Positions 1-64,000 of a stretch of DNA of 64,000 bases are shown one piece after another. The stretch is from positions 1 through 64,000 of the forward strand of contig CAMTOQ010000013.1 of assembly GCA_947074205.1 (NCBI GenBank), read 5' to 3'. How positions within the stretch are numbered: the stretch's first letter is position 1; every line of letters starts with the position of its first letter. A model generated the notes under the pieces. The model did not search any database. It was not told the origin of the DNA and was given only the letters and a program-made list of their open reading frames with translations. This stretch comes from an uncultured Bacteroides sp. (GTDB taxonomy: Bacteria; Bacteroidota; Bacteroidia; Bacteroidales; Bacteroidaceae). A program made the position numbers and the translations under genes.

Positions 1-1
1 G

Positions 2-538
2 AAAGAGTATGTGGTGACGGTAAACAATCCCGTTACAGAGGAATTTCTTACCCGCATGTCGCAAGGGGTGCCTATCTTAGACCGTGTGACGCGCAAGTGC
101 CAGCTCAGAAAACTATCGAATAACTCCTTCGAGATTATTCTTACTCAAGGGTTGAATAGACAGATTAGACGAATGTGCGAATATTTTGGCTACGAGGTGG
201 TTCGACTGGAGCGCACTAAGATAATGAATATCAAGTTGGGCAACTTGAAGCAAGGCGATTGGCGCGACCTCACAGAGAGTGAATTAGAGGTGTTGTTTGA
301 TATGATTGAAGATTCGGAGAACGAGGAAAAGCCAAAGAAGAAGGCTACTGCAAAATCTCCATCTTCGAGCAAACCAAAAGCTAAGACTCAATCTAGTTCG
401 CCAGCTCCTGCTAGAGGAAAAGCGCGTACATCTTCTCGGCCATCTACTCACTCGGGCAATAGCCGAAGAGGGCAGAGCGGGGCTTCATCGGCTGGTCGTT
501 CTTCCTCATCTAGAGGTGCTTCTAAGAAGCGCAGATAG
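2..538 (+). CDS. rluF: 23S rRNA pseudouridine synthase RluF, 3' part (5' end outside window)
   Basis: RluF makes pseudouridine in 23S rRNA (position 2604 in E. coli). The reading frame is open from the first bases (K-E-Y-V-V-T-V) and has no start codon in the window, so the gene begins upstream; the GTG at 11 in the ORF track is internal. The visible part carries the family C-terminal block: MSQGVPILDRVT, then QGLNRQIRRMCEYFGYEV and WRDLTESEL, which match the E. coli RluF pattern rather than RluB/E. The catalytic Asp lies upstream of the window. After the enzyme domain there is a tail of about 70 residues made almost only of Ser, Lys, Arg, Ala, Pro and Gly. It is basic and disordered, and probably helps RNA binding. 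A terminator hairpin follows at 678-714. Confidence 0.93.
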   Translation, partial: KEYVVTVNNPVTEEFLTRMSQGVPILDRVTRKCQLRKLSNNSFEIILTQGLNRQIRRMCEYFGYEVVRLERTKIMNIKLGNLKQGDWRDLTESELEVLFDMIEDSENEEKPKKKATAKSPSSSKPKAKTQSSSPAPARGKARTSSRPSTHSGNSRRGQSGASSAGRSSSSRGASKKRR

Positions 539-554
539 GCCTAGTTTAGGCTCT

Positions 555-642
555 TTGGTGACCACGCCTACTCACCGTGCTGGCAAGGGCTTGCCTGCTT
601 GGTAGCAAGGGCTACTCACCGCGGTGACCACAGCTAGCCACC
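555..642. repeat. 22-bp modular palindromic repeat array A (4 units)
   Basis: Four head-to-tail units of exactly 22 bp lie between the convergent genes rluF and the histidine kinase (555-576, 577-598, 599-620, 621-642). Each unit reads 2-nt linker, left arm like GGTGAC, 8-nt core, right arm like CTCACC or GCCACC. The cores are CACGCCTA, AAGGGCTT, AAGGGCTA and CACAGCTA. The arms are inverted repeats of each other, so each unit could form a small hairpin or bind a dimer. The same architecture recurs at three other intergenic sites in this window. Confidence 0.85.
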
Positions 643-673
643 AAAAGAGGAATTATAGAGTATAAAATCCTTA

Positions 674-2632
674 TTATAAGGGGTGCGAAAATATAAATCG
701 TGCCCCTTTTTTATAGCTACCATCCACCCATATTTTTCCGCCCATCTTTTCGATTATTTCTCGGCATATAGGTAGTCCAAGTCCTGTTCCTTGTGCAAAC
801 TCGTTTAGCTTCTCGAAGCGCTCGAACACTAACTCTTGCTTTTCGGGTGATATGCCAATGCCGTTATCTGTTACCGAAAAGAGTATCTCTTTGTCTTTTT
901 CGACTTTCTCAAATGTGAGTGTGATGTTACCCGTTTTTGGTGTAAACTTTATGGAGTTGTTTAGTAGATTGGTGATGACTTGTTGAAGCTTTAGAGGATC
1001 GGTGTTGAGCTCCATGCTGCTATACTGATTTTTGAAAGATACCTGTGCCTCGTCGGGGTGCTGGTGATTAATAAGAAGCGTCATGGTGGAGCAAAGTGAC
1101 ACTAGATCGCATTTCTCGTAGACTAGCGGCGATTTATTTGATTCAAGTCTTGACAGATCGAGTACATCATTGATAAGCTGTAGAAGTAGATCGGAATTGG
1201 TCTGTATGATTTTAGCATACTCTTCTTGCTCTTCTTTGGTGTTTTGGTTGTCAACTAATAGACTGCTAAAACCAACAATAGCATTTAATGGAGTGCGCAC
1301 CTCATGGCTAATGTTCGAAACGAAAGCACTTTTCATTTGGCTGGCCTTCTCTGCATTATCTTTCGCTATACGAAGATCCCTTTCCGACTGCATCAACGAT
1401 ATTTTATCTTCCTGTAGCTGTGTGGCTAAAAATTGCAAGTCATTTTTAAGAGATCGCATTCTAAAATAATAATAGCTTGTGATGCAAAGTGCAAGTATAA
1501 GAAGTATAATTATGAATATAATAATCTCGAGCTGGGTTTGATAGGTTTTCCAGAAAGATGGTTTTTTGTTGATTACAATAGAATTCTCCGGTAATATCGT
1601 ATCTTGTAAATCAAACTCAATCAGCTTTTTATTGTCAAATTTGTAGAAGTGCGAAAGAGATGCCAGTTCTTGCTCTATTGGCTTAGAGGTATGAAGTATA
1701 TCGAATATCTTTTGCGCTACATGGGGTGTAATACCATCGTAGTCGGGCACCAAGCCGCCAATAGCCCAGTAGCCAATAGCTGTCGATGTAAGGCTAAATA
1801 CAGGTAGAGTGGGGTTGGATGTTCTAAATATATAGGAAGCATTGTCGTAGAAATACATCAAGTTCTTATCAATACGCCATATGCCCATGAATAATACAGA
1901 ATTCTCAGGTAAGGAAGAAGTTATTTTACTTGCCTCCTCGAGCAGAAACTTGCGTCCATCTATGATTGTTCCTGTTACTTCCGGATGCTTTTCCAGCCAA
2001 GTCGTAAATTGTGCTTGCTGTGCTAGACCGCTATAGGTGTTATCGGAGATTATTGCTATATGGTTTGAATTAGGGAAAAAACTTTTAGCTAATTCGAAAT
2101 TGCCATCTATGTCGTATTCGTAGGCGTAGCAAGCTTTCACATTGCTGTTCTTCATAAGTTCTAAGTAATCGACAGATGTGGGAGTGTAGGTAAGCATATC
2201 CTCTCCTTCGCCTGGAAATGAAAAACCAAACCTAGAAGCAGTTGTACAGATTGCAGGAATACTTTTAATCTGCTCGTTGTTGGAGTATAGGTAACCACTC
2301 CATGCCTCTCCGCCTAATAATAAAAGTAAGGCTATGTCGTCGTGTTTGTTTACTAGTTTCTCGAATGTCTCGACCCATTCGTCGGGGTGACTCAGGGCAA
2401 ATTCATTCATGTTTTCTACAATGATGTCGCAGGTGCCACCAAGATTTGAGTAAATATTGGCACAATTTCGAATGCTTTCATAATTGTATTTAGTGTCAGA
2501 AGAATAGGAAGATATAACTACAATTTTAGAATCATTTGAGGCCTGGAGGCTCTGTGCTAAACCTTTAGAAGTAAAGCAAAAAAAACATAGAGAGAGTAAG
2601 AGAAGAGAGAATATAGTATTATGACTTTTCAC
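674..2632 (-). CDS. Membrane sensor histidine kinase with periplasmic substrate-binding-like domain
   Basis: A two-component sensor kinase of 652 aa. A Sec signal peptide (about residues 1-26, ending in GLAQ) is followed by a periplasmic region of about 340 residues that looks like the periplasmic-binding-protein fold of ABC-type sugar or tryptophan sensors. One membrane helix (roughly 368-390) and a short coiled linker come next. The HisKA box is S-H-E-V-R-T-P with the phospho-acceptor His443, and the HATPase domain has the N box NLLNNSIKFTP and the G boxes DNGIGI and GTGLGLP. There is no receiver domain and no response regulator gene beside it, so the partner is elsewhere. It has its own strong promoter, divergent from the ABC-F gene. 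The ligand cannot be told from sequence. Confidence 0.88.
   Translation of the reverse strand: MKSHNTIFSLLLLSLCFFCFTSKGLAQSLQASNDSKIVVISSYSSDTKYNYESIRNCANIYSNLGGTCDIIVENMNEFALSHPDEWVETFEKLVNKHDDIALLLLLGGEAWSGYLYSNNEQIKSIPAICTTASRFGFSFPGEGEDMLTYTPTSVDYLELMKNSNVKACYAYEYDIDGNFELAKSFFPNSNHIAIISDNTYSGLAQQAQFTTWLEKHPEVTGTIIDGRKFLLEEASKITSSLPENSVLFMGIWRIDKNLMYFYDNASYIFRTSNPTLPVFSLTSTAIGYWAIGGLVPDYDGITPHVAQKIFDILHTSKPIEQELASLSHFYKFDNKKLIEFDLQDTILPENSIVINKKPSFWKTYQTQLEIIIFIIILLILALCITSYYYFRMRSLKNDLQFLATQLQEDKISLMQSERDLRIAKDNAEKASQMKSAFVSNISHEVRTPLNAIVGFSSLLVDNQNTKEEQEEYAKIIQTNSDLLLQLINDVLDLSRLESNKSPLVYEKCDLVSLCSTMTLLINHQHPDEAQVSFKNQYSSMELNTDPLKLQQVITNLLNNSIKFTPKTGNITLTFEKVEKDKEILFSVTDNGIGISPEKQELVFERFEKLNEFAQGTGLGLPICREIIEKMGGKIWVDGSYKKGARFIFSHPL
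678..714 (+). terminator. Intrinsic terminator for rluF, overlapping the histidine kinase 3' end
   Basis: A 10-bp stem AAGGGGTGCG / CGTGCCCCTT (two G-U pairs) with an 11-nt loop is followed by a run of T on the plus strand. It lies inside the last codons of the convergent minus-strand kinase gene, so the same bases serve as coding sequence and terminator. Confidence 0.6.
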
Positions 2633-2658
2633 GACGTTTTTCTTAATGTTTGTTACTG

Positions 2659-2690
2659 CAAATGTACTATTGCTTCTCCTAGCTTACAAA
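2659..2690 (-). promoter_or_regulatory. Bacteroidetes-type promoter of the histidine kinase
   Basis: Read on the minus strand, a TTTG (2690-2687), a 20-bp spacer and TACATTTG (2666-2659) fit the known Bacteroides TTTG / TAnnTTTG promoter. It lies about 27 bp upstream of the kinase start. Confidence 0.65.
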
Positions 2691-2783
2691 CAAATAGCAA
2701 TAAAAAAATGTGTTAGATGCCTTAAACTGAACACATCGTCAGAAATACTAATCAATTGAAAGAATATTTTCTGGCATTATCTC

Positions 2784-2791
2784 TATCTTTG
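2784..2791 (+). promoter_or_regulatory. -7 element of the ABC-F gene, which fixes its start
   Basis: TATCTTTG matches TAnnTTTG. It lies inside the extended ORF that begins with TTG at 2756, so translation most likely starts at ATG 2828, about 30 nt downstream of the expected transcription start. Confidence 0.55.
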
Positions 2792-2827
2792 CACAACTTT
2801 ATTATAAATAAGCTTTTAAAACTCAAT

Positions 2828-4783
2828 ATGATATCAGTTGAAAATCTGAAAGTGGAATTCAATGCTACTCCGCTTTTCGAAGATGTTTCCTATGTAATTA
2901 ATAAAAAAGATCGCATAGCACTTGTAGGTAAAAATGGTGCCGGCAAATCGACTATGCTTAAGATATTAGCTGGCGAGCAATCGCCTACCGGAGGCAATGT
3001 GTCAATGCCACGCGATGTGACCATAGGCTACTTACCACAGGTGATGAAGCTGGCCGACAATCGCACTGTGATGCAAGAAGCCGAGCTTGCTTTCGAGCAT
3101 ATCTTCCAGTTGCAAGCCGATTTGGATAGAATGAATCAGCAACTTGCCGACCGTACCGATTATGAATCGGAGGAATACCACAAACTGATAGATCGATTTA
3201 CCCACGAAAACGATCGTTTCTTGATGATGGGAGGTACCAACTTCCAGGCAGAGATAGAGCGCACACTGATGGGCTTAGGATTCAGCCGTGCCGATTTCGA
3301 TCGACCAACATCCGAGTTTTCGGGAGGATGGCGTATGCGTATTGAGTTGGCTAAACTATTGCTTCGCCGACCCGATGTGCTGCTGCTCGATGAGCCTACC
3401 AATCACCTTGATATTGAGAGTATTCAGTGGCTGGAAAACTTCTTGTCTACACGTGCCAATGCAGTGGTGTTGGTGAGCCACGACCGTGCTTTCTTAAACA
3501 ATGTCACTACGCGCACCATCGAAATCACTTGTGGGCAAATCTACGACTATCGTGTGAAATACGATGATTTTGTAGAGTTGCGTAAGGAGCGTCGCGAGCA
3601 ACAGCTTCGAGCTTTCGAGAATCAGCAAAAACAGATAGAAGATACTGAAGCATTTATCGAACGTTTCCGCTATCAAGCTACTAAAGCTGTGCAGGTGCAG
3701 AGCCGCATCAAGCAGTTAGAGAAGATCAACCGTATTGAGGTGGATGAAGAAGACAACTCGGCGCTGCGCCTTAAGTTTGTTTGCTCTAGTAGAAGCGGTA
3801 GCTATCCTGTTATTTGTGAAGATGTAAGGAAAGATTATGGTTCGCACACTGTTTTCGACAAGGTCAACCTAACGATTAATCGTGGAGAGAAAGTGGCCTT
3901 TGTAGGTAAGAATGGCGAAGGAAAGTCCACCTTGGTGAAATGTATCATGGACGAGATTGTGGACTATGCCGGCAAGTTAACGCTAGGCCACAATGTGCAG
4001 ATAGGTTATTTCGCACAAAATCAGGCACAGATGTTGGACGGAGAAATTACGGTGTTCGACACGATAGACCGCGTGGCTACAGGCGAAATTCGTTTGAAAA
4101 TTCGCGATATACTAGGAGCCTTTATGTTTGGTGGCGAAGCTTCCGATAAAAAAGTGAAGGTGCTTTCGGGTGGAGAGCGCACGCGTTTGGCTATGATTAA
4201 ACTCTTGCTCGAACCGGTGAACTTCCTGATTCTGGATGAGCCTACCAACCACCTTGATATGCGTTCTAAAGATATTCTGAAAGATGCAATCCGAGAATTT
4301 GATGGTACGGTGATAATTGTTAGTCACGACCGTGATTTTCTTGATGGACTAGCGACTAAAGTATATGAATTTGGCGGTGGTGTGGTAAAAGAGCACCTTT
4401 GCGGTGTGTACGAGTTTCTACAGAAAAAGCAGATTGATAGCCTCAATCAGTTGCAGAAACCCGACGGACTATCGATATCGCCGACGACTGCTAAAAATGA
4501 TGCCTCTCCCGAAAAGATACAATCGGAGGGCAAGCTCTCGTATGAAGCGCAGAAGGAACTGAACAAACGCATTAAGCGTTTGGAAAAGCAGGTGGCCGAA
4601 TGCGAAGCTGATATAGAGAAGATTGAGACCGAGGTGTCTGCAGTAGAAGAGAAAATGACTACCCCTGAAGGGGCTGCCGATATGTCGCTCTACGAGCAGC
4701 ATCAACAGTTGAAGAAGAAACTTGATGACACAGTAGAGCGTTGGGAAGAATGCTCTATGGAACTAGAAGAGATTAAAAACTGA
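2828..4783 (+). CDS. ABC-F family ATPase (ribosome-associated, Uup/EttA-like)
   Basis: A soluble twin-ABC protein of the ABC-F family, 651 aa from ATG 2828. The TTG start in the ORF track adds 24 residues, but the promoter lies inside them. Two ATP-binding domains each carry a Walker A (GKNGAGKST and GKNGEGKST), an ABC signature (FSGGWRMR and LSGGERTR) and a Walker B followed by DEPTNHLD, which is the ABC-F hallmark. There are no membrane segments. The linker between the domains is charged and helical, as in the family's P-site tRNA-interacting arm. The last 90 residues form a Lys/Glu-rich coiled coil like the C-terminal domain of Uup. Family members bind the ribosome and resolve stalled states; some give antibiotic resistance, but nothing here points to that. 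The M13 peptidase follows after 25 bp and is probably co-transcribed. Confidence 0.92.
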   Translation: MISVENLKVEFNATPLFEDVSYVINKKDRIALVGKNGAGKSTMLKILAGEQSPTGGNVSMPRDVTIGYLPQVMKLADNRTVMQEAELAFEHIFQLQADLDRMNQQLADRTDYESEEYHKLIDRFTHENDRFLMMGGTNFQAEIERTLMGLGFSRADFDRPTSEFSGGWRMRIELAKLLLRRPDVLLLDEPTNHLDIESIQWLENFLSTRANAVVLVSHDRAFLNNVTTRTIEITCGQIYDYRVKYDDFVELRKERREQQLRAFENQQKQIEDTEAFIERFRYQATKAVQVQSRIKQLEKINRIEVDEEDNSALRLKFVCSSRSGSYPVICEDVRKDYGSHTVFDKVNLTINRGEKVAFVGKNGEGKSTLVKCIMDEIVDYAGKLTLGHNVQIGYFAQNQAQMLDGEITVFDTIDRVATGEIRLKIRDILGAFMFGGEASDKKVKVLSGGERTRLAMIKLLLEPVNFLILDEPTNHLDMRSKDILKDAIREFDGTVIIVSHDRDFLDGLATKVYEFGGGVVKEHLCGVYEFLQKKQIDSLNQLQKPDGLSISPTTAKNDASPEKIQSEGKLSYEAQKELNKRIKRLEKQVAECEADIEKIETEVSAVEEKMTTPEGAADMSLYEQHQQLKKKLDDTVERWEECSMELEEIKN

Positions 4784-4808
4784 GATATCTCAGAAAACTA
4801 CTAAGAAT

Positions 4809-6845
4809 ATGAAATTAACAAAGTATTTATCAATTATTGCCGTTTGTACAATGACAGCATCTTGCAACAGCAGCAAACAGCAGGCCGTACTGACATCGGG
4901 TATCGACCTAGCTAACCTCGATACTACCGTGGTAGTAGGTGACAACTTCTATAACTATGCCACAGGTGGATGGCAAGCACAACATCCGCTGACGGAGGAA
5001 TACTCTCGTTTTGGATCGTTCGATCTTTTACGTGAGAACAATCGTGAGCAACTGCGCCAAATGATTGAGCAGATTGCATCGGGTAGCCACAATCAAGGCA
5101 CTGTGCCCCAGAAGATTGGCGACTTGTACAACATCGCCATGAATGAAAATAAACTCAATAGCGAAGGTGTGGCACCTATACAGGCTGAACTAGATGCTAT
5201 CGCTCAACTAAAAAGCAATGATGAAATCTATGCTTTGTTGGCTCGCTTGCAACGCAAGGGCATCAACCCTTTCTTTGTGCTTTATGTGAGTGCCGACAAT
5301 ATGAATAGCGACATGAACATGGTGCATACTTATCAAGCCGGATTGGGACTAGGCGAACGCGACTACTACCTAAAAAATGATGAGGCTATGACCAAAATCA
5401 GAGACGCTTACAAAGTGCATATTGAAAAAATGTTCTTGTTGGCCGGTTACGATAAGGCTCAAGCTCGCCAGGGTATGGAAGCTGTGATGCGCATCGAAAC
5501 TCGTATCGCAGAGGCTTCACGCTCTAATACGGAGCTTCGCGATCCTCGCGCTAATTTCAACCGTCGTTCTGCCGAAGAGTTGGCAACTGAATATCCATCA
5601 TTCCAATGGGCTCCTTATTTTACTGAAATAGGCCTTGATGGACTTAACGAAATCAGTATCGGACAACCTGCACAGATGCAAGAGGTGGCTAATATCATTG
5701 CTACTGCACCTTTGGATGATCAGAAAGCTTATTTGCAGTGGAATGTTATCAACGAAGCTGCCGGCTATTTGAGTGACGACTTCGTGAATCAAAACTTCGA
5801 CTTCTACGGCAAGACCTTGTCGGGTAAGCAAGAGTTGCAACCTCGTTGGAAAAGAGCAGTAGCTACTGTCGATGGTGCACTAGGCGAAGCTGTTGGTCAA
5901 ATGTATGTTGAGGAGTATTTCCCACCTGCAGCTAAAACACGTATGGTAGAGCTGGTAGGCAATCTGCAAACAGCTCTTGGCGAACGTATTCAAGCCTTGG
6001 AATGGATGAGCGATGAGACAAAAACCAAAGCGATGGAGAAATTGGCTACATTCCATGTTAAAGTGGGCTATCCTGATAAATGGAAAGACTACAGCACTTT
6101 GCAAATCGAAAACGATAGCTATTGGGGCAACATAGAGCGCGCTTCTCTTTGGGCATTCCAAGAAATGATTGACAAAGCCGGAAAGCCTGTTGATAAAGAT
6201 GAGTGGCACATGAACCCTCAAACAGTAAATGCTTACTACAACCCTACAACTAACGAAATTTGCTTCCCTGCAGGTATTCTTCAATATCCATTCTTCGATA
6301 TGAATGCTGATGATGCTTTCAACTATGGTGCTATTGGGGTAGTAATTGGTCACGAAATGACACACGGCTTCGACGATATGGGTCGCCAATTCGATAAAGA
6401 TGGTAACCTTAACGATTGGTGGACAGAAGAAGACTCGAAGAAATTTGATGAACGCACTAAAGGTTTAGTGACTTACTTCGATGCGATAGAAGTACTTCCT
6501 GGAACAAACGCTAACGGTAAATTTACTTTGGGCGAAAACATTGCCGACCAAGGCGGATTGAATGTATCTTATCAAGCATTGCAAAACGCAATGGCTAAGA
6601 AGCCATTGGGCGATGCAGACGGTTTTACTCCGGCACAACGCTTCTACTTGGCTTATGCTAACCTATGGGCAGGTAATGTTCGCGATGAAGAAATATTGCG
6701 TTTGACACAAATGGACGAGCACTCGCTTGGCCGCTGGCGTGTGAATGGCGCATTGCCACATGTCACTGCTTGGTACGAAGCTTTTGGTATTGATGAAAAT
6801 GCACCAATGTACTTGCCAAAAGAAGAGCGAGTGACGATCTGGTAA
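4809..6845 (+). CDS. M13 family zinc metallopeptidase, lipoprotein (PepO/neprilysin-like)
   Basis: An envelope endopeptidase of 678 aa. The N-terminus is a lipoprotein signal (MKLTKYLSIIAVCTMTASC), so the mature protein is lipid-anchored on the periplasmic or outer-membrane side. It has the N-terminal M13 helical domain and then the catalytic domain: NAYYNPTTNEI substrate-binding segment, zinc motif H-E-M-T-H at residues 515-519 with catalytic Glu516, and third zinc ligand Glu576 in GENIADQGG. The C-terminal W motif is present as ITVW-like VTIW. Its length is typical of the family. M13 enzymes cut short peptides of less than about 40 residues, which suggests peptide scavenging. A strong terminator follows. 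Confidence 0.95.
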   Translation: MKLTKYLSIIAVCTMTASCNSSKQQAVLTSGIDLANLDTTVVVGDNFYNYATGGWQAQHPLTEEYSRFGSFDLLRENNREQLRQMIEQIASGSHNQGTVPQKIGDLYNIAMNENKLNSEGVAPIQAELDAIAQLKSNDEIYALLARLQRKGINPFFVLYVSADNMNSDMNMVHTYQAGLGLGERDYYLKNDEAMTKIRDAYKVHIEKMFLLAGYDKAQARQGMEAVMRIETRIAEASRSNTELRDPRANFNRRSAEELATEYPSFQWAPYFTEIGLDGLNEISIGQPAQMQEVANIIATAPLDDQKAYLQWNVINEAAGYLSDDFVNQNFDFYGKTLSGKQELQPRWKRAVATVDGALGEAVGQMYVEEYFPPAAKTRMVELVGNLQTALGERIQALEWMSDETKTKAMEKLATFHVKVGYPDKWKDYSTLQIENDSYWGNIERASLWAFQEMIDKAGKPVDKDEWHMNPQTVNAYYNPTTNEICFPAGILQYPFFDMNADDAFNYGAIGVVIGHEMTHGFDDMGRQFDKDGNLNDWWTEEDSKKFDERTKGLVTYFDAIEVLPGTNANGKFTLGENIADQGGLNVSYQALQNAMAKKPLGDADGFTPAQRFYLAYANLWAGNVRDEEILRLTQMDEHSLGRWRVNGALPHVTAWYEAFGIDENAPMYLPKEERVTIW

Positions 6846-6878
6846 ACAGCAAATTGTTAGCAAAACCGAATAAAACAC

Positions 6879-6918
6879 AAAACACTGATTCAAAACTATC
6901 TGAATCAGTGTTTTTTTT
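6879..6918 (+). terminator. Intrinsic terminator after the M13 peptidase
   Basis: A perfect 12-bp stem AACACTGATTCA / TGAATCAGTGTT with an 8-nt loop runs into eight T residues. Confidence 0.9.
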
Positions 6919-6965
6919 ATGTTATTTCACAGCAAAAATATAGGTAACCTAAGCTATTATTTTTG

Positions 6966-6973
6966 TAACTTTG
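6966..6973 (+). promoter_or_regulatory. -7 element upstream of purH
   Basis: TAACTTTG fits TAnnTTTG and lies 32 bp before the purH start, just after the preceding terminator. I see no clear TTTG at the -33 position. Confidence 0.45.
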
Positions 6974-7004
6974 CCCGCCTATAAACATATTTATTGCAAA
7001 ACTT

Positions 7005-8528
7005 ATGTCAGAGTTGAAGAAAATAAAGACCGCACTAGTATCAGTGTTTCATAAAGAAGGTTTGGATGAGATTATTACCAAGCTTCATGCAGATGGTGTA
7101 GAGTTCCTGTCTACAGGTGGAACTCGTCAGTTTATTGAATCCCTAGGCTACCCTTGTAAGGCTGTTGAAGATCTTACTTCATATCCATCAATTCTTGGTG
7201 GCCGTGTGAAAACGCTTCATCCAAAAGTATTTGGTGGTATCCTATGCCGTAGAGGTCTTGAACAAGACTTGGAGCAGATTGCAACTTATGAAATTCCTGA
7301 GATAGACCTAGTGATTGTCGATCTTTATCCTTTTGAAAACACAGTGGCTTCGGGTGCAGAAGAACCAGCTATTATCGAGAAGATCGATATCGGTGGTATC
7401 TCATTGATTCGTGCTGCTGCTAAAAACTTCAACGATGTGGTGATTGTGGCTTCTCAAGCTCAATACAAACCACTTTACGATATGTTGGTGGAACATGGTG
7501 CAGCTACTACACGCGAAGAGCGTCGTTGGTTTGCCAAAGAGGCTTTCTCTGTATCTTCTCACTATGACTCGGCTATCTTCAACTACTTCGATGCAGAAGA
7601 AGGTACTTCGTTCCGTTCAAGTGTAGGTACACCAAAAGCACTTCGCTATGGTGAAAACCCACACCAAAAGGGACAATTCTTTGGTGATCTTGAAGCAATG
7701 TTCGACCAAGTTCACGGCAAAGAAATCTCTTACAACAATCTTCTAGATATCAATGCAGCAGTAGACTTGATCGACGAGTTCGAAGAAGTGACTTTTGCAA
7801 TATTGAAACATAACAATGCTTGCGGTTTGGCATCTCGCCCTTCTGTGCTCGAAGCTTGGAAAGCAGCTCTTGCTGGTGACCCTGTTTCTGCATTTGGTGG
7901 TGTGTTGGTGACCAATGCAGTTATCGACAAAGAAACTGCAGAAGAAATCAACAACTTGTTCTTCGAAGTAATTATCGCTCCCGATTACGATGTGGAAGCG
8001 CTTCAAGTACTTGGTCAGAAGAAAAACCGTATCATCCTAGTTCGCAAGGATGTGAAATTGCCTAAAAAGCAATACCGCTCACTGCTAAACGGTGTGTTGG
8101 TACAAGATCGTGACTTGAATATCGAAACTACTGCCGACTTGAAGGTGGCTACAGACAAAGCCCCTACTCCTGAGGAAGTAGAAGATCTATTGTTCGCAAA
8201 CAAGATTGTGAAGAATAGCAAGTCTAACGCAATTGTGCTAGCTAAAAATAAACAGCTTCTTGCAAGTGGTGTGGGACAAACATCGCGTGTAGACGCTTTG
8301 AAACACGCTATCGAAAAAGCGCACTCGTTTGGCTTCTCTCTCGAAGATGCTGTAATGGCTTCTGATGCTTTCTTCCCTTTCCCCGACTGCGTTGAAATTG
8401 CAGGCAATGAGGGTGTGAAAGCTGTTATTCAACCTGGTGGATCTGTGAAAGATCAACTGACATTTGACTATTGCAACGAGCACGATATTGCCATGGTAAC
8501 TACTGGCATTCGTCACTTTAAACATTAA
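7005..8528 (+). CDS. purH: Bifunctional AICAR formyltransferase / IMP cyclohydrolase
   Basis: Catalyses the last two steps of de novo IMP synthesis: formylation of AICAR with 10-formyl-THF, then ring closure. The 507-aa length is typical. The N-terminal MGS-like IMP cyclohydrolase domain has STGGTRQFIESLG and YPFENTVA. The C-terminal formyltransferase domain has LRYGENPHQ, the KHNNACG segment that supplies the catalytic Lys-His, SDAFFPFPD and IQPGGSVKD. It starts after its own promoter and is followed after only 8 bp by mreB, so nucleotide synthesis and cell-shape genes probably share a transcript, an order often seen in Bacteroides. Confidence 0.97.
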   Translation: MSELKKIKTALVSVFHKEGLDEIITKLHADGVEFLSTGGTRQFIESLGYPCKAVEDLTSYPSILGGRVKTLHPKVFGGILCRRGLEQDLEQIATYEIPEIDLVIVDLYPFENTVASGAEEPAIIEKIDIGGISLIRAAAKNFNDVVIVASQAQYKPLYDMLVEHGAATTREERRWFAKEAFSVSSHYDSAIFNYFDAEEGTSFRSSVGTPKALRYGENPHQKGQFFGDLEAMFDQVHGKEISYNNLLDINAAVDLIDEFEEVTFAILKHNNACGLASRPSVLEAWKAALAGDPVSAFGGVLVTNAVIDKETAEEINNLFFEVIIAPDYDVEALQVLGQKKNRIILVRKDVKLPKKQYRSLLNGVLVQDRDLNIETTADLKVATDKAPTPEEVEDLLFANKIVKNSKSNAIVLAKNKQLLASGVGQTSRVDALKHAIEKAHSFGFSLEDAVMASDAFFPFPDCVEIAGNEGVKAVIQPGGSVKDQLTFDYCNEHDIAMVTTGIRHFKH

Positions 8529-8536
8529 TAATAAGA

Positions 8537-9559
8537 ATGGGATTATTTTCTTTTACGCAAGAAATTGCAATGGACTTGGGTACCGCCAATACCATTATCA
8601 TTACCAACGGAAAGATTGTGGTCGATGAACCATCGGTGGTTGCGCTAGACCGTCGTACAGACAAAATGATTGCTGTAGGCGAAAAAGCGAAGCTGATGTA
8701 CGAAAAGACCCACGATAATATACGTACTATCCGCCCTCTACGTGACGGCGTGATTGCTGACTTCTATGCTTGCGAGCAGATGATGCGCGGTTTGATTAAA
8801 CGCGTGAATACACGTAACCACCTTTTCTCACCTTCTTTGCGTATGGTGATTGGGGTTCCTTCGGGTAGTACCGAGGTGGAGCTTAGAGCTGTACGCGACT
8901 CGGCAGAACATGCTGGTGGACGCGACGTATATTTGATTTTCGAGCCTATGGCTGCTGCTATCGGTATCGGTATCGATGTGGAAGCTCCCGAAGGTAACAT
9001 GATTGTCGATATAGGTGGTGGATCTACCGAGATTGCTGTCATCTCCTTGGGTGGTATTGTGTCTAACAACTCTATCCGTATTGCGGGTGACGACTTGACA
9101 GCCGATATCCAAGAATACATGAGCCGCCAACACAATGTGAAGGTCAGCGAACGTATGGCAGAACGTATCAAAATTCACGTAGGTGCTGCATTGACAGAAC
9201 TTGGCGATGATGCTCCTGAAGATTATATCGTTCATGGCCCTAACCGTATCACCGCACTGCCTATGGAAGTACCCGTGTGCTACCAAGAAGTGGCTCACTG
9301 TCTTGACAAGTCTATCTCTAAGATTGAGACGGCTATACTTAGTGCATTGGAAAATACACCTCCCGAACTTTATGCCGATATCGTGAAAAACGGTATTTAT
9401 TTAGCTGGTGGTGGTGCATTGCTTCGTGGACTAGATAAGCGCTTGACCGACAAAATCAATATAACCTTCCACATTGCCGAAGATCCTTTGCACGCTGTAG
9501 CTTTGGGTACAGGAACAGCACTAAAAAATGTGGACCGTTTCTCATTCTTAATGCGATAA
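8537..9559 (+). CDS. mreB: Rod-shape actin homologue MreB
   Basis: A cytoplasmic actin-like ATPase of 340 aa that guides lateral peptidoglycan synthesis. Visible features are the phosphate-1 loop MDLGTANT, the ADGVI-like segment RDGVIADF, the phosphate-2 loop VDIGGGSTE and the adenosine motif GIYLAGGGALLRG. The N-terminal GLFSFTQE resembles the amphipathic or hydrophobic start of MreB proteins that touch the membrane. It is the first gene of the elongasome cluster mreB-mreC-mreD-mrdA-rodA. The 127-bp gap to mreC is the only large gap inside the cluster and holds a promoter-like site and a hairpin. Confidence 0.97.
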   Translation: MGLFSFTQEIAMDLGTANTIIITNGKIVVDEPSVVALDRRTDKMIAVGEKAKLMYEKTHDNIRTIRPLRDGVIADFYACEQMMRGLIKRVNTRNHLFSPSLRMVIGVPSGSTEVELRAVRDSAEHAGGRDVYLIFEPMAAAIGIGIDVEAPEGNMIVDIGGGSTEIAVISLGGIVSNNSIRIAGDDLTADIQEYMSRQHNVKVSERMAERIKIHVGAALTELGDDAPEDYIVHGPNRITALPMEVPVCYQEVAHCLDKSISKIETAILSALENTPPELYADIVKNGIYLAGGGALLRGLDKRLTDKINITFHIAEDPLHAVALGTGTALKNVDRFSFLMR

Positions 9560-9581
9560 AAGTAAAAGAATAAGTAATATA

Positions 9582-9658
9582 TACTTTTGTATTGATAATG
9601 TGTCAATCGTTCTAGTCGTTCATCTCAAGGTGTTCGACAGCACGACTTGACACATTAT
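9582..9658 (+). promoter_or_regulatory. Putative internal promoter and 5' hairpin before mreC
   Basis: TACTTTTG at 9582-9589 fits the -7 consensus. A perfect 12-bp stem follows (9595-9606 with 9647-9658, AATGTGTCAA paired with TTGACACATT), with an inner 5-bp stem GTCGT/ACGAC. No T run follows, so it is not a simple terminator. If the -7 element is used, the mreC transcript begins within a base or two of the hairpin. Confidence 0.45.
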
Positions 9659-9686
9659 TAGTCTAAAAACAGGGCAATCGGGCAGT

Positions 9687-10517
9687 ATGCACAATCTACT
9701 ACAGTTCATCGTAAAATATAGTCACTGGTTCTTCTTCGTCTTTCTAGAAGTAATCTGCTTTATTCTATTGTTCAGCTTCAACCGTTATCAACAGAGTGTC
9801 TATCTAACTTCGGCAAACGTGGTTAGTGGCACAGTGTATGAAGCATCCAATGGTGTCACATCATATTTCCATCTTAAATCGGTCAATGAAGACCTTTTGG
9901 ATAGAAACATGGAGTTGGAATTGCAGCTAGCTAGTATGGAGAGCCGTCTTCAAGAATTAATCAGCGATACTGCGGAGATTACAAGTATCAAAAATATGAA
10001 AAGCAACGATTACACGCTCTTCAAAGCAAAGGTGGTGAACAATAGCTTGAATCACGCCGACAACTATATCACCATCAACAAAGGATCTTTGGATGGAATT
10101 CTGCCCGATATGGGTGTGGTCGATCGTAATGGGGTAGTGGGTATTGTTTATAAGACTTCTCCCACCTATTCGCTTGTTATTTCGCTGCTCAACTCAAAAT
10201 CAAACATTAGCTGTAAGATTGCCGGTAACGACTATTTCGGTCATTTGAAATGGAGTGGTGTCGATCCTCAATATGCCTATCTGCAAGACCTTCCTCGCCA
10301 TGCTGTGTTTCAGTTAGGCGATCAGATTGTGACCAGTGGCTATTCCTCCGTGTTTCCGGAGGGCATTATGGTGGGAACAATCGACGATATGTTTAACTCG
10401 GATGATGGTCTTTCCTATATCCTTAAGATTAAACTATCTACCGATTTTGCAAAACTGACAGATGTGCGCGTAATCGAACGAAACAATAGGCAAGAAAAAA
10501 AACAACTAGAACAATAG
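9687..10517 (+). CDS. mreC: Rod shape-determining protein MreC
   Basis: A bitopic inner-membrane protein of 276 aa that links MreB and PBP2 in the elongasome. There is one N-terminal membrane helix (about residues 12-30, WFFFVFLEVICFILLF), then a coiled coil (about 65-100, Leu/Glu-rich), then the two beta-barrel domains of MreC with the pattern NHADNYITINKGSLDGI, MGVVDRNGVVGIV and VTSGYSSVFPEGI. Its length is normal. mreD follows after 12 bp. Confidence 0.95.
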   Translation: MHNLLQFIVKYSHWFFFVFLEVICFILLFSFNRYQQSVYLTSANVVSGTVYEASNGVTSYFHLKSVNEDLLDRNMELELQLASMESRLQELISDTAEITSIKNMKSNDYTLFKAKVVNNSLNHADNYITINKGSLDGILPDMGVVDRNGVVGIVYKTSPTYSLVISLLNSKSNISCKIAGNDYFGHLKWSGVDPQYAYLQDLPRHAVFQLGDQIVTSGYSSVFPEGIMVGTIDDMFNSDDGLSYILKIKLSTDFAKLTDVRVIERNNRQEKKQLEQ

Positions 10518-10529
10518 ACTTTACAGCAG

Positions 10530-11030
10530 ATGATAATTAGCTATCTACAACAACTATACTGGTTCTTCGGATTGGTGCTGGTGCAAGTTCTTATCCTGAA
10601 CAAAATTCATATATTGGGGTTTATCACTCCATTTCTATACATCTACTTTCTGCTTAAATTGCCTACGGGGATATCTCGTAATCTGCTTCTGCTATTGGGC
10701 TTTATTCTAGGGATAACAATTGACGTATTCTCTAATACGCCTGGCATAAATGCAGCTGCGTGTGTGTTTCTAGCTTTTGTACGTCCCACCTTTTTGCGTC
10801 TATTTACCCCACGTGATATGTTAGACAGTATTGTACCGTCGTTTAAATCGATGGGGATAAGCTCTTATATCAAATATACCATCGTAAGCGTGTTTGCGTG
10901 TTTGATGGCTTTGCTTACACTAGAGTTTTTTACCTTTAGCACATTTGGTATGCTATTGTTGCGCGTTATCTCCTGTTCGGCATTGACGGTAGTGTGCATT
11001 CTCGCCATTGAAAGTACAAGAAGACGCTAA
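10530..11030 (+). CDS. mreD: Rod shape-determining membrane protein MreD
   Basis: A small polytopic membrane protein of 166 aa with about five hydrophobic helices and almost no soluble part. Sequence conservation in MreD is low; the call rests on size, hydrophobicity, the motif-like stretch LPTGISRNLLLLLGFILG-(I)-DVFSNTPG and its position between mreC and mrdA. It stabilises MreC/PBP2 in the elongasome. Confidence 0.9.
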   Translation: MIISYLQQLYWFFGLVLVQVLILNKIHILGFITPFLYIYFLLKLPTGISRNLLLLLGFILGITIDVFSNTPGINAAACVFLAFVRPTFLRLFTPRDMLDSIVPSFKSMGISSYIKYTIVSVFACLMALLTLEFFTFSTFGMLLLRVISCSALTVVCILAIESTRRR

Positions 11031-11042
11031 CTACGAGGAGAA

Positions 11043-12899
11043 ATGGTGAAGAACTATCTATTAGAAAAAAGAAAATATGTGATAGGAAGTGCGGCAGTTT
11101 TGATCGTGCTTCTCTATATATGTCGCCTGTTTGTACTGCAAATATCTACTGACGAGTACAAACAAAATGCCGACAATAATGCCTTTTTAAACAAGATTCA
11201 GTATCCATCTCGTGGAGCTATCTACGACCGTACCGGCGACTTGCTTGTTTTCAATCAACCGGCTTACGATATCTATCTGGTGCCTCGTGAGGTGACGAAC
11301 CTAGATACACTAGACCTTTGCCGCACACTTGATATCAGCAGAGAACAGTTCCAACGTATCATGGATGATATGCGCAATCGTCGTAAGAATCCCGGCTACT
11401 CGCGCTACACACAGCAACTCTTTATGAGTCAACTCTCAGCTGAAGAGTGCGGTGTGTTTCAAGAGAAACTGTTTAAGTTTCCTGGCTTCTCTATTCAGCG
11501 TCGCACTATCCGTCAGTACACTTACAACTCGGCTGCACATGCATTAGGGGATATTGGAGAAGTGTCTATGCGTGATATAGAGAATGATCCCTACTACATA
11601 AGAGGCGACTATATAGGCAAGCAAGGTGTAGAACGCTCGTACGAGAAATTTCTTCGTGGTGAGAAAGGGGTGGAAGTATTGCTTCGCGATGCTCATGGCC
11701 GTATTCAGGGAAGCTACATGAATGGTGAACACGACCGACCTTCTGTGCCGGGTAAGAATCTTACTCTTTCGCTTGATATACAGCTTCAAATGCTTGGTGA
11801 ACGCCTGTTGAAGAATAAAATCGGCAGTGTGGTAGCTATCGAACCTGAAACAGGTGAGATACTGTGTTTGGTATCGTCACCCGACTTCGATCCACACTTG
11901 ATGATTGGTCGCCAGCGTGGACGCAATCACAATATGTTGCAGCGCGACAATCGCAAGCCTTTGCTCAATCGCGCATTGATGGGTTCATATCCTCCAGGTT
12001 CTACCTTTAAGACGGCCCAGGCATTGGTTTTCCTCGAAGAAGATATTATACAAGAGCATACTCCTTCGTTCCCTTGCTACAATGGTTTTGTTCATGCCGG
12101 ACTGCGTGTAGGGTGTCACCCTCATGGCTCTCCGCTACCGTTGGTTCCATCGATAGCAACATCGTGCAATGCCTACTTCTGTTGGGGACTGTATCGTATG
12201 TTTGGTGATAAAAAGTACGGATCGTCGCAGAATGCATTGACGGTGTGGAAAGATCACATGGTGTCGCAAGGCTTTGGCTACCGTCTAGGTGTTGACCTTC
12301 CTGGCGAAGTACGTGGTTTCATCCCCAATGCAGCCTTCTATGACAAACCCTATAGAGGTCGTTGGAATGGCTTGACTGTAATCAGTATCTCAATCGGTCA
12401 AGGTGAAATCCTAACCACCCCACTTCAGATAGCCAACTTGGGTGCAACCATAGCCAATAGAGGTTACTTTGTCACTCCTCATATCGTGAAGCAAATCGAA
12501 GATAATTCTCTAGATAGTCTATACACAGAAAGACGTTACACCACCATAGATCGCAATCATTACGATCCGGTTGTAGATGGTATGCGTATGGCTGTAACTG
12601 GCGGAACGTGTCGCTTGGCTGAGGCTTGGTTTCCTGAAGGAAAGATCTGTGGTAAAACAGGGACGGCACAAAATAGGGGTAAAGACCACTCTATATTTAT
12701 GGGTTTCGCACCGATGGACAATCCCAAAATTGCTATCTCCGTGTATGTGGAGAACGGTGGGTTTGGTGCAACCTATGGTGTACCTATCGGCACACTGATG
12801 ATGGAACAGTATTTAAACGGTGAACTGTCAGATTTAAGTGAAAGTAGAGCACAAGAGATTAGTAACCGCGTAATTTATTATGGTGATGAGGAACGTTAG
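11043..12899 (+). CDS. mrdA: Penicillin-binding protein 2 (elongation transpeptidase)
   Basis: The class B PBP that cross-links peptidoglycan during cell elongation, 618 aa. There is one N-terminal membrane anchor (about 11-32), then the dimerisation/pedestal domain with the signature PSRGAIYDRTG, then the transpeptidase domain. The catalytic motifs are S320-T-F-K (in YPPGSTFK), S374-C-N and K538-T-G. The overlap with the following rodA start (20 bp, or 14 bp for the second ATG) indicates translational coupling, as expected for partners that work together. Confidence 0.97.
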   Translation: MVKNYLLEKRKYVIGSAAVLIVLLYICRLFVLQISTDEYKQNADNNAFLNKIQYPSRGAIYDRTGDLLVFNQPAYDIYLVPREVTNLDTLDLCRTLDISREQFQRIMDDMRNRRKNPGYSRYTQQLFMSQLSAEECGVFQEKLFKFPGFSIQRRTIRQYTYNSAAHALGDIGEVSMRDIENDPYYIRGDYIGKQGVERSYEKFLRGEKGVEVLLRDAHGRIQGSYMNGEHDRPSVPGKNLTLSLDIQLQMLGERLLKNKIGSVVAIEPETGEILCLVSSPDFDPHLMIGRQRGRNHNMLQRDNRKPLLNRALMGSYPPGSTFKTAQALVFLEEDIIQEHTPSFPCYNGFVHAGLRVGCHPHGSPLPLVPSIATSCNAYFCWGLYRMFGDKKYGSSQNALTVWKDHMVSQGFGYRLGVDLPGEVRGFIPNAAFYDKPYRGRWNGLTVISISIGQGEILTTPLQIANLGATIANRGYFVTPHIVKQIEDNSLDSLYTERRYTTIDRNHYDPVVDGMRMAVTGGTCRLAEAWFPEGKICGKTGTAQNRGKDHSIFMGFAPMDNPKIAISVYVENGGFGATYGVPIGTLMMEQYLNGELSDLSESRAQEISNRVIYYGDEER

Positions 12900-14337
12900 T
12901 CTATGGAAGACCACCGATTGGTGGGTTATTAGCATATATGTAATATTGGTAATCGCCGGATGGTTCAGTATCTGTGGTGCTAGTTATGATTTTAGCGATC
13001 GCGATTTCTTCGATTTCTCCACACGTGCAGGCAAGCAATTTATGTGGATCATCTGTTCGTTTGGTCTTGGATTTATATTGATGATGCTCGAAGATCGTCT
13101 CTATAACCTGTTCTCCTATTTTATTTATGCAGGGATTATTATACTGCTTTTAGTCACCATCTTTATTGCTCCCGAGGTCAAAGGATCTCGTTCTTGGCTC
13201 CAATTAGGGCCTGTCAGTCTGCAGCCTGCCGAGTTTGCTAAGTTTGCTACGGCTCTTGCTTTAGCTAAATATATGGGGTCGTATGGCTTTAATATGCGTA
13301 GCGTGAAGTCTTCCATAATTATGGCAACCATTGTGTTGCTCCCTATGCTGATGATTATTTTGCAGCGTGAGACCGGATCAGCTCTAGTTTATCTTGCCTT
13401 CTTCTTAGTGTTCTATAGAGAAGGTATGCCCGGCGCTGTGCTGTTTTCAGGAGTATGTGCAGTGCTTTATTTCATCGTTAGTATTCGCTATGGAGAAGTC
13501 TTCATTGCCGATACACCTACGCCGGTAGGAGAGTTTGTGGTGCTTCTGCTCATTATTATATTCACCTGTCTGATGTTGTGGGCCTATGTGAAGAATATAG
13601 CATTATCCTTGCAACTCATAGGCATAAGCTTTGGAGTGGTTCTAATAGCCTACTTAGTTTCGGAATATCTTATCCACTTTAATCTAGTGTGGGTACTATG
13701 GGGGTTAAGTGCTCTTTTGGTTGGATATCTACTCTATTTAGCGTTCCGCAAATGGCAACATATCTATTGGTTGATGGCGCTTTTTGCAGTGAGTTCCATA
13801 GCATTTATGTACTCCAGCGACTATGTGTTCGATAATGTGTTGGAACCTCATCAACAAGTACGCATACAAGTAGTTCTTGGTATGAAGGATGACCCAACAG
13901 GCGCAGGGTATAACGTAAATCAGTCTAAGATAGCTATTGGCTCTGGTGGATTGACCGGTAAGGGATTCTTGAATGGGACGCAAACTAAACTTAAATACGT
14001 GCCCGAGCAGGATACAGATTTCATCTTTTGCACGATAGGTGAAGAGCAGGGCTTTTTAGGCTCTACAGCTGTATTGCTTCTCTTCCTTTTCCTAATACTT
14101 AGATTGATCTTCCTGGCAGAGCGTCAAAGCTCTACCTTTGGGCGTGTATATGGTTACTCTGTCGTGAGCATTTTCTTGTTTCACCTCTTTATCAACGTAG
14201 GTATGGTGCTTGGATTAACACCTGTAATTGGTATTCCGCTACCCTTCTTTAGTTATGGCGGTTCTTCGTTGTGGGGTTTTACAATCTTACTGTTTATTTT
14301 CCTTCGGATTGACGCTGGTCGCTCTCGTCGCCTTTAG
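12880..14337 (+). CDS. rodA: SEDS peptidoglycan glycosyltransferase RodA
   Basis: A polytopic SEDS polymerase that builds glycan strands with PBP2, 485 aa. About ten membrane helices are visible. Family motifs include KGSRSWLQLGPVSLQPAEFAK, the loop with DFIFCTIGEEQGFLG, and GIPLPFFSYGGSS near the end. The protein is about 100 residues longer than E. coli RodA, with extra helices in the middle (about residues 200-300), as is usual in Bacteroidetes. The start may be ATG 12880 or ATG 12886; both overlap mrdA. The 3' end overlaps the convergent gldH by 44 bp. Confidence 0.95.
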   Translation: MVMRNVSLWKTTDWWVISIYVILVIAGWFSICGASYDFSDRDFFDFSTRAGKQFMWIICSFGLGFILMMLEDRLYNLFSYFIYAGIIILLLVTIFIAPEVKGSRSWLQLGPVSLQPAEFAKFATALALAKYMGSYGFNMRSVKSSIIMATIVLLPMLMIILQRETGSALVYLAFFLVFYREGMPGAVLFSGVCAVLYFIVSIRYGEVFIADTPTPVGEFVVLLLIIIFTCLMLWAYVKNIALSLQLIGISFGVVLIAYLVSEYLIHFNLVWVLWGLSALLVGYLLYLAFRKWQHIYWLMALFAVSSIAFMYSSDYVFDNVLEPHQQVRIQVVLGMKDDPTGAGYNVNQSKIAIGSGGLTGKGFLNGTQTKLKYVPEQDTDFIFCTIGEEQGFLGSTAVLLLFLFLILRLIFLAERQSSTFGRVYGYSVVSIFLFHLFINVGMVLGLTPVIGIPLPFFSYGGSSLWGFTILLFIFLRIDAGRSRRL

Positions 14338-14860
14338 CTGGTTGACGAGCTACCTTAATACCGATGTCGCTAATACCTCTAAGACTATCGGTCTCCATGA
14401 TATGCCACAACTTCAATAGTTGAGGGCCAAAGTACTGTGGACGCAATACGGGTAAGGTTTGTGAAGCACTAAACAAGCTACTCCAGTTATAGTCGGTATG
14501 TTGGCCAAGATTATTTCTTAATTCATAATGGAGGGTATCAGTGCGTAGCACTATGCTATCCTCTACAATATGCGCTACAGCAAGACTAATGTTTTGATAG
14601 GGATATTCAGACGTAAATCTAATCTCGGGTGTGATATACACTTTAGTTTGAGTGCTATCAATGGGGAAGGTAAATGCTAGTGTATCTGTTTTAGACCAGC
14701 CCGTCTTTGTAACGGGCTGGTAGCTATAATAGATGATTTGTTCTTTGTTGCAGGCAACAAGTAATAGCAGAACAGCTATTGCTATGCTACTCCTGAGGAG
14801 CTGGCTTTGGGCCTTGCGTGCCTTTCTCTGGGCGTTCGCTTTTCTGTTTAGGTCTATCAC
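14294..14860 (-). CDS. gldH: GldH-family lipoprotein (start uncertain)
   Basis: A lipoprotein of the GldH family, named for gliding in Flavobacterium but kept in non-gliding Bacteroides. The conserved part is a lipobox (LLLLVAC) followed by NKEQIIYYSYQPV and about 150 residues of beta-rich sequence. No ATG lies near the expected start. The GTG at 14860 (used here) overlaps the ricT end by 74 bp and gives a long Arg/Lys-rich n-region (189 aa). An ATA at 14785 sits 4 nt after an AGGAG and directly after the ricT stop, and would give 163 aa, the usual length. It is the last gene of metF-holB-ricT-gldH, and its end overlaps rodA on the other strand by 44 bp. Confidence 0.85.
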   Translation of the reverse strand: MIDLNRKANAQRKARKAQSQLLRSSIAIAVLLLLVACNKEQIIYYSYQPVTKTGWSKTDTLAFTFPIDSTQTKVYITPEIRFTSEYPYQNISLAVAHIVEDSIVLRTDTLHYELRNNLGQHTDYNWSSLFSASQTLPVLRPQYFGPQLLKLWHIMETDSLRGISDIGIKVARQPAKGDESDQRQSEGK

Positions 14861-16196
14861 CGCGTTTCTTATTTTTGTTAGGAGCAGACTGACCTTGTTG
14901 AGGTCTATTATTGTTATTGCTATTAGGGTTTGCACCGTTTCTCTCTCCTCTAGGCTTTTGTTGCTGATTGTTGTTGCCCTTTGGATTCTCGCCGTTGCGT
15001 TGTTGAGGACGCTGTTGAGGGCGTTGTGGTGATTCATTACCAGTTGCCTCACCTCTTTCAGCACCTTGTTGAGGGCGTCCGTTTGGATTAGGTTTCCTCT
15101 TTTTCTTGTTGCGAGAGTTGTTGCCACCTTCGCCTCTGCCTTTTCTGTCGAAACGGGTCAAACTTTCTTGTTCTACCAAGTCCACAGGTTTCTCTTGTCC
15201 TTTCTTTTGGCCTTCTTCGAGAAGCGATTCTGGTTTTCCTCCCTTCTTATTGATACCGATAATTTCGAAAGCTCTTCTACCCGAAATGGTAACAAGGTTG
15301 GCAGGAATATTCTTATCAGTTGAATAAGTTATCTGGTTGGCCATAATGTCAGCCTTGAAGAAATAGTAGGTGCAATCTGCTGTTTCGAGTGCAATCTCCT
15401 TAGAAGGCATTCTCTTTTGTGCCTCTACATAGCAGTCTACTTCGTAGTTGAGACAGCATTTTAGTTTGGCACATTGTCCGGCAAGCTTCTGCGGATTGAG
15501 TGATATATCTTGGAAACGAGCTGCACTAGTAGATACAGATATAAAGCTTGTCATCCAAGTTGCACAGCAAAGTTCGCGACCGCAGGGGCCAATACCACCA
15601 ATGCGACCAGCTTCTTGGCGAGCACCAATCTGCTTCATCTCAATGCGAACGCGGAAAGCCTCTGCTAGTACTTTGATTAGCTGTCTGAAGTCAACACGTT
15701 CGTCTGCTATATAATAGAAGATAGCCTTATTACCATCGCCTTGATACTCCACATCACCAATCTTCATGTTTAGATTGAGGTTAGTGGCAATTTGGCGTGA
15801 GCGAATCATTGTAGCATGCTCTTTTTCCTTGGCCTCTTCATATTTCTCAATGTCCACAGGCTTCGCCTTACGGTAGACACGTTTGATTTCGGCATCGTGC
15901 TTGAAATTGGCCTTCTTCATCTGAAGAGCTACAAGCCGACCAGTTAGTGTCACTACACCGATGTCGTGGCCGGGTGTTGCTTCTACTGCAACAACATCTC
16001 CTTTTTCAAGTTTTATTTTGTTACTATTCAAGTAATAGCCTTTACGGGTATTCTTGAATTGAACTTCCACCATATCGCACTCCTCAGCATTGCCAGGGAC
16101 ATCTGCCAACCAGTCGTAGGTGTTTAGTTTATTTATATGTCGAGAGCATCCTTTGCGGCAAAGTCCGCCACTCCCTTTATGAAGTATAAAATCCAT
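14787..16196 (-). CDS. ricT: PSP1-domain protein, RicT-like, with a long Q/N/R-rich tail
   Basis: A cytoplasmic protein of the PSP1/RicT (YaaT) family, 469 aa. In Bacillus, RicT acts with RicA and RicF in an Fe-S complex that affects RNase Y and RNA maturation; the role in Bacteroidetes is not settled. The PSP1 core spans about residues 35-280 and has the Cys-rich signatures GPCGRELCCATW and CAKLKCCLNYE, plus an N-terminal CRKGC pair, all candidate metal or Fe-S ligands. From about residue 355 the sequence is low complexity: Lys/Arg, Gln, Asn, Gly and Pro with repeated RPQQ. This suggests a disordered nucleic-acid-binding tail. It lies 14 bp after holB, with which it is often paired. Confidence 0.9.
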   Translation of the reverse strand: MDFILHKGSGGLCRKGCSRHINKLNTYDWLADVPGNAEECDMVEVQFKNTRKGYYLNSNKIKLEKGDVVAVEATPGHDIGVVTLTGRLVALQMKKANFKHDAEIKRVYRKAKPVDIEKYEEAKEKEHATMIRSRQIATNLNLNMKIGDVEYQGDGNKAIFYYIADERVDFRQLIKVLAEAFRVRIEMKQIGARQEAGRIGGIGPCGRELCCATWMTSFISVSTSAARFQDISLNPQKLAGQCAKLKCCLNYEVDCYVEAQKRMPSKEIALETADCTYYFFKADIMANQITYSTDKNIPANLVTISGRRAFEIIGINKKGGKPESLLEEGQKKGQEKPVDLVEQESLTRFDRKGRGEGGNNSRNKKKRKPNPNGRPQQGAERGEATGNESPQRPQQRPQQRNGENPKGNNNQQQKPRGERNGANPNSNNNNRPQQGQSAPNKNKKRGDRPKQKSERPEKGTQGPKPAPQE

Positions 16197-16210
16197 ATTT
16201 GTTGTTTGTT

Positions 16211-17320
16211 TTATTGCTTTAATAGTACAATCATCTTCAAGCTGAAGTCGAAGAATACCATTTTAGCGTTAACATTTTGTTCTATATGTTGTTGCGCCTC
16301 ACTTAGTTCATCCATGATACCCATTACATTTCGCTCGTTTACAAAAGGTGCAAATCTTGATGCGAAATGTTTTTCATCTTGATTCATGTAAGAAAGCTCG
16401 TTGCAGTGTAGATTATATATAAAGTTTTCGCGTATCAATCGTTGGCAATAGATCAAGAGCCTTTTTTGTCTTTCTCTTCCTAGAGCTGCTACTTGCTCGC
16501 TCCAAAGTTTCATCTCGCGTATTTTTCTTTGATAGGAGAGGCGCATAAGGTTGACGAATAACTCGAAAAACTTACGATTCTCTTCGTCCAAACTGATAGC
16601 TTGCAAGGCTTTTGTGTAGCTACCGTTGGCTAGGTGAGCTATCTGTTGGCTTTGATTGGGCTCAATGTTGAAGTTGCTTTGCAAAGCTTTGTCGATACAC
16701 TCCTTATCAATAGGACGGAAGTTTACTCTTTGGCTTCTACTTAGGATAGTTGCCAGCAAATCTTCTGGTTTCTCTGTGATCAATATGAAGAGTGTTTTGG
16801 CAGGAGGTTCTTCCAACATTTTCAATAGTTTGTTGGCCACCTCTAGTCGCATCTTCTCAGCTTGCCAAATGATAGCGATCTTATAGCCCCCTTCATTCGA
16901 TTTTAGGCTAAGCTTTTTGGTGATGATATCTGCTTCGGCCGTATATATTGTGGCTTGTGCATTCTCTGCATCAATAGCGTCGAGCCATTGGTCATAGGTA
17001 AAGTAGGCAGATGCCGTTACCAAACTTCTCCATTTGCTAAGTACAGCATCTGAAGTGGCCTTCTTAACAGTAGGTAATACGAAGTGCAAGTCGGGATGTA
17101 CTAGCTTATGAAACTTCACACAAGAAGGGCATACCCCACATGAGTCGTCTTCTTTCTTATTCTGGCAGCAGATGTATTGTGCGTAGGCTAGAGCCATAGG
17201 AAGTTTGCCCACCCCTTGAGTGCCACTAAATAAGAGGGCATGTGCAATGCGCCCTTCATTAGCATCGTTAATGAGGCGTCGTTTTATATCGCTTTGGCCT
17301 ATGACTTCTTTGAATAGCAC
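16211..17320 (-). CDS. holB: DNA polymerase III subunit delta'
   Basis: A clamp-loader subunit of 369 aa. The AAA+ fold begins with IGQSDIKRRL and a P-loop-like GTQGVGKLPMA in which the usual Ser/Thr after GK is Leu, fitting the non-ATP-binding delta' role. A zinc module C-G-V-C-P-S-C follows at about residue 62. The sensor/arginine-finger segment is ILSRSQRVNF, in place of the SRC motif. The C-terminal third is helical and matches the collar domain. It is 20 bp downstream of metF and 14 bp upstream of ricT in one minus-strand operon. Confidence 0.92.
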   Translation of the reverse strand: MLFKEVIGQSDIKRRLINDANEGRIAHALLFSGTQGVGKLPMALAYAQYICCQNKKEDDSCGVCPSCVKFHKLVHPDLHFVLPTVKKATSDAVLSKWRSLVTASAYFTYDQWLDAIDAENAQATIYTAEADIITKKLSLKSNEGGYKIAIIWQAEKMRLEVANKLLKMLEEPPAKTLFILITEKPEDLLATILSRSQRVNFRPIDKECIDKALQSNFNIEPNQSQQIAHLANGSYTKALQAISLDEENRKFFELFVNLMRLSYQRKIREMKLWSEQVAALGRERQKRLLIYCQRLIRENFIYNLHCNELSYMNQDEKHFASRFAPFVNERNVMGIMDELSEAQQHIEQNVNAKMVFFDFSLKMIVLLKQ

Positions 17321-17340
17321 TTTATCTTATGATTTGTATA

Positions 17341-18294
17341 TTAATATATCGCTTTGGCAACCTCTTTTATACTATCGATTGCACCGATAGAGTAGAAATG
17401 TATGCTAGGAACTCCATGTGCCATGAGTTCTTGGCATTGTGCTGTACACCATTCAGTACCAACTTGCTGAGCATCGGCATCGTTCTTACAACGCAACAGC
17501 TCTTTGGTAAGATCTTCGGGCAGGTCAACCTTGAATGTTTTAGGTATAACGCTAAGTTGTGGAAGTCTTTTGAATGGCTTGATGCCCGGTATGATAGGAA
17601 CATTGATGCCAGCAGCTTTTGCCTTTTCTACAAACTCAAAATATTTCTTGTTGTCGAAGAACAGTTGAGTCACAGCATATTCTGCACCCATCTCTATCTT
17701 CTTCTTTAGCCAATATATATCCGTTTCAATATTTGGAGCCTCTTCGTGCTTCTCGGGGTAGCAAGCTACACCATACGAAAATGGTTTTGCAGCCACTTTC
17801 ATTTCCGAACCGTCTACAAATATACCTTTGTTGAAGTTGTTGATCTGCTCTTCTAGCTCTAAAGCATGAAGGTAACCGTTTTCATCCGCTTTAAATGATG
17901 TTTCGTGTTTAGCTTTGTCTCCACGAAGAACCAATAGATCGGTAATGCCCAAGAACTGCAAATCGAGTAGCACATACTCTGTCTCTTCTCGGCTGAAACC
18001 GCTACAAAGAATGTGTGGAACAACAGTTACATTGTACTTGTTTTGAATAGCTGCGGCAACAGCAACTGTACCGGGTCTACGGCGCAATCTGTTACGTTGA
18101 AACATCCCATTACCCAAATCCAGATATACATATTCACTACGATGAGTGGTGATATTGATATATTTAGGATCAAATTCGAGTAGTTCGTCAATGTCACGAT
18201 ATAGTTTGTCTATACCTGTGCCCTTAAGCGGTGGAAGTATTTCAAACGAGAAGGCAGTTTTCTCGCTGCTATGTATCAAGTCTATAACTCTCAT
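17341..18294 (-). CDS. metF: 5,10-methylenetetrahydrofolate reductase
   Basis: A FAD-dependent TIM-barrel enzyme of 317 aa that reduces methylene-THF to methyl-THF for methionine synthesis. Family marks are the N-terminal FSFEILPP with the catalytic Glu, NITTHRSEY, HILCSGFSREE, LVLRGD, the lysine-containing segment around KKIEMGAEYAVTQLFFD and IPGIKP. It is slightly longer than E. coli MetF (296 aa), like other Bacteroidetes versions. It heads the operon metF-holB-ricT-gldH, with a -7 element 30 bp upstream. I saw no SAM or B12 riboswitch in the short leader. Confidence 0.96.
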   Translation of the reverse strand: MRVIDLIHSSEKTAFSFEILPPLKGTGIDKLYRDIDELLEFDPKYINITTHRSEYVYLDLGNGMFQRNRLRRRPGTVAVAAAIQNKYNVTVVPHILCSGFSREETEYVLLDLQFLGITDLLVLRGDKAKHETSFKADENGYLHALELEEQINNFNKGIFVDGSEMKVAAKPFSYGVACYPEKHEEAPNIETDIYWLKKKIEMGAEYAVTQLFFDNKKYFEFVEKAKAAGINVPIIPGIKPFKRLPQLSVIPKTFKVDLPEDLTKELLRCKNDADAQQVGTEWCTAQCQELMAHGVPSIHFYSIGAIDSIKEVAKAIY

Positions 18295-18323
18295 TTTTAT
18301 TTATTTATTCTTGGCATATTCTG

Positions 18324-18331
18324 CAAAAATA
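18324..18331 (-). promoter_or_regulatory. -7 element of the metF operon
   Basis: On the minus strand this reads TATTTTTG, fitting TAnnTTTG, about 30 bp before the metF start. The -33 element is not clear. Confidence 0.4.
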
Positions 18332-18365
18332 CGAAAAAGATAGTTCAATTTACAGCAAATAGTGT

Positions 18366-18406
18366 AATAAAAAAAGCTCTGCCAAGCATTAAAGCAGGGC
18401 AGAGCT
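18366..18406 (-). terminator. Intrinsic terminator of the glycogen-synthase-like / DUF4270 operon
   Basis: A 9-bp stem AGCTCTGCC / GGCAGAGCT is followed on the minus strand by a run of seven T. Confidence 0.85.
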
Positions 18407-18448
18407 GTATGTTTTTGTTAGATGGTATTAAGATATATCGTACTATTC

Positions 18449-19981
18449 TTATTTTGTAAATGATGTGTAAATCACATTCAAGTCAAGTTTGTTGCCATTT
18501 AGGCCACCTTTTAGTTTGGCGTAACCTGGTCTCAAATCGTTTGTGATACCCACAATGTTGCTATTACTATCAAACACAAGACTCACTGGAATTACGGCTA
18601 CTTTATCCCACTGGGTAGCTTCCATCCATTGTTCGATGTTGGTAACAGGCTGTCCGTCTGCTCCTAATACGTTGCTGATCTTGCCAAAAGTATTTAGCTC
18701 GATTTCTGCTGCTTTCTTCTCTTCAAGACAAGTGCTCACAAGACGAGAAATATTCGAGAAAACATACTGATTGGTGTAAATCAGGTTTTGCTCCGTGATG
18801 TACGAAGTAACATTATCATTGATTTCGTTATTGATAAAGAAGTTCTCTCTATCTTTTTCTCTAACTAGCAATAGATAACTAGGCGCTGTCATTGGGAACG
18901 CATACTTGTTAACATCATTCGTTTGGTTGTAGTTTGTAAATGTTAGTTCTACAACGTTCAACGTATCTTGGCTCAATTCTTGTTCGAACTTCTCGAGAGG
19001 AATTGTAGCTTGAGTATAAATACCGGCAGGAGTCTTTAGATAAGTCCAATCAGTCTCTTCTACCTTTTGTTTGATCAAATCTTCGTCGCTTCTAAACGAG
19101 TTTGCTTGAATGATTTCTTTAGTAGCTACAAAAGAGCTCCACGAGTAAGCAGTAGAGTCGGTCACTTCGTCATGCTTTTTGTAGATTTCGCCACTGTCAC
19201 TATCACGTACATATACCTCGTAGATTACGTTAAGTTCAATCTCGGTGATATATAATACTGTACCGTCTCCATAATCGTTCTTTACGTAGATACCTTTGAA
19301 AAGATCCATAAAGTAAGGAGCAAAATCTTCGTTGTTAGCCTGACATTCGCGGCTTTTGTCGTAGATTCTTTGACCTAACGATTGAGGTAGGTTTACAATG
19401 ATCCAATCTCTTCCCCAAGCTTCGCGCAAAGAGTCGCTAACCGAAGGATCTTTAGCAGTATATGCTTTTCTTCCTAGTAGGTCGGCCGAATTGTAATAAT
19501 CTTTAGGATTGATGCTTGTATAGTAAGCTTCTTCTTTGTTAAGCTTTGTGTCTAGTTCGTAAACACTAAGACGAGAAGGAGCCAAAGAGTCGCCAAAATA
19601 GCTAGTATACCACAAACGAAGTTCTGTGCGATAGATCTCATTCGACGTCATCAGCGCCTTTGGGTTCGCTAGATCTGCTTCATTATTAGTGTCGCAGTAG
19701 GCTGGAAATTCAAAACCCTCATAGCAGTGCATTTGTGCTAGAAAGCCAGCTTCAAAGAAACCGAAATTAGGATCGGTGAATTTACCTAAATAACCTACGC
19801 TGGTTTTTGCGAATACGTCTTCGGCCAGTTTTGATTGAGTTGTGACCTCGAAAGTGGTAGACTTACCATTTATATTCTGATCGCTACCTGGAAACATATC
19901 CAGACCTAATGCTCCTGTGTTGTCATCGCATCCGATGAAGGCAAGAGTTACGAGAGCTAACAACAGATATTTTACTTTCAT
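18449..19981 (-). CDS. DUF4270 lipoprotein
   Basis: A secreted lipoprotein of 510 aa with the lipobox LAFIGC followed by DDNTGALGLDMFPGSD. The Asp-rich residues after the Cys resemble the lipoprotein export signal used to reach the Bacteroides cell surface. The N-terminal pattern and the segment SVGYLGKFTDPNFGFFEAGF match the DUF4270 family common in Bacteroidetes, whose function is unknown. The rest is beta-rich with no catalytic motif I recognise. It follows the glycogen-synthase-like gene by 21 bp, and the two are paired in other Bacteroides genomes. Confidence 0.82.
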   Translation of the reverse strand: MKVKYLLLALVTLAFIGCDDNTGALGLDMFPGSDQNINGKSTTFEVTTQSKLAEDVFAKTSVGYLGKFTDPNFGFFEAGFLAQMHCYEGFEFPAYCDTNNEADLANPKALMTSNEIYRTELRLWYTSYFGDSLAPSRLSVYELDTKLNKEEAYYTSINPKDYYNSADLLGRKAYTAKDPSVSDSLREAWGRDWIIVNLPQSLGQRIYDKSRECQANNEDFAPYFMDLFKGIYVKNDYGDGTVLYITEIELNVIYEVYVRDSDSGEIYKKHDEVTDSTAYSWSSFVATKEIIQANSFRSDEDLIKQKVEETDWTYLKTPAGIYTQATIPLEKFEQELSQDTLNVVELTFTNYNQTNDVNKYAFPMTAPSYLLLVREKDRENFFINNEINDNVTSYITEQNLIYTNQYVFSNISRLVSTCLEEKKAAEIELNTFGKISNVLGADGQPVTNIEQWMEATQWDKVAVIPVSLVFDSNSNIVGITNDLRPGYAKLKGGLNGNKLDLNVIYTSFTK

Positions 19982-20002
19982 GATTGTGGTTCTATGAGTT
20001 TA

Positions 20003-20824
20003 TTATTTAGCGTTAGCCCATACTTCGTCGTAGAAGTTGTTGCAGGCGTTTGCATAATCGTCAGTAGCTGGATAGTCCAAAACTAGTTTGCCCGATTCGC
20101 GAGCGTAATCCATAATTTCAGCATTTACAGTAGGGCTGTTTTGAATTACACCGTCAGAGTATTGGATAGCCAATTTGCAAAGTTCTTTATAATCAACCGG
20201 GTTGTTAACCGATTCTACATCTTTCTTTGTAATTCCTTTTAGCATCAATTTCGAAGTGAAATCTTCGCTGAATGGAGTTTGAAACTCATCGTCATATACC
20301 GAGAATACTACTTTAGCATCACGGAAAGATGGTTCGTCTTTATACGCTTGTTTGATGTATAGAGGTGCAAGAGCAGTCATCCAGCCGTGGCAGTGGATTA
20401 CATCTGGGCACCAACGAAGTTTTTTTACAGTTTCTAGTACGCCGCGAGCATAGAAAATGGCACGCGCATCATTGTCTGCGTAGTCAATGCCATTCTCGTC
20501 GCATTTTTGCAGACGGTTTTGGAAGTAATCGTCATTGTCGATGAAGTACACCTGCATGCGAGCAGCTTGAATAGAAGCAACTTTGATGATGAGTGGGTGG
20601 TCTGTGTCGTCAATGATGAGGTTCATTCCCGAAAGTCGAATCACTTCATGGAGCTGATTTCTGCGTTCGTTGATGTTACCCCACTTGGGTGTGAAAGTTC
20701 TGATTTCTCTTCCTTTTTCCTGGATGGCCTGAGGTAGGTTTCTACCGATAAGGGACATTTCGTTTTCAGGTACGTATGGAGTAATCTCTTGTGTGATAAA
20801 TAAAACCTTATTCGCTTTTGTCAT
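20003..20824 (-). CDS. Short glycogen/starch synthase-like protein (GT5 catalytic N-terminal domain only)
   Basis: Matches the N-terminal Rossmann domain of GT5 glycogen/starch synthases: VLFITQEITPYVPENEMS, PDVIHCHGWMTALAPLYIK and the later SDGVIQNSPTV. The start is taken at ATG 20824 (MTKANKVLF) because the extra 21 residues in the ORF track span the promoter. At 273 aa it is about half a normal synthase. The whole C-terminal GT-B domain, which supplies most ADP-glucose contacts, is absent, and the family KxGGL loop is replaced by PENEMS. Many Bacteroides genomes have this short form next to panC and annotate it as glycogen synthase, but it may be a non-catalytic or altered enzyme. Confidence 0.8.
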   Translation of the reverse strand: MTKANKVLFITQEITPYVPENEMSLIGRNLPQAIQEKGREIRTFTPKWGNINERRNQLHEVIRLSGMNLIIDDTDHPLIIKVASIQAARMQVYFIDNDDYFQNRLQKCDENGIDYADNDARAIFYARGVLETVKKLRWCPDVIHCHGWMTALAPLYIKQAYKDEPSFRDAKVVFSVYDDEFQTPFSEDFTSKLMLKGITKKDVESVNNPVDYKELCKLAIQYSDGVIQNSPTVNAEIMDYARESGKLVLDYPATDDYANACNNFYDEVWANAK

Positions 20825-20854
20825 AATAGCAATTCTTCTCGAGTAAATACCATG

Positions 20855-20862
20855 CAAAGATA
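20855..20862 (-). promoter_or_regulatory. -7 element of the glycogen-synthase-like gene
   Basis: On the minus strand TATCTTTG, 31 bp before the ATG at 20824. It lies inside the longer ORF of the track, supporting the shorter start. Confidence 0.5.
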
Positions 20863-21024
20863 TAAAAAAAAGATGCCATATAAGCAATGAAACGGCTTTA
20901 ATAAAATCTTATGAATTGTTAACCGCTTGAAAATCAGCGCTGCCCTTGAAATCTTGTTTTAATTGGCTTAACGATTAAGAGTTATAATTAATTGAAATCT
21001 CTTCGTTATCTGATAATTATACTT

Positions 21025-21032
21025 TAATTTTG
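21025..21032 (+). promoter_or_regulatory. -7 element of panC-panD
   Basis: TAATTTTG fits TAnnTTTG, 38 bp before the panC start; the -33 box is not clear. The rest of the 246-bp divergent gap is AT-rich, with no structure I can name. Confidence 0.5.
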
Positions 21033-21070
21033 CGCCGTTTCTACTATCCGCAGAATTAATTTAAAACAGA

Positions 21071-21919
21071 ATGAAAGTAGTATTTACGGTAAAAGATTTG
21101 CAGGATGCACTTGCCGAACAACGAGCTCTAAACAAAACTATTGGTTTTGTGCCTACTATGGGAGCTTTGCACAAAGGACACGCTTCGCTTGTTAAGCGTA
21201 GTGTTGATGAAAATGATGTAACTGTGGTTTCAGTTTTTGTCAACCCAACACAATTCAATGATTCAACCGATTTGGATAAATATCCACGAACACTAGAGGC
21301 CGATTGTGAACTTCTTGGCGATTGTGGAGCTTCTATAGTTTTTGCACCTTCTGTAGGTGAGGTTTACCCAGAGCCTGATACTCGCGAATTTAGCTATGCA
21401 CCTATCGATACAGTGATGGAGGGTAAGTTTCGCCCGGGACACTTCAATGGTGTATGCCAGGTGGTGAGCAAACTTTTTAACATGGTGCAACCTACCAGAG
21501 CTTATTTTGGGGAGAAAGATTTTCAACAATTGGCGGTGATTCGTGCCATGAATGCCGATCAAAAGTTTGGCATTGATATTGTAGGTTGTCCTATTGTTCG
21601 CGAAGACGATGGCTTAGCTATGAGTAGTCGCAACACACGTTTGTCAGTGGAGGAGCGCAAAAATGCATTAAATATATCTAGAACCTTATTTAAAAGTCGT
21701 ACTTTTGCAGCAGATAATACTGTGGCAGAGACAATTGCTAAGGTCGCAGAGTGGATTAATGCTACCCCTGGACTAGAACTGGAATACTTTGAAATAGTAG
21801 ATGGCGACACATTGCAGCCTGTTGAAGATTGGAACGAAAGTCCCTATATCGTAGGTTGTATTACAGTGTTTTGCGGCCCCGTTCGCTTGATAGATAATAT
21901 TGTATATAAAGAACTATAA
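21071..21919 (+). CDS. panC: Pantothenate synthetase (pantoate-beta-alanine ligase)
   Basis: Joins pantoate and beta-alanine using ATP, the last step of pantothenate (vitamin B5) synthesis. The 282-aa length is typical. ATP-binding HIGH-like motif [11 protein letters not shown], then [25 protein letters not shown] and the KMSKS-like MSSRNTRLS are all present. panD, which makes the beta-alanine, follows after 27 bp. Confidence 0.97.
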
Positions 21920-21946
21920 TAACATTACCCCTAAGACCAAATCCTT

Positions 21947-22297
21947 ATGATGATTGAAGTGTTGAAATCAAAAATTCATTGTGCCCGTGTGACAGAAGCT
22001 AACTTGAACTATATGGGTAGCATAACTGTTGATGAAGATTTGCTGGATGCGGCCAACATGATTGCAGGCGAGAAAGTTCACATTGTTGACAACAACAATG
22101 GCGAGCGCTTCGAAACTTACATTATTAAAGGTGAACGTGGCTCAGGCAAAATCTGCCTAAATGGAGCTGCTGCCCGTAAAGTGCAACCCGGCGATATTGT
22201 AATTATCATGTCTTATGCAATGATGGACTTTGAAGATGCGAAGAGTTTTAAACCCTCTCTCGTATTCCCCGATCCGCAAACCAATTCTTTGGTATAA
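21947..22297 (+). CDS. panD: Aspartate 1-decarboxylase
   Basis: Makes beta-alanine from aspartate for PanC. It is a pyruvoyl enzyme made as a proenzyme: the self-cleavage site Gly24-Ser25 in YMGSITVDE is intact. Catalytic Lys9 (VLKSKIH) and the NGAAAR segment are also present. 116 aa is normal. Starting at the first ATG gives the standard numbering of the cleavage site, which supports that start. A terminator shared with the convergent flavoprotein gene follows. Confidence 0.97.
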
Positions 22298-22319
22298 GCA
22301 ACATACCAAATGAGATATA

Positions 22320-22370
22320 AAAAAGAAGCCTTGGCGATTGAGATAAATCACCAAGGCTTCTTTTTTTGCT
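22320..22370. terminator. Bidirectional terminator between panD and the Nfn-like gene
   Basis: A perfect 10-bp stem GAAGCCTTGG / CCAAGGCTTC with a 16-nt loop has T tracts on both strands. It serves the convergent genes on either side. Confidence 0.9.
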
Positions 22371-22388
22371 TTTAGCTGAAGGGGAGTT

Positions 22389-24680
22389 TTATTCCCCTTT
22401 CAGTTGTTTGTGCATAGCTGCGGCAGCATTGCGTCCGTCGCCCATTGCAAGAATCACTGTAGCTCCACCGCGAACGATGTCACCCCCTGCATAGATGGTA
22501 GGGATGCTGGTTTGCATGTGCTCGTCTACATTTACAGTGCCTCTGCGACCTGTTTCAAGACCGGGGATAGACTGTGGCACAATAGGGTTGGGCGATACTC
22601 CCACGCTGACGATGGCCATATCGATGTCGATAGTCTCTGTAGCGCCTTCGATAGCGATAGGCGAACGACGTCCCGACGCATCGGGTTCACCCAATTCCAT
22701 CTTTTGCAACACCATCTGTTTCACATGTCCTTTTTCGTTGGCTATGTATTCGATAGGGTTGTGTAGTGTCATAAACTCTACGCCCTCTTCTTTAGCGTGT
22801 TTGATCTCTTCGAGACGCGCAGGCATCTCTTCTTCCGAGCGGCGATAGATAATCATGGCACGTTCGGCGCCAAGGCGACGAGCAGTACGCACGGCATCCA
22901 TAGCAGTGTTACCACCACCGATGATAGCTACGTGTTTGCCGAAGAACACAGGAGTGTCTGATTCGGGGTTCGAAGCATCCATCAAGTTAACGCGTGTCAG
23001 GTATTCATTAGCCGATAGCACGTTGATAGAGTTTTCTCCGGGAATATTCATAAAGTTGGGTAGACCTGCGCCCGATGCGATGAAGATGCCTTTGTAGCCC
23101 TCTTCTTTTAGCTGTTCAGTAGTGATCGTCTTGCCTACGATGCAGTCTTTCACGAAGTGAACACCCATCTTCGATAGGTTTTCGATCTCCACGTCAACAA
23201 TCTTGTTGGGTAGACGGAATTCTGGAATACCATATTTCAATACACCACCAATCTCGTGAAGAGCTTCGAATACAGTGACATCATAGCCATACTTTACCAT
23301 ATCTCCGGCAAATGCCAATCCGGCAGGACCTGAACCTACAACAGCTACCTTTACCCCATTTCTATGTTTGATCTCGGGCACGCTGATCTGGTTAGTTTCA
23401 CGTTCGTAGTCGGCAGCAAAGCGTTCTAGGTAACCGATAGCTACCGATTCCTCTTTCATTTTGAGGTGGATACATTTCGATTCGCACTGCTTTTCTTGCG
23501 GACAAACACGGCCACATACTGCAGGAAGTGCACTCGTTTGTTTCAACACACGAGCCGCTTCTATGATCTCGCCACGTTCGATGTTCTTAACAAAAGCAGG
23601 GATATTGATGCTCACGGGGCAACCGGTGATACAAGTAGGGTTGGCACAGTCCAAGCAGCGTTTTGCTTCGGTCATGGCCTGTTCTAGTGTAAGACCTTGG
23701 TTTACCTCTTCTTTTAGTTGGTGCGAGCGATACTCGGCATCAAGTTCGGGCATCTTTGCACGTGGAATAGAGGTGCGCTCTTTTGGCTTCATCGCTTTGC
23801 GAAGCTCTACACGCCATTCTGCATCGCGGCCTTTGCCAGGAGTTTCAGTTGTAACGTGACTTAGTTGATCGAGCTTTTGCATCTCCTCTTTTTCCTCATC
23901 TTTGAATGCACCCATGCGTTTCAACATTTCGTCAAAATCCACTAGGTGGCCGTCAAACTCAGGACCATCTACGCATACAAACTTGGTCTTACCGCCAATT
24001 GAGATACGGCAAGCGCCACACATACCTGTGCCGTCTACCATTATCGTATTGAGCGAAACCTCAGTTGGTACCTCATATTTCTTAGTTAGTAAGCAAACAA
24101 ACTTCATCATAATGGCAGGGCCAATAGCGAAACATTTGTTCACTGTTTCGCGGTTGATCACCATTTCCACACCTTCGGTGACTAGACCTTTATTGCCATA
24201 CGAGCCATCATCTGTCATTACGATTACTTCGTCAGAGGCTGCACGTATTTCGTCTTCTAGGATCACCAACTCTTTTGTGCGTCCGGCCAATACCGAAACT
24301 ACTTTGTTGCCCGCAGCTTTTAGAGCTTGTACGATGGGCAACATAGGTGCAATACCTACACCACCGGCTGCACAGACCACGGTGCCGAAGTTTTCGATAT
24401 GTGTAGCTTGTCCCAATGGGCCTACAACATCATTGATATATTCGCCTTCGTTGAGTTGACACAAACGGGCAGATGATAGACCTACCGCTTGCACCACAAG
24501 AGTGATGGTACCTTTTTTAAAATTAGATTCGGCAATGGTAAGAGGCACACGTTCGCCTTTTTCTCCAACACGAACGATTACGAAATGGCCGGCTTTGCGC
24601 GCTTTGGCAATGAGTGGTGCCTCTACTTCTAGTTTAAACACCTTTTCAGAGAGTTGTTCTTTGCTTACAATCTTGTTCAT
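22389..24680 (-). CDS. Fused ferredoxin-NADP reductase / NADPH-dependent glutamate synthase small-subunit-like protein (NfnAB-type)
   Basis: A 763-aa fusion of two flavoprotein modules. Residues about 1-280 are a ferredoxin-NADP reductase/DHOD-beta-like domain, with FAD and NAD sites (VPLTIAE, CAAGGVGIAPM) and a [2Fe-2S] cluster site DGTGMCGACRISI. Residues about 320-763 are the GltD/GltA-like module: two Cys clusters (RCLDCANPTCITGCP and CGRVCPQEKQCESKC) for [4Fe-4S], the FAD site VVGSGPAGLAFAGDM and the NADPH site IIGGGNTAMDAVRTARRLG. This matches the electron-bifurcating NfnA and NfnB subunits joined in one chain, as is common in Bacteroides. The likely role is balancing NADH, NADPH and ferredoxin. 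Start is ATG 24680; the 9 residues before it in the track are Lys/Arg-rich and unlike the family. No large glutamate synthase subunit is adjacent. Confidence 0.9.
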   Translation of the reverse strand: MNKIVSKEQLSEKVFKLEVEAPLIAKARKAGHFVIVRVGEKGERVPLTIAESNFKKGTITLVVQAVGLSSARLCQLNEGEYINDVVGPLGQATHIENFGTVVCAAGGVGIAPMLPIVQALKAAGNKVVSVLAGRTKELVILEDEIRAASDEVIVMTDDGSYGNKGLVTEGVEMVINRETVNKCFAIGPAIMMKFVCLLTKKYEVPTEVSLNTIMVDGTGMCGACRISIGGKTKFVCVDGPEFDGHLVDFDEMLKRMGAFKDEEKEEMQKLDQLSHVTTETPGKGRDAEWRVELRKAMKPKERTSIPRAKMPELDAEYRSHQLKEEVNQGLTLEQAMTEAKRCLDCANPTCITGCPVSINIPAFVKNIERGEIIEAARVLKQTSALPAVCGRVCPQEKQCESKCIHLKMKEESVAIGYLERFAADYERETNQISVPEIKHRNGVKVAVVGSGPAGLAFAGDMVKYGYDVTVFEALHEIGGVLKYGIPEFRLPNKIVDVEIENLSKMGVHFVKDCIVGKTITTEQLKEEGYKGIFIASGAGLPNFMNIPGENSINVLSANEYLTRVNLMDASNPESDTPVFFGKHVAIIGGGNTAMDAVRTARRLGAERAMIIYRRSEEEMPARLEEIKHAKEEGVEFMTLHNPIEYIANEKGHVKQMVLQKMELGEPDASGRRSPIAIEGATETIDIDMAIVSVGVSPNPIVPQSIPGLETGRRGTVNVDEHMQTSIPTIYAGGDIVRGGATVILAMGDGRNAAAAMHKQLKGE

Positions 24681-24707
24681 TTTTCTCTTTCTCTTTTTTT
24701 GTAGCAA

Positions 24708-24759
24708 ACAGCCGGATAAGCCACGCAGTAGGTTGACTGGTTGTGGCTTGCCCGGCTGT
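24708..24759 (-). other. Long imperfect hairpin between serS and the Nfn-like gene
   Basis: Two stems, ACAGCCGG/CCGGCTGT and AAGCCAC/GTGGCTT, are separated by a 2x2 internal loop and capped by 18 nt. On the minus strand no T run follows directly, so it is either a weak serS terminator or a leader or processing structure for the downstream gene. Confidence 0.45.
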
Positions 24760-24788
24760 ATAGTATTTATAGGTTGTTATTCTAATGT

Positions 24789-26063
24789 TTAGTCGATCAT
24801 CTCAAATCCACAGAAAGGCACAAGCGCCTTTGGTATACGAATACCTTCGGGAGTTTGATTGTTTTCGAGCAATGCAGCAACTATACGTGGCAAGGCCAAG
24901 GCTGAACCGTTGAGTGTGTGACACAATTCGGTTTTCTTTTCGGCCGAACGGTAACGGCACTTCAAGCGGTTGGCTTGGTAAGAGTCGAAGTTTGATACCG
25001 AGCTTACCTCTAACCAGCGTTTTTGAGCTTCTGAATATACTTCGAAGTCATAGCAAAGTGCAGCAGTAAAGCTCATGTCGCCACCGCAAAGTTGCAAGAT
25101 GCGATAAGGAAGTTCTAGTTTGATGAGTAGATTTTCTACATGGTCCAACATCTCTTTGTGCGACTCTTTAGAGTGCTCTGGTTTGTCGATACGTACAATT
25201 TCTACTTTCGAGAATTCGTGAAGACGGTTCAAACCACGTACATCTTTGCCGTACGAACCTGCTTCGCGACGGAAGCATTGTGTATAAGCACAGTTCATGA
25301 TAGGCAATTGCTTCTCGTCAAGAATCACATCACGGTAGATGTTTGTCACAGGCACCTCAGCAGTTGGAATCAAGTATAGATCATCCAATTGGCAGTGGTA
25401 CATCTGACCCTCTTTGTCAGGGAGCTGACCTGTACCGTAGCCCGAAGCTGCATTAACCACTGTTGGAGGCATGATTTCGGTATAGCCAGCTTTGCTTGCT
25501 TCCGAAAGGAAGAAGTTAATCAAAGCGCGTTGCAATTGAGCACCTTTGCCTTTGTAAACGGGGAAACCTGCACCAGTGATTTTCACACCTAGGTCGAAGT
25601 CGATCAAGTCATATTTCTTAGCCAAATCCCAGTGAGGAAGCGCGTCAGTAGGTAGTTCGGTTTGGTTGCCACCGGTTTTCACTACCACATTATCATCGGC
25701 ACCAAAGCCTTCGGGTACATCGCTGTAAGGAAGGTTAGGGATGGTATAGAGCACATTTTGCAAATCTTCCGAAGCAGCATCCATTTCGGCTTGAAGAGCC
25801 TTGTTGGTTTCTTTCAATTCGGCTACGCGGTTGCGAGCAGCTTCGGCTTCTTCTTTCTTACCTTCTTTCATCAACATACCGATTGTCTTCGACAACGAGT
25901 TGACTTCAGCCAGATTTTTATCTAATACGTTTTGTGTAGAGCGACGTTTGTCGTTGAATGCAATCACTTGGTCGATTGCCTCTTTAGCGCCTTTGAAATG
26001 TTTCTTTTCCAAAGCCTGAATCACCTGATCGGTGTTTTCAGTAATCTGTTTTATGGTAAGCAT
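24789..26063 (-). CDS. serS: Seryl-tRNA synthetase
   Basis: A class II synthetase of 424 aa. The N-terminal antiparallel coiled-coil arm that grips tRNA-Ser spans about residues 30-105. The catalytic domain has the serine-site segment TAEVPVTNIYRD, motif 2 FRREAGSYGKDVRGLNRLHEF and motif 3 LNGSALALPRIVAALLENNQ. Length and start are normal; a -7 element lies 40 bp upstream. Confidence 0.98.
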   Translation of the reverse strand: MLTIKQITENTDQVIQALEKKHFKGAKEAIDQVIAFNDKRRSTQNVLDKNLAEVNSLSKTIGMLMKEGKKEEAEAARNRVAELKETNKALQAEMDAASEDLQNVLYTIPNLPYSDVPEGFGADDNVVVKTGGNQTELPTDALPHWDLAKKYDLIDFDLGVKITGAGFPVYKGKGAQLQRALINFFLSEASKAGYTEIMPPTVVNAASGYGTGQLPDKEGQMYHCQLDDLYLIPTAEVPVTNIYRDVILDEKQLPIMNCAYTQCFRREAGSYGKDVRGLNRLHEFSKVEIVRIDKPEHSKESHKEMLDHVENLLIKLELPYRILQLCGGDMSFTAALCYDFEVYSEAQKRWLEVSSVSNFDSYQANRLKCRYRSAEKKTELCHTLNGSALALPRIVAALLENNQTPEGIRIPKALVPFCGFEMID

Positions 26064-26102
26064 ATCTTAATGAGTTATATAATTCCTTGAAATTTAAGTA
26101 TG

Positions 26103-26110
26103 CAAAGATA
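26103..26110 (-). promoter_or_regulatory. -7 element of serS
   Basis: On the minus strand TATCTTTG, about 40 bp before the serS start; no clear -33 box. Confidence 0.45.
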
Positions 26111-26197
26111 AGGACTTCATTTACAAATTACTACTTATATGCTACAATTTGTCTGCTAAAAACGTGTTTACTATGGGTTTGGGGGTACTTTTTGGTA

Positions 26198-26240
26198 CAA
26201 AAAAACGGGTTGAAAACCTAGTTTGGTTCTCAACCCGTTT
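26198..26240 (-). terminator. Intrinsic terminator of rplU-rpmA
   Basis: An 11-bp stem AAACGGGTTGA / TCAACCCGTTT, extended by further pairs, is followed on the minus strand by T residues. It closes the ribosomal protein operon. Confidence 0.88.
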
Positions 26241-26264
26241 ATACTATCGTTTAGGAGTGTATCC

Positions 26265-26522
26265 TTATGCGTTAGGAAGGATAGAAACAATACGTTTGTC
26301 TGCCTTACCTACTTTGAATGATACAGTACCATCTACTAGTGCGAAAAGAGTGTGGTCTTTACCCATACCCATGTTTTCACCTGGGTGGAATTCAGTACCT
26401 CTTTGGCGAATGATGATGTTTCCTGCTTTGCAAACTTCGCCACCAAATATCTTAACGCCTAATCTTTTACTTGCTGATTCGCGGCCGTTCTTAGAACTAC
26501 CGACACCTTTTTTATGTGCCAT
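26265..26522 (-). CDS. rpmA: 50S ribosomal protein L27
   Basis: 85 aa. It begins directly with [16 protein letters not shown], so there is no N-terminal extension that must be cleaved as in Firmicutes. The family block [17 protein letters not shown] and [16 protein letters not shown] is intact. It is 21 bp after rplU; the L21-L27 pair is the standard order. Confidence 0.98.
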
Positions 26523-26543
26523 TTCGTTTTACTTTTTAAATGA

Positions 26544-26861
26544 TTAAGCTACTACTTCCTTGATTGTTAACTCAGTAAATTGTTGACGGTGACCGTTCAA
26601 TTTGCGGTGACCTTTTCTTCTTTTCTTGTGGAAGATAAGAACTTTGTCGCCTTTTACAAGGTGTGATACTACTTCGCAAACCACTTTAGCACCTTCTACT
26701 GTAGGAGCACCAACAGTGATTGCACCGTTGTTGTCTACCAAAAGAACTTTGTCGAATTCTACAGTTGCACCATTCTCAGAGTTTTGGATGTGGTGAACGA
26801 ATAGTTTTTTGCCAGCTTCAGCTTTGAATTGCTGACCATTGATTTCTACAATTGCGTACAT
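26544..26861 (-). CDS. rplU: 50S ribosomal protein L21
   Basis: 105 aa from ATG 26861 ([13 protein letters not shown]). The 16 extra residues in the ORF track are leader sequence, not protein. Family marks include [19 protein letters not shown] and the C-terminal [22 protein letters not shown] leader of about 84 nt lies between the promoter and the start. Confidence 0.97.
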
Positions 26862-26945
26862 CTTATATATGTATCTATAAGTTAGCTCCGGCGGGTGGTT
26901 TCTAATCACTTAGAAAGCTCTTTATCGAACCCGTTGCGGAATAAT
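26862..26945 (-). promoter_or_regulatory. Candidate structured leader of the L21-L27 operon
   Basis: The predicted 5' UTR contains two hairpins: TTTCTAA-GTGA-TTAGAAA and, close to the start codon, CTTATA...TATAAG. Ribosomal operons often carry autoregulatory leaders bound by one of their proteins; a leader for L21 is plausible here but cannot be confirmed from one genome. Confidence 0.4.
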
Positions 26946-26951
26946 CGGGCA

Positions 26952-26983
26952 CAAAATTACTGTTTTCTTTATAATCAAACAAA
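26952..26983 (-). promoter_or_regulatory. Promoter of rplU-rpmA
   Basis: On the minus strand TTTG (26983-26980), a 20-bp spacer and TAATTTTG (26959-26952) give a full match to the Bacteroides promoter consensus. Between this and the repeat array at 27122 I see nothing further. Confidence 0.7.
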
Positions 26984-27121
26984 TTTTTGGCTATTTATTG
27001 TACTGATAATTAGCATTTGAAGTCGATTTTAACGTAACGAAGCAAAATGAAATGCACCGTAGCTATTCTAACCCAATATTGTGGTTGTTTCTCCTTCGGA
27101 AATACACTCTTTCTTACCCGC

Positions 27122-27209
27122 TTGGTGGCAAGGGCTACTCAGCTTGGTGGCAAGGGCTTGCCACCACGGTAGGCATGGGAGGTCACCACGGTGACAAGCC
27201 CTTGCTATG
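27122..27209. repeat. 22-bp modular palindromic repeat array C (4 units)
   Basis: Four units of exactly 22 bp (27122-27143, 27144-27165, 27166-27187, 27188-27209) follow the EamA gene. The second unit is an almost perfect palindrome, GGTGGC-AAGGGCTT-GCCACC. The fourth has the core AAGCCCTT, the reverse complement of AAGGGCTT, so units occur in both orientations. The others have AAGGGCTA and CATGGGAG. Confidence 0.85.
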
Positions 27210-27215
27210 TTTTCG

Positions 27216-28124
27216 CTATTTTTTAACTGCAATATCGGCCCGCGATTTACTTTGCGTCACGATGTATACCCCTATGAAAACCAGAGCGATAGCTAGACCT
27301 TTGGGCCAGTCGAATACACCTACCCCGATGGCCACAGCTGCAATGGAGGCCACTATAGGTTGCATGTAGTTGTACATGCTCACTACGGTTGGGCGCATCA
27401 GCCTTTGTGCAGTCATTATGCAGATGTAAGCCAAGAAACTACCGCAGAGCACCACATAAAGCACTTCGCCTATTGCGGTAAAGGGGACATTGCTCCACTG
27501 CAAAGTCACAATATCGCCCATCGAGAAGGGTAGGTATACTATAGAGGCATAGAGAAACATCCACTTGTTGAGTGTCACCGGCGAATAGCGCTGAGTGAGA
27601 CTTTTGAACACAGTGAGATAGATTGAGAAACTGAATTGTGCAACGAGCACTAGCAAGTCGCCAAGGATGTGGCCGGATGCTCCCGAACTGCCCCCAGTGC
27701 TATTCAGAATCAGAATCAATGCTCCACTGGCTCCTACTATGATACCGATAATCTTTTTGCCCGATATCGGTTCTTTAAGATAGAATGCAGCTACTATCAT
27801 GGTGATGATAGGCAGGGTAGTAGTGATGATCGATGCATTGATGGGTGAAGTCAAAGAAAGCCCGAAGATAAAAGTTCCTTGATTGAAAATCAGTGCAAAA
27901 AACGAAGCTACGAAGATGCGGATACGATCTTTTCGCTCAATCTGCTCATGTTTGGTGAAAATGGAAAGTACCCAAAATGCCACACAAGCACCCACCATAC
28001 GAAACGAAGTGAGCATAATGGGGGTGAAAAACACTAGTGCCGATTTTCCGATGGGAGACATCAATCCCCACATCATATTGGCAGAAAGGGCGCAAAGATG
28101 CCCACGTATATTCTTATCGGCCAT
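27216..28124 (-). CDS. EamA/DMT superfamily transporter
   Basis: An inner-membrane protein of 302 aa with ten predicted helices in two five-helix EamA repeats (about 10-140 and 155-295). Family features are the N-terminal ALSANMMWGLMSPIGK, the first-repeat end with TTTLPIITMIVAAFYLKEPISGKKIIGIIVGASGALIL split over two helices, and the second-repeat NYMQPIVASIAA. Members export amino acids, nucleosides or other metabolites; the substrate is unknown. It is transcribed alone, with repeat array C immediately downstream. Confidence 0.9.
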   Translation of the reverse strand: MADKNIRGHLCALSANMMWGLMSPIGKSALVFFTPIMLTSFRMVGACVAFWVLSIFTKHEQIERKDRIRIFVASFFALIFNQGTFIFGLSLTSPINASIITTTLPIITMIVAAFYLKEPISGKKIIGIIVGASGALILILNSTGGSSGASGHILGDLLVLVAQFSFSIYLTVFKSLTQRYSPVTLNKWMFLYASIVYLPFSMGDIVTLQWSNVPFTAIGEVLYVVLCGSFLAYICIMTAQRLMRPTVVSMYNYMQPIVASIAAVAIGVGVFDWPKGLAIALVFIGVYIVTQSKSRADIAVKK

Positions 28125-28153
28125 AGTCGATGGTCTTTTTATTAATTCGTGAG

Positions 28154-28161
28154 CAAAGGTA
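28154..28161 (-). promoter_or_regulatory. -7 element of the EamA gene
   Basis: On the minus strand TACCTTTG, 30 bp before the EamA start. Confidence 0.45.
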
Positions 28162-28185
28162 GGAAATAATCATATAGAAGAGTAC

Positions 28186-28216
28186 GAAAAAGCCATGACT
28201 TGTTGGCCATGGCTTC
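28186..28216 (-). terminator. Terminator at the end of the galactan locus
   Basis: Stem AGCCATG / CATGGCT, followed on the minus strand by TTTTTC, directly after the GH2 gene. Confidence 0.7.
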
Positions 28217-28242
28217 TCTAAGAAATATTATTGTGGATAGAC

Positions 28243-30669
28243 TTATTGAGTAGCAACGTTTATGTAAGCCGTCTCTAGACCTTTGCCAGAGACTTTAAGT
28301 TGCATGTCCCCAGGTGTTTCATCGCTTTGAAGCACCACCACCAGTTGGCCGTTGAAGACTTTCATAGTAGGTTTTACAAACGATTCCAGCGAACTAGCAT
28401 CGCCATTGCAGGCTGCGCGATAGTTGCCTTTGCCTTTTACACTAAACTTCAAAGAGTGTTGTGCGTTCGGGCATAAGTTACCCTCTTTATCAAGAATGCT
28501 CACAGTGACAAATGATAAATCTTTACCGTCAGCAGAGATAGTGTTCCGGTCGGCTTCCAATTTTATCTGATAGGGTTTGCCGGCAGTTTTAACCTTGCTT
28601 TCTGCTACCGCTTCACCCTGTTCATTGTAGGCCACCACCTTTACTTCACCGGGCTGATAAACCACGTCGTTCCAGCGCAGGCGATAACGATCTAGGCGTT
28701 CTGCAGGATTCTTGCTGCGGCGACCTTGGCTAATGCCATTGATGAATAGTTCTGCCTCGGGATAGTTGGTGTAGACATAAACGGGCGTTATTTCACCTTC
28801 ACGTCCCTTCCAATTCCAATGGGGTAAAATATGGAGGGTCTCTTCGTTCTTATTCCAACGGCTGCGATATAGATAATAGCGATCTTTGGGTAATCCTGCT
28901 AAATCGACAATACCGAAATAAGAGCTACGAGCGGGCCACATATTATCATAAGGAGTGGGCTCGCCTAGGTAGTCAAAGCCTGTCCATACAAATTCGCCTA
29001 CCACCCAGTCATTGTCATCTTGCAACATAAAGTCCTCTTCGGGGATATTGCTCCACGAACAAGCTTCCAAGTCGTAAGATGAACATTGGCGATCATCATA
29101 CTTCATTCCCTTTTCTTCTACGACAGGGAATTTGTAGACCCCACGCGAACTAACAGTAGAGGCAGTTTCTGCACCGAGGATAAAACCTTGTGGCAGGTTG
29201 TCATAGGCCATTTGGTAAAGATGTGTGCGGTAGTTCAGGCCGGGGATATCCATCACAGCTGCAAATCCACTTTTTACGGCAGCCTCAACTCTGTCCAAAC
29301 CTTGAGTGACGGGGCGCGATGGATCCTCGCGATGCACTATGTCCTGAAGTTGCTTAGCAAGACGTGCACCTTGGTTGCTCCACTGTTCCGGAATCTCGTT
29401 GCCTATGCTCCACATGATAATGGAGGGATGGTTCTTGTGACACTGCACAAGGTTGACTAAATCTTTCTCTGCCCACTCGTCGAAGAAACGGTTGTACCCG
29501 TTTTTGCATTTAGGATAGAGCCACATATCAAACGATTCGGCCATTACCATAAAGCCCATCTCGTCGCAAAGTTCCATCTGCCAAGTAGATGGCATATTGT
29601 GTGCAGTGCGAACGGCATCACACCCCATATCTTTAAGAATACGAAGTTGACGACGCAAGGCTGCCTTGTTAAGTGCGCTGCCCAATGGGCCTAAATCGTG
29701 GTGAAGGCATACTCCTTGTATCTTGCGAGTCTGTCCGTTGAGCTGAAATCCATTGTCAGCAGAAAAGGCAATAGAACGGATACCGAAGCGAGTGTACACC
29801 TCATCGCAAAGCTTGCCATCTTTCAATACCTGTGTGCGTAGTAAATAAAGGTTTGGGCTCTCTGGCGACCATAAATTGGGTTGCGCTACCTCCATCTGGC
29901 AAAGCGAGGCACCGGTACTAAATGGTTTCTCTTGCTTTGAAATCCCTAAGGGTAAGGAGTCTGTGTTAAGAATCTCATGTACTATTACTACACCATCATT
30001 CGTTAAAGGTTGGCGAAGCTGAGTCTTTACCTCTACTGTAGCATGGCTGTCGGATACATGAGGAGTTGTAACAGTGATACCCCAATTCTCAACAGCGATG
30101 GGTTGTGTTCTTACAAGATGTACCGGGCGGTAAAGACCTGCTCCGGAGTACCAACGCGAACTTTGCTCTAGATTTTGCAATCGAACTGCAATAGTATTTT
30201 TTCCTTCCACTAAATATGGAGTAATATCTATGTTGAACGCATTGTATCCATTGGCCCATCGGCCCGCTTCCTTGCCATTGACATAAACTATAGGTTCTGC
30301 CATAGCTCCATCGAAAAGAAGCTCGGTGTGCGCGTAGTTTTGTGGAAGATCTAACTCTAGTCTGTACCAACCCACACCGATGTAGGGCAATGCTCCTGTG
30401 CGACCGGTGTGCTCAGTAGGCTGCAAATCACCATTTTGTTCAATGGCTACCACCTGTAGATCTATGTTTCGCTCGAACTCTCCTGTGATAGCCCAGTCGT
30501 GGGGCACCACTACAGACTGCCATGAGCTGTCGTCGTAGTCAGGTGCCATAGCATCTACTATATCACTTTGTATGAACTTCCATCCTTTGTCCAACTCGGT
30601 CACCTCACGGGTATTGGCGCGAAGTACAGAAAAGAATAATATGAATAAGCAAATAAAGAAATATCTCAT
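28243..30669 (-). CDS. GH2 family beta-galactosidase of the galactan locus
   Basis: An exo-acting GH2 enzyme of 808 aa with a Sec signal (about 1-20), so it is periplasmic. The order is a sugar-binding jelly roll (about 20-180), an immunoglobulin-like domain, a TIM barrel and C-terminal beta domains including a DUF4982-like segment and an Ig-like end. The barrel has the acid/base Glu425 in SIGNEIPEQW and the nucleophile Glu559 in GEFVWTGFDYLGEP. The likely job is to release galactose from imported beta-1,4-galacto-oligosaccharides. It is the last gene of the susCD operon, 12 bp after the GH53 gene, in the same place as in the B. thetaiotaomicron galactan locus. Confidence 0.93.
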   Translation of the reverse strand: MRYFFICLFILFFSVLRANTREVTELDKGWKFIQSDIVDAMAPDYDDSSWQSVVVPHDWAITGEFERNIDLQVVAIEQNGDLQPTEHTGRTGALPYIGVGWYRLELDLPQNYAHTELLFDGAMAEPIVYVNGKEAGRWANGYNAFNIDITPYLVEGKNTIAVRLQNLEQSSRWYSGAGLYRPVHLVRTQPIAVENWGITVTTPHVSDSHATVEVKTQLRQPLTNDGVVIVHEILNTDSLPLGISKQEKPFSTGASLCQMEVAQPNLWSPESPNLYLLRTQVLKDGKLCDEVYTRFGIRSIAFSADNGFQLNGQTRKIQGVCLHHDLGPLGSALNKAALRRQLRILKDMGCDAVRTAHNMPSTWQMELCDEMGFMVMAESFDMWLYPKCKNGYNRFFDEWAEKDLVNLVQCHKNHPSIIMWSIGNEIPEQWSNQGARLAKQLQDIVHREDPSRPVTQGLDRVEAAVKSGFAAVMDIPGLNYRTHLYQMAYDNLPQGFILGAETASTVSSRGVYKFPVVEEKGMKYDDRQCSSYDLEACSWSNIPEEDFMLQDDNDWVVGEFVWTGFDYLGEPTPYDNMWPARSSYFGIVDLAGLPKDRYYLYRSRWNKNEETLHILPHWNWKGREGEITPVYVYTNYPEAELFINGISQGRRSKNPAERLDRYRLRWNDVVYQPGEVKVVAYNEQGEAVAESKVKTAGKPYQIKLEADRNTISADGKDLSFVTVSILDKEGNLCPNAQHSLKFSVKGKGNYRAACNGDASSLESFVKPTMKVFNGQLVVVLQSDETPGDMQLKVSGKGLETAYINVATQ

Positions 30670-30681
30670 GTGTTGTGTCTC

Positions 30682-31740
30682 TTAATAAGTTGTATACTCG
30701 CCAAACGGAATTAAAGCTTCCGAAGGGCAGCCATCGTTAGTAAATGCCCCTTTGTCATACGTTTCATAAGTATAGCATTCGGGTTCCCAATACAAGATTC
30801 CTAAGCAGCGTTTATCGGTGTTGTTGATAGACTGTTTGAACAGGTCGGTGAGGAAATTGCGTGTTGTTGCAGCTTCACTGCGACTCATACCCACCTCTAC
30901 AATCATACAATCTGTGCCATAGCGTTCGAATAGGGTTTTAATATTAGCAATGATGTCGTCATTGGCTGTTTGCCAGTTGTTGCTCTCGGGGTAGAGAGAC
31001 ATTCCTATCACATCCCACTTTGCGTTATTGCGTCGTAGCCCGTCAAATAGCCATGTAAAGCGAGATAGTTCATTTCCTCTGTCTACATGTATAATGACTT
31101 TCGCTTCGGGGTAAACACTCTTAACTGCATCATAACCGGCATTCGAAAGTTCTGCATAGTTGGACATACTACTCTTTGCATCGCCCATGGGCCATAACAT
31201 TCCGGTAGTAGTCTCGTTGCCCACTTGTACCCATTCTACATCAATTCCACTGCTCTTTAATGTTTGCAAAACCTCCGTAGTATGTTTGCCCACTGCCGCA
31301 ATCATTTCATCTAAATCATAGTTTTCCCACGCTTTAGGAATATATTGCTTACCTGGATCGGCCCATGTGTCGCTATAGTGGAAGTTAATCATGATACGCA
31401 TACCCAAATCTTTTGCACGAAGAGCTTTTACAAGCACATCGTCTATGTTGCACCATCCATCAGTTGGGTCAACCCAAACACGTAGGCGTATGGTATTCAT
31501 ACCAATCTCCTTCATCAACTGCGTGCATTCACGTTCTTGACCTTGTTCGTTGTAAAACTTAATACCTACATCCTCAAACTTAGTTATCCAGCTAATATCA
31601 GCACCGCTGGCAAAGCTGCTTGTCGAAGGTTCGGGTTGCTCTATAACTTTAAACGCGGGTTGCTCTTCGGCACATGCCATACACAGCGTTAGCATTGCCC
31701 CAAAGGTGGCTCCCAATATCATTTTAAAAGTACTCTTCAT
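30682..31740 (-). CDS. GH53 endo-beta-1,4-galactanase, lipoprotein
   Basis: Cuts the backbone of pectic beta-1,4-galactan into oligosaccharides. A lipoprotein signal ends in LCMAC, followed by AEEQPAF, so the enzyme is lipid-anchored and probably on the cell surface. The start is taken at ATG 31740 (352 aa); ATG 31749 or 31770 would add a few non-signal residues. The TIM barrel of clan A has ADISWITKFED, TIRLRVWVDP, the acid/base Glu176 in QVGNETTTGMLWP and the nucleophile Glu282 in IVEVGMS. This enzyme is the best single clue to the substrate of the locus. Confidence 0.95.
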   Translation of the reverse strand: MKSTFKMILGATFGAMLTLCMACAEEQPAFKVIEQPEPSTSSFASGADISWITKFEDVGIKFYNEQGQERECTQLMKEIGMNTIRLRVWVDPTDGWCNIDDVLVKALRAKDLGMRIMINFHYSDTWADPGKQYIPKAWENYDLDEMIAAVGKHTTEVLQTLKSSGIDVEWVQVGNETTTGMLWPMGDAKSSMSNYAELSNAGYDAVKSVYPEAKVIIHVDRGNELSRFTWLFDGLRRNNAKWDVIGMSLYPESNNWQTANDDIIANIKTLFERYGTDCMIVEVGMSRSEAATTRNFLTDLFKQSINNTDKRCLGILYWEPECYTYETYDKGAFTNDGCPSEALIPFGEYTTY

Positions 31741-31814
31741 GTCAATCATGTTTTTAAATGGATGCGTCACTGCTAACCTTTATGGTGCAACAACGCATCG
31801 CATAGTAGTTAATT

Positions 31815-33464
31815 CTATTGTTTCTCTAGGGTATAAGTGATATTGTTCATATCCCACATATTGATGGTGAGTAGGTATAGTCCTGTTTCGGTGGGTACGA
31901 TATTATTGCCTTTTCCGTAGTGCAGCACACCGTCATTCTTCTTGGTGAGCATCATCTCCCAATCTTCGTTGATTACGATATTCATACCCCATTCGATATA
32001 GCTGATATCGAGTGTCGCTTTCCATACTTTCTGTTCCACATCGTACTCCATTAGATCGCTTGTGATAGACCAACCGTTGAAGTCGCCCGATACCGCCATA
32101 CTTGTAATCTCTTGGTAACTCCAGATTCCATCAGAAAGGTTGGCTGTATATAGGTAAAAGCCATTATCGCTAGTATCCATCCATATGTTCCAAGCAGCAC
32201 CAGTAGAGTCTAATTGGTAAAGCGATTCGGCTATCGACCCATAAATAGTTTCACGGTCTTCGGTAGCAAACTTGAAGTTTTCCCATCCTGTAGCATAGTA
32301 GAATCCTTGATAGATGTAATTTTCTTCGGGAGAATAGAGTCTGCATTTTACATCATCCCAGTTGTCGGGATTCACCATGTCAAGATAGTTTTGGTAGTTA
32401 CTTTCTTCTATCTCGCCCTCTTCGAGGGTTGCTACAACTTCCTCTCCGCCCATCTCTAGTGTAAGAATATAACTACCGGCTTTGCTCACCGAGGCCGAGA
32501 AGGCTACATCCAATAGACCAGCCACAGCATTGTCGTCGTTAGTGTCAGTCGCTATACTGTACGACTTAGTTTCTGCCTTGCCTGTTGTTAGGCTAGCGGC
32601 ACCTTTAGTTTGAAAGCTTCCTGTCCAAGTGTTGCGTGGCACAGAATATTTCATCTCTATTTGTTCGCCTTCCACAGTGACTACTAGGTTGGTGAGAAGG
32701 GTAGCACTCCATTGTTGTGTATGAGTGTCTACCGTAGTTAAGTAGCAGCCTGCCACTCCGGGGTACCATATATTCCAGTGAGTAGCCACATCATTGCTTA
32801 GTTTGAATGGTGTACCTACGATACCGTCATTGCCCCAAGTTGTGCCATCATTCTCTCTGAAATAGGCATTCATCCAACCAGATGCCCCTATGAAACCTTG
32901 GTATATGCCATTCTCGGTAGGCGAATATAGATTGGCTGTGACACGTTCTTGATCCGCAGATAATACATCCATAGAGTTCATGCGAATGCCATAAGGTGTG
33001 ATGCTAACCGAAGCTACATTGCTATATTGCGGAGCAATGTTATTGCCCAATACATATTTGATGCGGATATAAAGTGGTGCATCTTTCCATGCCTCCATGC
33101 CGAGCTTCTTAGTTAGATTGTTTAGCTCTACATGCGTATAGCTTCGAGTATTTACAGTACTTAAAGAAGATTCTGCACCCTCGAAGGAGCTTTGTGTCGC
33201 TAGTTCTATGTACTTATCAATCATTCCATCGGGGAGTTGATATGCATCACTGCTCAACGATAAGTCATAGTCGCCCCATGTCAGTGTGAGTGCCGATACA
33301 GTAGGTGTTTCCCCACTTAATGTGATAGCGCTTTGCGAGGCGACTAGTGTTGCCGCATCCCCGTTTTGGAAACCACTCACGGTAAGCATCTCCTTATCAT
33401 CGTTGCAAGAAATCATTCCCAACAGGAATAGGAAGAAAGGTATATAGTTATATAATCGTTTCAT
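31815..33464 (-). CDS. Surface glycan-binding lipoprotein (SusE/SusF-like)
   Basis: A lipoprotein of 549 aa (GMISC followed by NDDKEML) in the SusE/F position after SusD. The N-terminal about 150 residues look like the SusE Ig-like domain. Two related modules follow, each with ANLYSPTENGIYQGFIGASGW or CRLYSPEENYIYQGFYYATGW, the pattern of DUF5111/DUF5114-type domains found in such binding proteins. The C-terminus has a SusF-like fold (GDFNGWSI). The expected role is to hold galactan at the cell surface; aromatic-rich stretches are candidate sugar-binding sites. There is no catalytic motif. Confidence 0.88.
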   Translation of the reverse strand: MKRLYNYIPFFLFLLGMISCNDDKEMLTVSGFQNGDAATLVASQSAITLSGETPTVSALTLTWGDYDLSLSSDAYQLPDGMIDKYIELATQSSFEGAESSLSTVNTRSYTHVELNNLTKKLGMEAWKDAPLYIRIKYVLGNNIAPQYSNVASVSITPYGIRMNSMDVLSADQERVTANLYSPTENGIYQGFIGASGWMNAYFRENDGTTWGNDGIVGTPFKLSNDVATHWNIWYPGVAGCYLTTVDTHTQQWSATLLTNLVVTVEGEQIEMKYSVPRNTWTGSFQTKGAASLTTGKAETKSYSIATDTNDDNAVAGLLDVAFSASVSKAGSYILTLEMGGEEVVATLEEGEIEESNYQNYLDMVNPDNWDDVKCRLYSPEENYIYQGFYYATGWENFKFATEDRETIYGSIAESLYQLDSTGAAWNIWMDTSDNGFYLYTANLSDGIWSYQEITSMAVSGDFNGWSITSDLMEYDVEQKVWKATLDISYIEWGMNIVINEDWEMMLTKKNDGVLHYGKGNNIVPTETGLYLLTINMWDMNNITYTLEKQ

Positions 33465-33483
33465 GGTAGTCTATTTTATGGTT

Positions 33484-35043
33484 TTAATAGTTTTCATTAT
33501 ATAAGTTAGGATTAGCCGTGAGTTCAGCGTAGGGAATAGGGTAGATGTTATATTTGCCATCCACTGCTCGTCCATCCATAGTGCCGCCTTTCCATTCCCA
33601 TATATATTTGTCTGTGGTGAAATAGTCGTAGCGAATCAAATCTGTTCTTCTCACCATCTCCAACGATAGCTCACGTGCACGCTCGTTAAGCACAAAGTCC
33701 AAAGTAAGCGCTGCAGGGTCTATGTTGCCGGCATCGCTACCAAAGGCGCGGGCACGAAGCAGATTTACATAATATACTGCCGATGTGCGATCGGTTCCTT
33801 GTCCTTCGCGAAGGAAGCTTTCTGCCAACATCAGATAGACATCTGCTAGGCGGAATAGAGGGAGGTCGGTATCTACACCATCCACCTCGTTGGACATGCT
33901 ACCACCATCGGTAAGATTGCTCCACTTCATATAGAAGTAGCCCACATTAGGATCGTCCAGTGAAGTAACTTCTTGAGGGCGGTCGGTCTTGTAGAATAGA
34001 TTGCGGCCATCCTTCTCATCATATAGATTTGCAATAGGGCTACGAGCGCGGAACATCTCCCATGAGCTTTTTACTCCTAGGTCTAAGCCAAATGAACCAC
34101 TGCATTGTCCGCAAACGATATAGGTGCTTGCTCCCCACGACACAGCGTTTCTGCTGTCTACACTAAAACCTAAGATGATTTCATTGGTGCGTAGATGATT
34201 GTCTGCATTGAATAGCTTTGTGTATTCCGGTTCAAGCGAATAGCCTTCATCAATCACTTTCTTGCAATAGGTGATACATTCGGTGTAGTGCTTGTCACAG
34301 CCATAGGTTTCAGCATTTAGATACACTTTGGCTAGCAATGTATAGGCTGCACCTCTACCCACACGTGGATAAACAGTATTGAGTCTATTAGGTAATTCGT
34401 TCTCAATATCTTTTAGTTCGTTTACTATATATTCGAAGATTTGCTGAGCAGTATAGCGTGGAGGAATATATGTGCCTATTGGGTCGTTTTCGTCTACGAA
34501 AGGTACGTTGCGAAACATATCCAATGCGTGCGAATAGGCCAATGCTCTCAAGAAACGAGCTTCGTAAGACATTTGCATAATCTGTTGCTGATCACTCTCA
34601 CTAAAACCTCCTATTGCACCAACATTGGCATAGCGTAAGAATTCGTTGCATAGAGCAATGGTGTAATAGATGCGGTAATACATATCGAACACCCAAGGGT
34701 CGGTAGAATCCCATGAAAGATAGGAGAGGGCAGTTTGTCCATCCGATGCATGCCATATCATGGCTACTTCGTCCGTACCCACCTCTTGCATATTGAAGTA
34801 GCAACGCATATAGTCGAAACCACGGCTACCTAGAATATCCTCGTTGCCGCCTCCTTTATCTTGGCCGGCTAGCACAAAAGAACCATAGAGTTTGGCCAGT
34901 ACCATTTCATAGTTTTCAACCGAGGTGTAGACATCTACCGGTGTCTTTTCGATATGTGGATATTGATCTAGCTGATTGATACAAGAACTTAATAATGCTC
35001 CGGTTGCAATTAGTATTATTGTGATATAATGATTCAGTTTCAT
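33484..35043 (-). CDS. susD: SusD/RagB-like nutrient-binding lipoprotein
   Basis: The lid of the SusCD importer, 519 aa. The lipobox is LLSSC followed by INQLDQYP. The SusD N-terminal domain (about 25-230) with TPR-like helices and the C-terminal SusD domain ending in YPIPYAELTANPNLYNENY are both present; the end motif is typical of the family. It lies 17 bp downstream of susC. The name is used in the generic family sense. Confidence 0.95.
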   Translation of the reverse strand: MKLNHYITIILIATGALLSSCINQLDQYPHIEKTPVDVYTSVENYEMVLAKLYGSFVLAGQDKGGGNEDILGSRGFDYMRCYFNMQEVGTDEVAMIWHASDGQTALSYLSWDSTDPWVFDMYYRIYYTIALCNEFLRYANVGAIGGFSESDQQQIMQMSYEARFLRALAYSHALDMFRNVPFVDENDPIGTYIPPRYTAQQIFEYIVNELKDIENELPNRLNTVYPRVGRGAAYTLLAKVYLNAETYGCDKHYTECITYCKKVIDEGYSLEPEYTKLFNADNHLRTNEIILGFSVDSRNAVSWGASTYIVCGQCSGSFGLDLGVKSSWEMFRARSPIANLYDEKDGRNLFYKTDRPQEVTSLDDPNVGYFYMKWSNLTDGGSMSNEVDGVDTDLPLFRLADVYLMLAESFLREGQGTDRTSAVYYVNLLRARAFGSDAGNIDPAALTLDFVLNERARELSLEMVRRTDLIRYDYFTTDKYIWEWKGGTMDGRAVDGKYNIYPIPYAELTANPNLYNENY

Positions 35044-35060
35044 GATGTAAATAGATTAGA

Positions 35061-38000
35061 TTAAAACTCAATGCCGAGTGAGAATGAATAGATGCGTGGA
35101 CGTGGATAGAATGAGTTATCCATACCGTTGGGCACTTCGGGATCAACTCCTGAATACTTAGTAATGGTAAACACGTTTTGCATCATTACACTTAAGTTGA
35201 GGTTGCTACACCAGTTGCCCACTTTACCAAAGTTATAGCCCAGTGTGATGTTGTCCATCTTCAAGAATGAAGCATTCTCCAAATAATAATCGGACAAACG
35301 TTGTCGCTCTTTGAAACCGGTATCAAGATAGCTTCTATTAAGGTTGTTGATCTGATATTTGAAATAGCTCACCGTTTCCCAAGCACCGGTATTCATGGCA
35401 TTAGCATTGTACACATAGTTGCCAATGTTGCCACGAAGGCTGAAACCTAGTGTAAACTTCTTATAGCGAAGGTTTGATGTAAAGCCCAATATGAAGTCGG
35501 GTGCAGGCGAATTGCAGCGGTAACGGTCTTTCTCATTGATGATGCCATCATTGTTGAGGTCGGCATATTTTCCTTCTATGGGTTTGCCTTTTTCATCGTA
35601 TAGTTGATGATAGAGGTAGAACATATAAGGTTCGTATCCCTCGGTCAAAACCTGGAAGTTATAAGTGTCAAGCGTAGGACCCACCAAAGTGTTGATTTGC
35701 TCTACACCTTTTACTAGCGATAGATTCTTTACCTTCATCTTTTGCCATGTGCCGTTGAAACTGATATTCCAAGTCACATCTTTAGTTTGAATGGGTGTAG
35801 CGTTTAATGTCAACTCCACCCCTTTGCTGTCTACATTACCCACATTGGATGTGACGCGTGTATTAAAGTTAGAACCTGCTGCTACAGGAACCTCCGCCAA
35901 CAAATCTTTTGTTTTGCGAGTATAGTAGTCGAAGCTACCCGAGAAGCGGTTGTCGAAGAAAGTGAAATCGAAACCATAGTTGAATGAGCTTGTGCTTTCC
36001 CACTTGATATCGCCGATATACGATTCAGGTCTGTACATGGGTACCCACTTGTTGCCCATCCAGTAGTAGGCTCCCGGTTGGCTTATTGAATAAATAGGCA
36101 TGTATCCATAGTTTCCTATACCCTCTTGTTGCCCTGTCTTACCATAGCTGACGCGGAGCTTTATGTTATCAATAAACTCTACATCTTTGAGCCAAGCTTC
36201 TTCGTTGATTCGCCAACCTAATCCTACTGATGGGAAAGTACCCCAACGATTGGCTTTTGAAAAACGCGATGTAGCATCGCCGCGAACGGTGGCTGTTAGA
36301 AGATAGCGTTCGGTGAGCGATAGATTAACACGTCCATAGAATGATACAAGTGAATGTCTGTAATCGCTAGCTGCTACAGAGTTGCGCGACTCGCCATATA
36401 CATTGGTTTCCTCATAGGCCTCGGTCTGTGCTATCCACATTTGATAGTCATAACCCGCCGTTACATCCAAGTTGCTTTCAATCTTCTCAAAGAACTTATT
36501 GTAGTTCAGATAAGCTGTAAACATCTTGTTGGTGTTCTTTTGTGGACCATATTTATAGTTGCGACCGTCTGTTTCGTACTCCAATGCCACGCCGTCAGGT
36601 ATATAGATTAAACCATGTCCTTTACCATAGTCGTAACCCACAGCAGCGTGTAGTTTCAATTCGGGCAGCCAGTGAAACTTATAATCCATATCAATGTTAC
36701 CGATAAATCTTTTGATGTGGCTAGTCGATTTGTAGTTTTCAAGAGCACCTACCGGATTTAAGTTGGCCGATGGTATTCCGTTTTCGTCGAGCGACTCAGT
36801 ATATCCACCAAATGCATCTCTGCCAGAGAATATAGGAAGAGTGGGGTTGAATGTAGCTGCCGTGTAAATGGTTTGATTGGCAAATCTGTTATTGGTGATA
36901 GCCCCTTTAGCATTCAAGGTAAACTTTAGGTGATTGTCGAAGAAAGAAGGGCTTAGAGATATGCTTGCGGTATAGCGATCTACCTTGTCTGTTTTGAGGA
37001 TACCATTTTGGTGTAGATATCCCAACGAAGCACGATACATCCAGTTGCCGGCTTGGCCCAACAAGCTTACATTGTTGTCTGTGCCATATGCTTTATGAAA
37101 AATCTCTTCGTTCCAGTTGGTAGTAGCATCTCCCAACAATGATTTCTGGATATCGGTGCCTTGTTCGTTTATCACAGTTCTGAATTCATCGGCCGAAAGC
37201 ATATCTGCAAGCTTCGTCTTTACTTGCATAGACTGGGTTGTGTTGAAGGTTACCTTTACTCGGTCTTGACTTCCTTTCTTTGTCTGAATCAAGATGACGC
37301 CATTGGAGCCACGAGAACCATAGATGGCAGTCGATGAGGCGTCTTTCAATACAGTCATACTCTCAATGTCGTTGGGGTTAATCATGCTAAGGAAGTTTCC
37401 ACTGCCGCTGATGCCTCCATTTTCTAGGGGCACGCCGTCGAGTACAATTAGTGGGTCATTAGAAGCGTTGAGTGATGCGCCTCCACGGATACGGATAGAA
37501 CTACCTCCTGTAGGCGAACCGCCATCGCTTAATATCTGTACTCCCGATACTTTACCGTTAATCAATTGCTCGGGCGAACTAACCAACCCGCCGTTGAAGT
37601 CTTCGCTTGTCACATTGCTTATGGAGCCTGTAAGATCACTCTTGCGTTGTGTTCCGTAGCCGATTACTACAATGCCTTCCAGCATTTGTGTGTCTTCTTT
37701 CATCACCACGCGTATTGGCGAAGGGCTAGTTTTGACAAGTTGTGTCACATATCCTATATAAGATACCTGCAGCTCTTCTGTGGCTTTATCTACTTGAAGC
37801 ACAAAATTACCATCTAGGTCGGTCACTGTACCTACCGATGAATTGGGCACTTTGATGGTGACCCCCATTATAGGGTCGTTCATCTCATCCACAACACTTC
37901 CTCTAACTACTTTAGTCGACTGTGCAACGCTTGTTTGTACACCGATAAGTAGAAGTGCAATGAATAAAATAGGGCGAAAACATGTAATAATGTTTCTCAT
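35061..38000 (-). CDS. susC: SusC/RagA TonB-dependent outer-membrane transporter
   Basis: The outer-membrane channel for galactan oligosaccharides, 979 aa. It has a signal peptide (about 1-26, ending SVAQ), a carboxypeptidase regulatory-like domain (VRGSVVDEMNDPIMGVTI, about 30-110), then the SusC-type TonB box region EGIVVIGYGTQRKSDLTGS, the plug with SIRIRGGASLNASNDPLIVLDG and AIYGSRGSNGVILI, and a large beta-barrel that ends in Phe (SLGIEF), as needed for outer-membrane assembly. It starts about 190 bp downstream of its promoter, so the transcript has a long leader. Confidence 0.96.
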   Translation of the reverse strand: MRNIITCFRPILFIALLLIGVQTSVAQSTKVVRGSVVDEMNDPIMGVTIKVPNSSVGTVTDLDGNFVLQVDKATEELQVSYIGYVTQLVKTSPSPIRVVMKEDTQMLEGIVVIGYGTQRKSDLTGSISNVTSEDFNGGLVSSPEQLINGKVSGVQILSDGGSPTGGSSIRIRGGASLNASNDPLIVLDGVPLENGGISGSGNFLSMINPNDIESMTVLKDASSTAIYGSRGSNGVILIQTKKGSQDRVKVTFNTTQSMQVKTKLADMLSADEFRTVINEQGTDIQKSLLGDATTNWNEEIFHKAYGTDNNVSLLGQAGNWMYRASLGYLHQNGILKTDKVDRYTASISLSPSFFDNHLKFTLNAKGAITNNRFANQTIYTAATFNPTLPIFSGRDAFGGYTESLDENGIPSANLNPVGALENYKSTSHIKRFIGNIDMDYKFHWLPELKLHAAVGYDYGKGHGLIYIPDGVALEYETDGRNYKYGPQKNTNKMFTAYLNYNKFFEKIESNLDVTAGYDYQMWIAQTEAYEETNVYGESRNSVAASDYRHSLVSFYGRVNLSLTERYLLTATVRGDATSRFSKANRWGTFPSVGLGWRINEEAWLKDVEFIDNIKLRVSYGKTGQQEGIGNYGYMPIYSISQPGAYYWMGNKWVPMYRPESYIGDIKWESTSSFNYGFDFTFFDNRFSGSFDYYTRKTKDLLAEVPVAAGSNFNTRVTSNVGNVDSKGVELTLNATPIQTKDVTWNISFNGTWQKMKVKNLSLVKGVEQINTLVGPTLDTYNFQVLTEGYEPYMFYLYHQLYDEKGKPIEGKYADLNNDGIINEKDRYRCNSPAPDFILGFTSNLRYKKFTLGFSLRGNIGNYVYNANAMNTGAWETVSYFKYQINNLNRSYLDTGFKERQRLSDYYLENASFLKMDNITLGYNFGKVGNWCSNLNLSVMMQNVFTITKYSGVDPEVPNGMDNSFYPRPRIYSFSLGIEF

Positions 38001-38185
38001 TGTTGTAATAGATTTAATTGTATAATAGGTTTTTTCTTTCAGGCTAATCTATCCTTGCTGTTTTAAGAGCATTACATCCTGTTCGTAATGTCTTTTTCTG
38101 TTTTCCTTAAAAACAATCCATTTATCCTTTAAAAACTAATAGCCTCTAGTCGTTTGAGTGATGTCACCTGTTTTATTTTGTACAG

Positions 38186-38193
38186 CAAAGATA
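38186..38193 (-). promoter_or_regulatory. -7 element of the galactan susC operon
   Basis: On the minus strand TATCTTTG. The TTTG box at -33 is weak (only GTTTA-like), as expected for a promoter that needs an activator. About 180 nt of untranslated leader would follow. Confidence 0.55.
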
Positions 38194-38235
38194 AATAGCC
38201 TTCTATAAACCGTTAAACATAAATAAGACGAATAA

Positions 38236-38269
38236 TAGCACAAATCGGACAACCAAACAATTTGTGCTA
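38236..38269. promoter_or_regulatory. 10-bp inverted repeat upstream of the susC promoter (candidate HTCS operator)
   Basis: TAGCACAAAT and ATTTGTGCTA form a perfect inverted repeat with a 14-bp spacer, ending about 43 bp upstream of the -7 element. The place fits an AraC-type activator site. It could also be a weak terminator for the HTCS gene, but no T run follows. The remainder of the 315-bp gap is AT-rich and shows nothing else. Confidence 0.5.
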
Positions 38270-38315
38270 AAAAGATGGGTATAGAGCGTTTGTATGGCGA
38301 TTATTGCTCAAGTAA

Positions 38316-41300
38316 CTACTTGTGTTCTCTTTCCAAATATTCCTTGGGCGATATGCCGAACTCCTCCGTAAAGCTACGGGTGAAATAAGAAGGATGCGAG
38401 AAACCAATCATATACATAACCTCTGTTACTGTAAATTTCTTTTGTTGCAAAAGCAAGGCTGCTTTCTTTAAACGTATCTGACGGATGAAGTTTACAGGGG
38501 TCTGGCCGGTTTGCTTTTTTAGCATACGTAGCAATCGCTTGGAACCAATGCCCGTATCTTCGCAAAGTTGTGATACGTTGAATGCCGAATCGCTCATCCT
38601 ATCTTCTATCACTTGCAATACGTGCTTCATCAATCTCTCATCATCATTGAGCAACTCCTCTTTTATATCTACTGTTGTGTCAATCATCTGCTCAAGATGA
38701 ATCTTTTCTTGTAACTGCTTGCGCGATTCTAATAATTGCACAATGCGAAGTGTCAGTCGATTCAGGTCAAACGGTTTGGGAACAAATACATCGACTCCGG
38801 CCTTCATACTGTTTAGCTCTGTGTCACTATCATCTTTTGCAGTGAGCATTATTACGGGTGTCGAGGCTATTTGTTTCGCCTTGCGCAGTTGGGTGCAAAA
38901 CTCCATCCCCGTCATCACAGGCATCATCTCATCGACAATAATCACATCGGGGTGCATCTTTAGCGCCATATCTAGTCCCTCTTTGCCATTGCAGGCCTGC
39001 ATACATTGATAGTTTGCCGAGAAGGCAGACATCAAGAACGATAGAATTTCTTCGTTATCGTCTATAATCAAGAGCGAAGGGCGCGAATCTATCTTTTTGA
39101 TTACGCTTTGTTCTGTACTCTCTCCCTTGTTTATTGCGCTATTTACAATCAAGTTCTCTCCTTTGAGGGGCAGCATTATATGGATGGTGGTGCCGATATT
39201 GGCTTGACTTTCTATCTCTACACTTCCATCGTGAAGGTTGACGAATCGTTTTACCAAGTAAAGTCCAATACCCGTGCCGTGAGAGTTGAGTTGCTTGTTG
39301 CCACCTTGATACATGCGTAGCCATATTAGCTTGAGTTCATCTTCGGGAATACCCACACCATTATCTTTCACGGTGATGCAAACTCTTTCTTTCTCCTCCT
39401 CTAGTTTCACGCCTATAGTGATGTGCCCGGTGTCATCAGATACAAATTTCACCGCATTCGATAGTACATTATATAGAATAGATTCTATCTTGAACACATC
39501 TACATTCATCCATATAGGCACAGCGGGGATATCTGTTTCTATTGTGATGTTGCGTGTGTCGGCTACCTGCTTAAACGACCCCGATACGATGGTTAGCAGT
39601 CTATTTATATCGGTGCGCGACCTAACCAATGTTTCATCCTTTTTATACTCCATGCGCTTGAAGTCCAGAATCTGCTGTATCAGCGTGTTTAGACGTTGCG
39701 CATTTTGATGGACCACTTGCAGCTGATTGCCGATGGTAGAGTGCGATGTCTCATTGATGATCTTGCTCAGTGGAGCTATAATCAAGCTTAAAGGAGTCTT
39801 TAACTCGTGTGATATATTAGTGAAAAAATCAATCTTCATATTGGAGAGTTCTAAAGACCTCTCTCGCTCTAAACGCTCATACTTTTGTCTATTCTTATCG
39901 AACAAATACTTGAGTATCACAGATAGAACTAACAATACCATTATAATATATATGATATAGGCCCAAGTAGTCATGTACCAGGGTGGGCGTATCTCAAAAT
40001 GGTAGGAAGAAGTGGTTGCCTCGTCGACTCCATTGCGTGTATTAAGTGTGTAGCGCCCCGGACTAAGATTGAGGAACACTATTCGGTTATTGCCGGGCGA
40101 TAGTGAAGTCCATTTATTGTCATACCCTTCGAGTTGGTACTGGTAGCTCAGTGTACTGGGCTCGGCATACGAGTAGTCGGATATTTCGAAAGTGAGCTGT
40201 AGCACCGATGGTGCAAAGCTATCATAAGTTTTGTTGTCATAGCTTTTTCGTTGATAGTCCACCAATGGGCGTAGACGTTCGTTGTTGCTCAATATAGACA
40301 CTACATGTACTCCATGGGGCATATCGCTGATGCTACATATTTCGGGCTGTACATACAGTAGCCCATCGTTCCCCCCAAAGATAAAAACAGACTCCTCTTT
40401 GTCGTAATAGAGAGCTTGATAGCTATAATCGGGTAGTCGAAGCTCTTTGCATATCAATGAGCGTGTATCAAACAAGATTGTTTTATTGACCAATGCCATC
40501 CAGAGAGAACCATCTCGATAAGTCATGGTTTGGATAATCTCATTTTCCAAACCGGGCACCTGCAACACATCTACCTCGCGTGTGGTCATGTTGATTTTGC
40601 AAAGCACATCTTTTACAGTATACCACAGGTTACCATCCTCTCCCATAGTAAGGTTGTTGATATAGATTGGCGCTGCATCGCCCTTTTCATTGAGCAGGGT
40701 TATAGGCTCTACCCTCATCGTCTCCATATCGGCAAATGCAAGTCCCTCTTTATGCCCAATCCATAGGTTGCCGCGTTTATCTTCCAATAGGTAATAGACA
40801 TGGTTGGGTATTTGTTTGCCACTCTGTGCAATCTCCCCAATGGTAGGGCTCACAAATACTTGTCCCTTACTAGCTATCAGTGCTTTTTTGTCCATCACAA
40901 ACAGTCCACCGCCATAGGTGGCTACCCATAGTCGGCCCTTAGTGTCTTCGTAAATATCGTAGACCCATTGCGCACTAAGGTTGCCATTGGTGTCGGCAAT
41001 GGTGTAAGAGATGAACTGTCGGCGCGCTTTGTCGTAGCGCAGAATGCCTTCGTCAGTGGCTAGCCAAATCTCCTTCTCTTTATCTTCATAAATACGTCGA
41101 ATGCGGTTGTGGGGTAGCGGATACTTTGAGCTACCATTTCTAAACCAGATTTTCTCGCCCACTTTGGGGTCGAAGATGACTCCATTGGTGCCGCCATACC
41201 AGTAGTTTCCATCACTGTCCTTGGTGATACAAGTAAAATGATTGCCTTCGTTGGTAGGTAAAGAGGCCGAAGCTGTGAGGTAAAGAATAGGAACATACTG

Positions 41301-42233
41301 GTGGTAGGGCGAGTAGTGTAGCAAGGATACACCATGATCGGTACCCATCCATATATTATTGCCCTTATCTCGGTAAATACCCCAAATGATGTTGCTGCTG
41401 AGGCTGTGCTGGTAGCGCACATCGTGTTCATGATAACTGATTATATCTGTTTCGGGTTGATATTCGATAAGACCATTATCCGTTCCAATCATCAATCTTC
41501 CCTCCACATCAAAGGCCATGCACTTATAGCTGGTAGGCTTTACATTTACTTTGCTGAACTCTTCCTTATCGGGGTGATAACTGTATAGTGTACCAATTGT
41601 CCCAATCCAAAGAGAGTTGCGCTTGGCATCCCAAAGCAGTGAGTTTACAAGGTCTGAAGTCCTGTAGATTGGCAGTTCTATGGGCACATACCTCTTTTGC
41701 TGCAAATCATAATAGGCTAGCCCTTTTTCGCCACCAATATATATACGGTCCGAAGCATACTCAAGAGAGTAGCATTCACCAATGTTTCTTTGAATGATTT
41801 CGTACGTATCGTCTATCAAGTTATAGCGCACAAGTCCTTGCCTCTCTGAACCTATCCAAAGATTATCACCCTGCGAATAGCAAGCTCTTACTTGCCCTAG
41901 GTCTATGGAAGATAGTGCTGTAGAAAGAATTTGCTCGGATGATAACTGTATGAGGTGTGCCCCCTTCTCATCGGTAAAGCATAATCGATCATTATCTGTT
42001 TGGACTATTGAGTATACATAGGTTCCCAATTGGAAGGGATGAGCCTCATAGCCATCATAGAAAAACAAACCTCGGTTGCTGCCAAGCCATATAAGGCCAT
42101 TTTTATCTTGTAAAATAGAGGTGTACTGATTGGCCCCATAGCCGAAATTGAAGGTCTCCATTTTGAAGGCAAAACAAGATATAGATTGGCAAAACCAGAA
42201 TAGGAGGAATAGCAATGTTTTGACGCCTCGCAT
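38316..42233 (-). CDS. Hybrid two-component system sensor/regulator (HTCS) of the galactan locus
   Basis: A one-protein signalling chain of 1305 aa from ATG 42233; the longer ORF start would place the promoter inside the gene. A signal peptide is followed by about 14 beta-propeller (Reg_prop) repeats such as LWIGT, LWVATYGGGL and NLWIGHKEGLAF (about 30-680), a Y_Y_Y domain and one membrane helix (about 750-775). The cytoplasmic part has HisKA (SHELKTPLS, His809), HATPase (DNGVGIPED, GTGIGLYLVK), a receiver domain with phospho-acceptor Asp1101 in VDEMMPVM and a C-terminal AraC DNA-binding domain (about 1195-1300). Family knowledge: the periplasmic sensor binds an oligosaccharide and activates the adjacent susC promoter. 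Confidence 0.95.
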   Translation of the reverse strand: MRGVKTLLFLLFWFCQSISCFAFKMETFNFGYGANQYTSILQDKNGLIWLGSNRGLFFYDGYEAHPFQLGTYVYSIVQTDNDRLCFTDEKGAHLIQLSSEQILSTALSSIDLGQVRACYSQGDNLWIGSERQGLVRYNLIDDTYEIIQRNIGECYSLEYASDRIYIGGEKGLAYYDLQQKRYVPIELPIYRTSDLVNSLLWDAKRNSLWIGTIGTLYSYHPDKEEFSKVNVKPTSYKCMAFDVEGRLMIGTDNGLIEYQPETDIISYHEHDVRYQHSLSSNIIWGIYRDKGNNIWMGTDHGVSLLHYSPYHQYVPILYLTASASLPTNEGNHFTCITKDSDGNYWYGGTNGVIFDPKVGEKIWFRNGSSKYPLPHNRIRRIYEDKEKEIWLATDEGILRYDKARRQFISYTIADTNGNLSAQWVYDIYEDTKGRLWVATYGGGLFVMDKKALIASKGQVFVSPTIGEIAQSGKQIPNHVYYLLEDKRGNLWIGHKEGLAFADMETMRVEPITLLNEKGDAAPIYINNLTMGEDGNLWYTVKDVLCKINMTTREVDVLQVPGLENEIIQTMTYRDGSLWMALVNKTILFDTRSLICKELRLPDYSYQALYYDKEESVFIFGGNDGLLYVQPEICSISDMPHGVHVVSILSNNERLRPLVDYQRKSYDNKTYDSFAPSVLQLTFEISDYSYAEPSTLSYQYQLEGYDNKWTSLSPGNNRIVFLNLSPGRYTLNTRNGVDEATTSSYHFEIRPPWYMTTWAYIIYIIMVLLVLSVILKYLFDKNRQKYERLERERSLELSNMKIDFFTNISHELKTPLSLIIAPLSKIINETSHSTIGNQLQVVHQNAQRLNTLIQQILDFKRMEYKKDETLVRSRTDINRLLTIVSGSFKQVADTRNITIETDIPAVPIWMNVDVFKIESILYNVLSNAVKFVSDDTGHITIGVKLEEEKERVCITVKDNGVGIPEDELKLIWLRMYQGGNKQLNSHGTGIGLYLVKRFVNLHDGSVEIESQANIGTTIHIMLPLKGENLIVNSAINKGESTEQSVIKKIDSRPSLLIIDDNEEILSFLMSAFSANYQCMQACNGKEGLDMALKMHPDVIIVDEMMPVMTGMEFCTQLRKAKQIASTPVIMLTAKDDSDTELNSMKAGVDVFVPKPFDLNRLTLRIVQLLESRKQLQEKIHLEQMIDTTVDIKEELLNDDERLMKHVLQVIEDRMSDSAFNVSQLCEDTGIGSKRLLRMLKKQTGQTPVNFIRQIRLKKAALLLQQKKFTVTEVMYMIGFSHPSYFTRSFTEEFGISPKEYLEREHK

Positions 42234-42259
42234 GTATTTGTGATTTTGGTTATAGTATG

Positions 42260-42267
42260 CAAAAGTA
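42260..42267 (-). promoter_or_regulatory. -7 element of the HTCS gene
   Basis: On the minus strand TACTTTTG, 27 bp before ATG 42233. It supports the shorter start. Confidence 0.5.
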
Positions 42268-42347
42268 ATGATTCTAGTTGAGATTTGCTTGTTTGCTCCG
42301 TTTTCTTCACATAGGTGCATCTATTAGCAGATAGGGCGTGTTGGTAT

Positions 42348-42433
42348 AGTACACAGGGCTATGTACTGTAGTGGCTAAGGCTGCGTACCACAGTACATAG
42401 CCCTATGTACTAGCCTGAGTAGCTGTAGTCAGC
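42348..42433. repeat. 22-bp modular palindromic repeat array B (variant arms)
   Basis: Four 20-bp units with 2-nt linkers keep the 22-bp period (42348-42367, 42370-42389, 42392-42411, 42414-42433). The arms are AGTACA / TGTACT in units 1 and 3 instead of GGTGRC / GYCACC. The cores are CAGGGCTA, TAAGGCTG, TAGCCCTA and TAGCTGTA; the third is the reverse of the first type. Units 1 and 3 can pair over 15 bp. The rest of the 388-bp gap (42234-42621) holds the two divergent promoters and a small palindrome CCTCACCGTGAGG at about 42455. Confidence 0.8.
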
Positions 42434-42514
42434 AAATAGAAAAGTACTAGTAAGCCTCACCGTGAGGGCAAAGCAAAAATGCATCTCCCAAAATATACCT
42501 ATCGAAAACGATTG

Positions 42515-42540
42515 GTGTACTAATATTTTTTGTAAGTTTG
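42515..42540 (+). promoter_or_regulatory. Promoter of the ATPase-DUF4435-MscS operon
   Basis: TAAGTTTG at 42533-42540 fits the -7 consensus, with a TTG 18 bp upstream. A leader of about 75 nt follows. Confidence 0.5.
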
Positions 42541-42621
42541 TCTTGATGGGTTAAGAAGATGGGATTGTTCCTTTAGGTAATCACCTCTTTCTTAGCAGTT
42601 GTAACCTCAATTATTCTATAT

Positions 42622-43476
42622 ATGGAAAAGCAGGCAAACTATATTCGTCGTATTGAAATATCAGCCTTGTGGGGCCGATTTGATATTGCATGGGACCTTC
42701 GTCCTGATGTCAATGTGTTGTCGGGTATCAATGGAGTAGGCAAGAGCACTATATTAAATCGTTCGGTGAACTATCTCGAAGAAACTCCCCTTACTGGTGA
42801 AATGAAGCAAGAAATGCGCAATGGTGTGCGTATCTACTTCGATAATCCTGAAGCCACTTTTATAGCCTACGATGTTATTCGTAGCTACGACCGTCCGCTG
42901 GTGATGGGCGACTTTACGGCTCGTATGGCCGACAAGAATGTGAAGTCGGAGCTCGATTGGCAACTCTACTTGCTACAGCGACGCTATTTAGACTATCAAG
43001 TCAATGTAGCCAACCGTATGATAGAGATGATGGCTAGCAATGATGAGGTTGTGCGCCAAATGGCTGCACAAATATCGCAAGGCAAGCTCATGTTTCAAGA
43101 TATGATAGACGAGTTGTTTGCTTATACTCATAAGACGATAGACCGAAAACGCAATGATATTGCATTCTACCAAGATGACGAGTTGCTATTGCCCTACAAA
43201 CTGTCATCGGGCGAGAAACAGATGCTGTTGATTCTGCTTACAGCACTGGTGCAAGATCACAATCATTGTGTGTTCTTTCTAGATGAGCCTGAGGCCTCTT
43301 TGCATATCGATTGGCAACAGAAGCTTATAGGTATGATAAGGCGTTTGAACCCCAATGCGCAAATCATTCTTAGCACTCATTCGCCGGCAGTCATCATGGA
43401 AGGTTGGCTCGACAAGGTGACAGAAGTTAGCCAGATTGCTACACCCACTGTGTGCCTCCATAAAAACGCAAAATAG
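42622..43476 (+). CDS. Small ABC/SMC-type AAA ATPase (AriA-like, partner of DUF4435)
   Basis: A soluble ATPase of 284 aa. Walker A GINGVGKST (Lys41), ABC signature LSSGEKQMLL, Walker B FFLDEPEASLH (Asp221-Glu222) and H-loop LSTHSP make a complete ABC-type site of the AAA_15/AAA_21 kind used by OLD-like and anti-phage ATPases. The middle is helical and short, so it lacks the long coiled coil of SMC proteins. The next gene, 24 bp away, is DUF4435. An ABC-type ATPase followed by DUF4435 is the gene pair of the PARIS anti-phage system (AriA-AriB). This protein is shorter than the described AriA proteins, so the link is an inference; similar pairs seem common in Bacteroides chromosomes and could have a housekeeping role. 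Confidence 0.8.
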   Translation: MEKQANYIRRIEISALWGRFDIAWDLRPDVNVLSGINGVGKSTILNRSVNYLEETPLTGEMKQEMRNGVRIYFDNPEATFIAYDVIRSYDRPLVMGDFTARMADKNVKSELDWQLYLLQRRYLDYQVNVANRMIEMMASNDEVVRQMAAQISQGKLMFQDMIDELFAYTHKTIDRKRNDIAFYQDDELLLPYKLSSGEKQMLLILLTALVQDHNHCVFFLDEPEASLHIDWQQKLIGMIRRLNPNAQIILSTHSPAVIMEGWLDKVTEVSQIATPTVCLHKNAK

Positions 43477-43500
43477 ATGTCTCACCAAACACACTAGTCT

Positions 43501-44499
43501 ATGCCTAGTTCGCTACGCGATAATATAACTTCGGCTTATATAAGTGCAGGCGATAAGCTTCGCCCACAAACAGGACGCCGACGCATTGTGGCCTATGTGG
43601 AGAGCTACGATGATGTCTCCTTTTGGCGCTCGCTGTTCGAAGGACTCGAGAACGATAAATGCTATTTTCAGGTGATGTTACCATCGAACACCTCTTTGGC
43701 TAAAGGCAAAAAGATGGTGTTGCTCAATACGCTCAATACCGATGAGTTGGGTAAGAGCTTGATTGCTTGTGTGGATAGCGATTACGACTTTCTGCTTCAA
43801 GATGCTACATCTACTTCACGGAAGATTAATGGTAGTAAGTTTATCTTTCAAACCTATGCCTATGCCATAGAGAATCATCACTGCTTTGCGGGAAGCCTAC
43901 ACGAGATTTGTGTACAAGCCACTCTCAATGATAGGGCGATTTTTGATTTCGAGAAGTTTCTCACTGCCTACTCTCAAATAGCCTATCCACTGTTTTTGTG
44001 GAACATCTGGTTTTACCGTCAACACGATACGCATGCTTTTCCTATGAACGAATTCAACTCTTGTACACGCATTCGCTACTTTAGTTTGAACAATCCTACT
44101 AGCTGTCTCAAAGAGATGGAGAAAAATGTGAATCATAAACTTCGTTTACTAGAGCGTCACTATCCTGCACTTGTTGATAAGGTAAAAGATTTGGGAGATG
44201 TGTTTCATCCTCTTGGCCTTACTCCGCAAACCACCTATCTCTATATGCAAGGGCATCACATCATGGATAATGTGGTGATGAAACTATTGATACCCGTGTG
44301 CACTGTGTTGCGACGCGAGCGGGAAGAGGATATCAAACGACTTGCGGCACACGATCAGCAGTACCGCAACGAACTCACCGCCTATCAAAATAGTCTTTCG
44401 GCTGTAGAACAGATGTTGAAAAAGAGTGTACCTTCGCGGACTCTTTTCCTCAATCAATGGGTAAGAGAGGATATTAAAGAATTTGTCGAAAATATATAA
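43501..44499 (+). CDS. DUF4435 protein (TOPRIM-like, AriB-like)
   Basis: 332 aa with no signal peptide or membrane helix. The N-terminal part has the TOPRIM pattern: a beta strand ending in Glu34 (IVAYVESYDDVSFW), then a second acidic site D92-S-D94-Y-D96 (IACVDSDYDF). These acidic residues usually bind metal for nucleic-acid cutting. In PARIS, the DUF4435 protein AriB is the toxin nuclease, held and released by AriA. The C-terminal half is helical (about 215-332) with a coiled segment near RREREEDIKR. It sits between the ATPase and the MscS gene (7-bp gap to the MscS start), so all three should be co-expressed. Confidence 0.8.
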   Translation: MPSSLRDNITSAYISAGDKLRPQTGRRRIVAYVESYDDVSFWRSLFEGLENDKCYFQVMLPSNTSLAKGKKMVLLNTLNTDELGKSLIACVDSDYDFLLQDATSTSRKINGSKFIFQTYAYAIENHHCFAGSLHEICVQATLNDRAIFDFEKFLTAYSQIAYPLFLWNIWFYRQHDTHAFPMNEFNSCTRIRYFSLNNPTSCLKEMEKNVNHKLRLLERHYPALVDKVKDLGDVFHPLGLTPQTTYLYMQGHHIMDNVVMKLLIPVCTVLRREREEDIKRLAAHDQQYRNELTAYQNSLSAVEQMLKKSVPSRTLFLNQWVREDIKEFVENI

Positions 44500-44506
44500 A
44501 TACACT

Positions 44507-45757
44507 ATGGATAGCTTTGTATTGCGCATCAAAGAGTTTCTCGAGATGATAGGTTTAAACGATGTATGGATAACTAAAGTTACTCCCTTCATTGTGCTGC
44601 TCTTCATCGTATTGGTAGCTTGGATAGCCGATTATATCAGTCGCACACTCTTGGCCTCGGTCATATTGAAGATTGTGAGAAAGACTAAAGTGGAGTGGGA
44701 TGATATCCTTTTCACCCCTCGCACTGTGTCGAGCATGTGTAGAATAGTAGCTCCGGTACTGATCTATCTTCTACTGCCTTGGGCTATTCCTGAAAGTCGC
44801 TATCTGGGAGTTCTCAATCGAGCTTTAATCATCTATATGATTGTTGTCTTCTTGACATTTCTCAATCATTTCCTCTCCGGTATTTATACCATCTATAGTG
44901 AAAAGGAGAAGCTAAAGAATCGACCTTTAAAAGGATTACTACAAACGATACAGGGCATCGTTATATTTATTGGTATCATATTTATTATAGCCATACTTAT
45001 CAACAAGGAGCCTTGGGCACTACTTACCGGTCTAGGTGCCTCGGCTGCCATCTTGATGTTGGTATTCAAAGATAGTATTATGGGCTTTGTGTCGGGCATA
45101 CAGCTCACGGCTAATAATATGTTGAAGGTGGGCGACTGGATTTCGATGCCCAAATACAATGCCGATGGTACGGTGATCGAAGTAACCCTCAACACTGTGA
45201 AAGTGCGCAACTGGGATAAGACGATAACCACTATACCTCCCTACGCTCTAGTCAGCGATTCGTTTCAGAACTGGCGCGGAATGGAAGAGTCGGCAGGTCG
45301 TCGTGTCAAGCGCTCGATAAATATCGATATGAACAGTGTGAGGTTTTGCACTCCACAGATGTTGGAGAAGTTTAGCCGTGTCAATCTCTTAAAAGAGTAT
45401 GTGACGCATACCGAAAAAGTGCTCGAGGAGTACAACGAGGAGCATCAAATAGATGATAGCGTGATGGTGAATGGTCGCCGTCAAACCAACTTGGGGGTAT
45501 TTCGTGCCTATCTCACAAACTATCTCAATAGCCACCCTATGGTGAATCAGCACATGACCTGTATGGTGCGTCAACTACAACCCACCGAGAGGGGTATTCC
45601 TATCGAACTCTACTTCTTCTCTAGCGAAAAGATGTGGGTGCCCTACGAAAACCTGCAGTCGGATGTGTTCGATCATGTGCTAGCCATCATCCCTGAGTTC
45701 GATCTACGCGTATTCCAAAACCCATCGGGCGACGATTTCAGACAGCTATCGCTTTAA
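44507..45757 (+). CDS. MscS-family mechanosensitive ion channel (YbdG-like)
   Basis: 416 aa from ATG 44507; the TTG start in the track lies inside the DUF4435 gene. About five membrane helices come first (roughly 18-45, 72-90, 97-125, 142-165 and a pore helix). The pore-lining helix is followed by the MscS beta domain with MGFVSGIQLTANNMLKVGDWI and NWDKTITTIPPYALVSDSFQNW, and a C-terminal alpha/beta domain. Size and the extended middle are like E. coli YbdG (MscM). Such channels release ions and solutes under membrane tension. It is the third gene of the ATPase-DUF4435 operon. Confidence 0.92.
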   Translation: MDSFVLRIKEFLEMIGLNDVWITKVTPFIVLLFIVLVAWIADYISRTLLASVILKIVRKTKVEWDDILFTPRTVSSMCRIVAPVLIYLLLPWAIPESRYLGVLNRALIIYMIVVFLTFLNHFLSGIYTIYSEKEKLKNRPLKGLLQTIQGIVIFIGIIFIIAILINKEPWALLTGLGASAAILMLVFKDSIMGFVSGIQLTANNMLKVGDWISMPKYNADGTVIEVTLNTVKVRNWDKTITTIPPYALVSDSFQNWRGMEESAGRRVKRSINIDMNSVRFCTPQMLEKFSRVNLLKEYVTHTEKVLEEYNEEHQIDDSVMVNGRRQTNLGVFRAYLTNYLNSHPMVNQHMTCMVRQLQPTERGIPIELYFFSSEKMWVPYENLQSDVFDHVLAIIPEFDLRVFQNPSGDDFRQLSL

Positions 45758-45775
45758 AATCTCGCATACTATATA

Positions 45776-45814
45776 AATAAAAAAGTGGGAGCGCTGCCTA
45801 CAACGCTTCCACTT
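45776..45814 (-). terminator. Terminator of the TonB receptor / lipoprotein operon
   Basis: Stem AAGTGGGAGCG / CGCTTCCACTT (one G-T pair), followed by a T run on the minus strand. It may also slow plus-strand transcription from the MscS gene. Confidence 0.75.
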
Positions 45815-45868
45815 CATGTGTTTCATACAGTATTCAGTCTATTGATTACAAAGATCGGATGTGAGCTT

Positions 45869-47446
45869 TTAGTATACTGCATTTTGTGGATCAAAGTTGG
45901 TCCAATCATCTAACCAATTATCGCTTGTACCACCTACGGCACCTACATAAGTCACCGATTTATCAATAAACGAGCTATTCAAACCGGCAAAGTTAGCTGC
46001 ACCAAGAAGTGGGCTTCCGGGAGATGGGCAGTATACCTGCCCCACATTCTTAGGATCGGATAGATTCAAGTCGCCTTCTGTAATATCGAAACGACAGCCA
46101 TTTTGAGTTCTCAAGAATGCTGTAGAGAATGATTCTTGTGACGCATCGTAAGAGATCACCTTCTTGCCATTGGCATCCACACTCCATGTGCCATACTCAT
46201 CTTCGTATTTCTTGTTGTAGTCTGTTCCGGTTACGCCCATACCTGCAAAGAATACATTCTGAAGTTTGATGTCGCCATTTGTCGCCCATTCGCGGCAGTT
46301 GCCTCTCTCGCCATCGATGATAAGTCCAATAGGCCACCCTAATGCTACTGAGTTGTAGCAATTCAGCTTACTGCTACGACGTATTTGCATGGCTGCTTGG
46401 AAACGACCAAGACCAGCGGCATTGTTTGGTTTCATATCGCCTGCATTGATATACGAAGTGCTGTTCTCGAAGCCTGCAGCTAGGTTCTTTTGCGTCATAG
46501 GGCCGATAAAGGTGATGTTACTGAATACAGCAGTTGTATATGGATCTACTAGACTACCTTCTGCATTGTTGTCCGACTCGAAACCATTTGATTGTGAGAT
46601 ATCCGCGATGCGTGGATCACGAATAGACAATCCAAACTGTACGTGTCCGTCGAAGCCGTTATCGGTATCAAACTCATCATCCCAGCCATTATATACTACT
46701 AGGTATTTGCAGTTTACAGAACCACCGAACCATTCGAAAGAGTCGTCGTTGCTGTAAGACACCATCATGTGAGACACTGTTGTGCCGCTACCCACTGAGC
46801 CAAATGTAACGCCATTAATCTCCTTGTCTGTTTGGAAAGGATAGCCGGCAAACTCTACGCGGATATACTTCAATACACCCGAATTGTCGTTCTTGATATT
46901 GCCACCATGTTTTGTTTTCGGACCACCTTCGATTTGTTGACCATTCTTGTTGTTGTTAGTACCGTTGCCACAAACAATCAATCCTCCCCAATCACCTGGG
47001 CGACGGCTACCGGCAGGCTGATTAGAAGTCATTACGATAGGTTGTTTAGCCGTACCTTCCGCATAGATTTTAGCGCCCGGTTCCACAATCAATGCAGCCA
47101 TAGTTTCTTTGTCGCCTTTGATGATGGCACCCGGCTCTATAGTAAGCTCGGCACCCGGGCGAACATACACCCAACCTTTTAATACATACGTACCGGCCGG
47201 AATGGTCTGCTTACCAGTGAAGCAAAACTCCTGTTCGCCATTACCAATTTCTGTACCATTATTGAAAAGGATACCGTCACTTGTGGCTAAACCGGCATAT
47301 TCTCCAGTGTTGCTTGGGCGAGACACTACAGGATCTGTAGCCTCAACCACAACTTTAGAGTCGTTATCACTACAACTCATCATAAAGGTAGACATCGCTG
47401 CAGTCATAATAAAAAGACTGCTCCATTTCATTAAACTGATTTTCAT
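45869..47446 (-). CDS. Beta-helix-like surface lipoprotein paired with a TonB receptor
   Basis: A lipoprotein of 525 aa (FMMSC followed by SDNDSK, a surface-export-like start). The middle has strand-turn repeats typical of a right-handed parallel beta-helix: AGTYVLKGWVYVRPGAELTIEPGAII, IVEPGAKIYAEGTAKQPIVMTS and LKYIRVEFAGYPF. A conserved acidic cluster NGWDDEFDTDNGFDG could bind calcium or a ligand. I cannot assign an enzyme activity. It lies 62 bp after the TonB-dependent receptor in the same direction, where a SusD would be in a glycan locus, so it may be the substrate-binding partner of that receptor. Confidence 0.7.
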   Translation of the reverse strand: MKISLMKWSSLFIMTAAMSTFMMSCSDNDSKVVVEATDPVVSRPSNTGEYAGLATSDGILFNNGTEIGNGEQEFCFTGKQTIPAGTYVLKGWVYVRPGAELTIEPGAIIKGDKETMAALIVEPGAKIYAEGTAKQPIVMTSNQPAGSRRPGDWGGLIVCGNGTNNNKNGQQIEGGPKTKHGGNIKNDNSGVLKYIRVEFAGYPFQTDKEINGVTFGSVGSGTTVSHMMVSYSNDDSFEWFGGSVNCKYLVVYNGWDDEFDTDNGFDGHVQFGLSIRDPRIADISQSNGFESDNNAEGSLVDPYTTAVFSNITFIGPMTQKNLAAGFENSTSYINAGDMKPNNAAGLGRFQAAMQIRRSSKLNCYNSVALGWPIGLIIDGERGNCREWATNGDIKLQNVFFAGMGVTGTDYNKKYEDEYGTWSVDANGKKVISYDASQESFSTAFLRTQNGCRFDITEGDLNLSDPKNVGQVYCPSPGSPLLGAANFAGLNSSFIDKSVTYVGAVGGTSDNWLDDWTNFDPQNAVY

Positions 47447-47508
47447 ATTTTCTGATTTTAATTTGGGGTAAAGATTCCCCAGTTAGTTTTTCTAATAAAT
47501 TAAAGTTG

Positions 47509-50310
47509 TTAGAATATATAGGATAAAGAGAGTTGATAGTTCCTACCCGGACGGAAGTTCTTGGTCACCTCCTCGTATTCAATCTTCTCGCCCGATTTAA
47601 CGACGCTCCCAAACTGTTTGAATTTTACATTCTCGGCTAGTATGTCTCGTACTCCTGCTTTGATTTCAAGTGATCCAAACTTCTTGCTCAGCGATAAGTC
47701 TAATGTGTTTCTAGGCATCTCATAAGAGTTAGGAATCTTCGTGGTCTGCTCGCCATTCGAGCCAACTGTGCGTCCCACACCAATGATACGTTTACCTATC
47801 CTGTTGTAGAGCACCGCTACATTTAGTCCCCATTGAGGTTGGTTATAGAAAATACCCGTATTAATAAGGTAGGGCGATTGTCCCTGCATAGCTCTATCCT
47901 CTTCTTGGCTATCCTTGTCGAAGAGCACTTTACTGCTAATCAAAGCACCATTGAAAGACCAGCTAAAGTTGCGAAGACCAATAAAATCCAATGTTTTGCG
48001 GAAGTCCACTTCGATACCAAAATTATTAGCCGCCTTTGCATTCTTGTTCGAGTAAGTCAAGTCTGTACCACCGTTTACAGTGTAGGTCCATTCAATCGGT
48101 GAATCAAAGCGTTTGTAGAATAAGGCCACAGAGAAAGACTCACCTCCCGAGGGGTACCACTCATAGCGCAGATCTAGGTTATGAATGTAAGCAGGTTTAA
48201 GCGAAGGGTTACCTTCAACGTTGGCAGCAAGATCAAAGTCATAATACACCGATGTAGACAACTCTCTGAACTCAGGTCTGTTTACCGACTTTCCATAAGA
48301 CAATCGTAACTGCTGTTTATCATTGATCTTATACATCGCATTGGCCGATGGAAAAATATCGTTGTACTTATAAAACATGCTGCTGTGACTCTCTTCATGA
48401 TTCTTGGTGTTACGCACCAGCTCTAGGTTGTTGTACTCATAGCGCACCCCTGCATAGACATTAAAGCGATCGGTTATAGGCAGATTGGTAGCTAAGTAAG
48501 CCGACCCTATCCAGTTGTGCCCCATGTAGTCGTTTGTCTTACGAACTTGTTCGTATAAGAAGAGCTTATCTTCACCATAGTTTTCTTCTCTCATCAATTG
48601 GGAAGCGATGTCGAAGAGTTTAAAGCCTTCGGGCATATCGTTGCCCCAAGAATAAGCAAACTGGCGGGTGTTATAGTTGCGTGTGCGGTACTCGGCATAA
48701 GCCCCTGCACGAACTTCGGGTTCAAACTTTCCAAACTGTAGGTTTTGAATATAGTTTACATTGATGGAACCTATATGTTCGTTGAGCTTGGTAAACTCAC
48801 GTGATATGTCATTGCCCGTAGCAAGAGCTATTACACCAGTCTCTTCCGAATCGTTCAGAATAATTCTGCGTCTGTCTGGTTGATTCTTGTTGGCGTACGA
48901 GTAGCTGGCACTCCAGTTCAGCTTTGCATCTGTTAGTGTGTATTTTCCGGTGAATTGCCCATTATATGTGCTACGGCTAGAGTAGTAATACTCCATGCGT
49001 CTTTCGTCATTGCTTTGTGCATCAAAACCATAACGTTCTGTGTAGCGATTCTTTCCTATTTGGTTGAAGATATTCTTAAAATCGTAAATCTGGCTGCGTT
49101 TCTTTGGCTGGAATGTCAAGTTGACCATCGCTCCAAATCTTACATCATTGCTATATTGATTGTCTGTGCTTTTGCGTAGATAAACAGAGTTGTTGTTGAT
49201 AACATCATAAGAACCAAACAAAGAGTTCTCCATATCTGTATAGGTCTTAAAGGAGTAGGTGTAATTGGCCGCAGCAAGCAGTCCTACTTCTCGGCCACTT
49301 TCAGTCTCCCACCGATGCGCGTAGGCGGCATTAAAACGTACGTCGCCCATGGGCTTGCGGTTCTTAATCAACCAATTGTTGTTGAACCCATTGTTCATCA
49401 AATCAACGCGGTTGCTATTGTTGCCAAACGTGTTCATGGGGCCTTTCATGCCTGCATTGTGCATACGCAATCCATTTTCGAATCCCAATATGTCGGTAGA
49501 GCTCCCGGGGTTGTATAGAAAGTTGTTGAAGTGCGTGCGATCGTTGATGCTTGTGCCTAAAGAGAGTAGAAATGAGTTCTCAGACGGCATCTCTTTTGTG
49601 TTGACCATGATGAATCCGCCTGTAAAGTCGGCAGGGTATTCGGGTGAGGGGCTTTTTACAATCACCATATTGTCTATCTGCGAACTGGGAATGATGTCGA
49701 AAGAGAAGGCGCGGGCATCGGCTTCGGAACTTGGAACAGCTCCGCCATTGATCCATACATTGTTGTAGCGTTGAGATAGTCCACGTACCATGACAAACTT
49801 CTCGTCGATAATCGACACACCAGGTACGCGTTTAATAACTTCGGATGCATCGCGGTCTTGATTTCTTGATATCTGTTGAGCCGATACCCCCGTTTGTACC
49901 ACTAAGCTGCGACGTTGGTCGGTCATCATTGAAACATCAGTGTTGCGTTTCAACTGTGCCACTACTGCTACTTCGCCCAACGCCTGTGCATCACTATCGA
50001 GGGCAAAGTTAATGATCAGCTCATCACCTTTAAGGTTGATACCCTTTGCCTCTTGGTCTTTATAACCAATGTATTTTACCAATAGGGTATAGACACCGTT
50101 TGGAATGTTACTTAGTGTGTAGTTTCCATCCATATCGGCAACTGTGCCAAAAGAAGTGCCGATGATTTGTATCGTGGCACCTGTCATTGGTTCGCCGGTT
50201 TGCTTGTCAGCAACGTTTCCTTTAATATTGCTTGCCTGAACTAGCAGAGTGCAGAGCAGGAGCGAGAGAATAGAAAAAGTTTTTCTTTTAAATGTGTAAC
50301 TTGTAACCAT
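47509..50310 (-). CDS. TonB-dependent outer-membrane receptor (not SusC type)
   Basis: 933 aa. Signal peptide to about residue 26, a carboxypeptidase-regulatory-like domain (IKGNVADKQTGEPMTGATI, about 28-115), a TonB box region near GEVAVVAQLK, a plug (RVPGVSIIDEKFVMVRGLSQRYNNVWINGG, in two parts) and a beta-barrel ending in Phe (QLSLSYIF). It lacks the SusC signature and has no SusD beside it. The barrel resembles the receptors often paired with the beta-helix lipoprotein found downstream. The substrate is unknown; there is no clear Fur box or riboswitch upstream. Confidence 0.92.
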   Translation of the reverse strand: MVTSYTFKRKTFSILSLLLCTLLVQASNIKGNVADKQTGEPMTGATIQIIGTSFGTVADMDGNYTLSNIPNGVYTLLVKYIGYKDQEAKGINLKGDELIINFALDSDAQALGEVAVVAQLKRNTDVSMMTDQRRSLVVQTGVSAQQISRNQDRDASEVIKRVPGVSIIDEKFVMVRGLSQRYNNVWINGGAVPSSEADARAFSFDIIPSSQIDNMVIVKSPSPEYPADFTGGFIMVNTKEMPSENSFLLSLGTSINDRTHFNNFLYNPGSSTDILGFENGLRMHNAGMKGPMNTFGNNSNRVDLMNNGFNNNWLIKNRKPMGDVRFNAAYAHRWETESGREVGLLAAANYTYSFKTYTDMENSLFGSYDVINNNSVYLRKSTDNQYSNDVRFGAMVNLTFQPKKRSQIYDFKNIFNQIGKNRYTERYGFDAQSNDERRMEYYYSSRSTYNGQFTGKYTLTDAKLNWSASYSYANKNQPDRRRIILNDSEETGVIALATGNDISREFTKLNEHIGSINVNYIQNLQFGKFEPEVRAGAYAEYRTRNYNTRQFAYSWGNDMPEGFKLFDIASQLMREENYGEDKLFLYEQVRKTNDYMGHNWIGSAYLATNLPITDRFNVYAGVRYEYNNLELVRNTKNHEESHSSMFYKYNDIFPSANAMYKINDKQQLRLSYGKSVNRPEFRELSTSVYYDFDLAANVEGNPSLKPAYIHNLDLRYEWYPSGGESFSVALFYKRFDSPIEWTYTVNGGTDLTYSNKNAKAANNFGIEVDFRKTLDFIGLRNFSWSFNGALISSKVLFDKDSQEEDRAMQGQSPYLINTGIFYNQPQWGLNVAVLYNRIGKRIIGVGRTVGSNGEQTTKIPNSYEMPRNTLDLSLSKKFGSLEIKAGVRDILAENVKFKQFGSVVKSGEKIEYEEVTKNFRPGRNYQLSLSYIF

Positions 50311-50465
50311 TAGTTAACTTTCGTAATTGATTTCGATGCAAAGTACGGTCATACAAGTTACGAGGGTGGTACATACCTTGTACAATTGTTTTGCAAATCA
50401 ATTACGTAAGTGTTACTAATGTCTACAGTCTATTCTTCTCCCCAAATGAGGTGACAATAGTGTGA

Positions 50466-51917
50466 CTAGATTCTCTTCCAGAAGTTGCTAGTAAATAGAA
50501 GAAGTACGGTGAAAATTTCTAGGCGGCCTAGAAGCATAAGGAAGGAGAGCAGCCATTTGCCGGCATCGGGAATGGAACTCCAAGAGCTATCTGGCCCATA
50601 TTTCCCTAAGCTAGGTCCCATGTTGCCAAGGCTAGAGATACAACAGCCTAGCGACTCTGTAAGCTCCATGCCAAGCCCCATTAGTATAAGAGTGCTCACA
50701 ATGATTACTATGCCATAAAGAAATAGAAACGCAAGAATCGTTGATCTAAGCGGTTGAGGGATAACTTGATTGTTTACGCGTACAGGCAGAACGGCATTAG
50801 GGTGGGTGATGTGCTTAAACTCGTTGCGCGTCAATTTACTGATGATAAGCAAGCGTATGCACTTGATACCACCGGTAGTACTACCCGCACAAGCCCCCAT
50901 TAGCATGATAACTACAATTATTCCCCATAGCATAGAAGGCCACGTCATATAGTTGGCTGTGGCATATCCTGTAGAAGTATGCAAGGATACCACTTGAAAC
51001 ACCGATTTACGGAAAGCTTCCTCAGCTCCCATTGAACGGGTTAAGTAAAGTCCAACAGCTATGACTAGAGTCAATGATACTACTGAAATAAAGAACCATT
51101 TGAGCTCACCGTTTTTAAGAAGCTTCTTGAACCTCCCGGTAACGGCAAAAAGCAATAGGGCAAAGTTTATCCCCGATATAAACATAAAGACAGTAATAAC
51201 ATACTCTATGTATGGAGAGTTGAAATAAGCAATACTGTCTTGTTTTGTCGAGAATCCTCCTGTACTTGTTGTGGTAAATGCGTGACACACACTGTCGAAT
51301 AGATTCATTCCACCCAGCATTAATAGCAGTGCCAATGTTCCGGTCATACCCACATAAATACTCCAAATCCATTTTGCGGTGATGCCGATACGTGGATACA
51401 CTTTATCGTGAGCCATGCCACTAGCCTCGGCTGCGAACACTTGCACACCACTGACACCGAATATAGGCAATACGGCAATAGTAAAGAATACAATCCCCAG
51501 TCCACCAATCCACTGCGTCATGCTTCGCCAAAATAGCAAGCCATGGGGGAGGCTTTCAATATCGTCTAATATCGTGGCCCCTGTACTGGAGAACCCAGAC
51601 ATTGTTTCGAAGAAAGCATTGGTCACCGATGGGATGTAGCCGCTAATGATGAAGGGTAGCATCCCAAATAGGGAGAACACCAGCCACGATACAGTTACAA
51701 TCACATAACCATCGCGTCGGCTCATGTGTTTGGGTGCATCTTTGCCTAAGAGCCATAATAGGCCACCAACGCCAATGCAGACACCGGCAGAATAGAGAAA
51801 GCTCAATAAATCATCGCCGGCATAGATCAGCGATACTAATGAACAAAATAGTAGCATTGCGGCTTCAATGAGCAGCAAGAAACTTAGAATGCGAAGTATA
51901 ATCTTAGAGTTAACCAT
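50466..51917 (-). CDS. trkH: Potassium uptake membrane subunit TrkH/KtrB
   Basis: The pore subunit of a Trk/Ktr potassium transporter, 483 aa, with four M1-P-M2 repeats. Each pore loop shows the family glycine: FSSTGATIL, TTSTGGFST, HTSTGYATAN and ISSLGNMGPSLGKYGP. It lies 3 bp downstream of trkA, whose product gates it. I see no good terminator after it. Confidence 0.95.
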   Translation of the reverse strand: MVNSKIILRILSFLLLIEAAMLLFCSLVSLIYAGDDLLSFLYSAGVCIGVGGLLWLLGKDAPKHMSRRDGYVIVTVSWLVFSLFGMLPFIISGYIPSVTNAFFETMSGFSSTGATILDDIESLPHGLLFWRSMTQWIGGLGIVFFTIAVLPIFGVSGVQVFAAEASGMAHDKVYPRIGITAKWIWSIYVGMTGTLALLLMLGGMNLFDSVCHAFTTTSTGGFSTKQDSIAYFNSPYIEYVITVFMFISGINFALLLFAVTGRFKKLLKNGELKWFFISVVSLTLVIAVGLYLTRSMGAEEAFRKSVFQVVSLHTSTGYATANYMTWPSMLWGIIVVIMLMGACAGSTTGGIKCIRLLIISKLTRNEFKHITHPNAVLPVRVNNQVIPQPLRSTILAFLFLYGIVIIVSTLILMGLGMELTESLGCCISSLGNMGPSLGKYGPDSSWSSIPDAGKWLLSFLMLLGRLEIFTVLLLFTSNFWKRI

Positions 51918-51920
51918 CTC

Positions 51921-53258
51921 TTAGTTGAAATACTTTTCAGCTTTTTTAATCATCATATTTAGGCAGAACACCACTACATGGTCGCCTGCTAGAACTTGTG
52001 TATCCCCGGTAACCAACATTCCTTCGCCTCCTCTAATTAATCCACCGATAGTGATTTCATCGGGAAGCTTGGCATCCTTTATTAATCGTTTGGTGATTTT
52101 AGAACCCTCTTTAACGGTGAATTCAGCTACCTCGGCATTGGCAAAGGTCAAGCTCTTAACGTTGTTTACATCAGCGTCGAGCATCATTTGATAGATGTGG
52201 CTAGCGGCAATCATTTTTTTGTTGATCACTGTGCCGATGTCAAGACTCTCGGCCATGCTGATATAGTCGATGTTCTCGACCTCGGCCACGGTTTTCTCTA
52301 CCCCTTTGCGCTTAGCTGCAAGGCAGGCCAGAATATTTGTTTCAGAGTTATCTGTCAAGGCCACGAAAGCATCCATCTTCTTGAGGCCTTCTTCCATCAA
52401 TAAGTCCATGTCTCGACCATCGCCATTGATCACCATCACATTGTCGCTAAGTACCTCTGTTAGTCGGTTGCAACGCTGTAGATCGCTATCAATGATTTTA
52501 ATCTCCATATAGTCGGGAGCATATTGCGCTGTACGTATAGCTATGCGGCTTCCACCCATAATCATTACACGTTTCACATCAGGATAAGTCTCCTTACCTG
52601 CTATCTTACGGATGTGAGCGATATATTTGCGCGTTGTCATGAAGTAGACAATATCATTCAGCTTAATGCTATCTGTTCCGTGAGGGATTATGGTATCTTG
52701 TCCGCGTTTGATGGCCACAACATGATAGGCCCCTTTCTTGTCTAACTCGGAAAGTTGCTTGTCGAGAATGGTAGCCGTTTCGCGCATTTTTGCACCCAGC
52801 ATAATCAGTGCACCGCCACAGAAGTCCCATGATTGGCGCACCCAGCTCATCTTTATAGAAGACACAATCTCTTTGGCTGCCAACATCTCGGGGTAAATCA
52901 ACGAATTGATACCAAGATTCTTAAAGAACTCTTTATTGGCCGGTAATAGATATTCATAGTTATCTACACGTGCTACTGTTTTTTGCGCTCCCAGCTTTCG
53001 AGCAAGGATACATGCCGTAATGTTGCGACTCTCGTCGGGGGTTACTGCTATGAAGAGGGCTGCCTCTTTTGCACCTGCCTCTGTCAATCCCTTGATAGAG
53101 GTAGGTGATGCAGTGACAGTCATCAAGTCGTAACTGTTACTGATCATTGTAAGATTGTCTTCGTCCTCATCCATGAGGATGATATCCTGTTTCTCTAACG
53201 AAAGTAGTTTCGCTAAGTGGGTGCCTACATTGCCGGCACCGGCAATAATAATTTTCAT
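51921..53258 (-). CDS. trkA: Potassium transporter regulatory subunit TrkA
   Basis: A cytoplasmic RCK protein of 445 aa with two tandem units. The first Rossmann domain starts with [16 protein letters not shown] (intact GxGxxG), the second with [14 protein letters not shown] (altered glycine motif). Each is followed by a TrkA_C domain. It binds NAD(H) or adenine nucleotides and controls TrkH. The ATG overlaps the dxs stop by 4 bp, so translation is coupled. Confidence 0.95.
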
Positions 53259-55162
53259 TGCTTTTTCTTCAAAATCGTATTACAGATATGCTCTTTATCC
53301 ATGCCACATATGGCTTGTAACTGTGCCACAGTGCCATGCTCGACAAATGTATCGGGAATGCCAATGCGTTCTATCTCCGGCTTATAGCCATGTTCCATCA
53401 TAAACTCCGTTACAGCGGAGCCCATTCCACCAATGATACTACCATCTTCAACAGTGATTACGCGTTTGAAGTTCTTGCCCACCTCATGAAGCAAAGCTTC
53501 GTCTAGTGGCTTCAAGAAGCGTAAATCATAGTGTGCCACCTCAAGTCCGGGCTCACTGCCCTCGGCTAGTTCTATGGCGCGAGCAGCATTTTTGCCTATC
53601 GGCCCTAGTGAGATGATAGCTATATCTTTTCCATCTTTTAGTTTTCTTCCTTTTCCTACCTCTATCTCTTCCAATGGGCAGTGCCAGTCTACCAGCTCGC
53701 CACGTCCACGTGGATAGCGAATGACAAATGGCCCCTTATCGGGTAGTTGAGCCGTGTACATCAAACGACGCAGTTCGCATTCATCATAAGGCGAAGCAAT
53801 CGTTAAGTTGGGTATAGGACGCATAAATGCCAAATCGTAAGCTCCATGGTGGGTAGGTCCATCTTCGCCAACAAGTCCTGCTCGGTCGATGCAGAGAACC
53901 ACGGGTAGATTCTGAATGGCTACGTCGTGAACCACATTGTCGAACGCACGTTGCATAAACGAGGAGTAGATGTTGCAGAAGGGTTGCAACCCATCTTTTG
54001 CCATACCACCCGAGAAAGTCACAGCATGTCCTTCGGCTATACCCACGTCAAAAGTGCGTTGTGGCATCTCTTCCATCATGTAAATCATGGAACAACCGGT
54101 AGGCATAGCCGGAGTCACACCCACGATGTTAGGGTTGAGACGTGCTAGTTCTACCAAGGTGTGTCCAAACACATCTTGAAACAAGGGAGGCAAGCCTTCG
54201 GTTGAGGCAACCTTTCTCTCGCCCGTTTTGGGGTTGAATAGACCCGGTGCATGCCACACACCCGGATTTTTCTCGGCGGGTTCAAATCCCTTACCTTTGG
54301 TGGTGTGGAGATGCAATACCTTAGGACCTTTCAGATCCTTAATATCATTGAGTATGCGTGTGATATTTTTTACATCATGCCCATCTACAGGTCCGAAATA
54401 TCGAATATTCATCCCTTCGAAGATGTTCTGTTGTTGAGCAACGAGCGATTTTAGGCTATTGCCAAATCTAATCAATGCTTTGCGTCTATCTTCGTTTAGA
54501 ATCTTCATCTTAAACAGAAGGCGCGACATCTTGAAGCGGAACTGGTTATATCGGTTGGACGTGGTGAGGTTGAAAAGATACTCTTTCATGCCACCCACGC
54601 TTCTATCAATTGACATGTCGTTGTCGTTGACAATAATCAGCAAATCGTTTGGACTTGCCGAAACATTGTTCAGACCTTCGAAAGCTAGACCACCACTCAT
54701 TGCACCATCTCCAATAACGGCTACTACATGGCGATCTTTCTCTCCTTTAGTATGCGCAGCTACCGCCATTCCGAGCGCAGCCGAAATAGACGTTGAAGCA
54801 TGGCCGCAGGTGAAGCTATCATAGGGGCTCTCTTCGGGAGAAGGGAAAGGGCGTATGCCGCCTAACTTACGGTTGGTACCGAAAGCTTCTCGACGACCTG
54901 TAAGAATTTTATGGCCATAAGCCTGATGGCCTACGTCCCATACAAGGCGGTCGTATGGAGTATCAAATACATAGTGTAAGGCAACAGTAAGCTCCACTAC
55001 ACCTAGACTGGCTGCAAAGTGTCCGGGGTTGGTCGAAAGTTCGTCAATTATTTTTTGTCTTAATTCACTACAAACCTGTGGCAACTGCTCAGGCTTCAGC
55101 TCTCGTAGCTGATCGGGTGTATTGAGTGAGTTGAGCAAATTATATGTGGAGTCTTTTTCCAT
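53255..55162 (-). CDS. dxs: 1-deoxy-D-xylulose-5-phosphate synthase
   Basis: The first enzyme of the MEP isoprenoid pathway: joins pyruvate and glyceraldehyde-3-phosphate using thiamine diphosphate. 635 aa from ATG 55162 ([10 protein letters not shown]); the track's ATG adds five residues. The N-terminal domain has [20 protein letters not shown] in two parts, [10 protein letters not shown] and the TPP motif [16 protein letters not shown]. The middle domain has [13 protein letters not shown] and [17 protein letters not shown]; the C-terminal domain is complete. It leads an operon with trkA and trkH. Confidence 0.97.
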
Positions 55163-55185
55163 TATATCAAAAGGCAATTAGATTG

Positions 55186-55193
55186 CAAAACTA
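55186..55193 (-). promoter_or_regulatory. -7 element of dxs-trkA-trkH
   Basis: On the minus strand TAGTTTTG, 24 bp before the dxs start. The -33 box is unclear. Confidence 0.45.
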
Positions 55194-55310
55194 CTAATTT
55201 ATATGTAATACCTTGCTCAGTTGCACTAAAAAACTCTTTTGAGTTCTGTTGTTTTAGTGCTACTCAACAGCTTATTTACTGATAAATATACGCTTTTTTG
55301 GGGTTTAATT

Positions 55311-55340
55311 TTTGTTTTGTTCATCTATTTTTTACTTTTG
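55311..55340 (+). promoter_or_regulatory. Promoter of the small lipoprotein gene
   Basis: TTTG (55311-55314), 18-bp spacer, TACTTTTG (55333-55340), then ATG at 55364. This sets the start and excludes the longer ORF from 55298. Confidence 0.6.
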
Positions 55341-55363
55341 TGACAATCACTAATTTAAATGAT

Positions 55364-55984
55364 ATGAAAAAAATCTTTTTCCTAGCACTAGCTGCCGGAC
55401 TTTTGATGTCTAGCTGTGGTGGCAAGACTACAAAAAAAGAATCTAGTAACGATGAAACTAAGCCTTGCTCAACTAAGTTGGAGCAACTTATTGGTACTGT
55501 AGGACCAGGTACGGCTATGCATTCACTTCAGTTATGCCAAATGGGCTTAAAGACAGACACCGTGTGGATTGCTATTGGCGATTCTACTGATGTGAAAAAC
55601 GCCAATTTGGTAATTGGAAATCTTGTGGAAGTACTGTGTAAGCCATGTGCTGATGGCGAACTCGTAGCTTTATCTATTGAAGGAAATCAAACTTACGCCG
55701 AAGCTATTGGCGACTGGACAACTCCAGATCCAGGTAACTCTAAACAACAGATGGGTGTTCAGCTTGATATAGAAGGTGTAGCATCATCTATTAATATGCA
55801 CACTTTGGTTTACAAATCATGGCAACTTACTCAAAATCCGGGTGAAGTAATCTTGATTGGCGAAAGCATTGGCAGTGGTCAAACATTTGAGTTTGCCGAT
55901 ACAGCAAGAATCTACAAGAAAGACGGTCAGTTGATGATGGGCTTTAAAGGTAACGACCTATCTTATACAAAACAGGCTAATTAA
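55364..55984 (+). CDS. Small lipoprotein, possibly lipocalin-like
   Basis: 206 aa with a clear lipoprotein signal (MKKIFFLALAAGLLMSSC then GGKTTKKESS). The mature part begins with a short Lys/Glu/Ser linker. The C-terminal part, with YKSWQLTQNPGEVILIGESIGSG and then ADTARIYKKDGQLMM, resembles Bacteroides lipoproteins annotated as lipocalin-like. Four Cys residues occur in the mature protein (two as CKPC), which might form a disulphide or bind metal. The function is unknown. It is monocistronic, with its own promoter and terminator. Confidence 0.75.
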   Translation: MKKIFFLALAAGLLMSSCGGKTTKKESSNDETKPCSTKLEQLIGTVGPGTAMHSLQLCQMGLKTDTVWIAIGDSTDVKNANLVIGNLVEVLCKPCADGELVALSIEGNQTYAEAIGDWTTPDPGNSKQQMGVQLDIEGVASSINMHTLVYKSWQLTQNPGEVILIGESIGSGQTFEFADTARIYKKDGQLMMGFKGNDLSYTKQAN

Positions 55985-56025
55985 TACACTGAGAAACAGA
56001 AGACTAACCTTGTGTTAGCCAATAG

Positions 56026-56064
56026 ATGCCCAGAAGGATATATTGTCTTTCTGGGCATTTTCTG
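56026..56064 (+). terminator. Terminator of the small lipoprotein gene
   Basis: Stem ATGCCCAGAA / TTCTGGGCAT followed by TTTTC on the plus strand. Confidence 0.8.
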
Positions 56065-56096
56065 TTATGTGTGTTTATTGCCCTGATTATGAGGAC

Positions 56097-56206
56097 TTAG
56101 TGACCACGCCTTGCTAGCTCGGTGAGTACAGCTATCCACCGTGGTAGGTAGCTGTGCTCACCAAGCTGGCAAGGGCTACTCACCAAACTGACTAGCTATA
56201 GGGCAT
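56097..56206. repeat. 22-bp modular palindromic repeat array D (4 units plus a decayed fifth)
   Basis: Units at 56097-56118, 56119-56140, 56141-56162 and 56163-56184, then a degraded one to 56206, all in 22-bp register. The cores are CACGCCTT, TACAGCTA, TAGCTGTG, AAGGGCTA and TAGCTATA. TAGCTGTG is the reverse complement of CACAGCTA in array A. The array lies between the terminator of the lipoprotein gene and the fur-like gene. The remaining bases to 56341 are AT-rich and show no clear promoter. Confidence 0.85.
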
Positions 56207-56341
56207 AAAACTACTACATATTGCTTCTGTTTTGAGGCCATCTGCAATAGGTGAAAACTAGCTAAAAGTATTCAAAATTCTAAGTGCTAGATACCCTTTC
56301 TCGCTGTTTTTCTCTTTTTTTGCAGCTCAAAAAATAAGTGT

Positions 56342-56749
56342 ATGGAGATTAGAGAGAAGATAAAGAGTACAGGGTTGAAAGCCACACCGCAACGCCGCGC
56401 CATTTATGGTGTGATGAAAGAGCTTTGCCACTGTTCTATTGATGAGGTGATAACACGTATACGTGGTGAACACCCCGATGTAACTATCTCTACCGTGTAT
56501 CGTGTGATGGACTCGTTTTGCGAGGCAGGGCTGCTGGCTAAGTTTACTAATGGCACAGGTAAAACAATTTATGATGTCACGCCCCAAGCACATCACCATA
56601 TACAAACCAGTAATGACGAATACCTTGACATTTCCGACCGTCAACTTTCCGACTTGGTGCGTAGAAGAGTACTGCCTCAGATACCCGATGGCGAAGTGAT
56701 AGACAAGATTTTGATTCAAGTCACAACAAAGCAGAAGGCTGAAGCTTAA
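56342..56749 (+). CDS. Fur family transcriptional regulator (no Cys zinc motif)
   Basis: 135 aa. The winged helix has the Fur signature: LKATPQRRAIYGVM, then ISTVYRVMDSFCEAGLL as recognition helix. The dimerisation part keeps a His cluster (AHHHIQ) where Fur has HHDH, but the structural CxxC pairs after it are absent and the C-terminus is short. It could therefore sense metal or peroxide through a His/Asp/Glu site, as in PerR-like proteins, or be tuned differently. The convergent neighbour encodes an Fe-S CDGSH protein, which fits an iron or redox setting but is not proof. Confidence 0.88.
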   Translation: MEIREKIKSTGLKATPQRRAIYGVMKELCHCSIDEVITRIRGEHPDVTISTVYRVMDSFCEAGLLAKFTNGTGKTIYDVTPQAHHHIQTSNDEYLDISDRQLSDLVRRRVLPQIPDGEVIDKILIQVTTKQKAEA

Positions 56750-56777
56750 ACTCTTCCTACTTGCTATAAATACCTGC

Positions 56778-56820
56778 AAAATGCCCAACCACTGAAAAGA
56801 GTGGTTGGGCATTTTGGCTT
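56778..56820. terminator. Bidirectional terminator between the fur-like and CDGSH genes
   Basis: A perfect 16-bp stem from AAAATGCCCAACCACT to AGTGGTTGGGCATTTT with a 6-nt loop; A/T-rich ends serve both strands. Confidence 0.9.
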
Positions 56821-56836
56821 TAGGTAATGGGCGTGC

Positions 56837-57049
56837 CTATTTATCGGCAGTATCATCGAACCCAATCTTTACATGAGTACCATCGCAAAATGGTTTGTTG
56901 TGCGAATGTCCGCATCTGCAGAGAAATACCTTCCCTTTTTGATCGGTCATCTTACCATCTTTGTCTTTTAATAGGAAGTCGCCCTCCACCACATAAGGAC
57001 CATTGTGCATCACGGTTACCATTACTTTTTCTTCTTCTTTATTGTCCAT
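56837..57049 (-). CDS. CDGSH iron-sulfur domain protein
   Basis: A 70-aa protein built around one CDGSH motif: C-R-C-G-H-S-H-N-K-P-F-C-D-G-T-H, with three Cys and one His that hold a [2Fe-2S] cluster. A Glu/Lys-rich N-terminus and a short acidic tail complete it. No signal or membrane helix, so it is cytoplasmic. Such proteins take part in Fe-S or redox control; the exact partner is unknown. It is divergent from the phosphatase gene. Confidence 0.93.
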   Translation of the reverse strand: MDNKEEEKVMVTVMHNGPYVVEGDFLLKDKDGKMTDQKGKVFLCRCGHSHNKPFCDGTHVKIGFDDTADK

Positions 57050-57122
57050 AACAAAAGCTTATTAATCAATAATCACTCACTACAACAAACCGTCAATGTG
57101 GAATGTTTTTTAAATAGAATAA

Positions 57123-57130
57123 TACCTTTG
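57123..57130 (+). promoter_or_regulatory. -7 element of the histidine phosphatase gene
   Basis: TACCTTTG fits TAnnTTTG, 73 bp before ATG 57204. Confidence 0.45.
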
Positions 57131-57203
57131 AACTAACTTGTTCATTGTGTGTTTTTTCCTATAAATAAGAAGAGTGTCTCACCAACGAAAAAGAATAGTC
57201 ACA

Positions 57204-58442
57204 ATGTATAGCCTACTACGTTTTCTCTTTATAGGTATTTATCTGTGTTGCGCATCCATGCTGATGGGACAAACCTATAAATACAGCGGCACCGATATGC
57301 CCTATGACACTGCGAATATAACAGTTACTCCACCTCCTTACGGTTATCAAATTAAAATGATCAACCACGTGGGTAGACATGGTTCAAGTTACCCTATTAG
57401 TGGCGAAGATGCTAAATATGTATTGGAACTTATCGAGCGCGCACAGCAAGATGAAGGGCTGACGCTGCATGGGCAGATGCTGCTTAATCAGATGCAAAAC
57501 TATGCGTCGGTTTGTGCCGATAATTGGGGGTTCTTGAGCAGCTTAGGCCGCCAACAACAGCAAGGCATAGCCCGTAGATTGGTAGAGGCTTATGGAGAAG
57601 AGGTGTTCAGATCCATAAAAGTGTGGTATGACGTTAAAGAGAGATGTTTCCAGAGTGGTGTCTATTTCCTCAACGAAGTAAAGGGGCTGTGTGGCGAAAA
57701 GGTCAATATCATAGCCGATATATTGCCGGTGCAAAACTCACTTCTCAACTTCTTTAATGTGAATCCGGAATATCGGGATTTTGTGGATAATGGATCGTGG
57801 AAGCTGACGATGGTCGACTATATAGCTCAAGAACTGTACGACAATAAGTTGCTAGAGCGCTATGTGAAGCCGGGTGTGACGCTGACACAAAAGGAACTTA
57901 TCAAGTTTTTTATAGCCCTATACAACTGTGTGGCTATAGCTCCCAACATCCCTATCGAACCTCAAAATGTGCCTAACCTGGGCGAGACCGTGATGCAACT
58001 GGGCTGGCGCATACAAAACGTACGTCAGTATCTGGAAAAAGGCCCTGCAAGGGGCAATGGCGATATACAAGTAGAAATAAGTAAACCATTGTTAGAAAAC
58101 TTTTTGCTGGTGGTAGACAGTGCCCTGACCGATAAAAACTTCTCTGCCTATCTTCGTTTTGCGCATGCCGAAACTATAATACCCTTTGCAGCCCTTCTTG
58201 GCATTCCCGAAGCCTCGGCAAGCACATCGGTAGTAGATAATATATGTGAGTTGTGGAAAGACTATGTGGTTTCTCCAATGGCCGCCAACATCATTTGGAC
58301 CATCTACGAAAACCAGTCGGGACATCGACTAGTAAAGATGACGCTCAACGAGCATGAAGTTCCTTTCCCGGTAGAGCCTTATAACTACCCCTATTACGAC
58401 TGGGTAAGGGTAAAACAGTTTTACGAAAACATCCTGAAGTGA
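57204..58442 (+). CDS. Secreted histidine acid phosphatase (MINPP/phytase-like clade)
   Basis: 412 aa from ATG 57204, which gives a clean signal peptide (MYSLLRFLFIGIYLCCA to MGQ); the GTG start in the track adds 10 residues. The branch-2 histidine phosphatase core has R58-H59-G60 with catalytic His59 and the proton donor motif H321-A-E323. The usual RHGxRxP is RHGSSYP here: the second Arg, which helps hold the phosphate, is Ser62. HAE is typical of the MINPP group of phytases, a known Bacteroides activity. The missing Arg leaves substrate and activity uncertain. It is periplasmic or secreted. Confidence 0.85.
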   Translation: MYSLLRFLFIGIYLCCASMLMGQTYKYSGTDMPYDTANITVTPPPYGYQIKMINHVGRHGSSYPISGEDAKYVLELIERAQQDEGLTLHGQMLLNQMQNYASVCADNWGFLSSLGRQQQQGIARRLVEAYGEEVFRSIKVWYDVKERCFQSGVYFLNEVKGLCGEKVNIIADILPVQNSLLNFFNVNPEYRDFVDNGSWKLTMVDYIAQELYDNKLLERYVKPGVTLTQKELIKFFIALYNCVAIAPNIPIEPQNVPNLGETVMQLGWRIQNVRQYLEKGPARGNGDIQVEISKPLLENFLLVVDSALTDKNFSAYLRFAHAETIIPFAALLGIPEASASTSVVDNICELWKDYVVSPMAANIIWTIYENQSGHRLVKMTLNEHEVPFPVEPYNYPYYDWVRVKQFYENILK

Positions 58443-58504
58443 TCTAGCATCACGTCATGATGCATAAAGAGGATGAATGTAGGATAAAAAAAGTGTTACT
58501 ATTT

Positions 58505-58534
58505 TTTGTAATAGCGTGCGAACATCTATCTTTG
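58505..58534 (+). promoter_or_regulatory. Promoter of the GSCFA gene
   Basis: TTTG (58505-58508), 18-bp spacer, TATCTTTG (58527-58534), 33 bp before the start codon. Confidence 0.6.
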
Positions 58535-58566
58535 AGAATCTAAAGTAATAATGTAGCACTGCAAAG

Positions 58567-59544
58567 ATGAATATCGACTTGATGACACCCGTAGCTATAG
58601 CAGCTGACACTAAAATAAATCACACCCACCGGATGATGATTTTAGGCTCCTGCTTTGCCGAGAATATTGGTAATTGCCTCATCGAAAGTGGTTTTAATTT
58701 AGATTTAAATCCCTTTGGTATTCTTTACAACCCACTCTCTGTTGCCGAGGCCCTCAACGAGGTAATCAGCAATAAGCAATATGTCGAGGCCGATCTTTTC
58801 GAATATCGTGGCTTGTGGCATAGCCTTTTGCATCATGGTTCCTTCTCTGCGGCTTCGAACAATGAGGCGTTGCACAATATCAATTCACGTTTGTCACACT
58901 CTTCGTCTGCCTTCCATCAAGGGCTAGATCTGCTTTTTATTACTTTTGGCACAGCTTATGTTTATGTAGATATGGCAAAAGAACGTGTAGTGGGCAATTG
59001 TCACAAACGTCCGGAGAGAGAGTTTATTCGCCGAAGAATTTCTGTTGAAGAGATTGTTACGGTATATTCCTCTTTAATTCAAAGACTACTAGCATCTACT
59101 CCCAATCTTAAGATCGTTTTCACGGTGAGCCCCATACGCCATCTGCGCGATGGGCTAGTAGAAAATCAGCGTAGCAAGGCTACACTGCACTTAGCAGTAG
59201 CCCAACTAGAGGAGAGATACCCGGAAAATGTGTCTTATTTCCCCTCTTACGAGATTGTGCAAGACGAACTACGTGACTATCGTTTCTACGCCGACGACCT
59301 AACCCATCCTTCAACATTGGCTATAAGTTATCTACAAGAACGTTTTGCGCAGACCTACTTCAATGAGGAAACTAGGTTGGTGATGAAGCAATTCCAGAAT
59401 TTGTCAAAGTCGCTAAATCATAGACCACTTCATCCGGACTCAGAGGATTACAAATCGTTTTTGGAGAAATTAACATTAAAGATAAATCAACTTATTGAAA
59501 AATATCCTTACTTAGAGAATCGTTTCAAGGATGTAAAATCTTGA
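58567..59544 (+). CDS. GSCFA domain protein
   Basis: 325 aa, no signal peptide. It contains the name-giving motif G-S-C-F-A-E-N-I (about residues 27-34), then NPFGILYNPLSV, ITFGTAYVY, FTVSPIRHLRDG and YADDLTHPS. The motif order (GSxF, then G-T, then D-x-x-H) resembles the SGNH/GDSL hydrolase fold, suggesting esterase-like chemistry, but the activity is unknown. It is usually found just upstream of murF-alr in Bacteroides, here 56 bp away, so a role near cell-wall synthesis is possible. Confidence 0.9.
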   Translation: MNIDLMTPVAIAADTKINHTHRMMILGSCFAENIGNCLIESGFNLDLNPFGILYNPLSVAEALNEVISNKQYVEADLFEYRGLWHSLLHHGSFSAASNNEALHNINSRLSHSSSAFHQGLDLLFITFGTAYVYVDMAKERVVGNCHKRPEREFIRRRISVEEIVTVYSSLIQRLLASTPNLKIVFTVSPIRHLRDGLVENQRSKATLHLAVAQLEERYPENVSYFPSYEIVQDELRDYRFYADDLTHPSTLAISYLQERFAQTYFNEETRLVMKQFQNLSKSLNHRPLHPDSEDYKSFLEKLTLKINQLIEKYPYLENRFKDVKS

Positions 59545-59600
59545 ATATGTATAATCTGCAGGGAATAACCGTAGAAACTAACAATTTTACTCGTTGATGT

Positions 59601-62081
59601 ATGTCCTATTCTATTGATGAAATAGCGCAAATTATTGGTGCACGAAGAGTGGGCCAACACGATATGCTTATTGATTGGTTGTTGACCGACAGCAGATCGT
59701 TGAACTTTCCCGAAGAGACTCTTTTCTTTGCTATTGCTACACCTCGCACCACTGGTGCCCAGTATATACAGGAACTCTACGACCGCGGCGTGCGCAATTT
59801 TGTGCTCTCCGAGGAAGATTTTGCTACGCTTGAGGCAGAAAATAAAATAAAAGAAGACTGCAATTGGCTGATAGTGCCTCAATCTATTAAAGCCTTGCAG
59901 CGATTGGCCGAAGAACATCGTCGCCAAGTGAATATACCCATTGTAAGTGTAACGGGTAGTAATGGTAAGACTATCGTAAAAGAGTGGCTTCACCAACTTC
60001 TTGCTCCCGACTACAATGTTGTGCGCTCGCCTCGCTCTTACAACTCTCAAATAGGGGTGCCACTCTCTGTGTGGCAGATACAGCCGGAGACAGAGCTGGC
60101 TATTATAGAGGCAGGTATATCACAGTCCGACGAGATGCGAGCCTTACAAATGATTATTCGTCCCACAATAGGGATACTTACCAATATCCGAGGTGCTCAT
60201 CAAGAAAACTTTGCCTCTCTTCAGGACAAGTGCATGGAGAAACTAGCGCTTTTTAAAGATTGCGATGTTTTGATATACGATGGCGACAACGAACTAATTA
60301 CCACCTGTGTGGCTAAGTCGATGCTTACCGCCCGCGAAATAGCTTGGAGCCGCAAAAACGATGAACACCCCTTGTTTATTAGCCGCATACAGAAGAAAAA
60401 TCTGCATACCATAATATCTTATCGCTATTTGGGATTAGACAACTCATTTACTATCCCATTTATTGATGATGCCTCTATAGAGAATGCACTCCATTGCTTG
60501 GCGGCTTGTCTCTACCTTATGGTGCCTTCCGACCAGATCTCTGCACGGATGGCAAAACTAGAACCTGTGGCTATGCGTCTAGAGGTGAAAGAGGGGAAAG
60601 CGAATTGTACATTGATTAATGATAGCTATAACAGTGATATTGCATCGCTCGATATAGCACTCGACTTTATGTCGCGACGCTCCGACTATAAAGAACGCAA
60701 GCACACATTAATACTATCGGATATATTGGAGAGTGGACAAACGCTTAACTCTCTCTACCGAAAGGTTGCCCAGCTGATAGATCGTAAAGGTATCAGTAGG
60801 CTGATAGGTGTTGGCCCTAATATTTCTTCTTTTGAATCTCGTTTCAATGTGGAGAAGCACTTCTTCGAAACTACAGAAGATTTATTGCGTTCCGGTCTTT
60901 TGAATCAGCTCCACAATGAGGTGGTATTAATCAAGGGCTGCCGTTCGTTTGGATTCGATCGCATCACCGAAGCACTTGTACTGAAGGTACACAAAACGAC
61001 GCTTGAGGTGAACCTCAGTGCGATGGTAGATAATCTGAACTTCTATCGCTCTAAGCTCGAACCCGCCACCAAGGTGGTTTGTATGGTGAAAGCATCTGCC
61101 TATGGTGCCGGAGCTCACGAGGTAGCCAAAACGCTACAAGAACATCGGGTAGACTACTTAGCTGTAGCAGTTGCCGATGAGGGTGCCGAACTGCGTCGCG
61201 CTGGTATCACAGCATCTATTATTATTATGGATCCTGAGCAATCGGCATTTAAAACAATGTTCGACAATGAGCTGGAACCGGAAGTTTATAACTTCCAACT
61301 GCTGGAAGAATTGATAAAAGCAGCCGAAAGAGAAGGTATAACCAACTATCCCGTGCACATCAAACTCGATACAGGGATGCACCGTCTAGGTTTCTCAGAA
61401 CACGATTTGCCTCAGCTCATTGAACGCTTGAAGAGCCAGAAAGCGTTAATTCCGCGTTCGGTTTTCTCGCATTTTGTGGGAAGCGATTCATCCGAATTCG
61501 ATAGCTTCACACGCAATCAAATTGATAGATTTGAACAACAATCTTCTCGTATACAAGAAGAATTTCCACATCGTATACTGAGACACATTTGCAATACTGC
61601 CGGAGTGCTTCGCTTTCCCGAAGCTCAATACGACATGGTACGTCTTGGTATCGGCCTATATGGAGTCAATCCTGTAGATAATTCTATTATTCATAATGTG
61701 AATAGCCTGCGAAGCACAATTCTTCAGTTGCGTGATGTTCCGGAAGACGAAACTGTGGGCTACAGCCGTTTGGGACACCTTTATCGCCCATCGCGAATAG
61801 CAGTAATCCCCATCGGGTATGCTGATGGTCTCAATAGACATTTAGGACGCGGAAAAGGCTATTGCATTGTCAATGGCAGTAAGGCCCCCTATGTGGGCAA
61901 TATCTGTATGGATGTGTGTATGGTAGATGTGACTGATATTCCTTGCAAGGAGGGGGATAGTGTGCTGATATTTGGCAACGAACTACCCATTACAGTGCTT
62001 TCAGACCTACTCGAAACCATACCTTACGAGATTCTGACTGGAGTTTCATCGAGAGTGAAACGTATCTATTATCAGGATTGA
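59601..62081 (+). CDS. Bifunctional UDP-MurNAc-tripeptide:D-Ala-D-Ala ligase / alanine racemase
   Basis: An 826-aa MurF-Alr fusion. Residues about 1-455 are a Mur ligase, with the ATP loop VSVTGSNGKT (Lys123) and the later LINDSYNSDIASLD. Residues about 460-826 are a PLP alanine racemase: Lys497 in MVKASAYGAG binds PLP, and the C-terminal domain has GYSRLGHLYRPSRIAVIPIG in two parts and YVGNICMDVCMVDVT with the catalytic Tyr region. One chain thus makes D-alanine and uses D-Ala-D-Ala for peptidoglycan. This fusion is known across Bacteroidetes. Bacteroidetes often have a separate murF too, which this window cannot show. Confidence 0.95.
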   Translation: MSYSIDEIAQIIGARRVGQHDMLIDWLLTDSRSLNFPEETLFFAIATPRTTGAQYIQELYDRGVRNFVLSEEDFATLEAENKIKEDCNWLIVPQSIKALQRLAEEHRRQVNIPIVSVTGSNGKTIVKEWLHQLLAPDYNVVRSPRSYNSQIGVPLSVWQIQPETELAIIEAGISQSDEMRALQMIIRPTIGILTNIRGAHQENFASLQDKCMEKLALFKDCDVLIYDGDNELITTCVAKSMLTAREIAWSRKNDEHPLFISRIQKKNLHTIISYRYLGLDNSFTIPFIDDASIENALHCLAACLYLMVPSDQISARMAKLEPVAMRLEVKEGKANCTLINDSYNSDIASLDIALDFMSRRSDYKERKHTLILSDILESGQTLNSLYRKVAQLIDRKGISRLIGVGPNISSFESRFNVEKHFFETTEDLLRSGLLNQLHNEVVLIKGCRSFGFDRITEALVLKVHKTTLEVNLSAMVDNLNFYRSKLEPATKVVCMVKASAYGAGAHEVAKTLQEHRVDYLAVAVADEGAELRRAGITASIIIMDPEQSAFKTMFDNELEPEVYNFQLLEELIKAAEREGITNYPVHIKLDTGMHRLGFSEHDLPQLIERLKSQKALIPRSVFSHFVGSDSSEFDSFTRNQIDRFEQQSSRIQEEFPHRILRHICNTAGVLRFPEAQYDMVRLGIGLYGVNPVDNSIIHNVNSLRSTILQLRDVPEDETVGYSRLGHLYRPSRIAVIPIGYADGLNRHLGRGKGYCIVNGSKAPYVGNICMDVCMVDVTDIPCKEGDSVLIFGNELPITVLSDLLETIPYEILTGVSSRVKRIYYQD

Positions 62082-62123
62082 TTTAATGAAACAGAAATAA
62101 CAAACTATTTAATATAACTACTT

Positions 62124-62342
62124 ATGAACATGCTATTATTATTGGGCTTTTTGCCAAGTGGCTCTGAATGGATTATCATCGCATTGGTTATTTTACTACT
62201 TTTTGGTGGTAAGAAAATTCCAGAATTGATGCGAGGCTTGGGCAAAGGTGTGAAGAGTTTCAAAGAAGGCGTTAACGAAGCGAAGGAGGAAATAGAAAAA
62301 GCCAAAGACGAAGTAGACTCAGATTCTAGCGATAAGAAATAG
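62124..62342 (+). CDS. tatA: Twin-arginine translocase subunit TatA/E
   Basis: 72 aa. One N-terminal membrane helix (about 14-30) after a short lead, the [16 protein letters not shown] amphipathic helix motif and an acidic/basic C-terminal tail. TatA oligomers form the pathway for folded proteins. tatC follows after 6 bp. Confidence 0.95.
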
Positions 62343-62348
62343 TTAGAT

Positions 62349-63140
62349 ATGGCGGATATGAGTTTTTGGGATCATCTTGACGTGTTGCGTCGGGTGATTT
62401 TTCGTGTCGTAGGGGTATGGATCGGGATAGCTATAATCTACTTTATTGCAATGCCTTTTTTGTTTGATAACGTCATTTTGGCTCCTTGTCAGAATGACTT
62501 TATATTCTATGAGCTTTTGCGAAAGGTGGGACTATATTTTAATCTTAACGATGATTTCTTCACGCAAGAGTTTAAACTATCGTTGATCAATATCAATCTG
62601 GCTGCTCCCTTTATGATTCACATTTCAACGGCATTCTGGATGTCGGTGGTTACGGCTGTGCCTTATCTTTTCTACGAATTATGGCTCTTCATTAAGCCGG
62701 CCCTCTATCCTAAAGAACGTAGTGGAGTGCGAAAGGCTATACTTGTTGGTACGGTGATGTTCTATATAGGGGTTCTGCTAGGCTATTTCATGGTTTATCC
62801 ATTGACACTTCGCTTTCTTTCCACATATCAGCTGAGTCCCGAAATCAATAATGTAATTTCGCTCAATTCATATATAGACAACTTTATGATGTTGATTCTT
62901 TGTATGGGGCTTGCATTTGAACTGCCATTGCTCACTTGGTTGTTGTCTCTTCTTGGCTTAGTCACCCGATCGACATTACGCACGTATAGAAGGCACGCTT
63001 TCGTGGCAATCGTTATAGTAGCGGCTATAATAACACCAACGGGCGATCCATTTACATTGGCTATTGTGGCGCTGCCATTATATATGCTGTACGAGTTGAG
63101 TATACCGATGATAAAAGAGGTAGAAAGAGAGAAGAGCTGA
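62349..63140 (+). CDS. tatC: Twin-arginine translocase subunit TatC
   Basis: The signal-peptide receptor of the Tat system, 263 aa with six membrane helices. Family marks: FWDHLDVLRRVIFR at the start (usual HLxELRxR), LYPKERSGV in the loop, AFELPLLTWLL and the late ITPTGDPFTLAIVALPLYMLYEL split by a turn. tatA-tatC with no tatB is the usual Bacteroidetes set. Confidence 0.96.
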   Translation: MADMSFWDHLDVLRRVIFRVVGVWIGIAIIYFIAMPFLFDNVILAPCQNDFIFYELLRKVGLYFNLNDDFFTQEFKLSLININLAAPFMIHISTAFWMSVVTAVPYLFYELWLFIKPALYPKERSGVRKAILVGTVMFYIGVLLGYFMVYPLTLRFLSTYQLSPEINNVISLNSYIDNFMMLILCMGLAFELPLLTWLLSLLGLVTRSTLRTYRRHAFVAIVIVAAIITPTGDPFTLAIVALPLYMLYELSIPMIKEVEREKS

Positions 63141-63153
63141 AAGGCTCTTTTTT
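63131..63153 (+). terminator. Weak intrinsic terminator of tatA-tatC
   Basis: A short stem AGAGC / GCTCT that includes the tatC stop codon is followed by eight T. Confidence 0.55.
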
Positions 63154-63198
63154 TATGTCTACAAATGGGAGGTGTTGAAAATGAGGGGGGTATAAAAT

Positions 63199-63279
63199 AA
63201 AAAAGGGAAGTCTCACGACTTCCACATTTTTTCTAACCTTAAATCTAAATCTCTATGAAAAAAACGTAGTGCAAATATA
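63199..63279 (-). ncRNA. Candidate small RNA gene, copy 1 of tandem pair
   Basis: Read on the minus strand: -7 element TATATTTG (63279-63272), a transcript of about 65-70 nt, then a hairpin GGAAGTC-GTGA-GACTTCC directly followed by CTTTTTT, a textbook intrinsic terminator. The unit is repeated 180 bp away with 79 of 80 bases identical. It has no meaningful ORF. Function unknown; it could also be only a doubled terminator for the helicase gene. Confidence 0.45.
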
Positions 63280-63511
63280 GGGGATTTTATATTACGTAGT
63301 TGTTAATAGAATGAATAAAAGAAAGAATAAATACTAAAATGTGGAGGTGGAGAGGGGTAATAGGTGACATATAGATAAAAAAAAGGGAAGTCTCACGACT
63401 TCCACAATTTTTCTAACCTTAAATCTAAATCTCTATGAAAAAAACGTAGTGCAAATATAGAGCTTTCTTTCATATCTCCATGTTAACGAATCACATAAAA
63501 GAAAGAATAAA
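63201..63511. repeat. 180-bp tandem duplication downstream of tatC
   Basis: 63201-63280 and 63381-63460 differ at one base out of 80. A second block, 63301-63331 versus 63481-63511 (TGTTAA ... ATAAAAGAAAGAATAAA), keeps the same 180-bp offset, while the bases between have diverged. This spans the whole 397-bp gap between tatC and the helicase gene. Confidence 0.92.
63379..63459 (-). ncRNA. Candidate small RNA gene, copy 2 of tandem pair
   Basis: Same structure as copy 1: TATATTTG at 63459-63452, about 70 nt, the same 7-bp terminator hairpin and T run. The T-to-A difference is in the A/T-rich stretch just before the hairpin. The conserved TGTTAA about 21 bp upstream of each -7 element would fall at the -33 region. 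Confidence 0.45.
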
Positions 63512-63537
63512 AATTAATGACTGTAAAGGTTAGTAAA

Positions 63538-63999
63538 TCATATATTCTTTTCTACTCGATTTATCAAATTTTGGTAAATTGGGTTTTCGCGTAATACCTC
63601 CTTTACCCCTAATATTAATAGCTGTTTTCGTGCTCTGGTAAGTGCCACGTTGAGTTTTCGGTCTATTATCACCCCCTCATCCATTGTCAAATTGGGCAAA
63701 TATTTTAGCTGATATGGTGCATTCACGCAAAACGAATAAATGATAACATCACGTTCACTACCCTGAAACCTTTCCACCGTGTCAATGGCTATCTCATTGA
63801 GTGCCTCTATGCCCAGTTTCGCTATCTCCTTTCTGATTAAAGCTATTTGACTGCGGTAGGGTGTGATGATTCCTAATGTATGCACCGGATCGAAGCTACC
63901 CCGCTCATTTTCGTGTTGATAGATCTGGGCAGCCAAGCGGGCTGCCATAGCTGCTTCATCATGGTTGATCTTGATCTGTCCGCTCACAGCTTCTGCCTT
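63538..63999 (-). CDS. Superfamily 1 (Upf1/Dna2-like) DNA/RNA helicase, C-terminal part
   Basis: The frame stays open to the window edge (K-A-E-A before the track's GTG), so this is the 3' end of a longer gene. It shows the C-terminal SF1 helicase motifs: GIITPYRSQIALIRKEI (motif IV region), IDTVERFQGSERDVIIYS (motif V) and RKLNVALTRARKQLLILG (motif VI with the arginine finger). This pattern is typical of AAA_12-type helicases of the Upf1-like group. The ATP-binding Walker motifs lie outside the window. Confidence 0.93.
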   Translation of the reverse strand, partial: KAEAVSGQIKINHDEAAMAARLAAQIYQHENERGSFDPVHTLGIITPYRSQIALIRKEIAKLGIEALNEIAIDTVERFQGSERDVIIYSFCVNAPYQLKYLPNLTMDEGVIIDRKLNVALTRARKQLLILGVKEVLRENPIYQNLINRVEKNI

Positions 64000-64000
64000 T

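Follow-up and report, generated by a model that had tools for sequence, protein, structure and literature searches.

Intergenic palindromic arrays in Bacteroides keep one geometry while their spelling varies by species

In many Bacteroides species, short intergenic arrays of palindromes have the same geometry while their spelling varies by species. In the window (the whole 64-kb stretch of DNA from an uncultured Bacteroides sp. that was analysed), a sequence-only reading had claimed four intergenic arrays with a 22-bp period, and this claim is borne out, the third array being a divergent member built of other modules. Their appearance is that of docking arrays or of a dispersed repeat type not yet described, and the evidence favours recognition as duplex DNA, not RNA. 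Genomes and loci are referred to by our G and L numbers, the source genome of the window being G000.

Results

The four arrays of the window start at 557, 27124, about 42326 and 56099, and neither they nor their units are assigned a strand. Array 1 (557-642; profile match G000:C13:555-644, E 2e-20) comprises four 20-bp imperfect palindromes joined by 2-bp linkers, positions 555-644 being spelled TT GGTGACCACGCCTACTCACC GT GCTGGCAAGGGCTTGCCTGC TT GGTAGCAAGGGCTACTCACC GC GGTGACCACAGCTAGCCACC AA, and the cores that had been listed for it earlier match this sequence. Its linkers are GT (577-578), TT (599-600) and GC (621-622), with TTT (554-556) before the array and AAAA (643-646) after it. Each unit joins a half-module to a second one in reverse complement: GGTGACCACG and GGTGAGTAGG in unit 1 (557-576), GCTGGCAAGG and GCAGGCAAGC in unit 2 (579-598), GGTAGCAAGG and GGTGAGTAGC in unit 3 (601-620), and GGTGACCACA and GGTGGCTAGC in unit 4 (623-642). 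The array sits between convergent genes: the plus-strand ORF on one side has its stop at 538, 18 bp before the array, and the minus-strand ORF on the other (674-2632) has its stop 31 bp away. Arrays 2 and 4 belong to the same family as array 1. Array 2 (27124-27209; units at 27124-27143, 27146-27165, 27168-27187 and 27190-27209) lies 6 bp past the 3' end of a minus-strand ORF (27216-28124), and array 4 (56099-56184; units at 56099-56118, 56121-56140, 56143-56162 and 56165-56184) lies between convergent ORFs, 114 bp from 55298-55984 on the plus strand and 142 bp from 56327-56812 on the minus strand, with a terminator-like hairpin between the plus-strand stop and the array. Array 3 (42326-42433) keeps the 22-bp register and is built of other modules, AGTACATAG...CTATGTACT; three to five units are recognisable, the three clear ones within 42348-42411 (AGTACACAGGGCTATGTACT, AGTGGCTAAGGCTGCGTACC and AGTACATAGCCCTATGTACT) having weaker units on either side. 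Elsewhere in the window, a gene-free stretch at 63199-63517 holds two direct repeats of 139 bp, 84% identical and 180 bp apart, each opening with a terminator-like hairpin, GGGAAGTCTCACGACTTCC; CTAACCTTAAATCTAAATCTCTATGAAAAAAACGTAGTGCAAATATA is common to both, and they are not tRNA.

Consensus shuffles, PWM scores and a period scan indicate that the register of the arrays is not due to chance. The consensus GGTGRSWAGSSCTWSYCACC, allowing at most two mismatches, has five matches in the window against 0.00 expected from 100 dinucleotide shuffles, and the four-unit PWM score is at least 72 in 40 of 42 arrays, the maximum in random DNA being about -50. A de novo scan of 348 kb of source-genome sequence, mostly picked around arrays, gave 41 matches at period 22 and 0-2 at every other period from 16 to 30. 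The family is genuine and genome-wide, and the refuting condition set earlier, that a genome-wide scan finds these four sites only, does not hold. A blastn search with array 1 returned 47 matches in the source genome, which resolve to 42 loci, and a profile built from 37 arrays (90 alignment columns, zero gaps) found at least about 75 distinct array places among the matches listed, a lower bound with 150 of 627 candidates scored in a draft genome of 3.32 Mb (97 contigs, 89% complete); array counts throughout rest on searches of draft genomes. Exactly four units (86 bp) are present in 40 of the 42 arrays and three in the other two, and there are no indels among the profile matches listed, each match being as long as its model span.

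The unit had been described as a 6-nt arm, an 8-nt core, an inverted 6-nt arm and a 2-nt linker. The 20-bp units, 2-bp linkers and 22-bp period of this plan stand, but arm, core and arm are better seen as two paired half-modules, since a single set (GGTGAGTAG, GGTGGCAAG, GGTGACCAC and minor ones) supplies left and right halves alike. An array thus contains eight half-modules of 10 bp (11 bp with their share of the linker), GSTGRSWAGS, in alternating orientation. Positions 5-7 of the half-module change together, as whole modules, of which AGT, GCA and ACC are the main ones. That the arrays mix modules from a small set is equally confirmed, both halves of a unit drawing on one small set of half-modules in source-genome arrays. 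The unit GGTGAGTAGCCCTTGCCACC is common, as is its reverse complement. Equal halves inside one unit are avoided in the source genome (20 observed against 37.5 expected), and the same holds for inverted copies in adjacent units. The ends of an array are mutually inverted, with a T-run before and an A-run after it. In the 30 bp on each side of source-genome arrays, a weak inverted flank consensus reaches to about -28; its T-rich stretches, near -2, -11 and -24, follow one another at intervals of about one helical turn (roughly 11 bp). The suggestion that all units face the same side of the DNA is only roughly right, as the genus also has related arrays of period 21 and 23. A non-palindromic centre is strongly evident in the source genome (z -6), but was dropped as a general rule in view of the GGCC centres of G150 and the GCGC centres of G004.

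Among the 160 genomes of the genus scan, blastn detects the dialect of the source genome in only six others, most clearly in G149, G150 and G151. The profile search finds related arrays in these three and in G004, with 52-150 two-strand matches each, and the centres of the dialects differ coherently, being GGGC or GCCC in the source genome, GGCC in G150 and GCGC in G004. The same plan occurs in unrelated sequence in G001 (GTGCCA N6 TGGCAC N4) and in two families of G046 and G085, GTTTCC...GGAAAC and GGTGAGTATA-TATGGCTACC, with about 40 arrays each. A de novo scan of 400 kb of G150 yielded 24 arrays with period 22, while periods 19, 21 and 23 had one each; the arrays fall into several sequence-unrelated families with the same 4 x 22 bp plan (one with 23), as exemplified by L163:11532, L166:1690, L168:7438, L169:2612, L173:17273, L174:19355 and L178:18178. 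Similar arrays are present at lower density in G033 and G052, where 21-bp, 23-bp and simple-repeat cases may not belong. Thin sampling elsewhere in the order, at about 100 kb for each of three further families, revealed no such array, and an equally thin sample of a fourth family (68 kb) one direct 22-bp repeat. A pattern scan of GTDB genomes returned mostly chance matches in Fibrobacter coding DNA. In G001, the GTGCCA arrays at L111, L115, L116 and L117 are longer and carry extra GTTTC half-units; three of the four have a common leading flank, AGCGGACGAGGAGTAGAAGGTATGCTTTGC, so what was copied is a larger element.

The arrays are located between transcription units, commonly past the terminator of the upstream gene. 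Flanking genes are co-directional at 24 of the 42 loci, convergent at 11 and divergent at 7, so a preference for convergent genes was rejected, and the arrays show no preferred orientation. At a gene end that faces an array, the stop codon is usually followed by a terminator hairpin with T-run, and the array begins some 30-40 bp beyond it. Many arrays lie 95-115 bp from the stop, with a second group at 0-36 bp, and some arrays between convergent genes have both stops 17-33 bp away (window 557, L026, L031). The flanking genes are ordinary and unrelated to one another, and no theme emerged from 74 of them with 127 Pfam families: transposases are not among the commonest, and enrichment of a gene family beside arrays was rejected.

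Between more distant species, corresponding intergenic gaps can each hold an array in the species' own dialect (L026/L327, L027/L339, L019/L147, L071/L073), the share of such matching gaps being biased upward because the source-genome loci were chosen around arrays. The G150 array L143 has no counterpart in the gap of about 24 bp between the corresponding genes of the source genome (flank identity about 75%), which points to gain or loss at this locus, and decayed arrays occur (L147, L143). The close species G046 and G085 are 91-98% identical in the compared contig and have most arrays in common, with zero to few point changes. One locus that corresponds between the two species carries an exact 26-bp inversion, AAAAGTTTCCCGCTTGGGAAAATAAA at L269:1502-1589 (G046) versus TTTATTTTCCCAAGCGGGAAACTTTT at L273:1502-1589 (G085), which covers one unit with its linkers while the neighbouring units are identical. 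GTTTCC arrays in both genomes follow one four-slot template, u1-AAAA-u2-TAAA-u3-TTTT-u4; in G046 their arms are fixed, their linkers mostly fixed and their cores variable, some cores being exact inversions of the commonest one. Substitutions per site between the two genomes (7 pairs) are 0.032 in arrays versus 0.048 in adjacent intergenic DNA, a difference that is not significant, and we rejected the proposal that arrays are more conserved than their flanks. Neither a target-site duplication nor a clean empty-site junction was found between G046 and G085: two candidate empty sites in G085 were discarded, as one had the array and the other diverged flanks.

The idea that a REP-type Y1 transposase tracks with the family is not supported. 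Y1_Tnp (PF01797, RAYT) is not detectable in ten array-bearing genomes (G000, G001, G004, G009, G033, G046, G085, G149, G150 and G151), five of which reach 90% completeness with contamination of no more than 5% (G000 is 89% complete), while the E. coli control was positive; one match each was obtained in G012, G045 and G049. Position weights and alignment likewise give no evidence of a GTAG or CGTC tag at one palindrome end, the ends being symmetric (GSTG and CASC, flanked by TT and AA) and lacking a one-sided unpaired tetranucleotide. The GTGCCA dialect, the only one queried, was found in 0 of 2.9 million viral contigs and 0 of 50,697 phages. Plasmid records gave two weak matches, both from Bacteroides finegoldii (NZ_OY725912.1:86537-86619 and NZ_OY725951.1:20317-20393); these records are listed as non-mobilizable plasmids and may be chromosomal pieces.

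Discussion

What known class of repeat do these arrays resemble most? CRISPR arrays also consist of regularly spaced palindromic units. Unlike them, the Bacteroides arrays are contiguous, with 2-bp linkers only (in the dialect of the source genome), no unique spacers and dozens of four-unit arrays per genome. In the best reading, the arrays are a kind of extragenic palindrome, REP/BIME-like cassettes of duplex DNA with fixed geometry. Like REP/BIME sequences, they consist of short, imperfect palindromes whose orientation alternates, and they are scattered between genes at tens to hundreds per genome and in species-specific families (PMC2817692). The GTAG and CGTC tags that mark two REP superfamilies (PMC3733652) and a RAYT gene are, in contrast, both lacking, and the arrays are near-fixed at four units and period 22, with sequence-unrelated families sharing a common geometry. 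The sequence-only reading had spoken of a REP-like mobile mosaic, and the dispersed, intergenic, species-specific and alternating character of the units agrees with this; since the ten genomes lack a Y1 transposase and the palindromes a one-sided tag, however, we do not file the arrays as RAYT-driven REPs. REPINs, too, are dispersed intergenic miniature elements of about 100 bp that are palindromic overall, but in them a variable spacer separates two conserved ends, compensatory changes are seen and a cognate RAYT exists (PMC3116915), whereas the Bacteroides arrays have four similar units, no excess of compensation and no RAYT. Within the Bacteroidales, the BrickBuilt MITE of Porphyromonas gingivalis likewise forms intergenic tandem repeats, with a 23-bp period (PMC4596501). 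It is made of direct repeats, AGAYCATARTATCCTCTCRTRTG, in variable number (18 full repeats in BrickBuilt_5), without a described dyad plan; its leader and tail carry terminal inverted repeats like those of IS elements, and it occupies 19 loci of one species (PMC4596501). Judged from the papers, both BrickBuilt and the B. thetaiotaomicron promoter motif PM2 were set aside. The earlier reader knew of no described family with this plan, and in the open-access full texts searched we likewise found no description of this array class.

Why should four dyads at a spacing of 22 bp be kept when their sequence is not? We put a probability of roughly 0.4 on the arrays being genus-wide chromosomal cassettes, subject to birth-and-death turnover, whose duplex DNA is read by a putative dimeric or oligomeric protein; sites for a dimeric DNA-binding protein, an earlier guess, are the mechanism we favour. 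A cassette comprises eight half-sites of about 11 bp whose orientation alternates; they form four 22-bp dyads over about 88 bp and lie in the spacer between transcription units. A sequence-specific protein would occupy the half-sites side by side on double-stranded DNA and would require both the 22-bp spacing and the four dyads; such a strict reader of spacing is favoured because the geometry is fixed across unrelated sequences, free of indels. Cassettes would be gained and lost whole and altered by point mutation, module replacement and inversion, and each lineage would thereby keep its own recognition dialect. Turnover is favoured because of the near-neutral rate between close species together with the common template. 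Any benefit to the cell would likely lie in marking or insulating transcription-unit borders, or in chromosome organisation as proposed for BIMEs, which bind gyrase, IHF and Pol I (PMC2817692). We are more doubtful that the geometry is conserved with the sequence left free, lineages rewriting their arrays in concert through fast-evolving proteins or through one shape reader that marks transcription-unit borders.

Several observations count against protein binding: no candidate protein was found, several unrelated families per genome would need several proteins or one shape reader, the arrays of G046 and G085 are not clearly more conserved than adjacent intergenic DNA, and selfish spread explains the single GTTTCC template equally well. 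It is a serious, if still tentative, alternative that the arrays are selfish or neutral miniature repeats without host function, a cassette of about 90-110 bp being copied in trans to new spacers by an enzyme that would need the 4 x 22 arrangement. Such spread is consistent with dispersed copies on one four-slot template, dialects confined to clades, an array in G150 where the source genome has a gap of only about 24 bp, near-neutral change, decay at L147 and L143, and insertion-tolerant sites past terminators. It is harder to reconcile with the missing Y1/REP transposase, the lack of an enriched neighbouring gene family, the failure to find a target-site duplication or an empty site when very close genomes are compared, and the several corresponding gaps that carry arrays in different dialects. 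A protein-binding cassette that has a role for the host and a selfish one whose mover needs the geometry are close in likelihood, and not mutually exclusive.

The remaining explanations are less appealing. The hairpin chain in RNA that had been considered earlier, or its counterpart in single-stranded DNA, would have a folded strand, as four hairpins or one long one, recognised. Single strands do fold better than dinucleotide shuffles in six of seven arrays (z -3.7 to -11; array 1 only -1.3), yet arrays whose units or half-units were shuffled between loci within slots fold equally well or slightly better (z +1.0 to +1.6), so the advantage stems from the alternating arms. Arm mismatches in the sense strand of arrays between co-directional genes are equally G.T and A.C (61 versus 55), identical halves and inverted neighbouring copies are avoided in the source genome, the window has no Rfam match at the gathering threshold, and no global covariation was found, pairs of halves such as 1/8 and 2/7 included (in the GTTTCC family, slots 1 and 3 give P 0.06). 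The 26-bp inversion between inverted arms would fit hairpin-mediated template switching, and the changes between L281 and L318 (G046 and G085; CACTGG to CACCGG in unit 1, CCAGTG to CCGGTG in unit 3) kept two GTTTCC units complementary; long-range unit pairing nonetheless has only suggestive single cases (L107/L106, L281/L318) and is not above chance overall. As there is no G.U bias, no folding advantage and no Rfam match, we place recognition at duplex DNA and regard a folded strand as improbable. Still less credible are bidirectional transcription terminators or stabilisers of mRNA 3' ends: although convergent genes flank 11 of the 42 arrays, in some cases with both stops 17-33 bp away, the TTT before and AAA after an array are the reverse of an intrinsic terminator, many arrays lie past a separate terminator hairpin, and 7 of 42 are between divergent genes. 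Imperfect dyads at two-turn spacing also resemble multi-operator sites, but a transcription factor controlling an ordinary regulon through four tandem operators seems the least probable of all, with no theme among the 74 neighbouring genes and arrays at gene ends as often as at gene starts.

Bacteroides is a dominant gut genus that includes a model species, yet we found this class of repeats described in none of the open-access full texts searched. If the arrays bind a protein, each genome would offer tens of ready, evenly built sites to a factor that organises the chromosome or acts as an insulator, and dispersed sites that change coherently between species would be a rare bacterial case of concerted evolution, open to dissection in cultured strains. 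Should they be selfish, REP-like elements would be spreading without the known REP transposase, and a new mobilising enzyme would be there to find. Either way, the arrays are natural typing landmarks, and they can mislead assemblers and the annotation of CRISPR arrays or terminators.
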